A stretch of 64,000 nt of DNA. It comes from Flagellimonas lutaonensis (lineage in GTDB: Bacteria; Bacteroidota; Bacteroidia; Flavobacteriales; Flavobacteriaceae). Under the pieces are notes generated by a model that was given only the letters and a program-made list of their open reading frames with translations, ran no database searches and had not been told where the DNA came from. Below are positions 1 to 64,000 of the stretch, piece by piece (the stretch's first letter is position 1; the number at the start of each line of letters is the position of its first letter). The DNA lies in contig NZ_CP011071.1 of assembly GCF_000963865.1 (NCBI RefSeq), forward strand, positions 3,088,001 to 3,152,000, given 5' to 3'. The position numbers and the translations under genes are program-made.

Positions 1-56
1 ATATCATTGTAGCATCTTCGTACTCAGAATACCTTTGTTTCCATAATCAAAAGAAG

Positions 57-503
57 ATGAAGTCAACATTGAAAATGCTTATTCTTGTCAGCATGTTGGT
101 AGCAATTACAGGCTATGCCCAAAATGGCATCGGTGAGCGGAACGGAGTGGTCGAAGAGGCCATCCCCATAGCGCTTATTGAAATGAACGGTACAATTGAA
201 AAAGTAAACGAGGGGCCGTGTACCTATACGGTGGGCAATGCGGTCAACGGTATACATTTGATGGTATTGACCGAGAACCAAGAAATGGTCAACGTGCATC
301 TGGGTCCCACATGGGCCATTTCGGTATGGGTCGATGGTATGGAGCATGGTACACATGTTGACCTAGTGGTATTCAGAACCGAAAAACTTCCCATTGGACA
401 TTACATAGCCAAAGAATTGGAATGGGACGGACAAAGGGCCCAATTTCGTGATGGATATTTGAAGCCCTTTTGGGCGGGTCGTTATGGCAAAGAGGCTTGG
501 TAA
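57..503 (+). CDS. Small secreted protein of unknown function
   Basis: The 148-residue product begins with a clear signal peptide (basic start, hydrophobic core, cleavage near Ala21-Gln22), so it is probably periplasmic or surface-exposed. No lipobox is visible. The mature part is short, rich in beta-prone stretches and ends in aromatic residues (FWAGRYGKEAW). I do not recognise the family; a small OB-fold-like domain is only a guess. It is convergent with the LexA-like gene and ends in a hairpin terminator that reaches into that gene's last codons. The reading frame is well formed and full length, so it is likely a real gene. Confidence 0.75.
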   Translation: MKSTLKMLILVSMLVAITGYAQNGIGERNGVVEEAIPIALIEMNGTIEKVNEGPCTYTVGNAVNGIHLMVLTENQEMVNVHLGPTWAISVWVDGMEHGTHVDLVVFRTEKLPIGHYIAKELEWDGQRAQFRDGYLKPFWAGRYGKEAW

Positions 504-525
504 CGCAGACCATCCAATGTTTGGT

Positions 526-575
526 CAGGTCGGTCAGGGCGCTACTAATTTTTTACCTGGCCGACCTGTTTTTTT
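526..575 (+). terminator. Intrinsic terminator overlapping the end of the convergent repressor gene
   Basis: Arms CAGGTCGGTCAGG (526-538) and CCTGGCCGACCTG (556-568) pair over 13 positions with one G-U. A run of seven T follows at 569-575 on the plus strand. This fits an intrinsic terminator for the small secreted gene. The right arm lies inside the last codons of the minus-strand LexA-like gene, which stops at 545. Confidence 0.75.
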
Positions 576-1306
576 AACTCTTCCATCGACTGTTGCAACT
601 GCTTGAGCAATCCACGCTCTGTGGTGGCGTTCACATCAAAGGTAAGCTTGCTGCTAACCTCCCAAATCTCCTGTATTTGAAAGGGTTTGATGTCGTACGG
701 CGGATACGCCTCGTTAAGCGAGACCAAGGTGATATTGTTAGAATTGGGCCTTCGCTCTATTTTTTTGACCATTACGGAGTCTTGCAACACCACTACGTAC
801 ATCTTATTTGCATTGACGTGGTCAATATGTTCAATGGCACGGGCCAGCACCCAATCGCCCGGTCTCAGGTTGGGGAGCATACTGTCGCCCTCTACCTGAA
901 AACCGCGGTACGTGGCGTTTCTAAATTCGGGTATCGGCATATCGAACGCCGGTAGTTGCCGGTACCAACTGGTGTCTGTTATGTTCTGCGGATAACCGGC
1001 CGCCGCCTTGGCATTGACCAACACCATATTGTCTTGGTCTGAGGTATCGACTGTCACCACTTTTGGTATGACACTGACTTTCGAGGTCTCAAGATATTTT
1101 TCATCGCTCTCACCAAAAAGCCATAGCGGGTTGATTTTAAATTGGCGCAACAGTTCGGTCACTACCTTGCCCGATAGCTTCGTGCGCCCACGCTCAATAT
1201 CGGCCGTGGTGTTTGATACGCCCAACAATTCGGCAAACTCGGTCTGTGTGTAATCGAGTTCCCGCCTAATTTCGACAAACCGTTTTAGTGTGATTTCGTT
1301 TTCCAT
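545..1306 (-). CDS. LexA-like transcriptional repressor (XRE-type HTH + S24 peptidase)
   Basis: The 253-residue protein has an N-terminal XRE-type helix-turn-helix (about residues 9-55) and a C-terminal S24/LexA-type self-cleavage domain. The expected catalytic parts are visible: a cleavable Ala103-Gly104 pair (KAAAGY), the serine in EGDSMLPNLRPGD (Ser142) and the lysine in VMVKKIERR (Lys181). Spacing resembles LexA and lambda-CI-type repressors that self-cleave on RecA filaments. A short coiled-coil-like tail (LKQLQQSMEELKKQV) follows. It is divergent from a radical SAM DNA-repair gene, and the shared intergenic region holds repeated near-palindromes, so it probably represses that gene. Whether it is the cell's SOS regulator or a local one cannot be told from here. 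Confidence 0.9.
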   Translation of the reverse strand: MENEITLKRFVEIRRELDYTQTEFAELLGVSNTTADIERGRTKLSGKVVTELLRQFKINPLWLFGESDEKYLETSKVSVIPKVVTVDTSDQDNMVLVNAKAAAGYPQNITDTSWYRQLPAFDMPIPEFRNATYRGFQVEGDSMLPNLRPGDWVLARAIEHIDHVNANKMYVVVLQDSVMVKKIERRPNSNNITLVSLNEAYPPYDIKPFQIQEIWEVSSKLTFDVNATTERGLLKQLQQSMEELKKQVGQVKN

Positions 1307-1428
1307 TTTTCGTGCTATTTTTAATTCCCGCGTGGGTAGGAATCCATCGCTGCTCCATCATCGGGTCTCGACTGCTCCCTATTGGCATATGGACGATCTG
1401 ACAGAATATCCCAAATATACGTGAATTA

Positions 1429-1503
1429 GGAATATATCCAAAAATTGTTTTGGAATATTTCCATATATTGGAATATTTCCATATTTTTGATTGGAATATT
1501 TCC
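1429..1503 (+). promoter_or_regulatory. Array of four GGAA-N3-TTCC-type operator candidates
   Basis: Near-palindromic 11-mers occur at 1429-1439 (GGAATATATCC), 1452-1462, 1470-1480 and 1493-1503 (the last three all GGAATATTTCC). Start-to-start spacing is 23, 18 and 23 bases. The last copy ends 5 bases before the ATG at 1509 and would cover the promoter or ribosome entry region of the radical SAM gene. They lie between that gene and the divergent LexA-like repressor, the obvious candidate to bind them. This function is inferred; the repeats themselves are seen directly. Confidence 0.7.
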
Positions 1504-1508
1504 AAGTC

Positions 1509-2771
1509 ATGAACTTCGAACGTATCAAAGAAAAACTTAACATATTGGCCGATGCGGCAAAATACGATGTGTCATGTGCCAGCAGTGGCAGTACGCGTGC
1601 CAACAAGAACAAAGGGCTGGGCAACAGTACCGGAATGGGCATCTGCCATAGCTATACCGAAGATGGGCGCTGCGTGTCGCTGCTGAAGATTTTGTTGACC
1701 AATCATTGCATTTACGATTGTGCCTATTGCGTAACACGGCGAAGCAACGATGTAAAACGTGCTGCCTTCAAGATCCAAGAAGTGGTAGACCTGACTATTA
1801 ATTTTTATCGTCGGAATTATATAGAGGGCCTATTCTTGAGTTCCGGTATATTTAAAAATCCCGAATATACCATGGAACGCTTGGTGGCGGTGGCCAAAAA
1901 ACTGCGTGAGGAAGAAAATTTTAATGGCTACATCCATCTTAAGTCCATTCCCGGGGCAAGCGATGAATTAATGTATGAGGCCGGGTTGTATGCAGACCGT
2001 CTATCGGTCAACATAGAAGTCCCCACCATTTCCGGCCTCAAATTATTGGCCCCTGACAAAAAGCACGAAGATTTTACCAAGCCGATGTTGAAGGTGAAAA
2101 ACGAGATTGCCCGTTATCGCAATGAACGGAAAATCATCCGAAGTACCCCAAAGTACGCCCCAGCGGGCCAGAGTACCCAAATGATTGTCGGTGCGTCGGG
2201 TGAGACCGACAAAGACATTATATATTCGGCCACCTTCTATTATAAAAAGTACCAGATGAAGCGGGTGTACTATTCGGGCTATGTGCCGGTATTGCAAGAC
2301 AGCCGACTGCCCGCTGTAGGTACGCAGGTGCCCATGCTACGCGAGAACCGCCTTTACCAGACCGATTGGCTCTTACGATTTTACGGTTTTGCCGTAAACG
2401 AGATCTTGAATGACGCCCACCCGAATTTAGAGGTGGACATTGACCCCAAACTGTCGTGGGCGCTGCGAAACCTACACCTTTTTCCGGTAGATGTGAACAA
2501 GGCCGATAAGCATATGTTGGCGCGGATTCCTGGTGTGGGCATGAACTCTGTAAACAAGATTTTACAGGCCAGAAAAATTAGAAAACTGAACTGGGACCAT
2601 CTCAAAAGAATTGGGTTGGCCCTCAACCGTGCCAAATTCTTTGTGGTGTGCGATTCACGTCGTTGGGAACACCGCGATCTGGATGCGGAAAAAATCAAAG
2701 GGATGATTCTGCAAACTTCCACTGGCAAGTTTCGGAATCAGTACAGCAAGCAGTTGACGTTGTTCAATTGA
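1509..2771 (+). CDS. Putative DNA modification/repair radical SAM protein (UDG-linked type)
   Basis: The 420-residue product has the radical SAM cysteine triad CX3CX2C (CIYDCAYC, residues 67-74), which holds a 4Fe-4S cluster for S-adenosylmethionine cleavage. Three earlier cysteines (23, 46, 55) could bind a further metal or cluster. A helix-hairpin-helix lies near the C terminus (IPGVGMNSVNKILQARKI), as in DNA-binding repair proteins. This matches the family I know as TIGR03916, usually paired with a DUF4130/TIGR03915 protein and often with UdgX. The partner follows 134 bases downstream. I chose the ATG at 1509 over a TTG at 1491 because the TTG overlaps the last operator copy. Substrate and reaction are unknown for the family. 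Confidence 0.88.
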   Translation: MNFERIKEKLNILADAAKYDVSCASSGSTRANKNKGLGNSTGMGICHSYTEDGRCVSLLKILLTNHCIYDCAYCVTRRSNDVKRAAFKIQEVVDLTINFYRRNYIEGLFLSSGIFKNPEYTMERLVAVAKKLREEENFNGYIHLKSIPGASDELMYEAGLYADRLSVNIEVPTISGLKLLAPDKKHEDFTKPMLKVKNEIARYRNERKIIRSTPKYAPAGQSTQMIVGASGETDKDIIYSATFYYKKYQMKRVYYSGYVPVLQDSRLPAVGTQVPMLRENRLYQTDWLLRFYGFAVNEILNDAHPNLEVDIDPKLSWALRNLHLFPVDVNKADKHMLARIPGVGMNSVNKILQARKIRKLNWDHLKRIGLALNRAKFFVVCDSRRWEHRDLDAEKIKGMILQTSTGKFRNQYSKQLTLFN

Positions 2772-2781
2772 CAACAAAACT

Positions 2782-2874
2782 GTCATTTCGAATGTCACTT
2801 TGAGCGCAGTCGAAATATACATGGGAAATCTAGATTTCTCACTCCCCATAGCTATCGGAAGGTTCGAATTGACA
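2782..2874. repeat. Dispersed intergenic element bounded by inverted repeats
   Basis: The spacer between the two repair genes holds a 93-base element. Its ends are TGTCATTTCGAA (2782-2793) and TTCGAATTGACA (2863-2874), inverted repeats with one mismatch. Inside are a TTGAGCG-AGTCGAAAT core and a perfect 14-base palindrome GAAATCTAGATTTC (2825-2838). A related core occurs at 22921-22942. It resembles the REP/MITE-like repeats between genes in flavobacteria. It could form a hairpin in the transcript linking the two genes. Confidence 0.65.
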
Positions 2875-2905
2875 AAAAATCGATGATATATTAAAAAATA
2901 AACCT

Positions 2906-3682
2906 ATGAAACCATCAAAAACCCTAATCTACGACGGAAGCTTCAATGGCTTTCTTACTTCGGTCTTCGTGGCATTTGACGAGAAAATCAACGTGGCCGA
3001 TATTCAAAAGAACGGTCAAGGCCAGAACGGACTTTTTTCTGATACCGAGACCATTTTTACAAATGTCGACAAGGCCAAACGTGTATGGAACGGCATCCGA
3101 AGCAAAAGCTATAACGCCATTACCAATATCTACTTTGCCTTTTTGAGTGAGGAAGAGGGCATTGAGTTGTTGCTCTACACCTATATTCAAAAATTAATGG
3201 CCGCGAAAAAGGGCAAAGAAATGGATTATTCAGATGGGTTTGTGCTCAAAATAAGCCAGTTGGCCCGGTCCGTAGGCCGTGAAAAGCACCGTATGGAAGC
3301 TTTTGTGCGGTTTCAATTGACCAAAGACAATATTTACTTTGCCAATATTGAACCGGATTTTGATGTGTTGCCCTTGATTTCCAAACACTTTCGTAACCGC
3401 TACGCCGACCAGCAATGGCTTATTTACGACGTAAAGCGCAGGTATGGAATCTATTATGACTTGGAAGGTGTTGAAATCGTTTCGTTGGATTTGAACGAGA
3501 TCTACTTCAACCGTACCCGAAAAAGCAAGGTCTTTGCCGAAAAGGAGTATGACTACCAAGAACTGTGGAACGATTATTTTAAAAGCACCCACATCAAATC
3601 AAGGATCAACCGAAAACTGCATACGCAACATGTGCCCAAACGGTATTGGAAGTATTTGTCAGAGAAAAAAGAGGCTGTTTAG
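2906..3682 (+). CDS. Putative DNA repair protein, TIGR03915/DUF4130 type
   Basis: The 258-residue protein begins with the typical YDGSFNGFL stretch and ends with PKRYWKYLSEK, both hallmarks of the TIGR03915 (DUF4130) family found beside radical SAM repair proteins. It is soluble with no signal peptide and is rich in basic and aromatic residues. In many bacteria this domain is fused to a UdgX-type uracil-DNA glycosylase; here the protein ends after the DUF4130 part and no glycosylase gene is nearby. It follows the radical SAM gene on the same strand after a repeat-filled 134-base spacer, so co-transcription from the operator-controlled promoter is likely. Biochemical role unknown. Confidence 0.85.
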   Translation: MKPSKTLIYDGSFNGFLTSVFVAFDEKINVADIQKNGQGQNGLFSDTETIFTNVDKAKRVWNGIRSKSYNAITNIYFAFLSEEEGIELLLYTYIQKLMAAKKGKEMDYSDGFVLKISQLARSVGREKHRMEAFVRFQLTKDNIYFANIEPDFDVLPLISKHFRNRYADQQWLIYDVKRRYGIYYDLEGVEIVSLDLNEIYFNRTRKSKVFAEKEYDYQELWNDYFKSTHIKSRINRKLHTQHVPKRYWKYLSEKKEAV

Positions 3683-3715
3683 TTATTGGCTTCAGGCGGT
3701 AAATTGAAAGGATTT

Positions 3716-4414
3716 TTACACAATGTCAAGCGCCATTTTGGCCATTTGAACAAAGGAAGATTCACGGGCCTTATGGTCCATTCGCTCGCCGGTCACCAAA
3801 GAGTCTGATATGGTCAGTAGGCTCAGTGCCTCTATGCCAAATTTGGCCGCCATGGTATAAATAGCGGCTGTTTCCATCTCTACACAGAGTACCCCATAGG
3901 CTGCCCAGCGTTTGTATGCCTCTACATTGTCATTATAAAAAGTGTCTGATGACAATACATTGCCGGCCGTTATGGGAACCCCCTGTTCTTCAGCATAGCG
4001 TACGGCTTTCATAAAGAGCTGAAAATTTGCAGTGGGCGCAAACGAGGTATTTTGAAATTGGGAAGCATTGAACGACGAATCTGTTGAGGCGGCCATGGCC
4101 AACACCAGACTCCCTAGGTCCAAATCATCTTGGTATGCCCCGGCCGACCCGACCCGAATGATGCTCTTGACCCCATATTCTTTTATCAGTTCATGGCAAT
4201 AGATCATGGTAGACGGAATGCCCATACCACCGCCCTGCACCGAAACGGTTTTACCCTTAAACGTACCAGTATAGCCCAACATGCCCCGAACCTTATTGTA
4301 GCAAATGCAATTGTCCAAAAAAGTCTCGGCTATCCATTTGGCCCGCATAGGGTCGCCCGGCATCAAAACCGATGGTGCGATATCACCCTTTTTTGCTTCG
4401 ATATGTACCGACAT
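3716..4414 (-). CDS. deoD: Purine nucleoside phosphorylase, DeoD type
   Basis: The 232-residue cytoplasmic enzyme cleaves purine (deoxy)nucleosides with phosphate to give the base and (deoxy)ribose 1-phosphate. The family signatures are present: VLMPGDPMRAKWIAETF at the start, phosphate-site GGGMGIPS, RVGSAGAY, CVEMETAAIY for the sugar, and the catalytic aspartate in TISDSLVTGE. Length matches the hexameric DeoD family (about 235). It lies 10 bases after deoC on the same strand, so the two form a deoxynucleoside breakdown operon. Confidence 0.95.
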   Translation of the reverse strand: MSVHIEAKKGDIAPSVLMPGDPMRAKWIAETFLDNCICYNKVRGMLGYTGTFKGKTVSVQGGGMGIPSTMIYCHELIKEYGVKSIIRVGSAGAYQDDLDLGSLVLAMAASTDSSFNASQFQNTSFAPTANFQLFMKAVRYAEEQGVPITAGNVLSSDTFYNDNVEAYKRWAAYGVLCVEMETAAIYTMAAKFGIEALSLLTISDSLVTGERMDHKARESSFVQMAKMALDIV

Positions 4415-4424
4415 AATGTGTTTT

Positions 4425-5069
4425 TTAAGGGTTGACTAGGTAGGGCCCCGACGAGGTGCCGATCCGGGCAGCCCCTAGTTCAATGTATTTCAAGGCTGTT
4501 TGCCTATCTCGAATACCTCCTGACGCTTTTATTTTTGCCCTCTCGCCAACTGCGGCCTTCATCAATTGCACATCTTCAAAGGTCGCCCCTCCACTACCAA
4601 AACCGGTTGACGTCTTTACAAATTCGGCTCCCGCCTCTACAGCAAGGCGACAGGCACGTTTCTTTTCCTCGTTTGTCAAAAAGCAGGTCTCTAAGATTAC
4701 TTTAAGGGTGGCCTTTCCGATAGCGGTCTTCACCAAGCCGATATCTTCCTTGACCGCATCGTCCATTCCAGATTTCAGCCATCCGATATTCAAGACCATA
4801 TCAATCTCGTCAGCCCCATTTTTAACGGCATCTTCTGCCTCCATCGCTTTGGCCTTTGTTGATATGGCACCCAGCGGAAAACCGATGACCGTGGCCAGCA
4901 GAACCCCATGCCCTGAAAGTCTTTCTTTCGCCAATGCCACATGGCAACCGTTTACACATACGGCCTTAAAACCGTGCACGATGGCCTCGTCACACACTTT
5001 TTTGATATCGGCCACGGTGGCATCTGGCTTTAAAAGGGTATGGTCAATGTAATCGGCTAGGTGTATCAA
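4425..5069 (-). CDS. deoC: Deoxyribose-phosphate aldolase
   Basis: The 214-residue TIM-barrel aldolase splits 2-deoxyribose 5-phosphate into acetaldehyde and glyceraldehyde 3-phosphate. The Schiff-base lysine is Lys152 in EFVKTSTGFGSGGAT. Asp90 (DEIDMVLNIG) and Lys181 (IKASGG) complete the usual active site. It is immediately upstream of deoD, which supplies deoxyribose 1-phosphate; a phosphopentomutase to join the two steps is not in the window. The gene 5117-5644 lies 47 bases upstream on the same strand and could share the transcript. Confidence 0.95.
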   Translation of the reverse strand: MIHLADYIDHTLLKPDATVADIKKVCDEAIVHGFKAVCVNGCHVALAKERLSGHGVLLATVIGFPLGAISTKAKAMEAEDAVKNGADEIDMVLNIGWLKSGMDDAVKEDIGLVKTAIGKATLKVILETCFLTNEEKKRACRLAVEAGAEFVKTSTGFGSGGATFEDVQLMKAAVGERAKIKASGGIRDRQTALKYIELGAARIGTSSGPYLVNP

Positions 5070-5116
5070 AAGCTATGGGTTTGAAGTTGTGCACTAAGTT
5101 AGCAATATCAAAGATG

Positions 5117-5644
5117 CTACGATTTGCTTCTTTCACCCACAAACTGATCGCTCTTGTTTTTGAACAGTACGTTAAAACTGGTCAGTGATCCATAGATGCG
5201 GGTTATATATTGCTGTAGGTCAACCTTTTCTTGGTCATCAAGATTTTTGCTACTGTTTATTTTCTGTTCCATTACCCGTAGGCGATCGCGAACCATAACA
5301 ATCTTGTGGAAAAAGGTATCGATGGGCATTTCTTTATTGGCCAGGTCGTCACCAGGTTCTAAAATGAGCTTGCCGCCCCGCCACTTGTCTGCAAGGGGCA
5401 CACGCTCATGGGTGTCGCTCCATTTTTGTAGAATACTGACCAAAGAGCGTTCAACGTCAAAGAAGCTCACGGTGTCCACCTCATCTTCAGCCGCTTCGAT
5501 CACTTCAAATTCAGCGTCTAGGTCAATGGTTTCGAGTCCGCCATCGATGAAGGTCACCCAATAATGTTTAGACGATACGTTGGTAACCACCCCCTTGCCA
5601 TGTTCAGGGTGGTCAATACGTGAGCCAATGCCAAGTAATTTCAT
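5117..5644 (-). CDS. Conserved hypothetical protein with KOW/CarD-like N terminus
   Basis: The 175-residue soluble protein has no signal peptide. Its first 45 residues (GIGSRIDHPEHGKGVVTNV) resemble the small beta-barrel pattern seen in KOW or CarD-like domains and in the C terminus of UvrD/PcrA (compare NHTRFGKGKVLKIEG of the uvrD gene in this window). The rest is acidic and mainly helical, with a coiled-coil-like stretch near residues 115-150. I do not recognise a named function. It precedes deoC by 47 bases on the same strand; no functional link to nucleoside breakdown is evident. Confidence 0.7.
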   Translation of the reverse strand: MKLLGIGSRIDHPEHGKGVVTNVSSKHYWVTFIDGGLETIDLDAEFEVIEAAEDEVDTVSFFDVERSLVSILQKWSDTHERVPLADKWRGGKLILEPGDDLANKEMPIDTFFHKIVMVRDRLRVMEQKINSSKNLDDQEKVDLQQYITRIYGSLTSFNVLFKNKSDQFVGERSKS

Positions 5645-5801
5645 ATCAATTTCTGGTTAAAAGGTCAATTCGATGGGTTTCGATTTTTTTTAAGCCTTGT
5701 CGGGAATAGTTCCTTTGGCGCTTGTTCCTGTCACAATTCAATCAAAAAGCGAATTACTCGAACCGACATAGATGTTTTTTGGTTTGCCCAAAAATAACGT
5801 T

Positions 5802-6698
5802 CTACTTTTCAAAAGCCAATAAGGTCTTGTAAAAATCATCGTAGATAGCACTCGCATCGATAGAATCGTAAAAAGTAATGGGTCGGTTGCCGCTGTCTTT
5901 AGAGGTTATAATGGTCTGGGTGGAGGCCATTTCGGGACGTATAAAGGCGGCAACAAGGGCCAAATCCCACAGAACTCGGTTTTGCCGCCCACCGTCGAGG
6001 TGGTCTTTCCATCGTTTCTGCAAAAAGCGCCCCAAAAAATGGTCGCCGATATTAGCTTCCATCTCGTCAAAGCGCACCTCCATGGCCGCAGCTACATTGA
6101 GCGGCATAATGTGCATTTCTACTTCTGAATCCAGCAAGTAATCCAGCGCAAAGGGGTCCATCAACGGATTGAAATCATTTCGCTTCAGTACATGGGTTTC
6201 GAAATTCAAAGTGGTGCCCAACCAATATACTTTTAGCCCATCAGCTATTTCAGGGGCAATGAATAGAGCTGAGGCCACATTGGTCAGAGCGCCCAGGGCA
6301 AGAATGGTAAGTTGCCCATTTTCTTTTGCCTGCTCGATGATTTCGTAGACTGCCGCGGAATGTTGTGCGCGGTCTCCCCAATCGTACATTCGGGCCGTTG
6401 CACCCCTCAGTGTCTTGATCTGCAAACCCATTTCGCCCAATAATTGTTGGTTGAGTCGATGGCTGTTTTCCATAGAGTTTTCTACGCTCCAATGGCTGGT
6501 CTGCCAGTGGGCGGCATTCAGCGCGGTAACTTCAACCGAGGGTTCCAACAAGATGCGCACCAACGCATACAGGTCATCCACTTCATTGCCCGTGTCGGCA
6601 TCGACAATGATTTTTTGCTGGGCAGGCATCAAAAATGTACCGACCAAAAAAGAAAAAATGCCCAAGACCAGAGACCTGTGGCTGTTGGTGGTTGTCAT
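5802..6698 (-). CDS. Nucleoside hydrolase (IUNH family), exported
   Basis: The 298-residue product carries the calcium-binding aspartate cluster of inosine-uridine nucleoside hydrolases near its start (DADTGNEVDD, residues 33-42). The later WDLALVAAFIRPEM probably supplies the final aspartate ligand. These enzymes release ribose from nucleosides by hydrolysis. An N-terminal hydrophobic stretch ending in MPAQ suggests export to the periplasm, so it may act on nucleosides arriving from outside, with deoC/deoD handling what enters the cell. It stands 157 bases from the preceding same-strand gene, so it is probably its own unit. Substrate preference cannot be read from the sequence. Confidence 0.85.
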   Translation of the reverse strand: MTTTNSHRSLVLGIFSFLVGTFLMPAQQKIIVDADTGNEVDDLYALVRILLEPSVEVTALNAAHWQTSHWSVENSMENSHRLNQQLLGEMGLQIKTLRGATARMYDWGDRAQHSAAVYEIIEQAKENGQLTILALGALTNVASALFIAPEIADGLKVYWLGTTLNFETHVLKRNDFNPLMDPFALDYLLDSEVEMHIMPLNVAAAMEVRFDEMEANIGDHFLGRFLQKRWKDHLDGGRQNRVLWDLALVAAFIRPEMASTQTIITSKDSGNRPITFYDSIDASAIYDDFYKTLLAFEK

Positions 6699-6805
6699 AG
6701 AAAGGCTTTTGATTCCAAGATAACCATCACCAGATTATTTACAAAATAGAAACGCAACCAGGCTTCCTTTTTAATCGGCAAATTGGTACCTTAGCAGCTT
6801 GTGCT

Positions 6806-9667
6806 ATGATCAACTACGAAGAAAATATTGAAGTACGCGGGGCCCGTGTACACAATCTAAAAAACATTGACGTAACCATTCCCCGTGAAAAGCTGGTGGT
6901 GATCACCGGTCTGTCGGGCAGCGGTAAGTCGTCATTGGCCTTCGACACTATTTATGCCGAAGGGCAACGGCGGTATATCGAAACTTTTTCGGCCTATGCG
7001 CGTCAGTTTTTGGGTGGCCTTGAACGGCCCGATGTGGATAAGATTGATGGCCTTTCACCTGTCATTGCCATAGAACAGAAGACCACATCAAAATCGCCCC
7101 GTTCAACCGTTGGCACCATTACCGAGGTATACGATTTCTTGAGGCTGTTGTATGCCAGGGCATCTGATGCCTATAGCTACAACACCGGTGAAAAAATGGT
7201 GAGCTATAACGATGAGCAGATCAAGAACCTGATCATCGAATCGTACAAGGGCAAAAAGATCAACGTACTGGCCCCTGTCATCAAATCCCGAAAGGGACAC
7301 TATAGGGAACTGTTTGAGCAGATTGCCAAACAGGGCTTTGTAAAGGTGCGGGTCGATGGCGAGATCACCGATATCGTCAAGGGCATGAAAGTAGACCGCT
7401 ACAAGACCCACGACATAGAAATCGTCGTAGATCGTCTGAAGATCGGTGAAGGGGAAGAACTCGACCAACGCCTGAACGAAACCATCAACACGGCCATGTA
7501 CAGCGGCAATAATGTGTTGATGGTCTTGGAAGAGGGCGAAACCATACCCCGTTATTTCAGCAGGGACCTAATGTGCCCCAGCACGGGAATCTCGTACCCC
7601 ACTCCTGAGCCGAATACCTTTTCGTTCAACTCGCCCAAAGGCATGTGCCCCCATTGCAACGGTCTGGGCCATGTACATGAGGTAAACGAGCAGAAGATTT
7701 TTCCGAACAGAAAACTGTCCATTAAAAATGGGGGCATTGCCCCGCTTGGAGAATACAAAAAGTCATGGGCCTTCAAACAGTTGGAGACCATTGCGCAGCG
7801 GTATGGATTCGATTTGGGCAGCCCTATCGAAAAAATACCCCAAGAGGCCATGGACGTGATTCTGCATGGTGGCAAAGAAAGTTTTTCGGTGGACTCAAAG
7901 ACCTTAGGGGTCAAGCGCAGCTATACCATAGATTACGAGGGCATTTCCAATTTTATAAAGACCCAGTTCGAAGAGGCAAATGCCACCTCTATTCGAAGAT
8001 GGGCCAAAGAATATATGGACAAGATCAAATGCCCTTCCTGCAATGGCTCCCGCTTGCGGAAAGAATCGCTTTATTTCAAGGTGGCAGGCAAGAATATTGC
8101 CGAATTGGCTGAGATGGACATTGCCGAACTCGCCCAATTTTTTGAGAGTCTTGAAAACTCCCTGGAAGGAAACCAAAAAAAGATAGCCGAGGAAATTCTA
8201 AAGGAAATAAAAGCGCGGATCGGTTTTTTGTTGGATGTCGGGCTGGATTATCTTTCACTGAACCGAAGCTCAAAATCGCTCTCTGGTGGTGAGGCACAAC
8301 GCATTCGCTTGGCAACGCAAATTGGTTCGCAACTGGTGGGGGTGCTCTATATTTTGGATGAACCCAGTATTGGCCTACACCAGCGCGACAATGAACGTTT
8401 GATACACTCGCTTGCCTCGTTGCGCGATATTGGCAACTCGGTGATCGTGGTAGAACACGACCGTGATATGATCGAACATGCTGACCATGTCATCGATATT
8501 GGCCCTAGGGCAGGCCGACATGGAGGTGAAATCATTTCAGAGGGTCCGCCTTCAGCGCTGGTAAAACATCATACCCTGACCGCCGATTACATAACGGGTG
8601 AAAAAGAGATTCCCGTTCCTGAAAACCGTAGAAAGGGAAATGGAAAGAAGATAGTGCTTTCGGGCTGTTCGGGTAACAACCTAAAAAACGTGACCGTGGC
8701 CTTTCCCTTGGGAAAAATGATCGGTGTTACCGGGGTATCGGGCAGTGGCAAATCCACTTTGGTCAACGAGACCCTCTACCCCATTATGAACGCGCACTAT
8801 TTCAACGGTGTCAAAAAACCGATGCCCTACAAGAAAATCAGTGGCCTACAGCACATCGATAAGGTAATCGATATCAACCAGTCGCCGATTGGTCGCACCC
8901 CGCGGTCAAATCCGGCCACGTACACGGGGGTCTTTAGCGAAATACGCGCTCTTTTTGCAAAAACCACCGAAGCCACCATACGTGGTTATAAACCCGGACG
9001 GTTTAGTTTTAATGTGGCCGGTGGTCGTTGCGAGACCTGTCAAGGGGGTGGATTGAAGGTAATCGAGATGAATTTTTTGCCCGATGTTTATGTAGAGTGC
9101 GAAACCTGCAATGGTAAACGTTTTAACCGAGAGACCCTTGAAATACGGTACAAGGGCAAGTCGATTGCCGATGTGCTCGATATGACCATCAATGAGGCGG
9201 TTGATTTCTTTGAAAACGTTCCTAAAATCCATAGAAAACTCAAGACCATCAAAGATGTCGGACTGGGGTACATCCATCTTGGGCAACAATCCACAACCTT
9301 GTCAGGTGGCGAGGCACAACGTGTAAAGCTGGCTACCGAACTCTCGAAACGGGATACAGGCAACACCTTTTATATTCTTGACGAACCCACCACGGGGTTG
9401 CATTTTGAAGATATTCGGGTACTGATGGAAGTGCTGAACCGTTTGGTGGACAAGGGCAATACCGTTTTAGTGATCGAACACAACATGGATGTCATCAAAA
9501 TGATGGACCATATCATCGATATTGGTTATGAGGGTGGTCGCGGGGGTGGAATGATTGTTGCGGAAGGAACACCGGAAGAAGTAGCAAAAGATACTAAAAG
9601 TTATACGGCCAAGTTTTTGAAGAAAGAGCTTGAAACATCAAAAACACAGGTGGCCAAAGCAGTTTAA
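6806..9667 (+). CDS. uvrA: Excinuclease ABC subunit A
   Basis: The 953-residue protein is full length (E. coli UvrA is 940). It has two ABC ATPase modules with Walker A motifs GLSGSGKS and GVSGSGKS, two signature motifs SLSGGEAQR and TLSGGEAQR, and Walker B stretches [10 protein letters not shown] and [10 protein letters not shown]. Zinc-binding cysteines are seen at [17 protein letters not shown] and the C-terminal CETCQGG...CETCNGKRF. UvrA scans DNA for bulky damage and loads UvrB in nucleotide excision repair. A LOG-family gene follows 12 bases later and a large membrane-associated protein after that, so uvrA probably heads a three-gene transcript. Confidence 0.98.
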
Positions 9668-9679
9668 CCAACAGTAGTT

Positions 9680-10366
9680 ATGAGGAAAGAACAACACCAC
9701 AAAGGCTGGAATGAAATCAAAACAAACGATTCATGGGCCATATTCAAGATTATGGGCGAATTTGTAAATGGGTTCGAAAAGATGAGCGCCATTGGGCCGT
9801 GTGTTTCCATTTTTGGATCGGCGCGAACAAAAACGGGCACCAAATATTACAATTTGGCCGTTGATATTGCCCAAAAACTTGCGCAAGCCGGGTATGGCGT
9901 AATCACTGGGGGCGGACCAGGCATCATGGAGGCGGGCAATAGAGGCGCCAATCAGGCCGGCGGGGTGTCGGTAGGGCTCAACATCGATTTACCGTTTGAG
10001 CAGCACGACAACCCATACATTGACCCTGACAAAAGCCTCGATTTTGATTATTTCTTTGTTAGAAAGGTAATGTTTGTAAAGTATTCACAGGGGTTTGTGG
10101 TGCTTCCGGGTGGTTTCGGCACCTTGGATGAACTTTTTGAGGCCATGACCCTTATACAGACCCAAAAAATCGGAAAATTCCCTATAGTAATGGTGGGCTC
10201 CGAGTTTTGGGGCGGTTTGGTCGATTGGTTGCGAGACCGCCTACTGGCAGAAAAGAATATCAGCGCCACCGACCTTGAGCTTTTTAAAGTAGTCGATTCG
10301 TCAGACGAGGTTATTGAAATAATCGATAGTTTCTACAAAGGCCATATGCTGAGCCCGAACTTCTAA
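9680..10366 (+). CDS. LOG family nucleotide 5'-monophosphate phosphoribohydrolase-like protein
   Basis: The 228-residue Rossmann-type protein has both family motifs: GGGPGIMEAGNRGA (residues 77-90) and the catalytic PGGFGTLDE (143-151). LOG/TIGR00730 enzymes cut the N-glycosidic bond of nucleoside monophosphates, such as cytokinin nucleotides in plants or AMP-type substrates in bacteria. It starts 12 bases after uvrA. Its stop codon overlaps the next start as TAATG, suggesting translational coupling. Its role beside uvrA is unclear; nucleotide housekeeping is an inference. Confidence 0.9.
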   Translation: MRKEQHHKGWNEIKTNDSWAIFKIMGEFVNGFEKMSAIGPCVSIFGSARTKTGTKYYNLAVDIAQKLAQAGYGVITGGGPGIMEAGNRGANQAGGVSVGLNIDLPFEQHDNPYIDPDKSLDFDYFFVRKVMFVKYSQGFVVLPGGFGTLDELFEAMTLIQTQKIGKFPIVMVGSEFWGGLVDWLRDRLLAEKNISATDLELFKVVDSSDEVIEIIDSFYKGHMLSPNF

Positions 10367-13209
10367 TGCCGCTTAATAATTTGAACAGGATATCCCACAT
10401 TATTGTTGTTCTTGGTCTTCTGTGCATTGCTAAGGGCACTGCACAACACATCAACCAAGTGACTGCGACCATTGACCACGAGACCAAGGAAGTACACATC
10501 AAACAACGTATTACCTATTGGAACATGTCTGGCCATGGGCTATCGTCTATTTATTTCAACGACTGGAACCATTCGTACTCCAGTAAAAGAACGGCATTGG
10601 CCAAGCGCTTTGCAGAAGAATTCAACCGTGGGCTTTATTTTGCCAAAGATGAGGAACGGGGGCGCACGACCATTACCAGTGTGGTTGACCATGAATATGT
10701 GGGGCTGCATTGGGAAAGGACCAACCAAAGGGATATCGTTAAAATTACTTTGGATAAGCCCCTACCGCCAAATGAGTCTGCGCAACTGTTTATAACCTAC
10801 ACCCTAAAACTGCCCCACAGCAAGTTTACCGACTATGGTTTTTATGACCACGGCGGGTATTATCTGAAAGACTGGTACCTTACCCCTGCTGTTTTTGACG
10901 GTGAATGGAAATTGTACTCAAACAAGAACCTTGATGACCTGCACACCGATTTGGCCGAGACCACAGTCAATCTAATCTATCCTTCGGGGCTTTTTGTGGC
11001 TTCCAATTTTGACAGTAGTGGAAGTGCTTCGTTTCCGGGCGGGCAGCAGATTTCGTTACGGGGCAGTCAGCGCAAAAGCTGTGAGATCATACTCACGCCC
11101 GAAAATACCTTTACCAAGCACGTAACACCCTATTTGACCATAGCCACCGACATCGAGTCGGCCAAATACAATGAGATTGCCCAAGGCATTTCAATAAATA
11201 TGATTGCTGAATTCTTGCATGAAAATTTAGGGAGTTACCCCCACAATACGTTGTTGGTCAGTGAAATACAGTACAATGACAGTCCGTTGTACGGTTTGAA
11301 CCAACTACCCTCTTTCATCCGTCCGTACGAAGAAAAATTTCAATTTGAGATGAAGGTGCTGAAAACGGCACTCAACAGCTATTTGAGGGAGACACTTTTC
11401 TTTGATATTAGAAAAGACCGCTGGGTAAACGATGCCATTGCCAACTATCTAATGATAAAGTATGTTGAGAAATATTACCCCGATCAAAAGCTGATCGGAA
11501 AACTGGCCAACATGTGGGGTATTCGCAGTTTTCATTTGGCCGATATGGGGTTTAATGAGCAATACGCCTTTTTTAGCATGCTGGCGGCAAGAAAAAACAT
11601 CGACCAAGCACTCAACACGCCCAACGATTCTTTGATAAAGTTCAACCAAAAAATCGCCAATCGATATAAGGCGGGCCTCGGGCTGGCCTATTTGGCCGAA
11701 TATGTGGGAGAAGAAAGAATCGACAGCACCATTCTCGACTTCTTCAATGTTCACAAATTGGATTCCAGAATTAAGGTGGAAGATTTCAAGAACGTGCTTG
11801 AGCAATGCTCTGACAATGAGCTTGATTGGTTCTTTGATGAATATGTGAGTACCCGTAAAAAGATTGACTACAAAATCAAGAGCATTGAAAAGACCGATGA
11901 TTCCATCACCTTTACCCTAAAAAACAAACGGGGTACCAAGGTGCCCATTTCGCTGTTCGGCTTGAAGAAAGATTCGGTGGTCTCAAAATATTGGTTTACC
12001 GATATCGATAGCTCAAAGACCTTTACCATTCCCAGAAATGGTGAAGACCGTCTGGTACTGAACTATGACCAAAAAATACCTGAATTCAACCAACGTGACA
12101 ATTGGAAGACACTGAACGGATTTTTTTCGAGCAACAAACCGTTAAAATTCCAATTTTTCAAAGACACTGAAGACCCTTATTACAACCAAGTATTTTATGT
12201 TCCTGTGGCCAACTTCAATATTTATGACGGAGTTACGCCGGGTCTTCGCATATACAACAAAACTTTTCTTGAGCGCCCTTTTCAGTTCGACATTGCCCCG
12301 ACATATTCATTTTTGGAAAGGACATTGGTCGGCAAGGCAAGTCTGAGGTACCGAAAGTACCATGGTAAAAGTGGCCTGTACGTGTCAAACTATCAATTAC
12401 AAGGTTCCACGTCGCATTTTCAGGTCAATTCCCGTTTTTCTACCCTGACACCGTCCATCTTGCTGGGTTGGCGACCAGACAACCTGATTTCGAACCGAAG
12501 GCAATTTTTGCTGTTCAGGCACCGAAGTGTATTTCGCAACATTGACGATGCCATTGCCGATGACATAGACACCGACCCAGACTATAATATTTTCAACGTT
12601 CGTTTTCAAGACATAGACAACGATATCATTAATTATAAGTCATGGTGGCTCGATGCCCAGCATTCAAGCAATTTCACCAAATTGGCCTTTGAACTCGAGT
12701 ACCGGTGGCTGTATGAGAACAACCGCCAGTTCAATATCAGGTTCTATGCAGGAAAGTTTCTGCGCAACAAGACCAATTCAGACTTTTTTAGTTTTGCCCT
12801 TGACCGGCCCACAGATTATCTTTTTGACCTAAACTATCTGGGCCGCTCAGAAGACTCGGGTATTTACAGCCAACAGATCATTATTGCCGAAGGCGGGTTC
12901 AAATCAAAATTGCCCGACCCTTTCGCCAATGATTGGATAGCAACCACCAATGCCAGCATCAATCTGTGGCGATGGATAGAATTGTATGGCGATATGGGTT
13001 TTTTGAAGAATAAGGGAGAAAATACCCGATTTGTCTACGATTCTGGTATCCGATTGAATTTTGTGACCGATTACTTTGAGTTGTATTTCCCCCTACACTC
13101 CAACAATGGATGGGAAATTGGCCAGCCCAACTACGGCGAGCGCATTCGGTTTGTGGTAACCATTAGTCCGCGTACCCTGACCGGTCTCTTTACCCGAAAA
13201 TGGTTCTAG
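10366..13209 (+). CDS. Degenerate M1-peptidase-like protein fused to an outer-membrane barrel-like domain
   Basis: The 947-residue product has a signal peptide ending near Ala25-Gln27, an M1-type N-terminal beta domain and a helical part that aligns with the M1 catalytic region. The zinc motif is lost: where HExxH would be, it reads LNSYLRETLFF, followed by RWVNDAIANYLM in place of the usual WLNEGFATY. The last 350 residues alternate aromatic and polar residues like beta-barrel strands and end in a C-terminal phenylalanine (GLFTRKWF), typical of outer-membrane proteins. It therefore probably sits in the outer membrane as a pseudo-peptidase. It overlaps the LOG gene by one base. Function unknown. 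Confidence 0.8.
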   Translation: MPLNNLNRISHIIVVLGLLCIAKGTAQHINQVTATIDHETKEVHIKQRITYWNMSGHGLSSIYFNDWNHSYSSKRTALAKRFAEEFNRGLYFAKDEERGRTTITSVVDHEYVGLHWERTNQRDIVKITLDKPLPPNESAQLFITYTLKLPHSKFTDYGFYDHGGYYLKDWYLTPAVFDGEWKLYSNKNLDDLHTDLAETTVNLIYPSGLFVASNFDSSGSASFPGGQQISLRGSQRKSCEIILTPENTFTKHVTPYLTIATDIESAKYNEIAQGISINMIAEFLHENLGSYPHNTLLVSEIQYNDSPLYGLNQLPSFIRPYEEKFQFEMKVLKTALNSYLRETLFFDIRKDRWVNDAIANYLMIKYVEKYYPDQKLIGKLANMWGIRSFHLADMGFNEQYAFFSMLAARKNIDQALNTPNDSLIKFNQKIANRYKAGLGLAYLAEYVGEERIDSTILDFFNVHKLDSRIKVEDFKNVLEQCSDNELDWFFDEYVSTRKKIDYKIKSIEKTDDSITFTLKNKRGTKVPISLFGLKKDSVVSKYWFTDIDSSKTFTIPRNGEDRLVLNYDQKIPEFNQRDNWKTLNGFFSSNKPLKFQFFKDTEDPYYNQVFYVPVANFNIYDGVTPGLRIYNKTFLERPFQFDIAPTYSFLERTLVGKASLRYRKYHGKSGLYVSNYQLQGSTSHFQVNSRFSTLTPSILLGWRPDNLISNRRQFLLFRHRSVFRNIDDAIADDIDTDPDYNIFNVRFQDIDNDIINYKSWWLDAQHSSNFTKLAFELEYRWLYENNRQFNIRFYAGKFLRNKTNSDFFSFALDRPTDYLFDLNYLGRSEDSGIYSQQIIIAEGGFKSKLPDPFANDWIATTNASINLWRWIELYGDMGFLKNKGENTRFVYDSGIRLNFVTDYFELYFPLHSNNGWEIGQPNYGERIRFVVTISPRTLTGLFTRKWF

Positions 13210-13240
13210 CCACCATTGCGATATTTTCAAAATAGAAACA

Positions 13241-13259
13241 CAAAAACCATCGGTTTTTG
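13241..13259 (+). terminator. Possible terminator hairpin after the uvrA operon
   Basis: CAAAAACC (13241-13248) and GGTTTTTG (13252-13259) form a perfect 8-base stem with a three-base loop, 32 bases after the stop of the barrel protein gene. The stem is AT-rich and there is no separate T tract, so this is only a candidate. Confidence 0.35.
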
Positions 13260-13321
13260 ATGAATCTTTTATTTATTTACAATAAATTATCATATTGTGA
13301 AATTTTTAGCGTTTTTATTGA

Positions 13322-13352
13322 TTGAAAAATTCATAGTTTTTTGTTAATTTCG
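13322..13352 (+). promoter_or_regulatory. Candidate promoter of the fused E1 gene
   Basis: A TTG at 13322-13324 is followed after 20 bases by TAATTTCG (13345-13352), one mismatch from the Bacteroidota -7 consensus TAnnTTTG. It sits 24 bases before the ATG at 13377 in a strongly AT-rich spacer. Confidence 0.45.
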
Positions 13353-13376
13353 CGTCGAACTTCTACATAAAGCTTA

Positions 13377-15788
13377 ATGAAGCCCAATCAAGAGACCAGC
13401 AATGAAATTTCGTTCGATGATTTTCAAGAGCAAATCTTGAAAGATTACGAGATTGCGGTCACTAGCCGTGAGTGCAGTGTCTTGGGTCGACGTGAAGTAC
13501 TGACCGGAAAGGCAAAGTTTGGCATTTTCGGCGATGGTAAAGAGCTACCACAACTAGCCATGGCAAGGGCGTTTCAAGACGGTGATTTTAGAAGTGGTTA
13601 TTACCGCGACCAAACCTTTATGATGGCACTGGGCCATTTGGGGCCCAAAGAATTTTTCCATGGCCTTTATGCCACCCCTGATATAGGCCTGGACCCCATG
13701 AGTGCCGGGCGTCAAATGGGAGGCCATTTTGGCACCCACAGCCTTAATGAAGATGGCACATGGAAAGACCTTACCAAGCAAAAAAACAGCAGTTCTGATA
13801 TTTCATGCACAGCTGGCCAAATGCCAAGACTCTTGGGGCTGGCCCATGCCTCTAAAATATACCGTCAGGTAAAGGGTATTGACCAAACCAACTTTTCGAA
13901 AAATGGCAATGAGGTCGCATGGGGCACCATAGGAAATGCAAGTACCAGTGAGGGGCATTTCTTTGAAACCTTGAACGCCGCCGGGGTCATGCAGGTTCCG
14001 ATGGTCATCAGTATCTGGGATGACGAATATGGTATTTCCGTTCCGGCGGAATACCATACCACAAAGGGTGACATTTCCGAAGCTTTGAAGGGCTTGCAAC
14101 GTGATGAGAACAATAAGGGCTTTGAAATATTCAAGGTGCCGGGGTGGGACTATACCGCACTGATCCATGCCTTTGAAAACGCAGGTGAAATCGCGCGCGA
14201 AGAGCATGTTCCCGTGCTGCTCCATGTAACCGAACTAACACAGCCACAGGGGCATTCTACCTCTGGTTCGCACGAACGATACAAAACACCCGAAAGGTTG
14301 CAATGGGAAAAAGAACATGACTGCAACCGAAAGTTCAGAAACTGGATACTTGAGAATGGCATCGCTACGGAAGAGGAGCTAAAGGCACTTGAAAAGGAAA
14401 TCAAGCAAAGGGTCAGAAAAGCCAAGAATGAGGCATGGGCCGATTTCTTGCGACCCAACATTGAAGAAAAGAACAAATTGATCCACCTGTTGGATGCCAT
14501 GGCGGCCAAAAGCCCGAACAAGGCCTTTATCAACAAAGTGAAGAATGACTTGGTCGCCATTCGAGAACCCTTGAAAAAAGATGTTGCCTCCCACGGTAGA
14601 AAGGCCTTGAAATATGTATTGGGTGAAACAACGCCCGAAAAAACCGCCCTTCAGCAGTGGATCAACACGTATCTAGATAAAACACAGCCCAAGTTCAGTT
14701 CGCATCTTTACAGTGAACTTCCCAATAAGGCGACCACGGTGCCGGCGGTACCTCCTGTGTATACTGAAAATCCTGAGGAGGTAGATGGCAGGATCGTTCT
14801 TCGAGACAATTTTGACAAACTTTTTGACAAGTATCCGAACGCCCTGATCTTTGGTGAAGATACCGGTAGAATTGGTGATGTGAACCAAGGTTTGGAAGGC
14901 TTGCAAAAGAAATATGGTGAGTTGCGAATTGCGGATACCAGCATTCGTGAGGCGACCATAATTGGCCAAGGCGTCGGACTTGCCATGCGCGGTCTCAGGC
15001 CCATAGCCGAGATACAGTATCTCGACTATATTCTTTATGGCCTGCAGATCATGAGCGATGATCTTGCCACACTATTGTATAGAACCGTGGGCAAACAAAA
15101 GGCACCGTTGATTGTCAGAACCCGAGGGCATCGCCTAGAGGGCATTTGGCACTCTGGCTCACCCATGGGCGGATTGATCCACTTACTAAGGGGCATGTAC
15201 ATACTTGTGCCCAGAAACATGACCCAAGCCGCTGGTTTTTACAATACCTTGATGAAAAGCGATGAGCCAGCTCTCGTTATTGAAAGTCTCAATGGATATC
15301 GCTTGAAAGAAAAATTGCCTTCAAACCTTGGGGAGTTCTGTACCCCGATTGGTAAGGTTGAAACGTTGAAAGAGGGTACAGACATTACTTTGGTGTCGTA
15401 TGGCTCAACCTTGCGGATAGTAGAGGCAGTTGCAAAAGACTTGTTGGAGGTGGGTATAGATGCCGAGGTTATCGATGCCCAATGCCTATTGCCATTCGAT
15501 TTGGGGCATGAGGTGGTTGAAAGTGTCAAGAAGACCAACAGGCTTTTGGTAATCGATGAAGACGTGCCAGGAGGCTGCTCGGCATATCTTGTCCAACAGA
15601 TTGTAGAGGTACAGGGAGGGTACAGATATCTCGACAGTGCCCCACAGACACTTGCCTCACAACCGCATAGACCTGCGTATGCCTCTGATGGGGATTATTT
15701 CTCAAAACCCAATGCAGAAGATATTTTTGAAAAGGTCTATTCGATCATGCACGAGGCCGATCCCGAGTCGTACCCACAACTTCGCTGA
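13377..15788 (+). CDS. Fused alpha/beta E1 of a 2-oxoacid (probably branched-chain) dehydrogenase
   Basis: The 803-residue protein joins E1-alpha (about residues 1-400) and E1-beta (about 460-800) in one chain, as is common in Bacteroidota. It decarboxylates a 2-oxoacid with thiamine diphosphate and passes the acyl group to E2. The cofactor region reads IGNASTSEGHFFETLN, so the usual GDG aspartate is Asn here. The beta half shows LIFGEDTGRIGDVNQG and REATIIGQGVGLAMRG. E2 and E3 genes are not adjacent. Branched-chain substrates are the usual assignment for this fused form, but pyruvate or another 2-oxoacid cannot be excluded. It stands alone with its own promoter. Confidence 0.9.
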   Translation: MKPNQETSNEISFDDFQEQILKDYEIAVTSRECSVLGRREVLTGKAKFGIFGDGKELPQLAMARAFQDGDFRSGYYRDQTFMMALGHLGPKEFFHGLYATPDIGLDPMSAGRQMGGHFGTHSLNEDGTWKDLTKQKNSSSDISCTAGQMPRLLGLAHASKIYRQVKGIDQTNFSKNGNEVAWGTIGNASTSEGHFFETLNAAGVMQVPMVISIWDDEYGISVPAEYHTTKGDISEALKGLQRDENNKGFEIFKVPGWDYTALIHAFENAGEIAREEHVPVLLHVTELTQPQGHSTSGSHERYKTPERLQWEKEHDCNRKFRNWILENGIATEEELKALEKEIKQRVRKAKNEAWADFLRPNIEEKNKLIHLLDAMAAKSPNKAFINKVKNDLVAIREPLKKDVASHGRKALKYVLGETTPEKTALQQWINTYLDKTQPKFSSHLYSELPNKATTVPAVPPVYTENPEEVDGRIVLRDNFDKLFDKYPNALIFGEDTGRIGDVNQGLEGLQKKYGELRIADTSIREATIIGQGVGLAMRGLRPIAEIQYLDYILYGLQIMSDDLATLLYRTVGKQKAPLIVRTRGHRLEGIWHSGSPMGGLIHLLRGMYILVPRNMTQAAGFYNTLMKSDEPALVIESLNGYRLKEKLPSNLGEFCTPIGKVETLKEGTDITLVSYGSTLRIVEAVAKDLLEVGIDAEVIDAQCLLPFDLGHEVVESVKKTNRLLVIDEDVPGGCSAYLVQQIVEVQGGYRYLDSAPQTLASQPHRPAYASDGDYFSKPNAEDIFEKVYSIMHEADPESYPQLR

Positions 15789-15799
15789 TGAACAGTAGA

Positions 15800-15830
15800 T
15801 TGCGGTATATGCGCTAAAAATCTATCTTTG
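15800..15830 (+). promoter_or_regulatory. Candidate promoter of the DoxX gene
   Basis: TTG (15800-15802), 20 bases, then TATCTTTG (15823-15830), an exact match to TAnnTTTG. It ends 25 bases before the ATG at 15856, a suitable distance for a Bacteroidota promoter. Confidence 0.6.
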
Positions 15831-15855
15831 TAAAAACTTAAAATCCCCCGAAGAA

Positions 15856-16233
15856 ATGAAAAGGAGTGCCCTAAACCATCTTGCGCTGGCCATTTTGCGC
15901 ATTGTACCCTCTGCCTTTATGCTCACGCATGGTATTCCCAAATTTAAAAAACTCATTTCGGGCAATATAGAATTTATAAACCCCTTAGGTTTGGGTGAAG
16001 CCCCTACCCTATTTTTGGCAGTTTTGGGCGAGTTTGTATGCCCTATTCTTATCATTTTAGGTTTTAAGACCAAATGGGCCACCCTACCCACCATGGCCAC
16101 TATGGCAGCGGCTGCATTTATTGTGCACGCCCCGGATCCCTTCGCAAAAAAGGAGTTGGCGTTGCTTTACCTTACGATTTTTCTGGTCATCTTTTTGTTG
16201 GGCCCGGGTAAATACAGCATTGACAGGAAGTAA
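15856..16233 (+). CDS. DoxX family membrane protein
   Basis: The 125-residue protein has about four membrane-spanning segments and the family pattern of an Arg-containing first helix (LAILRIVPSAFMLTHGIPKF), a central AVLGEFVCPILIILGF and a final helix ending in GPGKYSID. DoxX-like proteins are small inner-membrane proteins linked to redox or thiol stress and quinol oxidation in some lineages; no precise role can be given. It has its own promoter candidate. Its stop abuts that of the convergent holA with no spacer, so the two transcripts must overlap at their 3' ends. Confidence 0.88.
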   Translation: MKRSALNHLALAILRIVPSAFMLTHGIPKFKKLISGNIEFINPLGLGEAPTLFLAVLGEFVCPILIILGFKTKWATLPTMATMAAAAFIVHAPDPFAKKELALLYLTIFLVIFLLGPGKYSIDRK

Positions 16234-17235
16234 TCACATTACGTTTACCAGCAATTCTTTGAGCAGATCTGCTTGCGAGGCATTGTAGGCACCAACGCCT
16301 TTGCCCTTCATGTCGAGTTTTCGCAGCTCAGAAATAATGTGGCTGACCTGTTTCATCGGGTAGTTTCTTGCTGCCGTTTGAAACTCACCGACAAAATAGG
16401 GATTGATTCCCAAGGTCGAAGCGACATTTTTAGACGAATGGTCGCTTAGGCCATGGTACTGCAACAACTGGGTAAAAAAGGTGTTCAACAGAGTGATGGT
16501 CACCACAAACGGATTGTCTTTTGGGTTTTGGGCAAAATAATTGATAATGCGCGTGGCCTTTTTCACATTGCGCTCGCCAATGGCCTTTTTTAGTTCAAAG
16601 TTGTTGAAATCCTTACTGATGCCGATATGTTGTTCGATCAACTCAGAAGTTATCTCGGTGTCGGCCTCCACCACCATGAGCAGTTTTTTAAGCTCGTTGT
16701 CTATTTTGCTCAAATCGGTCCCCAGAAACTCGACCAATAGGGCACTGGCCTTAGGGGAAATCTTTCTTTTTTTACCCGCCAAGGTGCGCCGTATCCAATC
16801 GGCCACTTGGTTTTCGTACAGTTTTTTGCTCTCAAAGAGCACCCCCTTCTTTTTAATGGTCTTGTAAAGACTTTTCCGCTTGTCGAGTTTTTTGTACTTG
16901 TAGCAGATTACCAAAATGGTCGTGGGCTGCGGATTTTCGACATATGCTACCAAGTTTTCAATGGTTCTGGACAAGTGCTGGGCCTCCTTTATAATGACCA
17001 CCTGATGTTCGGCCATCATAGGAAAACGCTTGGCATTTGATACAATCTCCTCTATGTTGGTATCCTTGCCGTAAAGGGTCATCTGGTTGAAACCCTTTTC
17101 CTCTTCACTCAACACATGGTCTGCAATGTACTTTGCGACTTTGTCGATATAATAAGGCTCATCCCCCATTAAAAAGTATATGGGGTATAGCTTTCTTTCA
17201 TTGATTTCCTCAACTATTTTCTTTGCCTGCTCCAT
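16234..17235 (-). CDS. holA: DNA polymerase III subunit delta
   Basis: The 333-residue protein matches HolA: an AAA+-like fold beginning PIYFLMGDEPYYIDKVAKYI, the central KRFPMMAEHQVVIIKEAQ, and the C-terminal all-helical collar domain. As in other HolA proteins there is no working Walker A motif. Delta opens the beta sliding clamp within the clamp-loader complex. The gene abuts the doxX stop and is divergent from the DUF4838 gene with about 240 bases between. Confidence 0.93.
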   Translation of the reverse strand: MEQAKKIVEEINERKLYPIYFLMGDEPYYIDKVAKYIADHVLSEEEKGFNQMTLYGKDTNIEEIVSNAKRFPMMAEHQVVIIKEAQHLSRTIENLVAYVENPQPTTILVICYKYKKLDKRKSLYKTIKKKGVLFESKKLYENQVADWIRRTLAGKKRKISPKASALLVEFLGTDLSKIDNELKKLLMVVEADTEITSELIEQHIGISKDFNNFELKKAIGERNVKKATRIINYFAQNPKDNPFVVTITLLNTFFTQLLQYHGLSDHSSKNVASTLGINPYFVGEFQTAARNYPMKQVSHIISELRKLDMKGKGVGAYNASQADLLKELLVNVM

Positions 17236-17473
17236 TTATGAAATACGGGGTTTTTGGTGTTTCCTAAAAAAACAATTTTACGCCAAGGGCAGAACTGGAA
17301 AACCAAGGATTAAAAGTAAGCACTTTACCTGTTTTGGCAATGTCCATTACGGCAATATTATGCTTTGTTCGGCCCGTGCGCAGGGTTGTTGGTCTAATTA
17401 TATCGGAAATAACATAAAAATTCAACATCTTCAACCTACAAGGCTTGATGAAGCTCCCGAAATAAGTTGTCTT

Positions 17474-19699
17474 ATGCGCAATACAAGTTTATCGCTGGTT
17501 TTCTGCCTTTTATTGGTTTCATGTGCCGACCAGAAGCTTTATTTGGCCGACAATGGCACATCAGAATATGCAATAGTGGTTGACAACGCTGTGGTGGGCA
17601 ATGGGTTGGCCAATAAATCGGCAAATGTTTTACAACAACACATCAAGGAAATAGCCAATGTGGATATTCCGATAATTTCAGAGGATGAATGGTCTGGGGA
17701 AGGTCCAAAAATTCAGTTGGAATTGCTTGATGGTGCGCTTCCCCATAAAATATCCATTCATAGTGAAGACGACCATCTCTACATTAGGGGCGGATCGCCC
17801 TTGGCCATGCAGGATGCCGTTTATGTGTTCTTGGAGATTTACCTGGGCTGCCACTGGTATGCCCCGGGGGTGACAAAGGTTCCAAAACAAAAAACCATAA
17901 CACTTGGGCCCATAAGGTACGGGTATGTACCGGCCATTACCACCCGTACGGTACATTCGAGACTTTTTTACGAAAACACCGATTATGCCGACCGGCAAAA
18001 GGTTACCCACAAAGCCTTTCCGTATTATGTGCCAGAGGCGCGGGTACATACGTTTCATCGGTTCTTGCCCGAAGAAAAATTTTACGAGAAACATCCTGAA
18101 TTCTATGCATTGCGTGGCGAACGGCGGCTGCCCACACAATTGTGCCTTACCAACGAAACCGTATTGCAAATAGTCAAAGACTCGGTGGCGGCACTTTTTA
18201 AAAGGTATCCAGAAGCCACTGTGGTCTCGGTGAGCCAAGATGACAACCAGCAGCATTGTCTTTGCGAAGCGTGCAAGAAAATTGACAGTGAAGAAGGTAG
18301 CCCTGCGGGCACCATGGTACGTTTTGTCAATAAAGTGGCGGGAACATTTCCTGACAAAACCATTTCAACCCTAGCTTATCAATACACTAGAAAGCCTCCT
18401 AAGACAAGGCCTGACAAAAATGTGCTGATCACCCTATGTTCAATCGAATGCGACCGCAGTGCCCCGATCAGTGAAAAATGTGTCGATTTTGCCAATGATC
18501 TGAAGGGTTGGGGCGTGTTGACCGACAATATCAGAATCTGGGACTACACCACCCAGTTCACCAACTTTTTGGCCCCGTTCCCCAATTTACATACACTGCA
18601 GCCCAATGTGCAATTGTTTCGTGACAATAACGCCAAATGGGTTTTTGAACAGCACAGCAATAATCCGAGTGAGCTTTTTGAACTTAGGTCATACCTGACC
18701 GCAAAATTGTTGTGGAACCCCGATCTGGACATGGATGGCCTAATCACCGATTTTACAGATGGTTATTATGGGGAGGCAGCCACCTACATTCGGCAGTATA
18801 TCGATTTAATTCATTTGGAGTTGAAAAAAGACCCAGGATTCTTCCTTTTTCTGTATGGCGACCCCTCGGAAGCTTTCGGTTCATATCTGCGCCCTGAACT
18901 TTTAGAGGCCTATATGGAGCTTTTTGATCAGGCGGAAGCCGCCGTGGCCCATGCACCTGAAGTTCTCAATCGTGTTAAAATGGCCCGTTTGGGTGTTGAC
19001 TATGCCGTTTTGGAAGCCTGTCGAAAAGGCATTTCAGATTCCTATCGTTTGCTGGTCACCGTCAGTGCCCAGAAAGAAACCATCAACCCCCTACTGCCCC
19101 TACTTCTCGATAATTTTCAGGCAACCTGCCAAAAGAACAATATCACCTTAATGAATGAAATGGGCTATACCGTTGATGAATACGTTCAGGGCTATCAAAG
19201 AGCCTTGAAAGTGGCCCAAAAGCCCAACAAGGCCAAAGGAAAAAACGTCATGGCTCTGACGCCGCCAAAAAAGTATGCAGACGAAGACCCCATGGTGCTG
19301 ACCGATGGAGCCCTTGGGGGCAGCAGCTTTTATGCCAATTGGTTGGGCTACGAGGGAAATGATATGGAAGTAGTGGTCGATTTAGGAACGCCACAGACCA
19401 TCAGCACTATTTCCATGGCCTTTTTACAAGTCACCAATCACATCGTGTTCTTTCCCACATCGGTGACCTATTATGGCTCAGATGACAATGAAAATTTCAC
19501 CAGATTGGCCCGTGTTGATAATCCGAAACCATTGCAAAAGAACAGTAAGGTCAATGATATCCATTATTTTGAGTCCTCGTTTTTGCCTCAAAAAGTCCGT
19601 TATATCAAAGTAGTGGCCAAGAATACCAAAACGCCCTATTGGCACCATGCGGCGGGCCTGCCTTCATGGGTGTTTGCCGACGAGATCATAGTGGACTGA
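17474..19699 (+). CDS. DUF4838 lipoprotein with C-terminal discoidin-like domain
   Basis: From the ATG at 17474 the product is 741 residues and starts with a lipoprotein signal peptide (lipobox LVSC), so it is membrane-anchored. I prefer this start because the upstream extension of the frame contains no export signal. The central region (HCLCEACKK, LGCHWYAPG, IWDYTTQFTNFLAPFPN) is typical of DUF4838 proteins, which have a glycoside-hydrolase-like (GH20/GH67-type) build and occur in polysaccharide-use loci. The last 130 residues look like an F5/8 type C (discoidin) carbohydrate-binding domain. No SusC/SusD pair lies nearby. The substrate is unknown. The gene sits alone between holA and an HsdR-N gene. 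Confidence 0.82.
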   Translation: MRNTSLSLVFCLLLVSCADQKLYLADNGTSEYAIVVDNAVVGNGLANKSANVLQQHIKEIANVDIPIISEDEWSGEGPKIQLELLDGALPHKISIHSEDDHLYIRGGSPLAMQDAVYVFLEIYLGCHWYAPGVTKVPKQKTITLGPIRYGYVPAITTRTVHSRLFYENTDYADRQKVTHKAFPYYVPEARVHTFHRFLPEEKFYEKHPEFYALRGERRLPTQLCLTNETVLQIVKDSVAALFKRYPEATVVSVSQDDNQQHCLCEACKKIDSEEGSPAGTMVRFVNKVAGTFPDKTISTLAYQYTRKPPKTRPDKNVLITLCSIECDRSAPISEKCVDFANDLKGWGVLTDNIRIWDYTTQFTNFLAPFPNLHTLQPNVQLFRDNNAKWVFEQHSNNPSELFELRSYLTAKLLWNPDLDMDGLITDFTDGYYGEAATYIRQYIDLIHLELKKDPGFFLFLYGDPSEAFGSYLRPELLEAYMELFDQAEAAVAHAPEVLNRVKMARLGVDYAVLEACRKGISDSYRLLVTVSAQKETINPLLPLLLDNFQATCQKNNITLMNEMGYTVDEYVQGYQRALKVAQKPNKAKGKNVMALTPPKKYADEDPMVLTDGALGGSSFYANWLGYEGNDMEVVVDLGTPQTISTISMAFLQVTNHIVFFPTSVTYYGSDDNENFTRLARVDNPKPLQKNSKVNDIHYFESSFLPQKVRYIKVVAKNTKTPYWHHAAGLPSWVFADEIIVD

Positions 19700-19750
19700 C
19701 GCCATGGAAAAAAGTGATGGTGCAATCAAAAAAATTAGCAACTTTGCCCG

Positions 19751-20197
19751 ATGCAGGCATTGAATTTTCCAAGATTTGATTTTCGGTTCAAAAAAGCGGA
19801 AGACAACCTCTTGATTTTTGATGTCATCCGTAAAAAATTTGTGCTGTTGCAGCCTGAAGAGTGGGTTAGGCAGCACGTAGTGCATTTTCTGTTGACCACC
19901 AAGGGATACCCCAAATCATTGATGAATGTTGAAAAGCAATTGATTGTCAATAAGCTATCGAAACGGTACGACGTGGTGGTCTTCAACCCCGATAGTAGTA
20001 TTTTTCTCTTGGTCGAGTGCAAGGCCCCGCAGGTAAAAATAACCCAAGACGTATTTGACCAAATTGCGCGCTACAACCGGGGCCTCGGTGCCACCTACCT
20101 AATGGTGACCAATGGATTGGAGCACTATTATTGCCAAATGGACTATGTGCTCGAAAAATATACGTTTTTAAAGGAAATTCCTGATTTTAGCCGTTAA
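19751..20197 (+). CDS. Stand-alone HsdR N-terminal-type (PD-(D/E)xK) protein
   Basis: The 148-residue protein matches the N-terminal domain of type I restriction endonuclease HsdR. It contains the nuclease core pattern: Glu62 (NVEKQL), Asp74 (RYDVVVF) and the Glu89-x-Lys91 pair in LVECKAP, then QIARYNRGL. There is no helicase part, and no hsdM or hsdS gene in the window, so it is not a restriction system. Similar orphans occur beside holA and glycosyltransferase genes in flavobacteria. It probably acts on DNA or RNA as a small nuclease. A glycosyltransferase gene follows 12 bases later on the same strand. Confidence 0.85.
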   Translation: MQALNFPRFDFRFKKAEDNLLIFDVIRKKFVLLQPEEWVRQHVVHFLLTTKGYPKSLMNVEKQLIVNKLSKRYDVVVFNPDSSIFLLVECKAPQVKITQDVFDQIARYNRGLGATYLMVTNGLEHYYCQMDYVLEKYTFLKEIPDFSR

Positions 20198-20209
20198 TTT
20201 GCCCTCGTT

Positions 20210-21211
20210 TTGAAAATTGCCATTGCCATATTGAACTGGAACGGGGTTTCGTTGCTTGAAAGGTACCTGCCTTCGGTGGTTGCCCATTCGAGAGGGGCCT
20301 CCATTTATGTCATCGACAATGCCAGCACCGATGGTTCGGTGGGGTTCTTGAAAAAGAATTATCCGCAGATACCGGTCATTGCCAATGAGTCAAATGGCGG
20401 GTTTGCCAAAGGTTACAACGATGGGCTTCGGCACATAGATGCCGATGTGTACTGTTTGCTCAATTCAGATGTGCAGGTTACAAAAAACTGGTTGGCGCCC
20501 ATAGTCGAGGCGTTCGAAGAACATCCAGATGTTGCCATCATTCAACCTAAAATTCTAGATCTCAAAAACAAGGAATATTTTGAATATGCCGGCGCTGCCG
20601 GAGGTTTTATCGACAAGTTGGGCTATCCGTTCTGTCGGGGCCGTATCTTTCAGGCATTGGAGAAAGATGAGGGGCAGTATAATGATATAACCCAAATTTT
20701 TTGGGCGACCGGCGCCTGTATGTTCATTAAGCGCCAGGTGTTTTTTGAGCTGGGCGGATTCGACGAAACCTATTTCGCACACCAAGAGGAGGTCGACCTG
20801 TGTTGGCGTGCCCGGAACGAGGGGCACAAGGTCTTATATGTCGGGCACAGTACCATCTATCATTTGGGAGGCTCTACCTTGAGCAATATGAACCCCAAAA
20901 AGACCTATCTCAATTTTAGAAACTCACTGTTCACCATTACCAAGAACCTGCCAAGAAGAAAAGCAGGCCCCATTGTGCTGGCCCGGTTGCTGCTTGATGC
21001 GGTGGCCGCAGTGCGGTTTCTTTTTCAACTGAAGCCACTTCATTGCTGGGCCGTTCTTAGGGCGCATTTAAGTTATTATAGGCATTTGCCCCAAATGCTG
21101 AAAAAGCGCGAGAAAGCCAAATTTATACTAAAGTACTACGTGACGAAATCCATAGTATGGTCGTATTTCGTACATCAAATAAAGAATTTTAACATTTTAG
21201 TAAAAGATTAA
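20210..21211 (+). CDS. Family 2 glycosyltransferase
   Basis: The 333-residue protein is a GT-A fold enzyme: AIAILNWNG at the first strand, VIDNASTDGSV, NGGFAKGYNDGL, and the LLNSDVQV metal/nucleotide site. GGFDETYFAHQEEVDLCWRA follows, as in rhamnosyltransferase-like GT2 proteins that build surface polysaccharides. The C-terminal 90 residues are basic and partly hydrophobic, probably for membrane association. The start must be the TTG at 20210: an in-frame stop lies at 20195 and the first strand begins right at the start. Acceptor and donor sugars unknown. Confidence 0.9.
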   Translation: MKIAIAILNWNGVSLLERYLPSVVAHSRGASIYVIDNASTDGSVGFLKKNYPQIPVIANESNGGFAKGYNDGLRHIDADVYCLLNSDVQVTKNWLAPIVEAFEEHPDVAIIQPKILDLKNKEYFEYAGAAGGFIDKLGYPFCRGRIFQALEKDEGQYNDITQIFWATGACMFIKRQVFFELGGFDETYFAHQEEVDLCWRARNEGHKVLYVGHSTIYHLGGSTLSNMNPKKTYLNFRNSLFTITKNLPRRKAGPIVLARLLLDAVAAVRFLFQLKPLHCWAVLRAHLSYYRHLPQMLKKREKAKFILKYYVTKSIVWSYFVHQIKNFNILVKD

Positions 21212-21244
21212 CGAAGCCCTATCATAGATCGATTACATTTTCTA

Positions 21245-21252
21245 TAATTTTG
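21245..21252 (+). promoter_or_regulatory. Candidate -7 element of the OmpA lipoprotein gene
   Basis: TAATTTTG is an exact match to TAnnTTTG, 52 bases before the ATG at 21305. No good TTG is seen at the -33 position. An independent promoter is plausible because the preceding gene ends 93 bases upstream. Confidence 0.4.
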
Positions 21253-21304
21253 GGGCGATTTTAAAAACGTAACTGATTAACCACAATAATTTATAGATAA
21301 CATT

Positions 21305-22177
21305 ATGAAAAAATTGTTTTTAGGAACACTCGGAATCGCACTATTGCTTTCTTCGTGCGTTTCACAAAAGAAGTATGCCGAACTTGAGGCCAAGCACAAA
21401 GAAACGCAAGACCTGCTAAATTCGGCCACTGTAAAATTGAACACCTGCCTAGAAGAAAAAGCAACCGCAGAATCACGTTTACAGACACTTGAAGACCAAA
21501 ATGCCTTCTTAAAGGCCAACAACCAAGAGTTGATCAACAACATGGGCAACTTGACAACGTTAACGGCCAAAGGTGCCGAGAACTTGGAAAAATCGTTGGA
21601 AAGTCTTCGTGAAAAAGACTTGACCATCAGAAAATTGCAAGACGCCATTACCCGTAGAGACTCTGTGAACTTGGCACTTGTTCAAAGCTTGAAGGGAGTG
21701 CTGGGCAATTTAGACGATGAAGACATCGAAATAAGCGTAGAAAAAGGTGTCGTGTTCGTTTCCATTTCAGATAAACTGTTGTTTAGAAGCGGTAGTTACA
21801 ACGTAACCCCTGCTGCCAAAGAGGTATTGGGCAAAGTGGCCAAAGTGGTCAACAACAAGCCAGATTTTGAGTTTATGGTTGAAGGCCATACTGATAATGT
21901 TCCAATTAGAACCCAATGCCTAGAAGACAACTGGGATTTGAGTGTGAAGCGTGCCACTTCAATTGTACGAATTCTTCAAAACGACTTTGGTGTAGATCCA
22001 AAGAGAATGACTGCTGCCGGTAGAGGTGAACACGTACCATTGTTGGATAACACAACAGCTGACAACAGGGCCAAGAACAGAAGAACCCGTATCGTGGTGC
22101 TTCCAAAATTGGATCAGTTCTATAGCATGATCGAGGAAGGAATGAAAGACCCTGCCATTGGCGGAGGTGGAAAATAA
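21305..22177 (+). CDS. OmpA family lipoprotein with coiled coil
   Basis: The 290-residue product has a lipoprotein signal peptide (lipobox LSSC, Cys about residue 18), a long coiled coil (about residues 20-125) and a C-terminal OmpA-type peptidoglycan-binding domain with the key sequence VEGHTDNVPI and NWDLSVKRATSIV. It should be anchored in the outer membrane and bind the cell wall. It ends in a clear intrinsic terminator. A second protein of the same plan but with a degenerate OmpA domain is encoded at 27306-28073. Confidence 0.93.
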   Translation: MKKLFLGTLGIALLLSSCVSQKKYAELEAKHKETQDLLNSATVKLNTCLEEKATAESRLQTLEDQNAFLKANNQELINNMGNLTTLTAKGAENLEKSLESLREKDLTIRKLQDAITRRDSVNLALVQSLKGVLGNLDDEDIEISVEKGVVFVSISDKLLFRSGSYNVTPAAKEVLGKVAKVVNNKPDFEFMVEGHTDNVPIRTQCLEDNWDLSVKRATSIVRILQNDFGVDPKRMTAAGRGEHVPLLDNTTADNRAKNRRTRIVVLPKLDQFYSMIEEGMKDPAIGGGGK

Positions 22178-22205
22178 TCCTGAAACCTTTTTAAAAGATA
22201 GAAAA

Positions 22206-22232
22206 GCGGCCTGAAAATGGGCCGCTTTTTTT
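22206..22232 (+). terminator. Intrinsic terminator after the OmpA lipoprotein gene
   Basis: GCGGCC (22206-22211) pairs with GGCCGC (22220-22225) across an eight-base loop, and seven T follow at 22226-22232. The T tract runs into the stop codon of the convergent gene. Confidence 0.85.
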
Positions 22233-22851
22233 ATAGAATGTCCAAACTGCCTTTCCCTTCCCTAAGCACAGTGGGTTCTCCTTCCGATAGGTCAATGACC
22301 GTTGAGGCCACATTGTCGCCATAGCCCCCGTCAATGACCACATCGACCAAATTTTGCCACTTCTCGTAGATTAGTTCTGGATCGGTGGTGTACTCGATTA
22401 CATCGTCTTCATCCCGTATCGAGGTCGACACGATCGGATTGCCCAGCTGCTCGACCAAGGTTCTGGCAATATTGTTGTCGGGCACCCGAATACCTACAGT
22501 CTTTTTCTTTTTAAAATCTTTCGGAAGGTTGTTGTTACCCGGAAGTATAAAGGTGTACGGCCCTGGCAATGCCCTTTTTAACAGTTTAAAGGTTGCATTG
22601 TCGATTTGTCTGACATAGTCGGATAGATTGCTCAGGTCTGCACAAATGAACGACCAATTGGCCTTGGCCAATTTTACCCCTTTGATACGTGCAATTCTTT
22701 CCAAGGCTTTTGAATTGGTAATATCACAGCCCAGACCATACACGGTATCTGTTGGGTAAATGACCAGCCCTCCCCTGCGGAGTACCTCCACTACCCGCTT
22801 GATTTCTTTGGGATTGGGATTCTCTTCATATATTTTGATGAACTCGGCCAT
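22231..22851 (-). CDS. Sua5/YciO/YrdC-type protein, threonylcarbamoyl-AMP synthase
   Basis: The 206-residue protein carries the YrdC-fold motifs: GGLVIYPTDTVYGLGCD near the start, KLAKANWSFICADLSNLSDYV, and PGPYTFILPG. Family members condense threonine, bicarbonate and ATP to threonylcarbamoyl-AMP for the t6A modification of tRNAs reading ANN codons. Length fits the short TsaC/YciO form without the Sua5 C-terminal domain. The KANW stretch is more like the YciO branch, where the tRNA role is less certain. It is convergent with the OmpA gene. Confidence 0.82.
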   Translation of the reverse strand: MAEFIKIYEENPNPKEIKRVVEVLRRGGLVIYPTDTVYGLGCDITNSKALERIARIKGVKLAKANWSFICADLSNLSDYVRQIDNATFKLLKRALPGPYTFILPGNNNLPKDFKKKKTVGIRVPDNNIARTLVEQLGNPIVSTSIRDEDDVIEYTTDPELIYEKWQNLVDVVIDGGYGDNVASTVIDLSEGEPTVLREGKGSLDIL

Positions 22852-22920
22852 TTTTGCTGTCTAACATAATATGATTTTCAATATAAAAAGGCAATGTTCA
22901 TGGCATCAAATATTAAACGA

Positions 22921-22942
22921 TGTCACTTCGCTCAATCTGACA
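22921..22942. repeat. Short inverted-repeat element related to that at 2782-2874
   Basis: A 22-base sequence bounded by TGTCA and TGACA. Read on the minus strand it contains TGTCA, two bases, TTGAGCG-AGT, the same core as in the 93-base element between the two repair genes. It lies in the AT-rich spacer between the YrdC-type gene and uvrD. It may be a remnant of the same dispersed repeat. Confidence 0.5.
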
Positions 22943-23012
22943 TGATTATTTAAAATATTAAAAATCAGCAATTTGAATAAAAACTTATGTTGAACTCACA
23001 GTAACAGAAAAG

Positions 23013-25337
23013 TTATGACAATACCTCGAGTTTGGCAAAGCGCAAAAGCAGTTTTTTTACATCGCCTTTTTCAAACTGGATCTCGGCCTTTTTGTCATTG
23101 CCCACTCCCTCAATTTTCAGGACTTTTCCCTTGCCAAAACGGGTGTGGTTCACCAGGGCCCCTTCGGCGAGGTTGGGGTCGATTACAACATCGCTTTTTG
23201 TGGGTGTCGACAATTCGGGCTTTATTTTCCTTAGCCTTCTCAACTGATTTTCATTTGGTCCGACCACTTTTGGAGGGGTTCCGTTCTTAGGTTTTACCTG
23301 CCGCAACTTGCCCTTATCGACCTCACCAAAAATATCGGCGTTGATCATCGATTTGTAACGGTATCCATCATTTATCGGAGTGAGGTTTTCAACATACTGT
23401 TCTTCGATTTCTTCCAAAAAACGACTGGGTTCGGCATCGATCAGCTTGCCCCAACGATAACGGTTCTGGGTATAGGTCAGATGGGCTTGTTTTTCGGCAC
23501 GGGTCAAGGCTACGTAGAATAGCCTCCGTTCTTCTTCGAGCTCACTTCGCGTGTTCATGCTCATGGCCGAGGGAAACAGATCTTCTTCCATTCCCACGAT
23601 ATACACATACGGAAACTCCAATCCCTTGGCCAAATGTATGGTCATGAGCGCAACGCGGTCATCATCGCCGATATCCTTGTCTAGATCGGTGGCCAGCGCC
23701 ACATCTTCCAAGAACTCTGTCAGGTCGCCTTTGGCCTCGGCCAGCTCTTTTTGGCCCTCCACAAAGTCTTTGATACCATTGAGCAACTCTTCGATATTCT
23801 CCATTCGGCCTATGCCTTCGGGCGTGCCATCTTTTTTGAACTCCATCAAAAGACCCGACTTTTTGGCCACATGTTCAGCAAGTGTAAAGGCATCGGTCTG
23901 TTCGTTCATGATCTGAAAGCTTTTGATCATGGTCACAAAATTCCGAAGCTTGTTCTTGGTGCCTGAATTAATGTTCAAGTCGAGCTTGTCTAAATTCTCC
24001 ATCACCTCAAATATCGAACGGCCATAATGGTTGGCCGCCACCACCAATTTATCAATGGTAGTTTGCCCGATACCCCTTGCCGGGAAATTGATGACCCTTT
24101 TCAGGGCCTCTTCGTCTTTAGGATTGATGATCAGGCGAAGGTAGGCGAGCACATCTTTGATTTCCTTGCGTTGGTAAAAGGAAAGTCCCCCGTAAATACG
24201 ATAGGGAATATCACGCTTGCGAAGCGCATCTTCGATGGCCCTCGACTGAGAGTTGGTTCTGTAGAGCACCGCAAAATCACCATTCTTGAGTTGGTGCTGC
24301 ATTTTATTCTCAAAAATGGAGCTTGCCACATAGCGCCCCTCTTCTGCATCTGTGGGGCTTCGGTGTATCTTTATTTTGTTGCCCTCGTCATTGGCCGTCC
24401 AGACTACTTTCTCCAATTGGTTCTTGTTTTTGGCGATAATGGAGTTGGCGGCATTTACAATATTTTTGGTAGAGCGGTAATTCTGCTCTAAACGGTAGAC
24501 GGCCACATCGTCATAATCACGTTGAAAGTTGAGGATGTTGCTGATGTTGGCACCTCTGAACGAATAGATACTCTGGGCATCATCGCCCACCACGCAAATG
24601 TTCTGGTAGCGGTCGGCCAGGGCCCGCACAATGAGATATTGCGAGTGGTTGGTGTCTTGGTACTCGTCTACCAAGATGTATTTGAACCGTTCTTGGTACT
24701 TCATTAAAACCTCTGGAAAACGGGTCAGCAGTTCATTGGTGCGCAGCAACAGATCGTCAAAGTCCATGGCCCCAGCCTTAAAGCAACGCTCCACATAGTT
24801 TTGGTAAATTTCGCCCAATCGTGGGCGCTTGGCCATGGCATCGGCCTCCATCAATTCAGGATTCTGAAAATAGGCCTTGACCGTTATCAGACTGTTTTTG
24901 TAAGACGAGATGCGGTTCTGTATCTGCTTGTACTTGTATATGTCCTTGTCCAAGCCCATTTCCTTGATGATGGATGCAATGAGCCGCTGTGAGTCCTGCG
25001 TGTCGTAAATAGTGAAATTGCTCGGAAAACCAAGTTTATCGCCATCATACCGGAGAAGACGGGCAAAAATAGAGTGAAAGGTGCCCATCCAAAGATATTT
25101 GGCCTCCGATTCGCCCACAATGTAGGCAATTCGCTTTTTCATTTCGCGTGCCGCTTTGTTGGTAAAGGTCAATGCCAAAATATTGAAGGGGTCAACGCCT
25201 TGTTGCATCAAATAGGCAATGCGATAGGTCAATACCCGTGTCTTTCCCGATCCCGCACCGGCAATCACCATCAAGGCCCCGTCTTTGTGCAACACAGGTG
25301 CCTTTTGTGCATCGTTCAGTTCGTTCAGATAGTTCAT
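23013..25337 (-). CDS. ATP-dependent DNA helicase, UvrD/PcrA type (SF1A)
   Basis: With the ATG at 25337 the product is 774 residues, starting MNYLNELNDAQKAPV as expected; an upstream ATG at 25364 would add nine residues. Helicase motifs are complete: Q-motif LNDAQ, Walker A GAGSGKT, LVDEYQDTNHSQ, VVGDDAQSIYSFRGA, EQNYRST, MTIHLAKGLEF and FYVALTRAE. The C-terminal VNHTRFGKGKVLKIEG is the small barrel typical of PcrA/UvrD. It unwinds DNA 3' to 5' in excision and mismatch repair and removes RecA filaments. It is divergent from the dsrE gene. Confidence 0.95.
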   Translation of the reverse strand: MNYLNELNDAQKAPVLHKDGALMVIAGAGSGKTRVLTYRIAYLMQQGVDPFNILALTFTNKAAREMKKRIAYIVGESEAKYLWMGTFHSIFARLLRYDGDKLGFPSNFTIYDTQDSQRLIASIIKEMGLDKDIYKYKQIQNRISSYKNSLITVKAYFQNPELMEADAMAKRPRLGEIYQNYVERCFKAGAMDFDDLLLRTNELLTRFPEVLMKYQERFKYILVDEYQDTNHSQYLIVRALADRYQNICVVGDDAQSIYSFRGANISNILNFQRDYDDVAVYRLEQNYRSTKNIVNAANSIIAKNKNQLEKVVWTANDEGNKIKIHRSPTDAEEGRYVASSIFENKMQHQLKNGDFAVLYRTNSQSRAIEDALRKRDIPYRIYGGLSFYQRKEIKDVLAYLRLIINPKDEEALKRVINFPARGIGQTTIDKLVVAANHYGRSIFEVMENLDKLDLNINSGTKNKLRNFVTMIKSFQIMNEQTDAFTLAEHVAKKSGLLMEFKKDGTPEGIGRMENIEELLNGIKDFVEGQKELAEAKGDLTEFLEDVALATDLDKDIGDDDRVALMTIHLAKGLEFPYVYIVGMEEDLFPSAMSMNTRSELEEERRLFYVALTRAEKQAHLTYTQNRYRWGKLIDAEPSRFLEEIEEQYVENLTPINDGYRYKSMINADIFGEVDKGKLRQVKPKNGTPPKVVGPNENQLRRLRKIKPELSTPTKSDVVIDPNLAEGALVNHTRFGKGKVLKIEGVGNDKKAEIQFEKGDVKKLLLRFAKLEVLS

Positions 25338-25461
25338 GTTATCGGCATTTGCGCTTACCAGCAAGTGAAATTAGCCATTCTTCCGATTATCGGGAAATGG
25401 AACGGGCATAACTTTTAAACAGGCTCGTTACTTCGTCGCATTTTTGAATATATTTAGGGGC

Positions 25462-26001
25462 ATGAAAAGAAATATTGTCCTATTACTCTTCACATTTTTG
25501 CCCATGACCGCCGTTTTGGCCCAAGAAAAGAGGCCAGGACCGATCATCAATGGTTACGGTGCGGTCTGGGATGTTACCCACCCCGATTACAAAACAAGGA
25601 TTGGTACTGATTTTAAGGTAGTCTTCGATATTATGAACAGCCCCGAAGATCCCTCAACACTCAATAAAAGCATCGAAACGGCTGCACGTTTTATGAACAT
25701 GCACGCCAGAAGTGGTGTAAAACCAGAGAACATGAAGGTCATGTTGGTGGTTCACAACAAGGCATCCAAAGATATTTTGGCAAATACCGGCTACCGAAAG
25801 CGGTTCGGAACCGACAATCCGAATGCCGAAATGATTGCGCAGTTGATGGATGCAGGGGTGCAGTTCGTTTTCTGTGGGCAATCATCCCTTTCGCGCAACA
25901 TACCCATTGAAGAGGCAATAGAAGGGGTTCAATTGGCCCTATCGGCCATGACGGCCCTCATTCAAGCACAAAACGACGGATACCGGTTAATTAAATTCTA
26001 A
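25462..26001 (+). CDS. Exported DsrE family protein
   Basis: From the ATG at 25462 the 179-residue product begins with a signal peptide (LLLFTFLPMTAVLAQ). An upstream non-ATG start at 25444 is less likely. The mature part has the DsrE/F-like fold signature: MHARSGVKPENMKVMLVVHN, then GVQFVFCGQS with the cysteine where sulfur-carrying homologues have it. Periplasmic DsrE-like proteins are common in flavobacteria but not assigned. It lies 10 bases before an M20 amidohydrolase gene, heading a likely operon of four genes. Confidence 0.85.
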   Translation: MKRNIVLLLFTFLPMTAVLAQEKRPGPIINGYGAVWDVTHPDYKTRIGTDFKVVFDIMNSPEDPSTLNKSIETAARFMNMHARSGVKPENMKVMLVVHNKASKDILANTGYRKRFGTDNPNAEMIAQLMDAGVQFVFCGQSSLSRNIPIEEAIEGVQLALSAMTALIQAQNDGYRLIKF

Positions 26002-26011
26002 ACTATTTATC

Positions 26012-27292
26012 ATGCGATTATTTCCAACATTTTGTTTTTCACTATTCTGCCTGTCGCTTGTGGCCCAAGGCCCAAACCTTGAAGAAGAGTACAAGGCCAT
26101 TGAAGAGAAGGTGATCCAATGGCGGCGTGACATCCACCAAAATCCTGAACTGAGCAACCGGGAGTTCAAGACCGCCGAGAAGATTGCCAAGCATTTGCGG
26201 TCATTGGGCATTGAGGTGCAGACCGGGGTGGCCCATACGGGTGTTGTCGGCATTTTAAAGGGAAACAGACCGGGCAAGGTGGTTGCCCTGCGTGCCGATA
26301 TGGATGCGCTTCCGGTGACCGAACGCAATGACCTTCCTTTCAAATCGAACGTAACGGGCGAGTATTTGGGTGAAAAGGTTGGTGTGATGCATGCCTGCGG
26401 CCATGATACCCATGTGGCCATTTTAATGGGTGTAGCTGAAATATTGAGCAAGAACAAAGATAAAATAAACGGCACGGTAAAATTTATATTCCAGCCCGCG
26501 GAAGAAGGGCCACCACCGGGTGAAGAGGGAGGTGCCGCATTGATGATCAAAGAGGGCGTGCTGAAAAACCCTGATGTTGATGCCATTTTTGGCCTCCATA
26601 TCAATTCGCAGACCCCCGTGGGAACGATTCGATACAAATCAGGTGGGGCCATGGCAGCGGCACAGAGCTTCGTCATCAACGTTAAAGGCAAACAGAGCCA
26701 CGGCTCAAGGCCATGGTCTGGCGTAGATCCCATTTTGATCAGTGCCAAGATCATAGACGGGCTACAAACCATCATTAGCAGGGAGATGGACCTTACCAAC
26801 GAGGCCGCGGTGATAACGGTTGGCAAAATCAAAAGCGGTGTACGTTCGAACATCATACCTGAATCAGCAGAAATGCGCGGTACCATTCGCACCCTCGATT
26901 ATAATATGAAAGAGAAAATAAGTCGACGGATGAAAGAAATGGTGGCCACCATTGCCAAGGCATATGGAGGCGAAGCGACCATCGACATTCAAGATAACAC
27001 CGATATTACCTACAATGACCCTGATCTGGTTACCCAGATGCTGCCCACTTTGCAACGGGTGGCCGGTACGGATAATGTGGTCACGCAGAACGCCATTACC
27101 GGGGCAGAGGATTTTTCTTATTTTCAAAGGGAAGTGCCCGGTTTCTTTTTCTTTTTGGGAGGAATGACGCCCGGAAACGAGAACCCCTACCCCCACCACA
27201 CCCCCGATTTCTTGATTGATGATAGCGGACTGGTTTTGGGAGTGAAGGCCATGACCGAACTGGCGTTGGATTATTTAGAGAATGGACAGTAA
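26012..27292 (+). CDS. Exported M20 family amidohydrolase
   Basis: The 426-residue product has a signal peptide ending at Ala18-Gln19. It matches the M20D branch (IAA-amino acid/hippurate hydrolase-like). Metal and catalytic motifs are MHACGHDTHVAILMG, PAEEG followed by GGAALMI, and FGLHI, with a dimerisation domain in between (KQSHGSRPWSGVDP). These enzymes remove N-acyl groups from amino acids with two metal ions. Export suggests it acts on peptidoglycan- or diet-derived N-acyl amino acids; the exact substrate is not visible. It is flanked closely by dsrE upstream and the OmpA-like gene 13 bases downstream. Confidence 0.9.
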   Translation: MRLFPTFCFSLFCLSLVAQGPNLEEEYKAIEEKVIQWRRDIHQNPELSNREFKTAEKIAKHLRSLGIEVQTGVAHTGVVGILKGNRPGKVVALRADMDALPVTERNDLPFKSNVTGEYLGEKVGVMHACGHDTHVAILMGVAEILSKNKDKINGTVKFIFQPAEEGPPPGEEGGAALMIKEGVLKNPDVDAIFGLHINSQTPVGTIRYKSGGAMAAAQSFVINVKGKQSHGSRPWSGVDPILISAKIIDGLQTIISREMDLTNEAAVITVGKIKSGVRSNIIPESAEMRGTIRTLDYNMKEKISRRMKEMVATIAKAYGGEATIDIQDNTDITYNDPDLVTQMLPTLQRVAGTDNVVTQNAITGAEDFSYFQREVPGFFFFLGGMTPGNENPYPHHTPDFLIDDSGLVLGVKAMTELALDYLENGQ

Positions 27293-27305
27293 AAAATATA
27301 AGTGT

Positions 27306-28073
27306 ATGAAAAAAATTACCCTTCTTGTGCTAATGAATGTTCTAATGCTCTCTACACTGCAGGCCCAGCGAAAGAGCGAACTGTTGGCTGAAATTGATAC
27401 GCTAAGGACAAAGCTTCGCATGGTCGAAGATTCCCTTGCAAAATACCAACGTATCGCCTCTGCGAACGAAGCCCAGGCAAAAACGCTTCAAAACCAGAAT
27501 GAAAGCCTTCGTGAAGCCAATGCCACCCTCATGAAAAACCTGAACAGTTTTTCAGAGATATCAAGTAAGAACTCCGAGACGGTAAATAAGGCCTTGGCCA
27601 GTCTTAAAGAAAAAGAGCAACAGATGAAGTTAATAACCAATACCTTTTCATCGAATGATTCGTCGGCCATTGCATTGATCACCAAGGGGAAGCAGACCTT
27701 GGGGGAAGATGCCAAACTAGGCACCGGTAACGGAACTGTGGTTATTGGTAATAGTCTCGCTTCGCTTTTCGGAAGTGACACGGCCACAACCCTTGCCCCA
27801 GAAAGCGGTGAATGGTTAAATCGGATAGCACAATTCTTAAATCTGGCCCCCGACCGCAAGGTTGTGGTACAAGGGCTCAACATTACCGGCGAATTTGGCC
27901 TTACCTTACAACAGGTCACTGCTGTTGCCAGTGCCCTTATAGAAAACCACAATGTAGCGCCTGAACGTATTCAAATTGAGGTGAGGGACGGTAATTTCAA
28001 GGAAGGAATCAACATTAGACTGGAGCCTGACCACGAAGATTTCTATAAAAAAGTAAAGGAAAGCCTTAACTAA
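27306..28073 (+). CDS. Coiled-coil periplasmic protein with degenerate OmpA-like domain
   Basis: I take the ATG at 27306, giving 255 residues with a signal peptide ending LSTLQAQ; an ATG at 27282 overlaps the upstream gene and would bury the signal. A coiled coil (about residues 25-120) is followed by a domain that tracks the OmpA domain of the 21305 gene: GNGTVVIGNSLASLFGSD, then a helix, then VVVQGLNITGEFGL. The cell-wall-binding GHTDN is replaced by GLNIT, so peptidoglycan binding is doubtful. It looks like a divergent paralogue. It follows the M20 gene by 13 bases. Confidence 0.75.
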   Translation: MKKITLLVLMNVLMLSTLQAQRKSELLAEIDTLRTKLRMVEDSLAKYQRIASANEAQAKTLQNQNESLREANATLMKNLNSFSEISSKNSETVNKALASLKEKEQQMKLITNTFSSNDSSAIALITKGKQTLGEDAKLGTGNGTVVIGNSLASLFGSDTATTLAPESGEWLNRIAQFLNLAPDRKVVVQGLNITGEFGLTLQQVTAVASALIENHNVAPERIQIEVRDGNFKEGINIRLEPDHEDFYKKVKESLN

Positions 28074-28134
28074 AGGTAGGCCATACTTTTTATGAAAATA
28101 GTGCGTTGTACAAAAAGAATCAAACCATCCTAAC

Positions 28135-28656
28135 ATGACAGGAGACCAAATCCTACAACTTTTTGCATTTCTATTGCCCGCCGTGGTAACCGGGGCCGTG
28201 GCATTTTACTTTTTCCGTTTGCATACCAGAAACGAAGAAGGCCGACGAAGATTTCTTTTGCATAAAGAAACATCAAAACAAGCTCTTCCCATACGATTGC
28301 AGGCCTATGAGCGAATGGCCCTCTTCTTGGAGCGCATCGCAATCAATAATCTGGTGGTGCGTGTATCGCCCCAAGGGCAAGACAAGTCAAAGTATGAAAA
28401 CCTGTTGGTCAAACAGATAGAGAACGAGTTTGAGCACAACCTCTCGCAGCAAATCTACATGAGTGATGAGTGCTGGAACATCATCAAGGCCGCCAAGAGT
28501 GCCACCATCCAAATTATTCGTTCTGCGGCCATGAGCGAGGCCGATTCGGCCGATAGACTTCGAGAAGACATTCTCAACCAGACCATGGAAAAACAATCGC
28601 CTTCGACCACTGCCCTTTCCTATATCAAAAAAGAGGTCAGCGATCTTTGGGGATAA
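28135..28656 (+). CDS. Conserved protein with one N-terminal membrane helix
   Basis: The 173-residue product has one membrane segment near the start (LFAFLLPAVVTGAVAFYFF), then a charged, mainly helical cytoplasmic part including LPIRLQAYERMALFLERI. I recognise this as a protein common in flavobacteria but know no function for it. It lies 61 bases after the OmpA-like gene on the same strand and may belong to that operon. Confidence 0.75.
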   Translation: MTGDQILQLFAFLLPAVVTGAVAFYFFRLHTRNEEGRRRFLLHKETSKQALPIRLQAYERMALFLERIAINNLVVRVSPQGQDKSKYENLLVKQIENEFEHNLSQQIYMSDECWNIIKAAKSATIQIIRSAAMSEADSADRLREDILNQTMEKQSPSTTALSYIKKEVSDLWG

Positions 28657-28929
28657 TAAGTTTAGTTGTTTATGTGTTTAAAAGTTTACATCGGATTGTT
28701 TCTTCCAACATTGCATCTTTAGCCTGTAGAGAATGATAAAGGCAATCATGGCAAGGAAGATTTTTCTAATTCCGTTGTTTCACCGAAACTTTTCCTTCAA
28801 TAACAATGCTTCTTCTAAAAAGGATCTATTTAAAAGCTGATTTTTGAATCCAAGGGCTTAAACCATCCAATATTTTCCTATTTATGAATATTTACCCTAA
28901 ACTTTAAACACAAAAAACAATGTGTTTTT
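28657..28929. other. AT-rich 273-base spacer between converging genes
   Basis: No credible gene or RNA is seen. Near its right end AAACACA (28906-28912) and TGTGTTT (28921-28927) can form a 7-base stem before a run of T, a weak terminator candidate on the plus strand but far from the upstream stop. Confidence 0.4.
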
Positions 28930-29844
28930 TCATTCTTGGATATACGGCTCAATCGGATTGGTTTCGTCATTTTTATTTTTTGCGTATAAGTAACCTTTTT
29001 TCCACCAGAGCGTCATACGTTCTTTGTTAAAAATCAATGAGTTAGTGGTCAATACCGTTGGGGTATAGTAGAAATTGATGATGGCATTGTGCTGGTTGGC
29101 CGTCATTTTACCGATTCTGACATTTTGGTGCTCAATTCGGTCGAGCATGAATGCAAAAATGGTGGTAATCAGTTCAAACGGATTACGCGAGGGCATACGG
29201 TTCAGGTAATTCACCTCTGTGTGCAGCACGATCACATCTACCTCGGTGGCCCCTCTTTTGATCGCCTCCTCTATGGGCACAAGGCTCCCCAGTCCGCCAT
29301 CAGCATATTCACAGCCGTTTTTTCTGACCAAGCTCATAAAGGGTGTGTAATTCGATGATATCCAAATCCAGTCGCAATAATCGTCGTATGTGCAGTCGTT
29401 AATGGATTTATATTCCACTTGGTTCAACGAAAGGTTTGATACGGTTACCACCACATCTGTGGTACTGTTCTTGAGCAAGTTGAATTCTTCAGGAGTGATG
29501 CTACGCCGTATCAGTTCTCTGAGGTTTTCACTTTCACCAAAGGTTTTACTGCCTTTCATGAAGTTTCTGAGTACGTTCCAATGGTTGATGGCAATCATTT
29601 CTTGGCCGTGTTTTCGCTTGATTACAAAGGGGCAGCTACTGAAAATGCTATCTTGATCGACGGAAGAATAAATTTCCTTGATTTTGTCGATCTTGTTGAG
29701 GGCAAGATGTGAAATTAAAAGGCTCCCCGTTGAGGTTCCCACGAAGAGATCGTACCGATGCCTGGCCTCTTCGATCAAAAACTGGGCCACCCCCCCTGCG
29801 AAGGCCCCTTTGCTACCCCCACCTGATATGACCAATGCCCTCAT
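28930..29844 (-). CDS. Patatin-like phospholipase
   Basis: The 304-residue protein has the patatin triad parts: oxyanion-hole loop GGGSKGAFAGG (residues 8-18), nucleophile serine in GTSTG (Ser38) and catalytic aspartate in ADGG (Asp182). Such enzymes cut fatty acyl chains from phospholipids or act on other esters. No signal peptide is present, so it is probably cytoplasmic or peripheral to the inner membrane. Its start overlaps the stop of the upstream M1 aminopeptidase by four bases (ATGA), so the two are translationally coupled. The lipid substrate is unknown. Confidence 0.92.
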   Translation of the reverse strand: MRALVISGGGSKGAFAGGVAQFLIEEARHRYDLFVGTSTGSLLISHLALNKIDKIKEIYSSVDQDSIFSSCPFVIKRKHGQEMIAINHWNVLRNFMKGSKTFGESENLRELIRRSITPEEFNLLKNSTTDVVVTVSNLSLNQVEYKSINDCTYDDYCDWIWISSNYTPFMSLVRKNGCEYADGGLGSLVPIEEAIKRGATEVDVIVLHTEVNYLNRMPSRNPFELITTIFAFMLDRIEHQNVRIGKMTANQHNAIINFYYTPTVLTTNSLIFNKERMTLWWKKGYLYAKNKNDETNPIEPYIQE

Positions 29845-31910
29845 TTTTTGGTAAGCTCGTCAAAAATTGTTCTCATTTCCTTTGAAAGTGTTTTGTACAC
29901 CTCTTTTAAACGCTGTGACATCTGTTGGTCTGCCATAAGTTTTCCCACTAAATTTCTTGAAAACTTTTTGAACTGCCATACGTGGTGATTGGTTGCATCG
30001 ATTAGGTTTACCAGGGCCGTATCCTTAAGTGCATTGATGCTGAATAGATATTGAAAGGCCATTTGGCGCACTTCAAAATGATGGTGTGGTGCGGTGTAGC
30101 CGTTCAGTTCATGAAAATACACTTGCTTATTCTTAGGCGAAACATCTGGGGTCACCAAGGCCAGGGTCAACCACAATAGGCGGATGTTCTTATTCGGAAG
30201 CCCTATCAAACCCTGTGTTTTGTCTAAATACTTTTTTCTTTCGGACGGAAAGTTCGACCACAACTTGAACAGTGCCAGTTCTTGGGTCATATAGCTTTCA
30301 TCTTTAAGAAGCGATTCAAAAGCTTCCTTCAGTTCGAAGGGAATCTTTTCGACCACCTGTGCCACAGCTTGTCTGGTTTTCAAGTCTTTTTCGTTGGTCA
30401 GGATTGTTTTCAAGTCGGGAACGGGAATCTTTTCGCCATACATTAAAATAAGCTGTCTTTTCAACTCGTCTGAGGCGCCACTATGGTACCATTTCATGTT
30501 TTTTATGGTCTCTTCATCGGCATCGTTTAACTGGAAATATGTTTTGATGCCATGTCTGTGTTTTATCAAGTATGTTTTGGTGGCTTCCCAGGGAAATTCT
30601 TCATTTTCCAGCCATTCTTCCTGAAAGCTGGAGAGGTCTTTGCCACTGGCCGTTTCCATTTCGGCCAAAAAATCGGCAATGGTCACGTTTTTAAAACTAT
30701 ATTTTCTTAGATAGTTCGCAACACCGCTTTTAAATGCCTTTTCCCCTACCAGCTGGCGCAGCATCACCAAAGCCCAAGCGCCCTTTTCGTAGAAGGTCAG
30801 GCTGTTCGCATTGGGATTTGTCAATGCCTCTCCATCGCCATTTTCAGATAACGTGTACAAGATTTTGGCCTTGTCCAACAGGTGCCAATAGAAATAGTCT
30901 TCCCCAAAAATTTCTTTTTCTGCCAAATACGCATAATACGTCGCAAAGCCTTCGTGCAGCCAATGGTACTTTCCGCTTGTTTCAGTGACCAGATTGCCAA
31001 ACCATTGGTGGGCCAGCTCATGGGCATTGACATTCACATAGTTTTTATCGATAAATGCGGTGGAATCGATGACATACGTATTCGAAAAAATTGTCAGGGT
31101 GGTATTCTCCATTCCTGCATAGAGAAAATCATGTACCGGTACCTGCTTATAATTTTGCCACGGATAGGGCACTCCAATTTCAGCCTCTAAAAAATCGAAG
31201 ATTTCTTTGGTATACCGATAGCTCGGTTCCACTTTTGTGCTGTCTTTGGGCTCATAGTACAGCTCGATCGGAATGCCAGAATTTGATTTGATGGTTTTTT
31301 TATCAAAATCACCGATGACAAAAGCGGCGAGATAGCTGCTCATGGGGTTTGTCATATCATAATGCCATCTCCGATGGTATTCATTAACGGTATCCAAAGA
31401 TTTCAAGCTTCCGTTGGCCAAAACCTGAAGCCCCATATCTGCGACAATACTTAAATCCACTTCAAGCTTTTCAGTCATATCATCAAAGCTGGGCAGCCAA
31501 TGACTGGTGTATTTGCCCTGGCCTTGGGTCCATATCTGTTCGTTGCCTTCAATTTCATCATCCCACCCCAAGAAATAAACAGTCTGCTTGGGTCGGACTT
31601 CGTAGTCGATTTTTAATTTGTGCGTTCCCAATTGGGCCGGTGCCAAAACACTTATTTTACTGCCATTATACGAATAGGGCGCCGCTTTGCCATTGACCAT
31701 GATTTTGTTGAAATGGGTGTCGATGGCGTCTAGGTAAACAGAATCGGTTTTGTGCAACACTTCGAAGGTATAGACCACGCTTCCCTTAATGGATTTTTCG
31801 ATGGGATCCGGATGAATTGAGACGGTCGCAGAGGTGAAATCCACACGGGCCGGGTTTTGTCCGTAAGACATCAAAGAAACCAAAATAAAGAGCAGGCAGC
31901 ATCGTCTCAT
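29841..31910 (-). CDS. M1 family metallo-aminopeptidase, exported
   Basis: With the ATG at 31910 the product is 689 residues with a signal peptide ending MSYGQ; a longer frame reaches 31967 but has no export signal at its start. The zinc site is intact: HELAH (residues 297-301) and Glu320 in WLHEGFATY, with the substrate-binding GMENT (266-270). It should remove N-terminal amino acids from peptides in the periplasm. It is divergent from recG with only 46 bases between the starts, and is followed by patatin with a four-base overlap. Confidence 0.94.
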   Translation of the reverse strand: MRRCCLLFILVSLMSYGQNPARVDFTSATVSIHPDPIEKSIKGSVVYTFEVLHKTDSVYLDAIDTHFNKIMVNGKAAPYSYNGSKISVLAPAQLGTHKLKIDYEVRPKQTVYFLGWDDEIEGNEQIWTQGQGKYTSHWLPSFDDMTEKLEVDLSIVADMGLQVLANGSLKSLDTVNEYHRRWHYDMTNPMSSYLAAFVIGDFDKKTIKSNSGIPIELYYEPKDSTKVEPSYRYTKEIFDFLEAEIGVPYPWQNYKQVPVHDFLYAGMENTTLTIFSNTYVIDSTAFIDKNYVNVNAHELAHQWFGNLVTETSGKYHWLHEGFATYYAYLAEKEIFGEDYFYWHLLDKAKILYTLSENGDGEALTNPNANSLTFYEKGAWALVMLRQLVGEKAFKSGVANYLRKYSFKNVTIADFLAEMETASGKDLSSFQEEWLENEEFPWEATKTYLIKHRHGIKTYFQLNDADEETIKNMKWYHSGASDELKRQLILMYGEKIPVPDLKTILTNEKDLKTRQAVAQVVEKIPFELKEAFESLLKDESYMTQELALFKLWSNFPSERKKYLDKTQGLIGLPNKNIRLLWLTLALVTPDVSPKNKQVYFHELNGYTAPHHHFEVRQMAFQYLFSINALKDTALVNLIDATNHHVWQFKKFSRNLVGKLMADQQMSQRLKEVYKTLSKEMRTIFDELTKK

Positions 31911-31956
31911 GTTAGAAGGGCAGCAAAAGTCAATCCAAAATACATAATTTAGTCCG

Positions 31957-34101
31957 ATGAACCCCAATTTTCTACAAACCCCTATCGCCTATCTCAAGGG
32001 TGTCGGGCCCAATCGAGCCGAGACCCTAAAGAGCGAATTGGGCGTTCATACCTACGGCGACCTGCTACAGCTCTACCCAAACCGCTATCTCGATAAGACC
32101 CAATACTACAAAATCAACCAATTGAAAGATAGCGGTGCCGATGTACAGATAGTTGGCAAAATTGTACATCTTAAAACGGTTGAACAGAAAAGGGGAAAAC
32201 GGTTGGTGGCCACTTTTGCTGATGATACGGGCAAAATGGAACTGGTTTGGTTCAGAGGCTACAAATGGATTCGTGAGAACATCAAAATAAACGAGCCCTA
32301 TGTAGTGTTTGGGCGGGTGAACCGTTTTGGCAATATCTTTTCAATGCCTCATCCTGAAATGGAACTTCTAAAAAATCATGAAAGAGGGTTGAAAATAGCC
32401 ATGCAGCCCATTTATCCCTCTACAGAGAAACTGGCAGCCAAAGGCATTACCAATAGGGTAATCAGTAAGTTACAACAACAATTGTTGCTCGAATCCAGGG
32501 GGCAGTTTGAAGAAACCCTCCCTTCCATTATTTTGCAGGAGCTGCAGTTACTTCCGAAATCTGAGGCCTTGTTGCACATACACTTTCCCAAAGACCAGGA
32601 ATCATTGGCCAAGGCAAAGTTTCGCCTCAAGTTTGAAGAACTATTTTTTGTACAGTTGCAGCTTATATCAAAAAAAATTATCCGAAAACAGAAAATAAAG
32701 GGATTCCCATTTGAAAAAGTGGGCCATCTGTTCAATACCTTTTTTAGCGAGCACCTGCCGTTTGAACTGACCAAGGCCCAAAAAAGGGTTATCAAAGAAA
32801 TTCGCGCCGATCTTGGCAGCAATGCCCAAATGAACCGGTTGCTTCAGGGTGATGTGGGATCGGGCAAGACCATTGTGGCACTGATGAGCATGTTGCTCGC
32901 CATTGATAATGGCTTTCAGACCTGCCTTATGGCACCCACCGAAATTCTAGCCAACCAACACTACAACGGACTTAAAGAGCTGTTGGGCAAAATGGATGTC
33001 TCCATCGAATTGCTGACCGGCTCTACCAAGAAATCGACTCGCAAAACCATACACGAGCGGCTTGAAAATGGCTCTCTGGACATTCTGGTGGGCACCCATG
33101 CCGTTCTGGAAGAAAAGGTGCGCTTCAAAAGCCTTGGTCTGGCAATTGTTGATGAACAACATCGCTTTGGTGTCGCGCAGCGTTCGAAGTTATGGAAAAA
33201 AGGAGCTTCCCACCCAAGCCCTGATAAAGGGGAGGTTGGGGGGGCTGTTCCACCCCACATTCTGGTCATGACGGCAACCCCTATTCCACGAACATTGGCA
33301 ATGAGCCTTTACGGTGATTTGGACATTTCAATAATAGATGAGCTACCACCCGGTAGAAAGCCAATAAAGACCGTACACCGATATGACTCAAACCGATTAA
33401 AGGTCTTCCATTTTCTGAGGGAGGAAATTAAAAAGGGAAGACAGGTCTATATCGTATATCCCTTGATTCAAGAATCAGAGGCTTTGGATTATAAAGACTT
33501 GATGGATGGATACGAAAGCATCTCTCGTGAGTTTCCAATGCCTGATTATCAAATCTCGATTGTGCATGGGCGCATGAAAGCTGAGGATAAGGATTATGAG
33601 ATGACCCGTTTTGTAAAGGGCGAGACACAGCTAATGGTGGCCACCACGGTTATTGAGGTGGGCGTCAATGTACCCAACGCCTCGGTCATGGTCATTGAAA
33701 GCGCCGAACGGTTCGGGCTTTCACAATTGCACCAGTTACGTGGCCGTGTCGGCCGTGGGGCCGAACAGAGCTATTGTGTTTTAATGACAGGCAACAAACT
33801 TTCAGATGATGCCCGTACACGTTTACAGACCATGGTACGCACCAACGACGGTTTTGAGATTGCCGAGGTCGATTTGAAACTGCGTGGCCCAGGCGACTTG
33901 ATGGGCACCCAACAAAGCGGATTGCTAAACCTGAAAATCGCTGACATTGTCAAAGACAACCAAATCCTTAAAACCGCCCGCCACCATGCCCTTCGGTTGC
34001 TAAAAGAAGATCCTAAAATGGAAAAGCCTGAACATTTACCGGTTCGAAAGCACTATGCAAAAATGGTAAAGGACAAGGCGATTTGGGGGTATATAAGTTA
34101 A
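31957..34101 (+). CDS. recG: ATP-dependent DNA helicase RecG, with an unusual in-frame insertion
   Basis: The 714-residue protein has the N-terminal wedge/OB domain and the SF2 helicase motifs: Walker A GDVGSGKT, IVDEQHRFGV, MTATPIPRTL and the RGRVGRG motif, then the C-terminal TRG region. RecG remodels stalled forks and branched DNA. Between DEQH and TATP, residues 417-431 (from 33205) are extra compared with what I recall of RecG in related bacteria. They are encoded by GC-rich, partly dyad-symmetric DNA unlike the surroundings. The reading frame is kept and all helicase motifs remain, so the protein is probably active. Confidence 0.95.
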   Translation: MNPNFLQTPIAYLKGVGPNRAETLKSELGVHTYGDLLQLYPNRYLDKTQYYKINQLKDSGADVQIVGKIVHLKTVEQKRGKRLVATFADDTGKMELVWFRGYKWIRENIKINEPYVVFGRVNRFGNIFSMPHPEMELLKNHERGLKIAMQPIYPSTEKLAAKGITNRVISKLQQQLLLESRGQFEETLPSIILQELQLLPKSEALLHIHFPKDQESLAKAKFRLKFEELFFVQLQLISKKIIRKQKIKGFPFEKVGHLFNTFFSEHLPFELTKAQKRVIKEIRADLGSNAQMNRLLQGDVGSGKTIVALMSMLLAIDNGFQTCLMAPTEILANQHYNGLKELLGKMDVSIELLTGSTKKSTRKTIHERLENGSLDILVGTHAVLEEKVRFKSLGLAIVDEQHRFGVAQRSKLWKKGASHPSPDKGEVGGAVPPHILVMTATPIPRTLAMSLYGDLDISIIDELPPGRKPIKTVHRYDSNRLKVFHFLREEIKKGRQVYIVYPLIQESEALDYKDLMDGYESISREFPMPDYQISIVHGRMKAEDKDYEMTRFVKGETQLMVATTVIEVGVNVPNASVMVIESAERFGLSQLHQLRGRVGRGAEQSYCVLMTGNKLSDDARTRLQTMVRTNDGFEIAEVDLKLRGPGDLMGTQQSGLLNLKIADIVKDNQILKTARHHALRLLKEDPKMEKPEHLPVRKHYAKMVKDKAIWGYIS
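33205..33249 (+). repeat. Repeat-like in-frame insertion inside recG
   Basis: A 45-base, C- then G-rich stretch with a CCCT...AGGG hairpin (centre near 33224) encodes residues 417-431, rich in Pro, Gly and Ser, in a loop between helicase motifs II and III. Its composition differs from its surroundings and recalls palindromic repeats found between genes in Bacteroidota. I infer insertion of such an element without loss of frame. Confidence 0.5.
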
Positions 34102-34125
34102 AACGCCCAGCATTGCCGGGCGTTT
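34101..34125. terminator. Hairpin between recG and the DUF2911 gene
   Basis: AAACGCCC (34101-34108) pairs perfectly with GGGCGTTT (34118-34125) across a nine-base loop, directly at the recG stop codon. T/A runs on both sides are short, so it may serve as a weak bidirectional terminator for the two converging genes. Confidence 0.6.
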
Positions 34126-34146
34126 ATAGGCTAGGTAAAATGAAGG

Positions 34147-35257
34147 TTAGTTGATGCTCTCGCCCTTTTCTGCTTTTTCAATGTTGGCTTGAACCCTGTC
34201 TCGATTTGCCTGTGCGGGCGCATTTTGCAAAGCAATCTTTAAGTGCTTCAAAGTTGATTTATGGTCACCTTTGGCAGAATAGGCCCTTGCGAGCCCGTAG
34301 TGAACCGGCCAAGTATTCTTATGGTTTTTGGCATTCCATTGAAAGACCTCCATGGCCTTATCGGTTTGCCCCTGCGCGATCAGCTGGCGCCCATAGCCAT
34401 GTACCTGAAATACCGTGCCCAGAGGCAGGGCTTCTTCCATCAATGCTTCTGCCTCGGCAGTCTTGCCCTGCTTGGCCAGAATTTGTGCTTTAATGCTCAA
34501 ATTGTTGAATGTTTTTTGACTGAAGAACTGACCTGCAATGGCCGCATCTATCCATTGCAGCGCTTCATCGAGGTCGCCTCCGTTGTTGAGGGCGAAGTTG
34601 GCGGCCTGCTCCCAAGTCTGGCGATTGAAACCGGGCTGTGCCTGCAATTTTTGACGAATGTCAGCCAATACAATGTCGGTGACTGGCACCTCGATCTTAA
34701 ACGGAACCTGCTTCTTTTCCCAATTCAAAGAGGCCACGGCCGAAGTTGCATCCACTTCATTGAATTCAAATTGTAACTGTTCTTTATGGGGTATTTCTTT
34801 GGTGGTGACATCGACCCGAAGCGCATCTTCGGCAGGGTCGTAAAAAAAGCTGCCCCCAAGCGCCGTGGTTCTTTGAAAAAATAACGGTTGCCGTGTTGTC
34901 TTCATTCATAATCATATGGAGTCCGTATTTACCGGCGGGCAAATCTTTTCCTTCGACTTTGATATCGTCAGTTGTCTTAAAAATGGTGTTCTCATTGGCA
35001 CCGGCCCGCCAAGGCGATTCTGTAGCGGTTCCAAATCCAAGATTGTTCATGCCATACGGCACTAGGTTTCCCCAAATTTCACGATCGTTCACACTCGGTC
35101 GTGAATAGACAATCGTAATATCGGTAATACCTATGCGTTGAGATACCTTGGCTTTTTGACTCCCTCTGGGCAGGTCGAGTTGCGCTAGAGCTTCTGTTGA
35201 AAAACAAAAGACCGCGAGCAGCAGCAGCATGGAAATTTTAGTGTAGCTTCTTTTCAT
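34147..35257 (-). pseudogene. DUF2911 + TPR secreted protein, interrupted by a one-base frameshift
   Basis: The upstream part (ATG at 35257) encodes a signal peptide (VFCFSTEALAQ) and a DUF2911 domain that runs to SKNHGAWG, then goes off frame. The continuation GSFFYDPAEDALRV and a C-terminal region with tetratricopeptide-like helices lie in another frame down to 34147. Removing one G from the five-G run (34853-34857, C on the plus strand) restores TGG GGC AGC and a single frame of about 369 residues. The total length of 1111 bases is one more than a multiple of three, as expected. It may be a true frameshift, a phase-variable site or a sequencing error. Function of DUF2911 proteins is unknown. 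Confidence 0.88.
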
Positions 35258-35570
35258 TGGTTTGTTGTTTGCTGTTAATGAATAAATTAGGTTTTTTCGA
35301 AAATACTGATGTACTCCCGCCATTTTCGTTACCATAGTGTTAATCCGTTTTGCCTTTTTGTTAAACTAAGTACTCTTGCGTGGGCAGACATGGGGCCAGT
35401 GCCCGTTGACAAGGTCATTGGTTGTTGTGCAAAATGGAGTTGGGCATCGTAATTTTCAGAGGTAATATTTCAGCCCCGCTATAGTCTTTCGTAAGTTTGA
35501 AGCTTGATTTTAAGGGCATGAAAAGGGTATTCAAGCGATTACACAACATGTCAACCCTCTAAAATTTGAA
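35258..35570. other. Regulatory spacer between the DUF2911 gene and leuC
   Basis: This 313-base spacer separates divergent genes. It holds the candidate leu promoter at 35492-35499. A 14-codon open frame (35518-35562, with only two Leu codons) precedes leuC but lacks the Leu-rich run of a classic attenuation leader. I see no T-box or other recognisable riboswitch. Confidence 0.5.
35492..35499 (+). promoter_or_regulatory. Candidate -7 element for the leu operon
   Basis: TAAGTTTG matches TAnnTTTG exactly, 72 bases upstream of the leuC ATG. A TTT at 35468-35470 lies at roughly the -33 position, an imperfect match to TTG. Confidence 0.45.
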
Positions 35571-36983
35571 ATGGAAATGAAAACATTGTTTGACAAGGTA
35601 TGGGATTCACATGTGGTTCGAAAGATAGAAGGTGGACCTGATGTGTTGTTCATTGACCGACACTTTATTCACGAGGTTACAAGTCCGGTCGCATTTTTGG
35701 GGCTTAAGAACCGGGGCAATTCGGTTTTGTACCCAGAGCGCACTTTTGCCACGGCCGACCATAACACACCAACATTGAACCAGCATATGCCGGTCGAAGA
35801 CCCGCTCTCTGCCATTCAATTGAAAGCCTTGCAAGAGAATACCGCAGAGTGGAATATTGAGCATTGGGGGCTCGGACATAGAAAGAATGGTATTGTGCAC
35901 GTGGTCGGGCCTGAAAATGGCATCACGTTGCCGGGTGCCACCATTGTGTGTGGCGACTCACATACCTCTACCCATGGGGCGTTTGGGGCCATTGCCTTTG
36001 GTATCGGCACCTCTGAGGTTGAGATGGTACTCTCTACGCAGTGCATCATGCAGCCAAAGCCCAAGAAAATGCGCATTACCGTTGACGGCGAGCTCGGTTT
36101 TGGGGTCACCCCGAAAGATGTAGCACTTTTCATCATTTCTAAACTGACCACTTCAGGTGCCACAGGCCATTTTGTCGAATATGCCGGTGAGGTCTTTGAA
36201 AATATGAGCATGGAAGGCCGTATGACCGTTTGCAACATGAGCATTGAAATGGGAGCGCGTGGTGGAATGGTCGCACCAGACCAGAAAACATTTGATTATA
36301 TAAAGGGCAGGGAATATACCCCCAAGGGAGCTGATTGGGACAAAGCCATGGAGTATTGGCAGACCTTGAAGACCGATGAAGACGCCCAATTTGATATGGA
36401 ATTCAATTTTGATGCCCAAGAGATTGAGCCTATGGTTACCTATGGCACCAACCCTGGCATGGGCATCGGAATCACCCAAAAGATCCCCACTGCCAATGAT
36501 GTGCAAGCAAACGAGGTCACCTTTCAAAAGTCATTGGAATATATGGGATTTGAGCAGGGTGCGCCTTTGATGGGCAAAAAAGTGGATTACGTTTTTCTAG
36601 GAAGCTGTACCAATGCCCGTATTGAAGATTTTCGCGCATTCGCTTCCATTGTAAAAGGTCGAAAAAAGGCCGACGGCATCACGGTATGGCTAGTGCCAGG
36701 AAGCCACGTAGTCGAAGACAAAATCAAGGAAGAGGGAATCCTCGATATTTTGACCGAAGCGGGGTTCTCGTTACGTGAGCCAGGCTGCTCAGCTTGTTTG
36801 GCGATGAACGATGACAAGATTCCAGCGGGAAAACTGGCGGTCAGTACTTCGAACCGAAATTTCGAAGGACGTCAGGGACCTGGTGCGCGCACCATTTTGG
36901 CAAGTCCGTTGGTAGCAGCGGCCACAGCTGTAACCGGCAAGGTCACCGATCCGCGCGAACTTCTTAAACCTGAATTGGTCTAA
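35571..36983 (+). CDS. leuC: 3-isopropylmalate dehydratase large subunit
   Basis: The 470-residue aconitase-family protein isomerises 2- to 3-isopropylmalate (and citramalate-derived 2-methylmalate) together with LeuD. Fe-S ligands are visible in [10 protein letters not shown] and [35 protein letters not shown] is also typical. The true start may be the second ATG at 35577 (MKTLFDKVW), which fits the family better by two residues. It heads the leuC-leuD-synthase-leuB run on the plus strand. Confidence 0.96.
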
Positions 36984-36994
36984 ACCATCAAAAG

Positions 36995-37015
36995 TCTAAC
37001 ATCTAACATCTGAAA
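36995..37015 (+). repeat. Degenerate heptamer repeat before leuD
   Basis: TCTAACA at 36995-37001 and 37002-37008 is followed by TCTGAAA (37009-37015). On the other strand the unit reads TGTTAGA. It fills most of the short leuC-leuD spacer and resembles the TAGATAN units after the synthase gene at 39154-39188. Confidence 0.5.
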
Positions 37016-37612
37016 ATGGCTTACGATAAATTCAATATACTACAAAGTACAGCGGTACCGCTCCCTATTGAGAACGTGGACACCGATCAAATTATTCCGG
37101 CACGGTTTTTAAAGGCCACAGAACGCAAAGGCTTTGGAGACAACCTTTTTCGTGATTGGCGGTATCACCCAGATGGCACCCCAAAAGAAAATTTTGTACT
37201 GAACAATCCAATTTATGGTGGAAAAATATTGGTCGGAGGTAAAAACTTTGGTTCGGGCTCTTCGCGCGAGCACGCTGCGTGGGCTGTTTACGACTATGGG
37301 TTTCGCTGTGTTATCTCAAGCTTCTTTGCCGATATTTTTCGCAATAACTGTTTGAATATAGGAGTGCTTCCCGTACAGGTCAGCGCTGATTTTTTGGATA
37401 AGATTTTCAAGGCCATAGAGGCTGACCCCAAAGCAGAGTTTGAGGTCAACCTTCCAGAGCAAACCGTTACCATCCTCAGTACTGGAGAACATGAAACATT
37501 TGACATCAACAGCTATAAGAAGGAAAATATGCTGAACGGTTATGACGATATCGATTATTTGGTTGCCATGAAGGAGGAAATAAAGGCATTTGCCGAAAAA
37601 AGACCTTTTTAA
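37016..37612 (+). CDS. leuD: 3-isopropylmalate dehydratase small subunit
   Basis: The 198-residue swivel-domain partner of LeuC shows the family pattern VDTDQIIPARFLK, NFGSGSSREHAAWA (substrate-binding) and FFADIFRNNCLNIG. It begins 32 bases after leuC, and the synthase gene follows 26 bases later, so all are likely one transcript. The LeuCD pair can serve both leucine and citramalate-based isoleucine synthesis. Confidence 0.96.
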   Translation: MAYDKFNILQSTAVPLPIENVDTDQIIPARFLKATERKGFGDNLFRDWRYHPDGTPKENFVLNNPIYGGKILVGGKNFGSGSSREHAAWAVYDYGFRCVISSFFADIFRNNCLNIGVLPVQVSADFLDKIFKAIEADPKAEFEVNLPEQTVTILSTGEHETFDINSYKKENMLNGYDDIDYLVAMKEEIKAFAEKRPF

Positions 37613-37638
37613 TTCCAACCATAAACAACTCCCTTTAG

Positions 37639-39156
37639 ATGAGAAGGCCTGTCGAAATAATGGATACCACCCTTCGCGATGGCGAACAAACTTCTGGGGT
37701 TTCCTTTTCATCATTGGAAAAACTGACCTTGGCAAAGCTGTTGCTTGAAGAACTAAAGGTCAACCGTATAGAAGTGGCCTCTGCACGGGTATCGGAAGGC
37801 GAGTTCCAAGCTGTTAAGAGCATAACGGATTGGGCAAAGGAAAATGGATATTTGAACCGTGTGGAAGTGCTGACTTTTGTTGACGGCGGAGCTTCCCTAA
37901 AGTGGATGCAAAAGGCAGGTGCTAAGGTTCAAAACTTGTTGACCAAAGGCTCTTTGAACCATTTGACACATCAATTGCGAAAAAAACCTGAGGAGCATTT
38001 CAAAGAAATAGCACAAGTAGTTTCAAAGGCCCAAAAAATGGGCATTGAAACCAATGTGTACTTAGAGGATTGGAGCAATGGTATGCGAAACTCAAGAGAA
38101 TATGTACTGCAGTTTCTCGATTTTTTGTCACAACAACCCATTAAACGTATTTTGCTGCCAGATACCCTTGGTATCTTGACCCCGAACGAAACCAGGGAGT
38201 ACGTCGGTTTGATTGTGGACCGCTACCCTGACAGCCATATAGATTTTCATGGACATAACGACTACGATTTAAGTGTTTCAAACGTCATGGAAGCTGTCAA
38301 GGCTGGGTGCCACGGCCTGCACCTGACTGTGAACGGTATGGGCGAACGCGCCGGCAATGCCCCCCTAGCCAGCGCTGTGGCCGTTATCAATGATTTTTTG
38401 TCTGATAGCGTAGCCATTGATGTCAACGAAAAAGCCCTATACAAAGTGAGTCGGCTGGTTTCTACCTTTACCGGGTTCGGCATACCGGCGAACAAACCTA
38501 TCGTTGGAGACAACGTCTTTACACAAACTGCTGGAATACATGCAGATGGAGACAATAAAAAGAATCTTTACTTCAATGATTTATTGCCCGAACGTTTTGG
38601 TAGAAAGCGTAAGTATGCCTTAGGAAAAACGTCGGGCAAGGCCAACATTCAAAAGAACCTACAAGAACTGGGGCTAACCCTGAACGATGACGAGTTGAAA
38701 AAGGTGACCGAACGCATCATCGAACTGGGCGATAAGAAGGAGACCGTTACCAAAGATGACCTGCCCTATATCATTTCCGATGTTCTGGACAGCGGCTCTT
38801 TCCAGCAAAAAGTTTTTATTAAATCATATGTGTTGACACATTCGAAGGGGCTTAAGCCATCCACAACCGTAATGGTGGAGATAAACGGCAGATCATATGA
38901 GGAAAACGCCCTGGGAGATGGCCAATTCGATGCCTTTATCAACGCATTGCACAAAATTTACGATCGTAAAAAGATTGCGTTGCCACAGTTGACCGATTAC
39001 GCTGTGCGGATTCCACCCGGAAGTAGATCTGATGCCCTTTGTGAAACGATTATCACATGGCAGACCAAAAACAAAGAATTTGTAACCCGCGGACTGGATT
39101 CTGACCAAACAGTATCGGCCATTAAGGCTACTGAAAAAATGTTGAACTTGATTTAG
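37639..39156 (+). CDS. cimA: Citramalate synthase-like enzyme (LeuA/CimA family)
   Basis: The 505-residue protein has a TIM-barrel DRE metallolyase domain (TLRDGEQTSG; metal-binding FHGHNDYDLSV; NGMGERAGN) and a C-terminal regulatory domain like 2-isopropylmalate synthase. Closest in memory is the Leptospira interrogans citramalate synthase. Its catalytic Arg16-Asp17 and Glu146 and pyruvate-pocket Leu81, Leu104 and Tyr144 correspond here to Arg13-Asp14, Glu143, Leu78, Leu101 and Tyr141. That favours condensation of acetyl-CoA with pyruvate to (R)-citramalate, the first step to isoleucine. The alternative is isopropylmalate synthase (leuA) for leucine, as such genes are often annotated. It sits between leuD and leuB. 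Confidence 0.7.
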   Translation: MRRPVEIMDTTLRDGEQTSGVSFSSLEKLTLAKLLLEELKVNRIEVASARVSEGEFQAVKSITDWAKENGYLNRVEVLTFVDGGASLKWMQKAGAKVQNLLTKGSLNHLTHQLRKKPEEHFKEIAQVVSKAQKMGIETNVYLEDWSNGMRNSREYVLQFLDFLSQQPIKRILLPDTLGILTPNETREYVGLIVDRYPDSHIDFHGHNDYDLSVSNVMEAVKAGCHGLHLTVNGMGERAGNAPLASAVAVINDFLSDSVAIDVNEKALYKVSRLVSTFTGFGIPANKPIVGDNVFTQTAGIHADGDNKKNLYFNDLLPERFGRKRKYALGKTSGKANIQKNLQELGLTLNDDELKKVTERIIELGDKKETVTKDDLPYIISDVLDSGSFQQKVFIKSYVLTHSKGLKPSTTVMVEINGRSYEENALGDGQFDAFINALHKIYDRKKIALPQLTDYAVRIPPGSRSDALCETIITWQTKNKEFVTRGLDSDQTVSAIKATEKMLNLI

Positions 39157-39188
39157 ATATTAGATAAAAGATAGTAGATACAAGACAA
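39154..39188 (+). repeat. Five degenerate heptamers after the synthase gene
   Basis: TAGATAT, TAGATAA, AAGATAG, TAGATAC and AAGACAA follow one another without gaps, starting at the synthase stop codon. The unit is close to the reverse complement of the units before leuD. It lies in the 116-base spacer before leuB. Confidence 0.55.
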
Positions 39189-39272
39189 AAAATTGGTCAG
39201 ATTGAACCCATTTCAAAAGGTTATTGAAATAGAATACAAAATAAACCTCATTTTAAAGAAGACATTGTCTAA

Positions 39273-40328
39273 ATGAAACTAACTATAGCCCTTTTAGCTG
39301 GTGACGGTATCGGCCCAGAAGTAATTGATCAAGCCGTAAAGGTATCGGATGCCGTTGCAAAGAAATTCAACCATGAAATCGAATGGAAGCCGGCCCTGAC
39401 GGGTGCTGCGGCCATTGACGCGGTCGGTGAGCCGTACCCTGATGAAACACACCAGATTTGTACCAATGCAGATGCCGTGCTGTTCGGGGCCATAGGCCAT
39501 CCAAAATTTGACAACGACCCCTCAGCCAAGGTACGCCCTGAACAGGGCCTGTTGAAGATGCGGCAAAAACTTGGACTGTTTGCCAATGTGCGCCCTACCT
39601 TCACCTTTCCATCATTGATCGATAAATCTCCCTTGAAACGGGATCGTATCGAAGGTACCGATTTGATTATTCTAAGGGAATTGACCGGTGGTGTATATTT
39701 CGGTGAACGGGGACGGCTAAACCATGGCAATACGGCTTTTGACACCATGACCTATCACCGTTTTGAAATAGAGCGGTTGGCAAAAAAAGGATTCGAAATG
39801 GCCATGAAACGAAACAAAAAGCTCTGTTGTGTAGACAAGGCCAATGTTTTGGAAGCCTCCCGTTTATGGCGTGAAACGGTACAGGCCATGGAGAAAGAAT
39901 ACCCAGAGGTAGAAGTATCATATGAATTCGTAGACGCTGTGGCCATGCGATTGATTCAATGGCCCAAAGGGTACGATGTCATTATTACGGCCAATCTATT
40001 CGGTGATATCTTGACTGATGAAGCTTCGGTGATTTCGGGCTCCATGGGGTTGATGCCCTCGTCTTCCTTAGGTAGCGAGGTGTCGCTTTACGAGCCGATC
40101 CACGGCTCTTACCCACAAGCTGCAGGAAAAGACATTGCCAACCCTCTCGCAACAGTTTTGTCGGCGGCCATGATGTTCGATGATTTTGGTCTGGCCAAAG
40201 AGGCACAGGCCATACGTGATGTGGTCAATAAATCACTGGACCAAGGTGTTGTAACAGAAGATTTGGCTGACGGTGGAAAAGCCTGTAAAACCTCTGAAGT
40301 CGGTGACTGGTTGGCCAAAAACCTTTGA
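39273..40328 (+). CDS. leuB: 3-isopropylmalate dehydrogenase
   Basis: The 351-residue protein oxidises 3-isopropylmalate (or 3-methylmalate in the citramalate route) with NAD+. Family features are LLAGDGIGPEV, the substrate loop RELTGGVYFGERG, CVDKANVLEASRLWR, NLFGDILTDEASVI and EPIHGSYPQAAGKDIANP. Length is normal. It ends the plus-strand leu group, 116 bases after the synthase gene, and is convergent with a DUF4197 lipoprotein gene. Confidence 0.96.
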   Translation: MKLTIALLAGDGIGPEVIDQAVKVSDAVAKKFNHEIEWKPALTGAAAIDAVGEPYPDETHQICTNADAVLFGAIGHPKFDNDPSAKVRPEQGLLKMRQKLGLFANVRPTFTFPSLIDKSPLKRDRIEGTDLIILRELTGGVYFGERGRLNHGNTAFDTMTYHRFEIERLAKKGFEMAMKRNKKLCCVDKANVLEASRLWRETVQAMEKEYPEVEVSYEFVDAVAMRLIQWPKGYDVIITANLFGDILTDEASVISGSMGLMPSSSLGSEVSLYEPIHGSYPQAAGKDIANPLATVLSAAMMFDDFGLAKEAQAIRDVVNKSLDQGVVTEDLADGGKACKTSEVGDWLAKNL

Positions 40329-40372
40329 GAAAGGGCAATCAAACCAGAAAAAATCTTTTGGGTGCCCTCAAG

Positions 40373-41083
40373 CTATTGTAAGGCGAACACTTTTTGCAAC
40401 AAAGCGGTTGTTCGGGCGCTAACGGAATTACGGATTTCCTTTTCCTTATCCCCAACTTTTACAAAGAGTCCCGCAATGGCCTGTTCTGTGACATATTGGG
40501 TAAGGTTTGGATTTACCGGTTTTACCAAGGGTATGGTGTTGTACCTGTTGATGATATCTTGCCATATTTTATCGGCACCCACCTTGTTCAAAGAGTTCTG
40601 AATTTTGGGGGTAAAGGCCTGCTGCAATTGGTAGGTTGTCTTCTGCTGCAAGTATTGGGTGGCCGCCAAATCATTGTCTGAAACCAGAATTTCTTTGGCA
40701 TCATTGATGGTGAATTGCTTTATGGCATTGATAAAGATGGGTTTGGCCTCACCCACGGCATCTTCCGCTGCTCGGTTCAAAACCTTCAGCCCTTCGTCGG
40801 CGAGCGAAGCAAGACCTATTTTTCGCAAGGCCTCATCGACTTTTTTTAGCTCTTCGGGCAACAAGATTTTAACAGCCTCGTCTTTGAAATAACCATCTTC
40901 TTGGTTCAATAGGGCCACGCCTTCTACCACGCCAAATTCAAGAGCCTGCTTCAGTCCTAGTATGATTTCCCTTTCAGAAACCGGTTGATTGGTCGGAATA
41001 TTTTTGACCGCATCCTGCAATTCGGCACAACCAAAAAAAAATAAACATGTGAACATTAGGGTAATGGCCTTGGTTCCTTCCAT
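40373..41083 (-). CDS. DUF4197 lipoprotein
   Basis: The 236-residue product has a lipoprotein signal (lipobox FFGC, Cys19), so it is anchored in a membrane facing the periplasm. The rest is mostly helical and matches DUF4197 (GLKQALEFGVVEGVALLN, IPLVKPVNPNLTQYVTEQAIAGLF). No function is known for the family. It lies 38 bases after gapN on the same strand and may be the last gene of the ilv transcript, though a link to amino acid synthesis is not obvious. Confidence 0.85.
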   Translation of the reverse strand: MEGTKAITLMFTCLFFFGCAELQDAVKNIPTNQPVSEREIILGLKQALEFGVVEGVALLNQEDGYFKDEAVKILLPEELKKVDEALRKIGLASLADEGLKVLNRAAEDAVGEAKPIFINAIKQFTINDAKEILVSDNDLAATQYLQQKTTYQLQQAFTPKIQNSLNKVGADKIWQDIINRYNTIPLVKPVNPNLTQYVTEQAIAGLFVKVGDKEKEIRNSVSARTTALLQKVFALQ

Positions 41084-41121
41084 AGCAAAAAAAATTAAAG
41101 TCGGTTACGGTCAAAGATACG

Positions 41122-42717
41122 CTACAGAATATAATCGGTACTCAAAAAATTACTGACCTTGGCTTCCAAGAGCTGTTCCACAGTGGCATTGTTCAACTCG
41201 TTGTCCTTAAAGGCAACAAAGGTCCTTATTGAAAATGAACGCAAGGCATCATGGACGCTCAAGGTAGCTTGTGCCGAATCTTTTCTTCCCGTAAACGGGT
41301 ATACATCAGGCCCACGTTGGCACGAACTGTTCAGGTTCACCCTGCATACAAGGTTGACCAGGGTATCGATAAGGGGCGAAAGTGTATAGACGTCTTTGCC
41401 GAACAAGCTGACCTGTTGGCCATAATTTGATTCGGCCATGTCATTCAAAGGTTCTTTAATATCTTTAAACGAGAGTACCGGAATTATGGGGCCAAACTGT
41501 TCTTCTTGATAGACCCGCATATCTTTTGTTACGGGGTACAGCACGGCAGGCCAAATAAAATTATCGGTGATCTCGCCCCCTTTTCGGTTCTGTACCTGGG
41601 CACCTTTTTGCACGGCGTCATCAAGTAGTTCCTTTATGTAATCTGGCTTACCCGGTTCCGGTAAAGGTGTCAGGTGTACCCCCTCATCCCAAGGATTACC
41701 AAACTTGAGGCTATCGACCTTTTCAGAATAACGCTTTAAGAATTCCTCCCTCACATCTTCATGAACATACACCACTTTTAAAGCGGTGCAACGTTGCCCG
41801 TTGTAGGAAAGAGTTCCTGAAATGATCTCGTTTACGGTAAGCTCAAGATCAGCATCGGGAAGGATAATAGCGGGATTTTTAGCTTCCAAGCCCAACACCA
41901 AGCGCAAACGGTTGCTCTTCGGGTGTTGGTTTTGCAAGGCGTTGGCCGATTTACTGTTGCCTATGAGCGCCAGCACATCGACCTTGCCCGTTTTCATAAT
42001 GGGCCCGGCAATGGCCCTACCCCTGCCAAATAGGATATTCACCACCCCTTTGGGGAAGCTGCTTTGAAAAGCCTCTAACAACGGCCCTATTAAGAGCACC
42101 CCGTGCTTTGCAGGCTTGAAAATGGTGGTGTTGCCCATGATGATGGCCGGAATCAACAAGGTGAATGTCTCGTTCAACGGATAATTGTAGGGCCCAAGGC
42201 ACAATACAATACCCAATGGCCCGCGACGTATATGGGCGTAGACACCGTCATGTTTATGGAACTTTGCCGAATCCCTGTCCAACTGCTTGTACTCTTCAAT
42301 CGTATCATGGATATATTCGACCGTTCTATCAAACTCTTTATAAGAGTCGGGTTTTGATTTCCCGATTTCCCACATAAGCAGCTTTACCACCTGCTCACGT
42401 TTCTGTTCCATCTTTTTGACGAAAGCCTCCATACACTCAATACGGTCTTTCACCTTCATGGTCGGCCAAACGCCCTGCCCGCGGTCATATGCGCCCATAG
42501 CGGCCTGTAATGCATCCAGCGCCTCTGGTTCTCCCATATCGGGAATACTGCCCAAGACAGTAGGTCTATACCCCTCGGTGGATGATGAGATGGTAGAAAC
42601 GACCTCTGAGGTATTTCCGTTCCACTCGCGCAATTCGCCATTTACCAAATAGGTTCTTTGGTGGATAGGCTCTTTGATTTGGTATTGTTCAGGAATCGAA
42701 GTGGTGGCTGTTTCCAT
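41122..42717 (-). CDS. gapN: NADP-dependent glyceraldehyde-3-phosphate dehydrogenase, GapN type
   Basis: With the ATG at 42717 the product is 531 residues; ATGs at 42741 and 42753 would add 8 or 12. It is an aldehyde dehydrogenase with the ALDH-fold motifs [26 protein letters not shown] (general base Glu) and NGQRCTA (catalytic Cys). The C-terminal [22 protein letters not shown] is characteristic of non-phosphorylating GapN (ALDH11-like), which makes 3-phosphoglycerate and NADPH. It follows ilvC by 58 bases, so it may supply the NADPH that IlvC uses. A different aldehyde substrate cannot be excluded. Confidence 0.85.
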
Positions 42718-42775
42718 AATCACAATTTGTTTCTCGTGCTTCATTGGTCGCAAAGGGCGACACCTTCCTTAGTTT

Positions 42776-44257
42776 CTAGACTATGGGTTTCATCGCGGTC
42801 ATCGATGCCCGTAAACGTGCCCCTACAACCTCTACCTCGTGTTCGCGTATGGCTTTGTTGACGGTTATCAGCTTTACATTGTCTACGCCGTTGTCTTTGC
42901 CTTCCCCATACGTTTTCCCTATTATGTCGACATCGACTTTTTTCATAAAGTCGGTCAACAAGGGCTTGCAGGCATGGTCAAATAAATAGCAACCATACTC
43001 CGCAGTGTCGGAAATGACCCTGTTCATTTCAAACAATTTTTTTCTGGCGATGGTGTTGGCAATCAGGGGTGTCTCATGTAGTGACTCATAATAGGCAGAT
43101 TCGCCAATGATACCGGATTCGGTCATGGTCTCGTAGGCCAACTCTACACCGGCCTTTACAAAGGCCACCATCAGCACGCCGTTGTCGTAATATTCTTGCT
43201 CTGAAATATCATGGTCGCCGGCAGGGGTCTTTTCAAAGGCGGTCTCACCTGTGGCAGCCCGCCATTCCAATAAGTTTTTATCTCCGTTGGCCCAGTCTTC
43301 CATCATGGTTTTTGAGAAATGGCCGCTCATAATATCGTCCATATGCTTTTGGAACAACGGCCGCATGATATCTTTCATTTCTTCTGCCAATTCGAATGCC
43401 TTTATTTTAGCTGGGTTTGAAAGGCGGTCCATCATATTGGTAATTCCTCCATGTTTCAAGCCTTCCGTAATGGTTTCCCAACCATATTGGATCAATTTGG
43501 AAGCATAGTCTGGTTCAATGCCCTTTTCAATCATTTTGTCAAAACAAAGTATCGAACCAGTTTGCAAAAGACCGCAAAGAATGGTCTGCTCGCCCATCAA
43601 ATCCGATTTTACCTCGGCCACGAATGACGACTCCAATACCCCAGCTTTGTGGCCACCGGTTGCGGCGGCATAGGCCTTGGCAATTTCCAGCCCCTTTCCC
43701 TCTGGATCGTTCTCAGGATGCACTGCAATAAGGGTCGGTACCCCAAAACCGCGCTTGTACTCTTCGCGCACCTCAGAACCGGGACTCTTGGGAGCCACCA
43801 TTATGACCGTGATGTCTTTTCTGATCTGCATGCCTTCTTCAACTATATTGAATCCGTGGGAGTAAGAAAGCGTAGCCCCTTTCTTCATCAACGGCATTAC
43901 CGCACTGACAACGCTTGTGTGCTGCTTATCAGGGGTCAAATTGATGACCAAATCGGCCGTCGGCACCAACTCTTCATAGGTGCCCACCTTAAAGTTGTTC
44001 TCAGTGGCATTCTTGTACGATTGCCTTTTTTCTTTTATGGCCCCTTCGCGCAGTGCATAGGAGATGTCCAAGCCCGAATCGCGCATGTTGAGACCTTGGT
44101 TTAGGCCTTGGGCACCACACCCGACAATCACAATCTTTTTTCCTTTTAGGGCTGTCACACCATCAGCGAATTCAGAATAATCCATAAATCGGCATTTTCC
44201 CAGTTGTGACAATTGCTCTCGAAGTGATAGTGTGTTGAAGTAGTTTGTCATTTTCAA
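42776..44257 (-). CDS. ilvC: Ketol-acid reductoisomerase, class II
   Basis: The 493-residue protein is the long (class II) form with a duplicated knotted helical domain, as in E. coli and Bacteroidota. The Rossmann motif is [19 protein letters not shown], and [23 protein letters not shown] carries metal- and substrate-binding residues. It converts acetolactate or acetohydroxybutyrate to the dihydroxy acids, using Mg2+ and NADPH. It lies 18 bases after ilvN in the ilvD-ilvB-ilvN-ilvC run. Confidence 0.97.
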
Positions 44258-44275
44258 TATTCTATTTTGTTTTTA

Positions 44276-44806
44276 TTAATTGGTAGTTTTGACTTCATCA
44301 AGTATTTCGGTAATCGGCATTTTACTTTTGGTGACCGTAATTCTTCCTGAGCGGACAAATTGCATGATTCCAAAGGGTTCAAGATCATCGTGCATTTCAT
44401 CGATTTCATGCCGGCGGCCCGTTTTTGCCAACACGAAAAACTCACGGTTGACCGTTACAATGGTCGAGTTACTCTCTTTGATCACATTTTGGATCTGCGG
44501 TTCGTCGAACAACAAATGGGAGGCTATTTTAAACAGGGCAGATTCTTGATAGATCGTTTCTTCGTCTGTGTGATAGAACGCCTTGATCACCTCTATCTGT
44601 TTCTCGATTTGTTGAACAATCTTGCGTGTCCAATCCTCGGTGGTGTGCACCACAATCGTAAACTTGGACACATGCTCGATTTCTGACTTAGAAACATTCA
44701 AGCTCTCAATATTGATGTGCCTTTTCAGGAAAATACCTGAAATTCTGTTCAAGAGACCAACATTGTTCTCTGAATAGACCGATATGGTATACCATTTTTT
44801 CTCCAT
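44276..44806 (-). CDS. ilvN: Acetolactate synthase small (regulatory) subunit
   Basis: The 176-residue protein starts with an ACT domain (YTISVYSENNVGLLNRISGIFLKRHINIESLNV), which binds valine for feedback control, and a C-terminal part typical of IlvN/IlvH that activates the catalytic subunit. It sits 12 bases after ilvB and 18 before ilvC, as expected for the paired subunits. Confidence 0.94.
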   Translation of the reverse strand: MEKKWYTISVYSENNVGLLNRISGIFLKRHINIESLNVSKSEIEHVSKFTIVVHTTEDWTRKIVQQIEKQIEVIKAFYHTDEETIYQESALFKIASHLLFDEPQIQNVIKESNSTIVTVNREFFVLAKTGRRHEIDEMHDDLEPFGIMQFVRSGRITVTKSKMPITEILDEVKTTN

Positions 44807-44818
44807 CTGGAATGTGCA

Positions 44819-46552
44819 TTATTTTAAACGAATATCAGAAACCGAAGCCCCTGATGGAATCATCGGAAAAACATTGTCTTCTTTTTCAACTTTAACTTCT
44901 AAAAAGTACGGTTTCTTAGAGGCCATCATTTCTGTAATGGCCCCTTCAAGATCTTCACGCTTTTCAACCCTTTGTGCCTTGATATGGTAGCCCTCAGCGA
45001 TTTTCACAAAATCGGGGTTGGTCATAACCGTGGAGGCATAGCGGCTGTCGAAAAACAACTCTTGCCATTGGCGTACCATACCCAGGTGGTCGTTGTTGAG
45101 CACTACGATTTTTACCGCCACGTCGTGCTGAAAAATAACACCGAGTTCTTGAATGGTCATTTGATAGCCCCCATCTCCGATAATGGCCACCACCTCTCTT
45201 TTGGGAGCACCCATTTTGGCACCGATGGCCGCTGGCAGGGCAAAGCCCATAGTACCTAGGCCGCCAGAGGTGATATTGCTCTTTGACTGCTTGAACTTGG
45301 CATATCGGCAAGCAATCATCTGGTGTTGGCCCACATCGGTGACAATAACCGCTTCATGGTTTGAAGCCTTGTTGATTTGCTCAACCACCTCACCCATGGT
45401 CAATCCAGGTTTGGTCGGGTGGATGTCTTTTTCGATGACCGCATCAAACTCTTCCTTATATTTTTTATCGAATTCGGCACGCCATTCTTTGTGCTCGTTT
45501 TCATTGATTAGCGGCAGCAATAACTCCAACGTCTTTTTTGCATTGCCAAGAACCGCTACATCGACCTTGACATTTTTATTGATTTCGGCCGGGTCTATTT
45601 CAAAATGAATGATTTTTGCCTGTTTTGCATAGGTGTCGAGGCTTCCGGTCACACGATCGTCAAAACGCATGCCGATAGCTATGAGCAAATCACACTCATT
45701 GGTCAGCACATTTGGTCCGTAGTTACCGTGCATGCCCACCATGCCAACGTTCATGGGATGATCGGTATCCAAGGCAGAAAGGCCAAGAATTGTCCATGCT
45801 GCTGGTATTCCAGCTTTTTCCACCAAGGTCTTGAGCTGTTCTTCCGCTTCGCCCAAAATAACGCCTTGGCCAAAAACGATATAGGGTTTTTTGGCATTGT
45901 TTATGAGGTCTGCGGCGGCTTTGATGGCCTTCATGTCTGGCTCAGGGGCAGGTTGGTAACTTCTGACCCCCGTACACTTTTCGTAATGAAAGTCTAGCTC
46001 ATCGAATTGCGCGTTTTTGGTGATGTCGACCAGTACAGGGCCCGGTCTGCCCGATTTGGCAATGTAAAAGGCTTTTGCCATTATTTCAGGAATTTCCGAT
46101 GCCTTGGTGATCTGGTAGTTCCATTTGGTGACCGGAGTAGAAATGCCCACTATATCGGTCTCTTGAAAGGCATCTGAGCCCAATAAGTGCCGGGGTACTT
46201 GGCCCGTTATGCACACGATGGGCGTTGAGTCGATCTGCGCATCTGCCAAACCGGTTACCAGATTGGTGGCCCCGGGGCCGGAAGTTGCCATGGCCACCCC
46301 AACTTTGCCACTTACCCGGGCATAGCCCTGTGCAGCGTGTGTTGCCCCCTGCTCATGCCGGGTCAAAATATGGGTCAACCGGTCTTGAAATTTGTACAAC
46401 TCATCATACACCGGCATGATGGCCCCACCAGGATATCCATAGATCAAATCCACTCCCTCAGCGAGCAGACAATGGATGATTGCCTCGGCGCCGCTTATTC
46501 GAACGGGCTTTTTTTCTTCTGTTACTTTCTTTTTTGCTTTCACTGTTTCCAT
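44819..46552 (-). CDS. ilvB: Acetolactate synthase large subunit
   Basis: Taking the ATG at 46552 gives 577 residues (METVKAKKKV...); an ATG at 46573 would add seven and overlap ilvD. It is a thiamine-diphosphate enzyme: YGYPGGAIMPVYD and RHEQGATHAAQGYARVSGKVGV at the start, and GDGGYQMTIQELGV...NNDHLGMVRQW as the cofactor motif. It joins two pyruvates, or pyruvate and 2-oxobutyrate, for valine/leucine and isoleucine. It lies directly before ilvN. Confidence 0.96.
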   Translation of the reverse strand: METVKAKKKVTEEKKPVRISGAEAIIHCLLAEGVDLIYGYPGGAIMPVYDELYKFQDRLTHILTRHEQGATHAAQGYARVSGKVGVAMATSGPGATNLVTGLADAQIDSTPIVCITGQVPRHLLGSDAFQETDIVGISTPVTKWNYQITKASEIPEIMAKAFYIAKSGRPGPVLVDITKNAQFDELDFHYEKCTGVRSYQPAPEPDMKAIKAAADLINNAKKPYIVFGQGVILGEAEEQLKTLVEKAGIPAAWTILGLSALDTDHPMNVGMVGMHGNYGPNVLTNECDLLIAIGMRFDDRVTGSLDTYAKQAKIIHFEIDPAEINKNVKVDVAVLGNAKKTLELLLPLINENEHKEWRAEFDKKYKEEFDAVIEKDIHPTKPGLTMGEVVEQINKASNHEAVIVTDVGQHQMIACRYAKFKQSKSNITSGGLGTMGFALPAAIGAKMGAPKREVVAIIGDGGYQMTIQELGVIFQHDVAVKIVVLNNDHLGMVRQWQELFFDSRYASTVMTNPDFVKIAEGYHIKAQRVEKREDLEGAITEMMASKKPYFLEVKVEKEDNVFPMIPSGASVSDIRLK

Positions 46553-46562
46553 ACTCCCAAGA

Positions 46563-48242
46563 TTATAATGCATCGGTCACACAACCCTGAGAGGCTGACG
46601 AAACCGTCTTGGCATATTTATAAAGACTTCCTTTTTTGACTTTTAGATTGGGTTGTTTCCAGCGGGCCTTTCGCTCTGTCAACTCCTCATCGGTCAGGTC
46701 TACCGAAATGGTATTGTTTTCGGCATCGATGGTAATGATGTCACCATCCTTCAAAAGTCCGATGGTGCCCCCCTCTTGTGCTTCTGGTGCAATATGGCCT
46801 ACCACAAAGCCATGGGTGCCCCCCGAAAAACGGCCGTCGGTAATCAGAGCAACATCCTTACCAAGACCCGCACCCATTATGGCCGCTGTAGGTTTGAGCA
46901 TTTCAGGCATACCAGGGCCGCCCTTGGGCCCTTCGTAGCGTATTACAACTACATCTCCTTTTTTGACTTTACCGCTTTTGATGCCGTCGTTGGCTTCGAA
47001 CTCACCGTTGAATACTTTGGCCGGACCCGTAAAATGCAACCCTTCCTTTCCCGTGATTTTGGCCACGGCCCCTTCTTCGGCCAGGTTTCCGTATAAAATA
47101 CGTAGGTGGCCCGTTTTTTTGATAGGGTTGTGCAAACTTCTGACCACATCTTGATTTTCGGGCAAATCGGGAACGTTTTCCAAGTTTTCGGCCAAGGTCT
47201 TTCCCGTCACGGTAAGGCAATCGCCGTGCAACATACCTTCTTCCAACATAAATTTCATAATGGCTGGAATGCCCCCGATACGGTGTACATCTTCCATTAA
47301 ATATTTGCCACTGGGCTTTAGGTCGGCCAAAAAGGGAGTGGTGTCACTGATCCGCTGAAAATCATCAAGTCCGAAATTGATTTCAGCGGCCTTTGCAATA
47401 GCCAAAAAATGCAGCACCGCATTGGTAGATCCTCCTAAAACGGTTATCAGCCTAACGGCATTTTCAAGTGATTTTTTAGTGATAATGTCACTGGGCTTGA
47501 TGTCATTTTCCAACAAATGCCGCAAAGCCCTGCCCGCAGCCACGCAGTCTTTTCTTTTTTCTTCGCCAATGGCCGGGTTTGACGAATTGTACGGTAATGC
47601 CATACCCAATGCCTCAATGGCCGATGCCATGGTGTTGGCCGTGTACATGCCACCGCAGGCCCCTGCACCCGGACAAGCATTTTGTATCACTTGCTTGTAT
47701 TCAGATTCATTCATGGTACCCGCAACCTTCTCTCCCCAAGCTTCGAAAGCAGATACGATATCGAGTTTTCTGTTGTTCAGGCATCCAGAAGCAATGGTAC
47801 CCCCATACACCAAGACCGAGGGTCGGTTAAGGCGAATCATCGCCATCAATGCACCGGGCATATTTTTGTCGCAACCCACCACCGTTACAAGTCCGTCGTA
47901 GTTCATGGCCTGCACAACCGTTTCCATAGAGTCGGCTATGATATCTCTAGAGGGCAGCGAGTAGCGCATGCCGTAAGTGCCCATGGAAATACCGTCACTG
48001 ACACCGATCGTATTGAAAATGAGCCCGACCAACTTTTTCTCTGCCAGTCCTTTTTTTACATGGGTGGCAAGCTCGTTCAAGTGCATATTGCATGGGTTGC
48101 CCTCATAGCCCGTACTGCCAATACCTATCAGGGGTTTTTGCAAATCTTCTTCCGTAAGGCCGATGGCATATAACATGGCCTGTGCCGCTGGTTGCGTTGG
48201 GTCTTGGGTAACGTTCTTGCTGTATTTGTTCAATTCCATCAA
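46563..48242 (-). CDS. ilvD: Dihydroxy-acid dehydratase
   Basis: The 559-residue Fe-S enzyme dehydrates dihydroxy acids to the 2-oxoacids of valine and isoleucine. Cluster ligands are in [12 protein letters not shown] and [16 protein letters not shown], and [19 protein letters not shown] is near the C terminus. The second ATG at 48239 is an equally good start. It is the first gene of the ilv run, with a candidate promoter about 50 bases upstream. Confidence 0.96.
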
Positions 48243-48558
48243 AAAATGTTCTAGAAACCTTTGTAATCCCTAATTTTTAATACAGTTCCCAAAGATAAAT
48301 GTTTCACATATCGAATAATGCCAACAAATGGGAAGGGTACAGGCTCATTTAAAAAAAATACAATCTATATAATTGCTAATCAGTTATTTAATATGCAATC
48401 AAATATCATATCCAACCACACATATACTTCAATAAAAATTTTGATGACATTGAGGCATGCGCCTACTATCAGCGCCAGGGCCTTGCCACTTTGGGTCCAG
48501 AATGGAAATCAACCCATCCAACACCATTCATTAATGATTTTTCTGAAAATAAGAAACC
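48243..48558. other. Divergent control region between ilvD and the nitroreductase gene
   Basis: This 316-base AT-rich spacer holds the likely ilv promoter (48290-48297, minus strand). I see no leader peptide rich in Ile, Val or Leu codons, no T-box and no strong terminator hairpin, so control by attenuation is not supported here. Confidence 0.5.
48290..48297 (-). promoter_or_regulatory. Candidate -7 element for the ilv operon
   Basis: On the minus strand TATCTTTG matches TAnnTTTG exactly, 47 bases before the ilvD start. A TTA lies 18 bases further upstream, a partial match to the -33 TTG. Confidence 0.5.
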
Positions 48559-49323
48559 ATGGCAAAAAAGAAAATCGCACTACATTTGCATCCTATGGAA
48601 AAAACCGTTACCCAAGCCATTGACCACCGCCGTTCTGTGCGAATTTTTGATCCAGCAGTTGAACTCGATACGCAAAAGGTTCGCCAGTGTATAGAAAAGG
48701 CCACGTTGGCACCCAATAGCAGCAACCTACAACTATGGGAGTTTCACCACATTACCTCACAAAGTACCGTGAAAAAAATTTCAGCGGCCTGTTTTGACCA
48801 ACCTGCGGCAAAAACCGCAAAGCAATTGCTGGTAGTGGTTACCAAAAAAAACGCTTGGCCCAAACGGGCAAAGGCGAACATCGAGTTTTTGAAAAAGGCG
48901 TTTGGTGAAAAGGCCCCAGATGAATACAGCAAGAAAGAAAAGTTTGCCCTGGATTACTATAAAAAGCTTATACCCACATTGTACACAGATTTTCTGGGGA
49001 TTTTGGGTATGATAAAATATGTGGCTTTTCAGATTATTGGCCTTTTTAAGCCGGTCTATCGGCAAGTACGGCAATCTGATATGCGTATCGTGGTACACAA
49101 AAGTGCTGCGCTGGCCGCCCAAAACTTTATGCTGGGCATGGCCGCCATCGGTTATGATACCTGCCCCATGGAGGGCAGCGATACCCTTAGGATAAAGAAA
49201 ATATTAAAGCTGCCCAGGGGAACGGAAATCAACATGGTCATTGGCTGTGGGGTACGGGATAAAAATGGGGTCTACGGCCCACGCTATCGTATTCCCTTTG
49301 GCGAGACATATTTTGAACACTAG
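48559..49323 (+). CDS. Nitroreductase family flavoprotein
   Basis: The 254-residue protein matches FMN-dependent nitroreductases: AIDHRRSVRIFDPAVELD at the FMN-phosphate site, APNSSNLQLWEFHHI, and a C-terminal AAQNFMLGMAAIGYDTCPMEG. The family reduces nitro compounds, quinones or other substrates with NAD(P)H; the natural substrate is not visible. A second ATG at 48595 (MEKTVTQAIDHRRSVR) fits the usual family start better, and TACATTTG (48581-48588) between the two starts matches a -7 element, so the shorter form could be the real one. It is convergent with pxpC; the stop codons overlap. Confidence 0.88.
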   Translation: MAKKKIALHLHPMEKTVTQAIDHRRSVRIFDPAVELDTQKVRQCIEKATLAPNSSNLQLWEFHHITSQSTVKKISAACFDQPAAKTAKQLLVVVTKKNAWPKRAKANIEFLKKAFGEKAPDEYSKKEKFALDYYKKLIPTLYTDFLGILGMIKYVAFQIIGLFKPVYRQVRQSDMRIVVHKSAALAAQNFMLGMAAIGYDTCPMEGSDTLRIKKILKLPRGTEINMVIGCGVRDKNGVYGPRYRIPFGETYFEH

Positions 49324-50159
49324 ACCAGCCTGAACTGTACTTGGTCACCAAACCGTTTCTGCGCCAAAACCGCTATACTTCTTTTGGTAAGCTGTAAGAT
49401 TCTGGGATATCCCCCAGTTGTTTGGCCATCCTTCATCAAAATAATCAACTTGCCCGAAGGGGTAAGCTGCACCGTACCGGGCAAGGTGGCCGAGGTAAGC
49501 ATGGTGAATGCATGCCCCGATATTTTCTCGTTCAGTTGATAGGCCATTCGGTTGTTTTCTTTGGCAACGGTGAACGGTTTTGACAATAGTTGGCCCAAAT
49601 CATCGCCTGACAACAATCCAAACTCGGGCCCTTTTTGAATCTCCAAGACTTCATCGGTCAAATAATTATCAAACTTTGCTTCTGAAATTTTTGGCTGAAA
49701 GGCAATGACCTCTTCATAGGGCACTTGATCATGCTCGGCGAGACAGCTTTTCTCCGTGATGGGATAGTAAAATGAACGGCTACCCAGAACTTTTTCAGTT
49801 TTGAACCCTCCTTTGATGCCCAAATATAGTCTAAGCCCCCTGTCGAGCTTGCCAAACGAGAGTACATCACCTTCTTCAACTTTCACTATTTGATGGTTGA
49901 CAATCGGTTCTTCATTCAATGATGCAGACAATATTGCTCCAGAAAGACAGATATAGGAAGGTTTTTCAAACGCAAGCTTAGGTCCTTTCATGGTGATTTC
50001 GAGCAGGGCATCAGAGGATTTGTTCTCCAGCAGATTGTTTGCCCGTTCGGCCGATACATCATCCATGGTCCCGGCTACCGGAACTCCTTTGTTTCGAAAA
50101 CCAAAACGGCCACTATCTTGTATTGTCGTAAAAAAGCCGGCGTCTAAAACCTTAACCAT
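49320..50159 (-). CDS. pxpC: 5-oxoprolinase subunit C (biotin-dependent carboxyltransferase-like)
   Basis: With the ATG at 50159 the product is 279 residues (MVKVLDAGFFTTIQDSGRFGFRN). This is the KipA/PxpC family start; the upstream frame extension is coding in pxpB. GVPVAGTMDD and DGQTTGGYPRI are typical. With PxpA and PxpB it forms the ATP-dependent 5-oxoprolinase that opens pyroglutamate to glutamate. The gene overlaps the end of pxpB by eight bases. Confidence 0.92.
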   Translation of the reverse strand: MVKVLDAGFFTTIQDSGRFGFRNKGVPVAGTMDDVSAERANNLLENKSSDALLEITMKGPKLAFEKPSYICLSGAILSASLNEEPIVNHQIVKVEEGDVLSFGKLDRGLRLYLGIKGGFKTEKVLGSRSFYYPITEKSCLAEHDQVPYEEVIAFQPKISEAKFDNYLTDEVLEIQKGPEFGLLSGDDLGQLLSKPFTVAKENNRMAYQLNEKISGHAFTMLTSATLPGTVQLTPSGKLIILMKDGQTTGGYPRILQLTKRSIAVLAQKRFGDQVQFRLV

Positions 50160-50883
50160 GAAGCGCAATTTTTTCAGGGTTGAAAATGCCCACCTCACCC
50201 TCAATCTTGTGCAGGTCATATTCGGCCTTGGTAATGGATTCAAATTTTATTTTGTCGCCCACCGAAACCAAGCAGGGTTCTTTGGCCTTGGCATTAAAAA
50301 TGGGTATGGGGCAGTTGCCAATAATCTGCCATCCCCCGGGTGATTCTTGAGGGTAAATCCCCGTTTGCTCACCGGCCAGACCAACGGAGCCTTTGGTGAC
50401 CTTTAATCGTGGTTCGGGCCTTCTGGGCACTTTTAAGTTCTCAGGGAGTCCGCCCAAGTACATAAACCCTGGTAAAAAGCCGATACCATAAACGGTATAT
50501 TCATGTGAGGTGTGTGCCTCTATCAGCTGTTCGATGGTCATTTGCAGGTAGCCGGCCACTGTCTTCAGATCGGGCCCGAACCCAGGGTCGTAACATACCG
50601 GTAATTTCCAGAGATAATTTTTCGGCCTTTCGGTTTCGTTATCAGGTTCGTCGTAGTAACCGTAGATTTCTTTGCTTAAAGCTTCGGTATCGATATCATC
50701 TTTCAACCAAATAACAGTAAGGGAGTTATAGGATGGAACCGTTTCAACATTTTTGAGTTTGCCACCGAGCTTTCTCTCAAAACGGAGTATATCTGCCAAG
50801 ATGTTGGTGTCAACTTTTTGGGGCCACTCGATAAGCAAGGCCTGCTTGCCAAAAGCCTTGATTTTAATGGGGAATTTTTTCAC
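50152..50883 (-). CDS. pxpB: 5-oxoprolinase subunit B (KipI-like)
   Basis: The frame has no ATG before the conserved N terminus. I choose the GTG at 50883, which overlaps the pxpA stop as GTGA and starts the protein at KKFPIKIKAFGKQALLIEW; this gives 243 residues. Family motifs include GIGFLPGFMYLGGLP, VPRRPEPRLKVTKGSVGLAG and PGGWQIIG. It is the middle subunit gene of the pxp operon, tightly overlapped on both sides, so translation is coupled. Confidence 0.92.
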   Translation of the reverse strand: MKKFPIKIKAFGKQALLIEWPQKVDTNILADILRFERKLGGKLKNVETVPSYNSLTVIWLKDDIDTEALSKEIYGYYDEPDNETERPKNYLWKLPVCYDPGFGPDLKTVAGYLQMTIEQLIEAHTSHEYTVYGIGFLPGFMYLGGLPENLKVPRRPEPRLKVTKGSVGLAGEQTGIYPQESPGGWQIIGNCPIPIFNAKAKEPCLVSVGDKIKFESITKAEYDLHKIEGEVGIFNPEKIALHG

Positions 50884-51629
50884 TTTTTCAAATGTACATG
50901 TTGCCAGGGCAATTCTTTTGAAAGATACGCCAATATTTCGAATGCCGATGGGGTGTCGCCATGTATACAAAATGTATCCGCCTTGATCGGCACTTCTTTT
51001 CCGTTGACCGTACGTACCGCCCCATTCTTGACCATCATCAACAGATGTTCCGCGACCTTATGGGGTTCAGAAATAACCGCGTTGGAAAACTTTCTTGGCA
51101 CAAGGCTAAGGTCTTCATTGTAGTTTCTGTCAGCGAACGCCTCATATTTTATTCGAAACCCCCTTCGGTCGGCCTCTACCGCTATTTTCGAGCTAGGGGG
51201 CACAAACAAAATGGCTTCTGCCCTATACCGTTCCACCACATCAAGAAAAAGCGATGCCAAATGACTGTTCTTTGCGATGACATTGTATAGCTCGCCATGG
51301 GGCTTTATATGATGAAGTCTGATGTGTTCGGCATACAATATCTCGCAAAAAATCTCCAGCTGGGACTCCAACGCCTTTTTTAATTCCTCATCGGAAATTT
51401 TCATTGCCACCCGACCAAAATTTTCCGTATCGGGATACGATGGGTGCGCCCCCACCCTGATACCATTTTCTCGGGCCAAACGGGCAATGCTTCGCATACT
51501 CTCCATATCACCTGCATGCCCGCCACAGGCTATATTGCATGAACTGATGAAAGGAAAAAGCCGGGCTTCATTACCCATCCCCTCACCTACATCACAATTG
51601 ATATCAATATATGTTGCTACAACCTCCAT
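50880..51629 (-). CDS. pxpA: 5-oxoprolinase subunit A (LamB/YcsF family)
   Basis: The 249-residue protein has the LamB/YcsF signature: IDINCDVGEGMGNEARLFPFISSCNIACGGHAGD, then GVRVGAHPSYPD-like IRVGAHPSYPD and HHIKPHGELYN. PxpA forms the phosphorylated/amide-opening part of the bacterial 5-oxoprolinase. It starts one base after the stop of an NRAMP-fold transporter gene and overlaps pxpB by four bases, so the four genes form one operon. Confidence 0.94.
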   Translation of the reverse strand: MEVVATYIDINCDVGEGMGNEARLFPFISSCNIACGGHAGDMESMRSIARLARENGIRVGAHPSYPDTENFGRVAMKISDEELKKALESQLEIFCEILYAEHIRLHHIKPHGELYNVIAKNSHLASLFLDVVERYRAEAILFVPPSSKIAVEADRRGFRIKYEAFADRNYNEDLSLVPRKFSNAVISEPHKVAEHLLMMVKNGAVRTVNGKEVPIKADTFCIHGDTPSAFEILAYLSKELPWQHVHLKK

Positions 51630-51630
51630 A

Positions 51631-52824
51631 CTATGCCAGTTCCAATACCTTTATGATGCTTTTTGCGCCCAATAGCACGGTCAATGCCACGATTATGATG
51701 GCCACTAGATTTTGCAAACGGTTGTTGCTGTGCGCTCCCATCAATTGTTTTTTGTTTACCATCCAAACCAATAAAAAGGCAATGGCCGGCAACAATATGC
51801 CATTGGCAATTTGTGCAAACTTGATCACCTCAATGGGCTTAATGCCAAATGACAGGAAGAAAACACCCAATGACAAAATGGCCATCCAAACCAACCGAAA
51901 ACGCCAATCGTGCAGCTTAGCTTTCCATCCAAAGCAACTATTTGCCACATAGGCAGCTGCCAATGGCGCCGTTATGGAAGACGTGATTCCGGCCGCGAAA
52001 AGGCCTATCCCCATAAAATATCGGGCCACCTCACCATACAAGGGTTCAAGTGCCATTGTCAAGTGCATTGCGTTGGTGACCTCTTCTGAAGGAATTGCCG
52101 CCGCTGCCACCACAATGGCCATCGATACCAGTCCGCCTAAGGCAATGGAGACCACCGTATCGGTTCTGGCAGCTTTCAGATCGTTCTTTGACTTCCATTT
52201 CTCGTTGACCAAAGAGGCGTGTAAAAAAAGGTTGTACGGTACAATGGTGGTGCCTATCAATGCCATGACGGTCAATAAACTTTCACTGGGCATTGTAGGC
52301 ACAAATATTCCTTTCAAAAGGGCTATCAGATCAGGGCCCGTTAGAATTGCAGTACATAAAAAGGAGATGCTCATAAGCGCTATAAGCGCCATAAAGACTT
52401 TCTCCAAAAACTTATAGCTGCCCCACCATAATAATATAAAGGATAAAAAACCAACTACGTACGGGTGGTACATGGTATGGTTTTCTCCAAAAACGGCCTC
52501 CAGGCCCAAGGCCGCCCCACCGATATTGCCCGCTTCATAGGCAGCATTGCCCACTAAAATTGCGCCGAGAACAATCGTGATCACCAAATACCTGATTGCT
52601 TTTGAGGGCAGTTGGTTGTTCAGCGTATCGGCCAATCCCATTTGGGTAACGATTCCTAATCGGGCGGCCATTTCCTGTAAAAACATGGTGGCCAGTACCG
52701 ATAGCAGTACCGCCCAAAGCAGCGCATAACCGAAGCCAACCCCCGCCAGTGTGCAGGCCGTAATGGTGCCCGGACCAATAAATGCTGCAGCGACCAATGC
52801 ACCGGGCCCTATCTTTTTGAACAT
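51631..52824 (-). CDS. NRAMP-fold transporter lacking metal ligands, pxp-linked
   Basis: The 397-residue protein has about 10-11 membrane helices and the NRAMP order of motifs. The metal site is changed: helix 1 reads FIGPGTITA (Gly17 and Thr20 where DPGN has Asp and Asn), and helix 6 reads TTIVPYNLFLH (Val and Tyr in place of Met and His of MPH). Metal NRAMPs need the Asp, Asn and Met, so this one probably moves something else. As first gene of the pxp operon, one base before pxpA, it may import 5-oxoproline or a related solute. B. subtilis ycsG sits in a similar operon. Confidence 0.85.
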   Translation of the reverse strand: MFKKIGPGALVAAAFIGPGTITACTLAGVGFGYALLWAVLLSVLATMFLQEMAARLGIVTQMGLADTLNNQLPSKAIRYLVITIVLGAILVGNAAYEAGNIGGAALGLEAVFGENHTMYHPYVVGFLSFILLWWGSYKFLEKVFMALIALMSISFLCTAILTGPDLIALLKGIFVPTMPSESLLTVMALIGTTIVPYNLFLHASLVNEKWKSKNDLKAARTDTVVSIALGGLVSMAIVVAAAAIPSEEVTNAMHLTMALEPLYGEVARYFMGIGLFAAGITSSITAPLAAAYVANSCFGWKAKLHDWRFRLVWMAILSLGVFFLSFGIKPIEVIKFAQIANGILLPAIAFLLVWMVNKKQLMGAHSNNRLQNLVAIIIVALTVLLGAKSIIKVLELA

Positions 52825-53006
52825 GCTAACGCGTTTAGTTTGTCAATATAGCGATACAATAATATTCGATTTGAGGTATTTTCCACAAAACTGTGCATTT
52901 CATCTAAAAATGGAGTGTTGTTCATCGATCCAACATACGATTTTTTAATTGATGAAGTTATAATAATCCCAAATCTTATTAAACCAACTAAAACGAGCCT
53001 GCTTGC

Positions 53007-53453
53007 ATGACATGTAGAGATTGTAACAAGAATATCGGCTATCTGGCGCACAAAGAGTCAATGGATTCGTTAGGAGTAGAACTTTGCTCACGCCACACCC
53101 GATTGATCAAAAAAGTAATTCTCAACCACGGAACCTCGTTGGAGGCCGTACAGCTGTTCTACGCACTTAAAGAGGCCGGTGCCAACCCCATGCTTGAATG
53201 GTGGGATGGAAAGAAATCGGTCGACATAGCCATCTCTCGGGTAAAGCTCAATATCGAAATCGATACGGAGTACAAAATGATTACCCACGAGCAGGCCATC
53301 AAAGATCTTGAAGAGGCAATGCATTCGTTCAAGAATGGCTTTACTACCATTAAAATACCCCATGTGGTGGTAAAATACTACCTGCAAGATACCGTGAAGA
53401 ATATTTTGGGAATCATAGAGGGCCTTAAGGAAAACATTAAGGTCATCAAATAG
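53007..53453 (+). CDS. Zinc-ribbon protein with DUF559/Vsr-like nuclease fold (putative)
   Basis: The 148-residue protein starts with a CxxC...CxxH metal-binding pattern (Cys3, Cys6, Cys27, His30). Residues 73-120 read like the core of DUF559/Vsr-type PD-(D/E)xK proteins: VDIAISRVKLNIEID (Asp73, Glu84, Asp86), then a helix (EQAIKDLEEAMHSFKNGF) and TIKIPHVVV. I infer a small DNA-processing protein; this is pattern recognition, not an established family assignment. It is convergent with comM/yifB, with only nine bases between the stops. Confidence 0.75.
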   Translation: MTCRDCNKNIGYLAHKESMDSLGVELCSRHTRLIKKVILNHGTSLEAVQLFYALKEAGANPMLEWWDGKKSVDIAISRVKLNIEIDTEYKMITHEQAIKDLEEAMHSFKNGFTTIKIPHVVVKYYLQDTVKNILGIIEGLKENIKVIK

Positions 53454-53462
53454 CATGATGGG

Positions 53463-54998
53463 CTAGCCCAACCAACCTTCCCTGTCCAGACTGCGATACT
53501 GTATCGCTTCGCTGATGTGGTTGCCGTTTATGTGCGCAACGTTTTCAAGATCTGCAATGGTTCTTGCCACCTTTAATATACGGTCATAGGCACGTGCCGA
53601 AAGATTTAGGCGTTCCATGGCATTTTTGAGCAGTTCTTTCGATGCATCATCCAATATACAGAACTCGCGAATCTGCTTACTGCCCATCTGTGCATTGTAG
53701 TGCACATTGTCCAATTCTTTGAATCGTCGGGTCTGCAGGTCTCGAGCGGCCATGACCCGTTTTCTGATCTCAACACTGCTCTCGCCTTTTCGGTCTTCTG
53801 ATAATTTTTCAAAAGGTACGGGGGTCACCTCGATATGAATGTCGATCCTATCCAACAACGGACCCGAAATCTTGCCCAGATACCGTTGCATCTCGGCCGG
53901 TGAAGAGGTAACAGGTGCGTCAGGATCGTTAAAATAACCGCTCGGACTAGGGTTCATGCTCGCCACCAACATAAAACTGCTCGGGTAAGTGACTGTAAAT
54001 TTAGCCCTGGATATGGTCACCTCCCTATCTTCCAACGGTTGTCGCATCACCTCGAGAACACTTCTTTTAAATTCTGGCAACTCATCTAAAAACAATACCC
54101 CGTTATGGGCCAACGAAATTTCGCCAGGTTGCGGATAGGTGCCTCCACCGACCAAGGCCACATCTGAAATGGTGTGGTGCGGACTTCTAAAAGGCCGCTG
54201 GCTCATCAACCCCATATTCTTTATTTTACCGACCACGCTGTGTATTTTAGTGGTTTCAAGTGCCTCATGCAGCGTCATGGGCGGTAGAATGGATGGCAAT
54301 CTCTTGGCAAGCATGGTCTTGCCAGCCCCTGGGGGACCTATCAAAATAATGTTGTGCCCCCCTGCCGCGGCAATTTCCATACAGCGCTTAATGCTCTCTT
54401 GGCCCTTTACATCTGAAAAATCGAATTCAGGAAAATCGAGCTGCTTAAAAAATTCGGCCCTTGTATCAACAATGGTTTCTTCAAGTTGCGCGCCTATGTC
54501 AAAAAAATCAATCACCTCTTTGATGTTTTCGACGCCGTACACTTTCAAATTGTTCACGATAGCCGCTTCCTTGGCATTTTCCTTTGGAAGGATAAATCCC
54601 TTGAAACCTTCCTTTTGGGCCTCAATGGCAATAGGAAGGGCCCCTTTAATGGGTTGTACTGTTCCGTCCAAAGAAAGCTCGCCCATAATAAGGTATTGGC
54701 CAATATCCTCCGATTTAATTTGCCCTGAAGCAGCCAGAATACCCACTGCCAAGGTCAAATCGTAGGCAGATCCTTCCTTTCGAAGGTCTGCGGGTGCCAT
54801 GTTGATGGTAATCTTTTTACCGGGAATCTTATACCCATTGTTCTTAAGGGCGGCCGCAATACGATAGTTACTTTCTTTAATGGCATTATCAGGCAGGCCT
54901 ACCAAATGGTATCCGATTCCTTGGTCTACATTGACCTCTACCGTTATGGTCTGGGCATCGACACCAAAAACGGCACTGCCAAAAACTTTTGTGAGCAT
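53463..54998 (-). CDS. comM: YifB/ComM family Mg-chelatase-like AAA+ ATPase
   Basis: The 511-residue protein has an N-terminal Lon-protease-like S16 domain fold (about residues 1-170), an AAA+ module with Walker A IGPPGAGKTMLAKRLPSILPP and FLDELPEFKRSVLEVMRQPLEDREV, and a C-terminal Mg-chelatase-like domain (LNLSARAYDRILKVARTIADLE). ComM helicases help branch migration when natural transformation DNA is integrated; other YifB roles are not known. Length matches the family (about 510). Confidence 0.95.
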   Translation of the reverse strand: MLTKVFGSAVFGVDAQTITVEVNVDQGIGYHLVGLPDNAIKESNYRIAAALKNNGYKIPGKKITINMAPADLRKEGSAYDLTLAVGILAASGQIKSEDIGQYLIMGELSLDGTVQPIKGALPIAIEAQKEGFKGFILPKENAKEAAIVNNLKVYGVENIKEVIDFFDIGAQLEETIVDTRAEFFKQLDFPEFDFSDVKGQESIKRCMEIAAAGGHNIILIGPPGAGKTMLAKRLPSILPPMTLHEALETTKIHSVVGKIKNMGLMSQRPFRSPHHTISDVALVGGGTYPQPGEISLAHNGVLFLDELPEFKRSVLEVMRQPLEDREVTISRAKFTVTYPSSFMLVASMNPSPSGYFNDPDAPVTSSPAEMQRYLGKISGPLLDRIDIHIEVTPVPFEKLSEDRKGESSVEIRKRVMAARDLQTRRFKELDNVHYNAQMGSKQIREFCILDDASKELLKNAMERLNLSARAYDRILKVARTIADLENVAHINGNHISEAIQYRSLDREGWLG

Positions 54999-55028
54999 AG
55001 TCAGTGTTTGCCCCTAAAATATAGCATT

Positions 55029-56828
55029 TTAATTATTTATGGGTGTCTTGGATTTGGTTACGACAAACTCCTTTTTGATGGAAACTGGTTTTCCGTAGGT
55101 GGTAAAGCCCTCCAAATAAATATCAAAATCACCTGTTATGTCCGAGGTATAAAACTCAAAGTTGGCTTCCGTTCCGCTCAAATCAACCTGCGGTTCCCAT
55201 AGAAGCAATCGTCTATAATCAGGAATCCTTCGATTGATGTCGGATTCCTGTGAATAGGATTGCCTAAAGTAGTTTTTTTCAGTTTTTGGGAGCTCAAGGT
55301 CACTTACGATTGAATTGTTACGCTGGAACCCGTCATAATAATCACCATTTACGGTTTCTATGGATACAATGCCCTGGTATTGCTTGGCACCCAAGATCAA
55401 TTGATCACGAAGAACCTTAATGGTCTTTACCTGTTCTGCTTTAAAATCCTTTATACTACCGTGATCGGGAATGAACACCCCATCTATCAAAACAATGGCA
55501 GGATAGTCGTTATAGGGTTCGTTGAACTTTTCGAAATCTTGTGCCACTCGAATATAATCATGGCCATCTTTGCCCGTTCTGTACCCAACCGTATTTAGGA
55601 TCTCGATCAAGGTTTCCTGCAAGGTTGGAAATCTGGTGTACTCATCAAGATTGAACACCTCAGGAACTCCACCGTCAAAGGGGTCTATAGGATCTGGTTG
55701 CAAAATGGAATCGGGCTTTACCTCAAAATAGGCATTCTCAATTTGGTTTTGGATGCTGCGTTCTTTTATTGCCGCTGCATCTGAAGGGTCAATGGTGAAA
55801 TTACCAAACTTCATTGAATCAAATGGCAAATCTTCCTGTCGCCCTATGTCAATGCTATACTCGCCTTGGTCAAGAACTTGAAAAATTGTAAGCGGCGTTT
55901 TATATTCTTTTCTCAAATAGGTGAAAAAATATCCGTTTTGGTCTGTGGTGGCCAATTTTAGCAAAAACTCTTGCCCAGGGACCGAAATGATTACCTCTTT
56001 ACCAACCGCTGGAAGATTATTGATATCATCGATAACCCTGCCGAAAATGAGTTCGCCCCGCTGTTCCGGTAGAAAAATTGAATCACCAATTGTCTGTGGT
56101 ATCCGCTTATTGACCGATAAATATCTATCTGTAAATGTCTCGGCGTCCATTCTAGGTCTGACGGCCAATTGTTCTATTTTTTTAACGGCTATCGAATACT
56201 GGCCATGGCCTAGATTGCCTTTATAATTTCGCAAGGTAAGCATCACTTTTTGCCTGGTTACAAAGGTTAGGGTGTCAAGTTGCAATTGTAAAAGGTCGTT
56301 TCTTTCCTCCTGTTTTAGGTCTGGATCTTTTCTGTCGTTACTTTTAACGCTTATCTCTTTGTCTTGGGCATTTTGCCTTAAAATAGCGGATTGGTCTGCC
56401 AGATAAGGATTTACAATGGCAATATCATCTTTAAAGACTTGTGCCAGTCCACCATTTTTCATCCATTGGGTGTAGGCCACCAGTTTATAGTTTCCAGAAG
56501 GCACGTCGGTATTGATGAAGTGGTCACTTTGGCCCATGCCCTTTTCCAATCTGATCTTGTGCTCAAAAACGGGTTCACCCTTGTCGTTCACCAAACTCAC
56601 ATAGGCCATTCGGCTGATACTGCTCAATTTGTTGGTCTGGGCATTTATGCAATATAGTTTGTAGTAAAGGTACTCCCCGGAGAAAAGTAATGGCGATGAA
56701 GCATGGACGTACATCTTCTCCATGGGCACCTTCTGAAGGTTTAAAAGTTCGGTGCCATCGCTTATTTTATACTGGGCATTTGCCACTTGAAAGCCTACAA
56801 ACAGTATTATGAACACTATTCTTTTCAT
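55029..56828 (-). CDS. Exported macroglobulin/plug-like protein of a TonB-receptor locus
   Basis: The 599-residue product has a signal peptide (FVGFQVANAQ). The first 130 residues resemble macroglobulin MG2-type domains (EKMYVHASSPLLFSGEYLYYKLYC). A later carboxypeptidase-regulatory-like stretch (GELIFGRVIDDINNLPAVGKEVIISVPG) and a TonB-plug-like part (IVLIDGVFIPDHGSIKDFKAEQVKTIKVLRD) follow. There is no barrel, so it probably works in the periplasm with the receptor and DUF4249 proteins encoded just upstream. It starts 9 bases after the DUF4249 stop. Function is not established. Confidence 0.82.
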   Translation of the reverse strand: MKRIVFIILFVGFQVANAQYKISDGTELLNLQKVPMEKMYVHASSPLLFSGEYLYYKLYCINAQTNKLSSISRMAYVSLVNDKGEPVFEHKIRLEKGMGQSDHFINTDVPSGNYKLVAYTQWMKNGGLAQVFKDDIAIVNPYLADQSAILRQNAQDKEISVKSNDRKDPDLKQEERNDLLQLQLDTLTFVTRQKVMLTLRNYKGNLGHGQYSIAVKKIEQLAVRPRMDAETFTDRYLSVNKRIPQTIGDSIFLPEQRGELIFGRVIDDINNLPAVGKEVIISVPGQEFLLKLATTDQNGYFFTYLRKEYKTPLTIFQVLDQGEYSIDIGRQEDLPFDSMKFGNFTIDPSDAAAIKERSIQNQIENAYFEVKPDSILQPDPIDPFDGGVPEVFNLDEYTRFPTLQETLIEILNTVGYRTGKDGHDYIRVAQDFEKFNEPYNDYPAIVLIDGVFIPDHGSIKDFKAEQVKTIKVLRDQLILGAKQYQGIVSIETVNGDYYDGFQRNNSIVSDLELPKTEKNYFRQSYSQESDINRRIPDYRRLLLWEPQVDLSGTEANFEFYTSDITGDFDIYLEGFTTYGKPVSIKKEFVVTKSKTPINN

Positions 56829-56837
56829 AGTCTTATA

Positions 56838-58166
56838 TTATTCTATCCAAAAATCCGGTACTACATTTTCACCGAGCAAAGTACAATCGCCACATATTCT
56901 CGCCACATATTTATAGGGACCAGGACAAGAGCCAATATTTTCATCGTTATTTCCCGTATAAGTGATCAATCCGAGGTGAACCCGTTCAATTATCGATTGC
57001 GGACAGTGGTCTCCACCATCAGGTCCACTGGCGCAATAAGACCTGTGAGACTCTGGAGAGCTGTGCTCCCCACAATTAAATGGATATGGCGGCAGTTCTT
57101 CCCCAGGAAAAAAATCGACATAATCAAAAAAGATACGCTCTTCAGAAACACTCACCGCCTCTACATAGCCCAATACATTCTCTGGGTTACCATCTTTTCT
57201 TGTAACATTCGCTACCAAGGCCCCCGGTTGTATCTGCGAAAACAGGCTTTCGGTTTCGGAGAATTTCTTCAAGGTTTCATAAAATGAATAAGCCTCGATA
57301 GATTGTACCAACTGCCTCACCAATATGCTGTAACGGTGTGAAATGATAAAATCATTGCGGTCGATGAACCTGACCTGAAAGCGCTCAACATTTGGGGCGG
57401 CATTGCCCGTGGTACTGACTTGTTCAATGGTATTGGACTGTACAGTATTATAGCAAACCCTGTTCTGTACGGTTCTGGGTACTATTTCGAGATTATAGGT
57501 AGGCTCTGGCAGTGCGCATGGATCATAATTGGTCAACAAAAAGTCTTCATCGTCCCAAAAGGGGGCGATTATTTTGTAGGTTTCCTCGTAAGTATAGCGA
57601 TAATTCATGGGCATACCATCTGTGGGTTGACTATCGACATAAATGGCAATACCTTCAATCCCCAAATCGCTAACGGTCCGTTCGGCATAAACATCTGTTA
57701 TTTCAGAAGTTCCTTTGATTTCAAGTGGTTCTGAAACATACTCTTTTCCATCCGCAGTAGTAATTTCCATACGGTATACTAGGTCGTTCTGCAGGGCAAA
57801 CGGTTGTTCAGATAAATAGGTGCCCGATTCGGCTTCAGAAAAGCCAAAATCACTGCCGTCTGATCCGATTACCCTTATGGAAGCGTTTTGTTCGACATTG
57901 ACCGAATCCCTTGGGCCAATACCCAAAGGAATAAAGGGGTTGTAAATGGTATCGGTCTCTAAATCGAGCCTAATATCAGAACGGCTCAAATATACCTTTT
58001 GGCGCTTGAATTCGTCTGTAAGGGTAGCTTCAACCACCAATAGTCCTTTTTCATTGCCTTCTCTGACGGTTGAAAAGTCAAGCTCTTTAACACACGAAAT
58101 AAAAGTTGAAATTGCCATAAAGGACAAAAGGGCGTTTAGAAAGATATTGATCGTTTTTATTTTCAT
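56838..58166 (-). CDS. DUF4249 lipoprotein
   Basis: From the ATG at 58166 the 442-residue product has a lipoprotein signal peptide (lipobox FISC), followed by KELDF and the LVVEATLTDEFKRQKVYLSRS stretch typical of DUF4249. Such proteins are encoded with TonB-dependent receptors in Bacteroidota and are thought to be surface lipoproteins in uptake. Late cysteines (FNCGEHSSP, YCASGPDGGDHC, ICGDCTLLG) are unusual in number and could bind metal or form disulfides. An earlier ATG at 58178 would add four residues. Confidence 0.88.
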   Translation of the reverse strand: MKIKTINIFLNALLSFMAISTFISCVKELDFSTVREGNEKGLLVVEATLTDEFKRQKVYLSRSDIRLDLETDTIYNPFIPLGIGPRDSVNVEQNASIRVIGSDGSDFGFSEAESGTYLSEQPFALQNDLVYRMEITTADGKEYVSEPLEIKGTSEITDVYAERTVSDLGIEGIAIYVDSQPTDGMPMNYRYTYEETYKIIAPFWDDEDFLLTNYDPCALPEPTYNLEIVPRTVQNRVCYNTVQSNTIEQVSTTGNAAPNVERFQVRFIDRNDFIISHRYSILVRQLVQSIEAYSFYETLKKFSETESLFSQIQPGALVANVTRKDGNPENVLGYVEAVSVSEERIFFDYVDFFPGEELPPYPFNCGEHSSPESHRSYCASGPDGGDHCPQSIIERVHLGLITYTGNNDENIGSCPGPYKYVARICGDCTLLGENVVPDFWIE

Positions 58167-58266
58167 TATTATATCCAATATTTGGGAACGGCAAGGCCAC
58201 CATTACAACAGATAACCTTCCTGTATGCATTTATTAAAAAAAGTAAATGTTGAATTGGGTATTTCA

Positions 58267-61080
58267 TTAAAATTTAAAATTGTAGGTTATCGATGGCACG
58301 GGTATGGCGAAAATGGAACTCTGCAATGCCTTTACCTCACCTGCTTCTGTCACAAAGAACACCGAATATGGATTGTTTCTTCCCAATACATTGTACACCG
58401 AAATCGTCCAAAAGCTATGTGCCAATTTGTTCTTTCGGTGGTTGCCCTCGATGTTAACGCCGATATCTAAACGGTAATAATCTGGAATCCTGAACTTGTT
58501 GCGGTCGCTGTAGAACACAAAGTCAGAATTGTTGAACCGAAAGGTGCCGATAGGGTATGTTACTGGCCTTCCCGTTTGGCACACAAAGTTCATAGAAATG
58601 CTATACCTACGTGTTATACGGTAGTTCGATATCAGGCTGACATCGTGTGGCTTGTCAAAATTAGATGGAAAAAACTCGCCATTGTTTATACGCTCTTCGC
58701 TAAAGTCGCTATCAAACTTGTAGAATGATCTTGAATAGGTATAACCAAGCCAGCCATTGAATTTTCCACGTTTTTTCTTGAGCAAAAACTCTATCCCGTA
58801 TGCCTTGCCTTCGCCCTGTAATATTTCGGTCTCGACATTGCGGTTCAAGAACAAGTTTGCGCCTGTTTTGAAGTCAAGAACGTCATCCATCCGTTTAAAA
58901 TATCCTTCTAAACTGAGCTCATACATGTTGTCATTGAAATTCTTATAAAGACCCAAAGAGGCTTGGTACCCTGTCTGGGGACGTATGTTAAGGTCAGAGA
59001 GCTTCCATGTGTCGATTGGTGATACCGTGGTGTTGTTCGAAAGGGTGTGCACAAACTGATAGGCATTGTTAAAACTTGCCTTTACCGATAAATCCGGTCT
59101 GAGAAAATATCGACCTGAAACCCGAATCTCTGGTCCGCCATAGGTTTTAATTACCTCTCCACTGCCATATTGTACCGTGTCTCTAACCGTGGCTTCGTTC
59201 TTGGGCTGGCCTTCGCTATAAGTTCGCTGAGAACCACTGCCCAAAGCGGCAAAAAAGGCATACCGTAACCCCACATCAACGAGCAACTTGTCAGACACCT
59301 TAAATTGATCACCGATAAAAACAGCTGCTTCAAAGGCCTGTTCACGATCAATTTCAATCTGTTGCACATCAGATTCGGGGCCGTTGGGTTCTTTACTGCC
59401 CGGGTTCACTGAATAATATTTTGAGGTGATGCCGTAGTCAAGCGTATGGCGGTCATTCAACAGGGTGCGCAGCTTGTACTTCAACTGTGTTTCGTTAATG
59501 CCATAGTCAAGTTCGAAATCAGTGTTTGATTCCCCGTCAAAATCAATCCCAAAGCGGTAGTCACTATTTCCAACGAAAAGGACCCTGTTTGTTTTGTCGT
59601 TTAATTTGTGGTCCCATCGAATAGAGGCAAGTCCATTACTGTAATGATAGAGAGAGTCTGAGGTAATGCTAAAATCGTCACGGCTATAATAACCCGTGGC
59701 CTTTATTTCATTGTTATCATCTATGCGATGATGGTATTTTACAATACCGTCAAAGAACGAGGCGTTTCTATTGTTAAGGGATTCGTCGTCCAAGGAACGT
59801 AAGATCCAATCGGCATAGGCGCCCCTTGCCCCCACCACCAATGACGATTTCTCTTTTTCAATAGGAATCTCAAGTGCCAAATTACCAGTTACCGGGCCTA
59901 TGGAGCCCTCTCCTGAAAATTTCTCCACATTGCCATTTTTTGTTCTGATGTCGAATACCGAAGAAAGCCGCCCGCCAAACTCAACAGGCACACTGCCTTT
60001 GTAGATGTTTACCCCTTCTGTGGCAAAGGGGTTCAGGGCTTGAAATATGCCGAAAAAATGCGTGGGGTTGTAAATGATAGCATCGTCGAGCAAAATGAGG
60101 TTCTGGTCGGTTTTTCCACCACGCACATTGATACCGGAAGCACCTTCGCCCGCAGAAGAGATTCCCGGTAATGTCTTGGCAACTTGTAAAATATCGCGCT
60201 CGCCAAGTACCAACGGAATGTTCTTTGATTGTTCACTTTCAATCTTTTCGCTTCCTGTAACCGCATCTTCAACATTACTTGCCGCATCAGCCTCTACCAC
60301 TACCTCTTTCAATTGTTCGACCCCTTCCTCAAGATAGAGATCAAGGGTGCCGTCGTTGTAAATGATGATTTCGCGTTCGGCATCTTCTATTCCCATGGCG
60401 GAAGCGCTCAAAACATGGTATCCAGGGGGTAATTTAAGTTTATAGTTGCCATTTTGATCGGTAATCGTAACTTGATTTGCTCCCCTGACCCTGATGGCCA
60501 GATCAGATATGGGCTCTCCAGATTCTGTATTGATGGCCCTACCACTTAGTTCAAAGCTTGTTTGGGAACTGGTTCTGTCTGCCTTGCCAATAGCAATTAC
60601 TTCTTGTTCGCGCTTTTTCTGCCGAACTTCATCGTTGAAAAAAACAGGGGGTGGCCTCAGGCCTATCGGTGTGGCCGTTGGTTCACGCCCAATACTATCA
60701 CGGGCCTTCCCAAAAAAGTCTTTGGGCAGTTCATCGTAAACGAGCGTGTTCTTCAATAAAAACACCTTATTCTTTTTGTCGGTAATGTAAAAGTTAAGGT
60801 CACTTTCGTCTAAAATCTTTACAAGGGCAGACGACAAGGGCTCATCAATAAAAGAGGCCGTTACGTTCTTATCGGCAAGCCATTCATCCAAAAAATAGAA
60901 ATAACTGCCCGATTGTCGTTCCAACTCTAGAATGGCCTCTTTTAAGGAAGTATTTTCGAAGGTGGCCGAAACAGATTTTTCTTGGGCATTCAACAATCCG
61001 ATTGTGAACATTAAAATAAAGAAAAACTTTTTTTTGGGGGCAGCAAAACTGCCCATTAAGGATAGTGAATGGTGCGGCAT
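58267..61080 (-). CDS. TonB-dependent outer-membrane receptor with STN domain
   Basis: The 937-residue product has a signal peptide (FFFILMFTIGLLNAQ), a secretin/TonB short N-terminal (STN) domain (about residues 35-110), a carboxypeptidase D regulatory-like domain (about 180-260), a plug (GINVRGGKTDQNLILLDDAIIYNPTH) and a barrel ending in phenylalanine (ITYNFKF). STN domains usually signal to an anti-sigma factor, but no FecI/FecR pair lies in the window. It is the first gene of the trio with DUF4249 and the macroglobulin-like protein. The ligand is unknown. A start at 61056 is also possible. Confidence 0.93.
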   Translation of the reverse strand: MPHHSLSLMGSFAAPKKKFFFILMFTIGLLNAQEKSVSATFENTSLKEAILELERQSGSYFYFLDEWLADKNVTASFIDEPLSSALVKILDESDLNFYITDKKNKVFLLKNTLVYDELPKDFFGKARDSIGREPTATPIGLRPPPVFFNDEVRQKKREQEVIAIGKADRTSSQTSFELSGRAINTESGEPISDLAIRVRGANQVTITDQNGNYKLKLPPGYHVLSASAMGIEDAEREIIIYNDGTLDLYLEEGVEQLKEVVVEADAASNVEDAVTGSEKIESEQSKNIPLVLGERDILQVAKTLPGISSAGEGASGINVRGGKTDQNLILLDDAIIYNPTHFFGIFQALNPFATEGVNIYKGSVPVEFGGRLSSVFDIRTKNGNVEKFSGEGSIGPVTGNLALEIPIEKEKSSLVVGARGAYADWILRSLDDESLNNRNASFFDGIVKYHHRIDDNNEIKATGYYSRDDFSITSDSLYHYSNGLASIRWDHKLNDKTNRVLFVGNSDYRFGIDFDGESNTDFELDYGINETQLKYKLRTLLNDRHTLDYGITSKYYSVNPGSKEPNGPESDVQQIEIDREQAFEAAVFIGDQFKVSDKLLVDVGLRYAFFAALGSGSQRTYSEGQPKNEATVRDTVQYGSGEVIKTYGGPEIRVSGRYFLRPDLSVKASFNNAYQFVHTLSNNTTVSPIDTWKLSDLNIRPQTGYQASLGLYKNFNDNMYELSLEGYFKRMDDVLDFKTGANLFLNRNVETEILQGEGKAYGIEFLLKKKRGKFNGWLGYTYSRSFYKFDSDFSEERINNGEFFPSNFDKPHDVSLISNYRITRRYSISMNFVCQTGRPVTYPIGTFRFNNSDFVFYSDRNKFRIPDYYRLDIGVNIEGNHRKNKLAHSFWTISVYNVLGRNNPYSVFFVTEAGEVKALQSSIFAIPVPSITYNFKF

Positions 61081-61175
61081 TTAGAATCTTGAGAATTAGC
61101 TATGTCTCCAAGATACTAAAAAGTGGCAAGGTGTTCTGATATTTGATGTCTCGATTTAATATTTGATACAAGCTG

Positions 61176-63572
61176 CTACTTTTCAGGAGTGAAAATCAGC
61201 AAATGCTGAGATTTTTCCTTTATCTCCTCCTCATTCATCATCATCTTTTTGAACTCGCCGTTTACGTACATTTCAGCCTGATCCCTGTAGTGTTTGCTCA
61301 GGGGGTTGCCCGATTGCCCCGTGGGCAATATGCTCAGTCCGTTCTCGATATCTGAAAAATCTATGATCCGCCTAGTAGAAGGACCTGAGCTTACCCTGTA
61401 ATAAAGCGTGCTGTCATATGGGAAACCAAGATTGTTAATGACTTCACGACTACCATGAATGGGAAATGGCCCAACATTAAAGAAACTTTTGAGCGCCTTT
61501 ACTTGCCCAATCGGATGGCCATGCTCAAGGGTGTGTACCTTTTGCCATTGCCACTGCGATATGTCGTCACCAAAATCTTCTTGCAGCGACTGCCAAGCCT
61601 GCATGAACGATTTTAACACAATTTCATACCGGGTCTCTTTTTTGTCTGGGGTGGTCACGTCATCCCACCAAATACCCTCATCCCTTCTGGCGCCTGGGGC
61701 AATTTGCCTTTTTAATAGGTGGGTAGACAAAAATTGTTTGAACTGTTCAGGCCCCAGCTCATCTTCAAAGGTGTTCTTCAAAACAAAATATTCACTACGA
61801 TGGTAAAAAGTGCCTGCTATCGATTCGAGAGGGTAATCGCCTTTCCAGTTCTTCAACTCATCAAGCAGCATCACTTGGTTTTCATTCAACTCTCGAACTT
61901 CCATGTGTTTTATAAGGTCTCCGATAATTTCGGGGTTGACGCTGGAGGTTACGTCCAAAATCATTTCGCTTACAGCTTCTTTGTCCCAGTCATCCTTGCC
62001 CTCCAAGAGTTGTACAATTCGCTTTGCGCGGTTCTCAGGGAGGTAATATCCCGGATATAACATTCCTGCTATCGAGTCGGGCTGGTTGTTTGCTGAATAT
62101 ACATAGTGCCAAGGTGGATTGATGGCTTGGGGATTCTCTGAGAAATCAAGATAACGAAGTGGTTCTTGCTTGCCAGAGACACCGTCTAGAATCAATTTGG
62201 TAGACAGGCTGTCAGGCATTTCATAGAGTTTGGCAGCGGCCCACCATGCCACATTGCCCTCGGCATCTCCGTACATAACATTAAGGCCAGGGGCATGTAT
62301 TTTCGGCAGTGCTTGGCTGAACTCTTCGATATCGGTGGCCATGGTAATGCCATACAGTGCATCCAAGACCTGATTTTCTACTTTGGTGTAGATCCAAGAC
62401 ATGGCAACGGGCCGTTCACCCGAAACTTGGTCGGCAATACCATTTAGTACGGGGCCATGTCGCGTTTTCTTATAGGAGAAGGAAAGCTTGTCCCCATCTT
62501 TGACCTTAATGGTCTTAGTGACGAATCCATAATTTTCAAAACCTTTTTCAGTCTTATATTTTGTGGAATCGGAAGGATGGTTTTCCTCGTAATAAAAATC
62601 AATGTCATCGTTCTCGAACATCGTCATGCCGTATGCCAGTTGACGGTTATGCCCCAATAACGGAAAGGGCACCCCGGCCAAATGATAACCATATTTTTCG
62701 TAGGTAGGGGTGCTGACATGCGCCTCGTACCAAACCGATGGCTGGGCAAAACCAATATGGGGGTCATTGGCAAAAATGACCTTGCCGTTCTTTGTTTTTT
62801 CGGGAGCTATTACCCAACTATTGCTTCCCTCGAATTGTGGCAGGGGTAATTTTTCAAGGGCTTCGGTCGCCATGGCCGTTATGTTCAAGGAAACCGAATC
62901 AATTTTTTGTGGGTTATAGTTTTTGATCCATACCGTAGCTGTGTCAGATGCCACGGCCAACTCGGCCAAATAGGCATCGCCCCACTTGTTCTTGATATTG
63001 GTCAACAAGGGATCGGTCTTATGGGCCATGGCAAAGCTAAAGGCCATATAACCCACTGAGTTGTAGATGTCTTCTAAGGTGAATGGTGTCTTGTCCAATC
63101 CTGTAAAGTAGAATTCCACCGGTGTGGGCCCCTCATCGATAAACTGGTTTATACCATCGAGATATGCCTGCGATAGTCTTACCATTTCGCCGTCCATATC
63201 AAGATTCGCAAGGGTTTCGTTAGTATGCTCGTCTATCCCCAGAGATAGAAAGAACTTATCGGTCTTGACCAAGTCGGGGCCAAATACTTCTGAAAGTCCT
63301 CCTTTGGCGACCCTACGCAGCAATTCCATTTGCCAGAGGCGGTCTTGGGCATGAACATAGCCCAGCACACGAAAGGCATCTTCATTGTTATTCGCGTATA
63401 TATGTGGAACGCCATAGGTGTCAAAATACACTTCTACCGGCTGCTTGAGCTGAGGCAGTTCTTTTTCACCTTCGTAGGTGGGGGTCAGTGAGTTGATAAA
63501 AATACCCCCGGCCAACAAAAAAACACCCAGCAATACCAATAGCACCAAAAGTGCCTTCTTCAATCTCTTCAT
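61176..63572 (-). CDS. Penicillin acylase family Ntn hydrolase
   Basis: The 798-residue product begins with a membrane-spanning signal-like segment (LLVLLVLLGVFLLAGG). The precursor has the acylase family layout: alpha-chain region with GVPHIYANNNEDAFRVLGYVHAQDRLWQMELLRR, a processing site before Ser250 (FEGSNSWVIAP), and the beta chain with NDPHIGFAQPSVWYEAH and GHNRQLAYGMTMFENDDIDFY. Autocleavage exposes Ser250 as the nucleophile. Members cleave amides such as penicillin G or acyl-homoserine lactones; the substrate here is not predictable. It stands alone on the minus strand. Confidence 0.93.
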   Translation of the reverse strand: MKRLKKALLVLLVLLGVFLLAGGIFINSLTPTYEGEKELPQLKQPVEVYFDTYGVPHIYANNNEDAFRVLGYVHAQDRLWQMELLRRVAKGGLSEVFGPDLVKTDKFFLSLGIDEHTNETLANLDMDGEMVRLSQAYLDGINQFIDEGPTPVEFYFTGLDKTPFTLEDIYNSVGYMAFSFAMAHKTDPLLTNIKNKWGDAYLAELAVASDTATVWIKNYNPQKIDSVSLNITAMATEALEKLPLPQFEGSNSWVIAPEKTKNGKVIFANDPHIGFAQPSVWYEAHVSTPTYEKYGYHLAGVPFPLLGHNRQLAYGMTMFENDDIDFYYEENHPSDSTKYKTEKGFENYGFVTKTIKVKDGDKLSFSYKKTRHGPVLNGIADQVSGERPVAMSWIYTKVENQVLDALYGITMATDIEEFSQALPKIHAPGLNVMYGDAEGNVAWWAAAKLYEMPDSLSTKLILDGVSGKQEPLRYLDFSENPQAINPPWHYVYSANNQPDSIAGMLYPGYYLPENRAKRIVQLLEGKDDWDKEAVSEMILDVTSSVNPEIIGDLIKHMEVRELNENQVMLLDELKNWKGDYPLESIAGTFYHRSEYFVLKNTFEDELGPEQFKQFLSTHLLKRQIAPGARRDEGIWWDDVTTPDKKETRYEIVLKSFMQAWQSLQEDFGDDISQWQWQKVHTLEHGHPIGQVKALKSFFNVGPFPIHGSREVINNLGFPYDSTLYYRVSSGPSTRRIIDFSDIENGLSILPTGQSGNPLSKHYRDQAEMYVNGEFKKMMMNEEEIKEKSQHLLIFTPEK

Positions 63573-63643
63573 CTACTTTAGTCGGTTAGATAGCGCAGAT
63601 TAAAAATACTGCAATTTTCGGGAGAGGCAATGATGTTTTTGAA

Positions 63644-64000
63644 TTATCTATCCATGACCACTTGGTAACTGCCGAGCCCCGAGCGTAACCATTCTTCGTA
63701 GGCCGCTGCATCGGTATACTGAACGGCGGGGGCAAGAACTTCTAAATCAGGGGAAAGCAAAACATAGTATGGCTGTGAGGCCACATTGAAATTGACCGTC
63801 TGAAAGGTGCCCCATTTTTGACCGACCGTTTCAATACGTTTAATGCGGCCAGAGTCATATTGAAAATTGAACTGTTCGGCCTCGGGCAATTTTTTACGGT
63901 CATCAACATAGAGTGAAATCAAGACATACTCGTCTCGCAACAAGGGATAGATGTCCTGGTCGCTCCAGACATTCTCTTCCATACGTCGGCAGTTCTCACA
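63644..64000 (-). CDS. DsbD-like thioredoxin-domain protein, partial (5' end outside the window)
   Basis: The frame reads through the right edge of the window, so only the C-terminal part (about 119 residues) is seen. It begins with CENCRRMEENVWSD, the CxxC motif of the C-terminal thioredoxin domain of DsbD-type thiol:disulfide interchange proteins, followed by YVLISLYVDDR and PYYVLLSPDLEVLAP. It probably belongs to a membrane protein that passes electrons to the periplasm. Earlier domains cannot be judged. Confidence 0.85.
   Translation of the reverse strand, partial: CENCRRMEENVWSDQDIYPLLRDEYVLISLYVDDRKKLPEAEQFNFQYDSGRIKRIETVGQKWGTFQTVNFNVASQPYYVLLSPDLEVLAPAVQYTDAAAYEEWLRSGLGSYQVVMDR

Follow-up and report, generated by a model that had tools for sequence, protein, structure and literature searches.

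The intergenic region between a LexA-like gene and a divergently transcribed DNA repair gene in Flagellimonas lutaonensis carries four nearly identical short palindromes, and the question that this locus raises is which regulator recognizes them and which genes are placed under their control. To address it, we analyzed the window (the whole stretch of 64,000 nucleotides), the rest of the 3.27 Mb genome and the corresponding loci of related bacteria. The features of the locus are the following.

545 to 1306, minus strand: S24 repressor gene, 253 aa, with a CI-type HTH (HTH_3) and a Peptidase_S24 domain
1412 to 1419, minus strand: predicted -7 element of the S24 gene, TATATTTG
1429 to 1439: predicted operator site 1, GGAATATATCC, one base off sites 2-4, within the predicted S24 promoter
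1439 to 1441, minus strand: TTG predicted as the -33 element of the S24 gene, overlapping the end of site 1 and separated by 19 nt from the -7 element
1452 to 1462: predicted operator site 2, GGAATATTTCC
1470 to 1480: predicted operator site 3, GGAATATTTCC, with a single base between it and the -7 element of the repair gene
1482 to 1489, plus strand: predicted -7 element of the repair operon, TATTTTTG
1493 to 1503: predicted operator site 4, GGAATATTTCC, covering the predicted transcription start, with 5 nt between its end and the ATG at 1509
1509 to 2771, plus strand: putative DNA modification/repair radical SAM protein (TIGR03916), 420 aa, 669.1 bits against a cut-off of 343.5
2906 to 3682, plus strand: putative DNA repair protein (TIGR03915, DUF4130), 270.9 bits against a cut-off of 112.25

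The array at 1429-1503, between the S24 repressor gene and the divergent radical SAM repair gene, consists of four GGA-N5-TCC boxes with start-to-start distances of 23, 18 and 23 bases. The initial annotation had described four near-palindromes, three of them identical, at these distances, the last ending 5 bases before the repair gene ATG, and both the coordinates and this last distance proved correct. Counted one by one, the boxes show no clear excess in the window or in the genome: allowing at most one mismatch, the window has 6 occurrences of the 11-mer where 2.35 are expected (at least 6 occurrences in 6 of 100 shuffles), and GGAANNNTTCC shows no enrichment genome-wide, with 63 sites compared to 102 for the reversed control. 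These counts would suit an explanation of the array as a chance cluster of AT-rich near-repeats. The striking part is the clustering, with 4 of the 10 GGA-N5-TCC occurrences of the window inside the 75-base span of the array, and when the window was shuffled 400 times with dinucleotides preserved, three such boxes within 75 bases never arose. Given, in addition, that the array is kept in all of the best 80 of 208 relatives, a chance origin appears exceedingly improbable.

The close-relative set comprises 80 S24 loci of named genomes (the best 80 of 208), mostly from Allomuricauda/Flagellimonas/Muricauda, Maribacter, Croceitalea and Croceivirga. Absence of the motif from orthologous intergenic regions, which the initial annotation had proposed as a check, was sought in this set and in the wider family, and the search did not bear it out. 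All of the best 80 of 208 relatives contain at least two boxes within 500 bases upstream of the S24 gene, and 79 contain at least three; once a single dyad mismatch is tolerated in the loci that require it (L081, L118), the spacing reads 22-23 then 18 in 79 loci and 23 then 17 in the remaining one, and the dyad of site 4 is intact in 45 of these 80. The family survey covered 249 genomes, 171 of them with an S24 match; the 95 proteins above a score gap (bits >220), the one under study included, were taken as orthologs, and the 94 others, which share 5 genomes with the best 80 of 208 relatives, were analyzed. A box is present within 600 bases upstream of the S24 gene in 92 of the 94, the orthologs in L199 and L250 having none within this distance. 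Within 250 bases, at least one box is found in 91 of the 94 and at least two in 87, with mononucleotide shuffles yielding 1.8% and 0.005%, respectively; in L165 the boxes sit at 334-357 upstream. Neither GGA-N5-TCC nor CTAA-N5-TTAG was detected within 500 bases of any of six remote S24 proteins picked from many remote matches (0/6 for each motif), and the CTAA box, the other published motif, additionally occurs within 300 bases in 4 of the 94 orthologs.

The initial annotation knew of no described box of this sequence; however, the box reads GGA-ATATT-TCC, an instance of the GGA-N5-TCC motif that Sanchez-Osuna et al. 2021 (PMC8565304) reported, with EMSA and RT-qPCR, as the operator that the non-canonical LexA of Flavobacteriaceae recognizes. 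As described in the text of that article, two boxes exist in Bacteroidetes, GGA-N5-TCC mainly in Flavobacteriaceae and CTAA-N5-TTAG; the S24 regulator of S. agarivorans binds GGA-N5-TCC specifically in EMSA, and mitomycin C induced the tested genes, with the exception of S. agarivorans recA, as measured by RT-qPCR. The GGA-N5-TCC regulon presented there includes dinB, often with a polymerase III alpha subunit, SplB (COG1533), a COG1573-COG4277 operon, umuDC, a COG2135 peptidase and the repressor gene itself, several promoters holding two or more motif instances; Muricauda and Maribacter are not mentioned in the main text (PMC8565304).

The protein encoded next to the array shows the features expected of such a repressor. 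The presence of an S24 domain in the product of the gene initially annotated as LexA-like was confirmed (PF00717, 53.9 bits), along with an HTH_3 domain (PF01381, 33.2 bits), both above the cut-off; the LexA winged HTH (PF01726) is absent among the Pfam matches at E 0.001. Residues A103, G104, S142 and K181 are identical in all 94 orthologs, suggesting that Ala103-Gly104 is the likely cleavage bond and Ser142/Lys181 the likely catalytic dyad, an assignment based on motif context and on the S24 features named in the text of PMC8565304. Comparison with solved structures yielded a single weak and uninformative match, 8tac_A (chain named DBP48), at E 0.001.

Following the suggestion in the initial annotation to search the genome for box pairs near repair genes, we screened both strands for tandem boxes separated by 6-14 bases, the first box having A or T as its fourth base. 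The screen returned three loci, whereas the reversed control returned none.

Tandem locus 1: the four-box array at the S24/radical SAM divergent promoter
Tandem locus 2, 1799132-1799161: 110 bases before dinB, the ORF of which overlaps a dnaE-type ORF
Tandem locus 3, 1619320-1619349: preceding a PA0069-family radical SAM gene

If the PA0069 type is equated with COG1533, tandem loci 2 and 3 match the published GGA-N5-TCC regulon. No box was seen near another dinB-like gene, at 1326202, in the 3.4 kb examined. Across the 249 genomes, the tandem pattern is found in 73 of the 95 genomes with an S24 ortholog, being absent from the other 22, and in 22 of the 154 without one; the respective means are 1.65 and 0.17 tandem sites per genome.

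These distributions bear on the possibility that another regulator, rather than the neighboring S24 protein, binds the array. Such a regulator would have to account for the co-occurrence of the box with the S24 ortholog across genomes and for the position of the array in the repressor's own promoter; moreover, binding by a member of the repressor family has been published (PMC8565304), and the genome holds only one S24 match at E 0.001. We therefore consider another regulator very unlikely. The array is, in all likelihood, the shared operator of a divergent pair of SOS promoters and the predicted target of the adjacent S24 repressor, so that its four boxes probably regulate both the gene of a DNA-damage repressor and the DNA repair genes facing it. 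The initial annotation had proposed that the array looks like a binding site for the S24 repressor and might also be the damage box of this lineage; this gains support from the conservation of the array, from the tandem loci found at dinB-dnaE and at the PA0069-type gene, and from the published work (PMC8565304). Taken together, the data provide independent support from many genomes for GGA-N5-TCC as a Flavobacteriaceae damage box, which would predict damage-inducible genes in these bacteria.

The divergent gene had been read as a radical SAM DNA repair gene, and its match to TIGR03916, far above the cut-off, bears this out. We presume that COG4277 of the published regulon corresponds to the TIGR03916 type. 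The TIGR03915 gene downstream is possibly co-transcribed with it. A uracil-DNA-glycosylase domain was not detected in the TIGR03915 protein, for which Pfam at E 0.001 returned PF13566 alone, in contrast to the TIGR03916-type radical SAM operon with a UDG described in the text of PMC8565304. The gene facing S24 varies among loci L157-L250, where TIGR03916, TIGR03915 alone, dinB, SRAP, uvrA (L218) and others are found; another type in the family is a small Lys/Glu-rich lipoprotein-like ORF. We also considered uvrA as a common neighbor of S24, but among the four loci so labeled a real uvrA ORF is present in L218 only; the matches behind the labels in L168, L182 and L194 have implausible offsets, and the divergent ORF there is of the TIGR03915 type by sequence. 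All four loci remain in the repair class, so the repair-class count given below (55 of 64) is unchanged. In Maribacter sp. ACAM166 (L102), the radical SAM frame contains early stops, so the gene may be broken or the assembly may be in error here.

The placement of the boxes relative to predicted promoters suggests how the operator might work. Flavobacterial promoters carry TTG at -33. The sigma-A consensus in these bacteria also includes TAnnTTTG at -12 to -5, as described in the text of PMC9723704. We examined 169 non-redundant loci (the best 80 of 208 relatives plus the 94 orthologs, with 5 shared genomes), 145 of which have the 22/23 pair. An S24-directed TAnnTTTG lies 8-11 nt past site 1 in 131 of these 145 (136 of 150 when the 5 duplicates are counted; 3% in shuffled flanks), and 123 of the 131 loci having this -7 element also have a TTG 16-23 nt from it. 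A third site is present in 120 non-redundant loci, and in 119 of these a single base separates site 3 from a TAnnTTTG that follows it. No TTG was found 17-23 nt upstream of the -7 element of the repair operon when this interval was read by eye. These positions place site 1 inside the repressor promoter, whereas sites 3 and 4 bracket the -7 element of the repair operon. Transcription is predicted to start near 1407 on the minus strand and near 1494 on the plus strand.

Under the proposed mechanism, the adjacent S24 repressor would be a non-canonical LexA whose HTH is of the phage CI type, and its dimers would bind the GGA-N5-TCC boxes, as demonstrated for a relative (PMC8565304). Sites 1 and 2 would shut the repressor's own promoter, resulting in autoregulation, with site 1 filling the gap between the predicted -33 and -7 elements; sites 3 and 4, flanking the predicted -7 element, would shut the TIGR03916-TIGR03915 operon. 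Upon DNA damage, RecA filaments would trigger self-cleavage of the S24 protein at Ala103-Gly104, as the conserved residues suggest, and cleavage would release both transcription units as well as dinB-dnaE and the PA0069-type radical SAM gene.

Given that the box itself has already been published, the feature that stands out is its rigid, modular spacing around the repressor gene, where boxes occur as arrays with near-invariant distances; a strictly conserved, modular spacing is not described in the text of PMC8565304. Across the 94 loci, with 44-90% protein identity, the spacings of adjacent boxes cluster at 22-23 (72 cases) and 18-19 (61 cases). A pair at 17-20 bases is present in 55 of the 64 loci with a repair-gene neighbor (TIGR03916, TIGR03915, dinB, SRAP or uvrA) and in 2 of the 30 with other neighbors (Fisher 6e-14), a comparison in which relatedness is controlled coarsely and two of the "other" loci (L228, L238) end at contig edges. 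The difference is seen both below 65% S24 identity (18 of 25 repair vs 2 of 26 other neighbors) and above it (37 of 39 vs 0 of 4). In this genome, tandem loci 2 and 3 also have a spacing of 19 bases. In a by-eye tally among the tandem sites listed for ortholog genomes, with S24 and coding-looking rows dropped, 14 of 27 spacings were 19, a selective count to which we attach no evidential value.

Two interpretations of this regularity have to be weighed. The first is a modular composite operator, in which a 22-23 bp repressor pair is combined with an 18-19 bp repair module and adjacent dimers bind cooperatively as in the OR of phage lambda, in which case the flavobacterial SOS switch would retain the operator logic of a phage repressor; we put this forward tentatively, as a composite reading that is rather doubtful in its entirety. 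The alternative, that the 22-23 and 18-19 spacings are set solely by the positions of promoter elements and the dimers bind independently, without cooperativity, is quite possible, albeit short of probable. The distances of sites 1 and 3 to TAnnTTTG elements hardly vary, and the layout of the promoters could by itself keep these two sites in place; furthermore, the published EMSA mutagenesis covered the motif dyads and spacer, and the word "cooperativity" is absent from the main text (PMC8565304). What promoter anatomy would leave unexplained is that site 2 holds its distance although no promoter element was found for it, and that the 19-base spacing recurs at the two other tandem-box promoters. 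Cooperative binding of the lambda CI kind is an inference. The fixed spacing also makes the proposed phage origin of the SOS repressor testable through cooperativity.

The system resembles the published GGA-N5-TCC group of non-canonical LexA proteins in the combination of S24 with a PF01381 HTH, the Ala-Gly bond, the Ser-Lys pair and boxes in its own promoter, as well as in a regulon containing dinB with dnaE, a COG4277 radical SAM operon and a COG1533 radical SAM gene, the two COG equivalences being our assumption; it differs from that group in that a single divergent promoter carries four phased boxes and the second gene of the operon has no detectable UDG domain. As in canonical LexA systems, an S24 repressor has boxes both in the promoter of its own gene and at repair genes, but PF01726 is not matched and the box is unrelated to CTGT-N8-ACAG. 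The combination of a CI-type HTH with an S24 domain is shared with lambda CI, and so, approximately, is the spacing: neighboring sites of lambda OR and OL are about 23-24 bp apart, and the similar 23 bp of the array fits the CI-type HTH of the S24 repressor. Unlike lambda CI, the S24 gene is chromosomal and adjoins repair genes, an additional spacing of 18-19 bp is present, and cooperativity is putative.

A phage source of the array was also considered, but a protein query that reaches only close relatives found no close relative of the S24 protein in viral contigs. Matches to the tandem pattern occurred in two viral contigs, L262 and L263, and a variant pattern matched none; the two L263 matches fall within a repeat inside an open reading frame, and the single L262 match overlaps a small ORF.

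Exact single boxes occur inside genes too, and beside an integrase gene. Exact copies of GGAATATTTCC are located at C1:1819025 and 1819604 (L143:4026 and 4605), one 3' of tRNA-Asp(GTC) and the other inside the adjacent tyrosine recombinase gene, an arrangement that suggests a tRNA-integrated element; these boxes could be there by chance or could belong to a damage-linked integrase.
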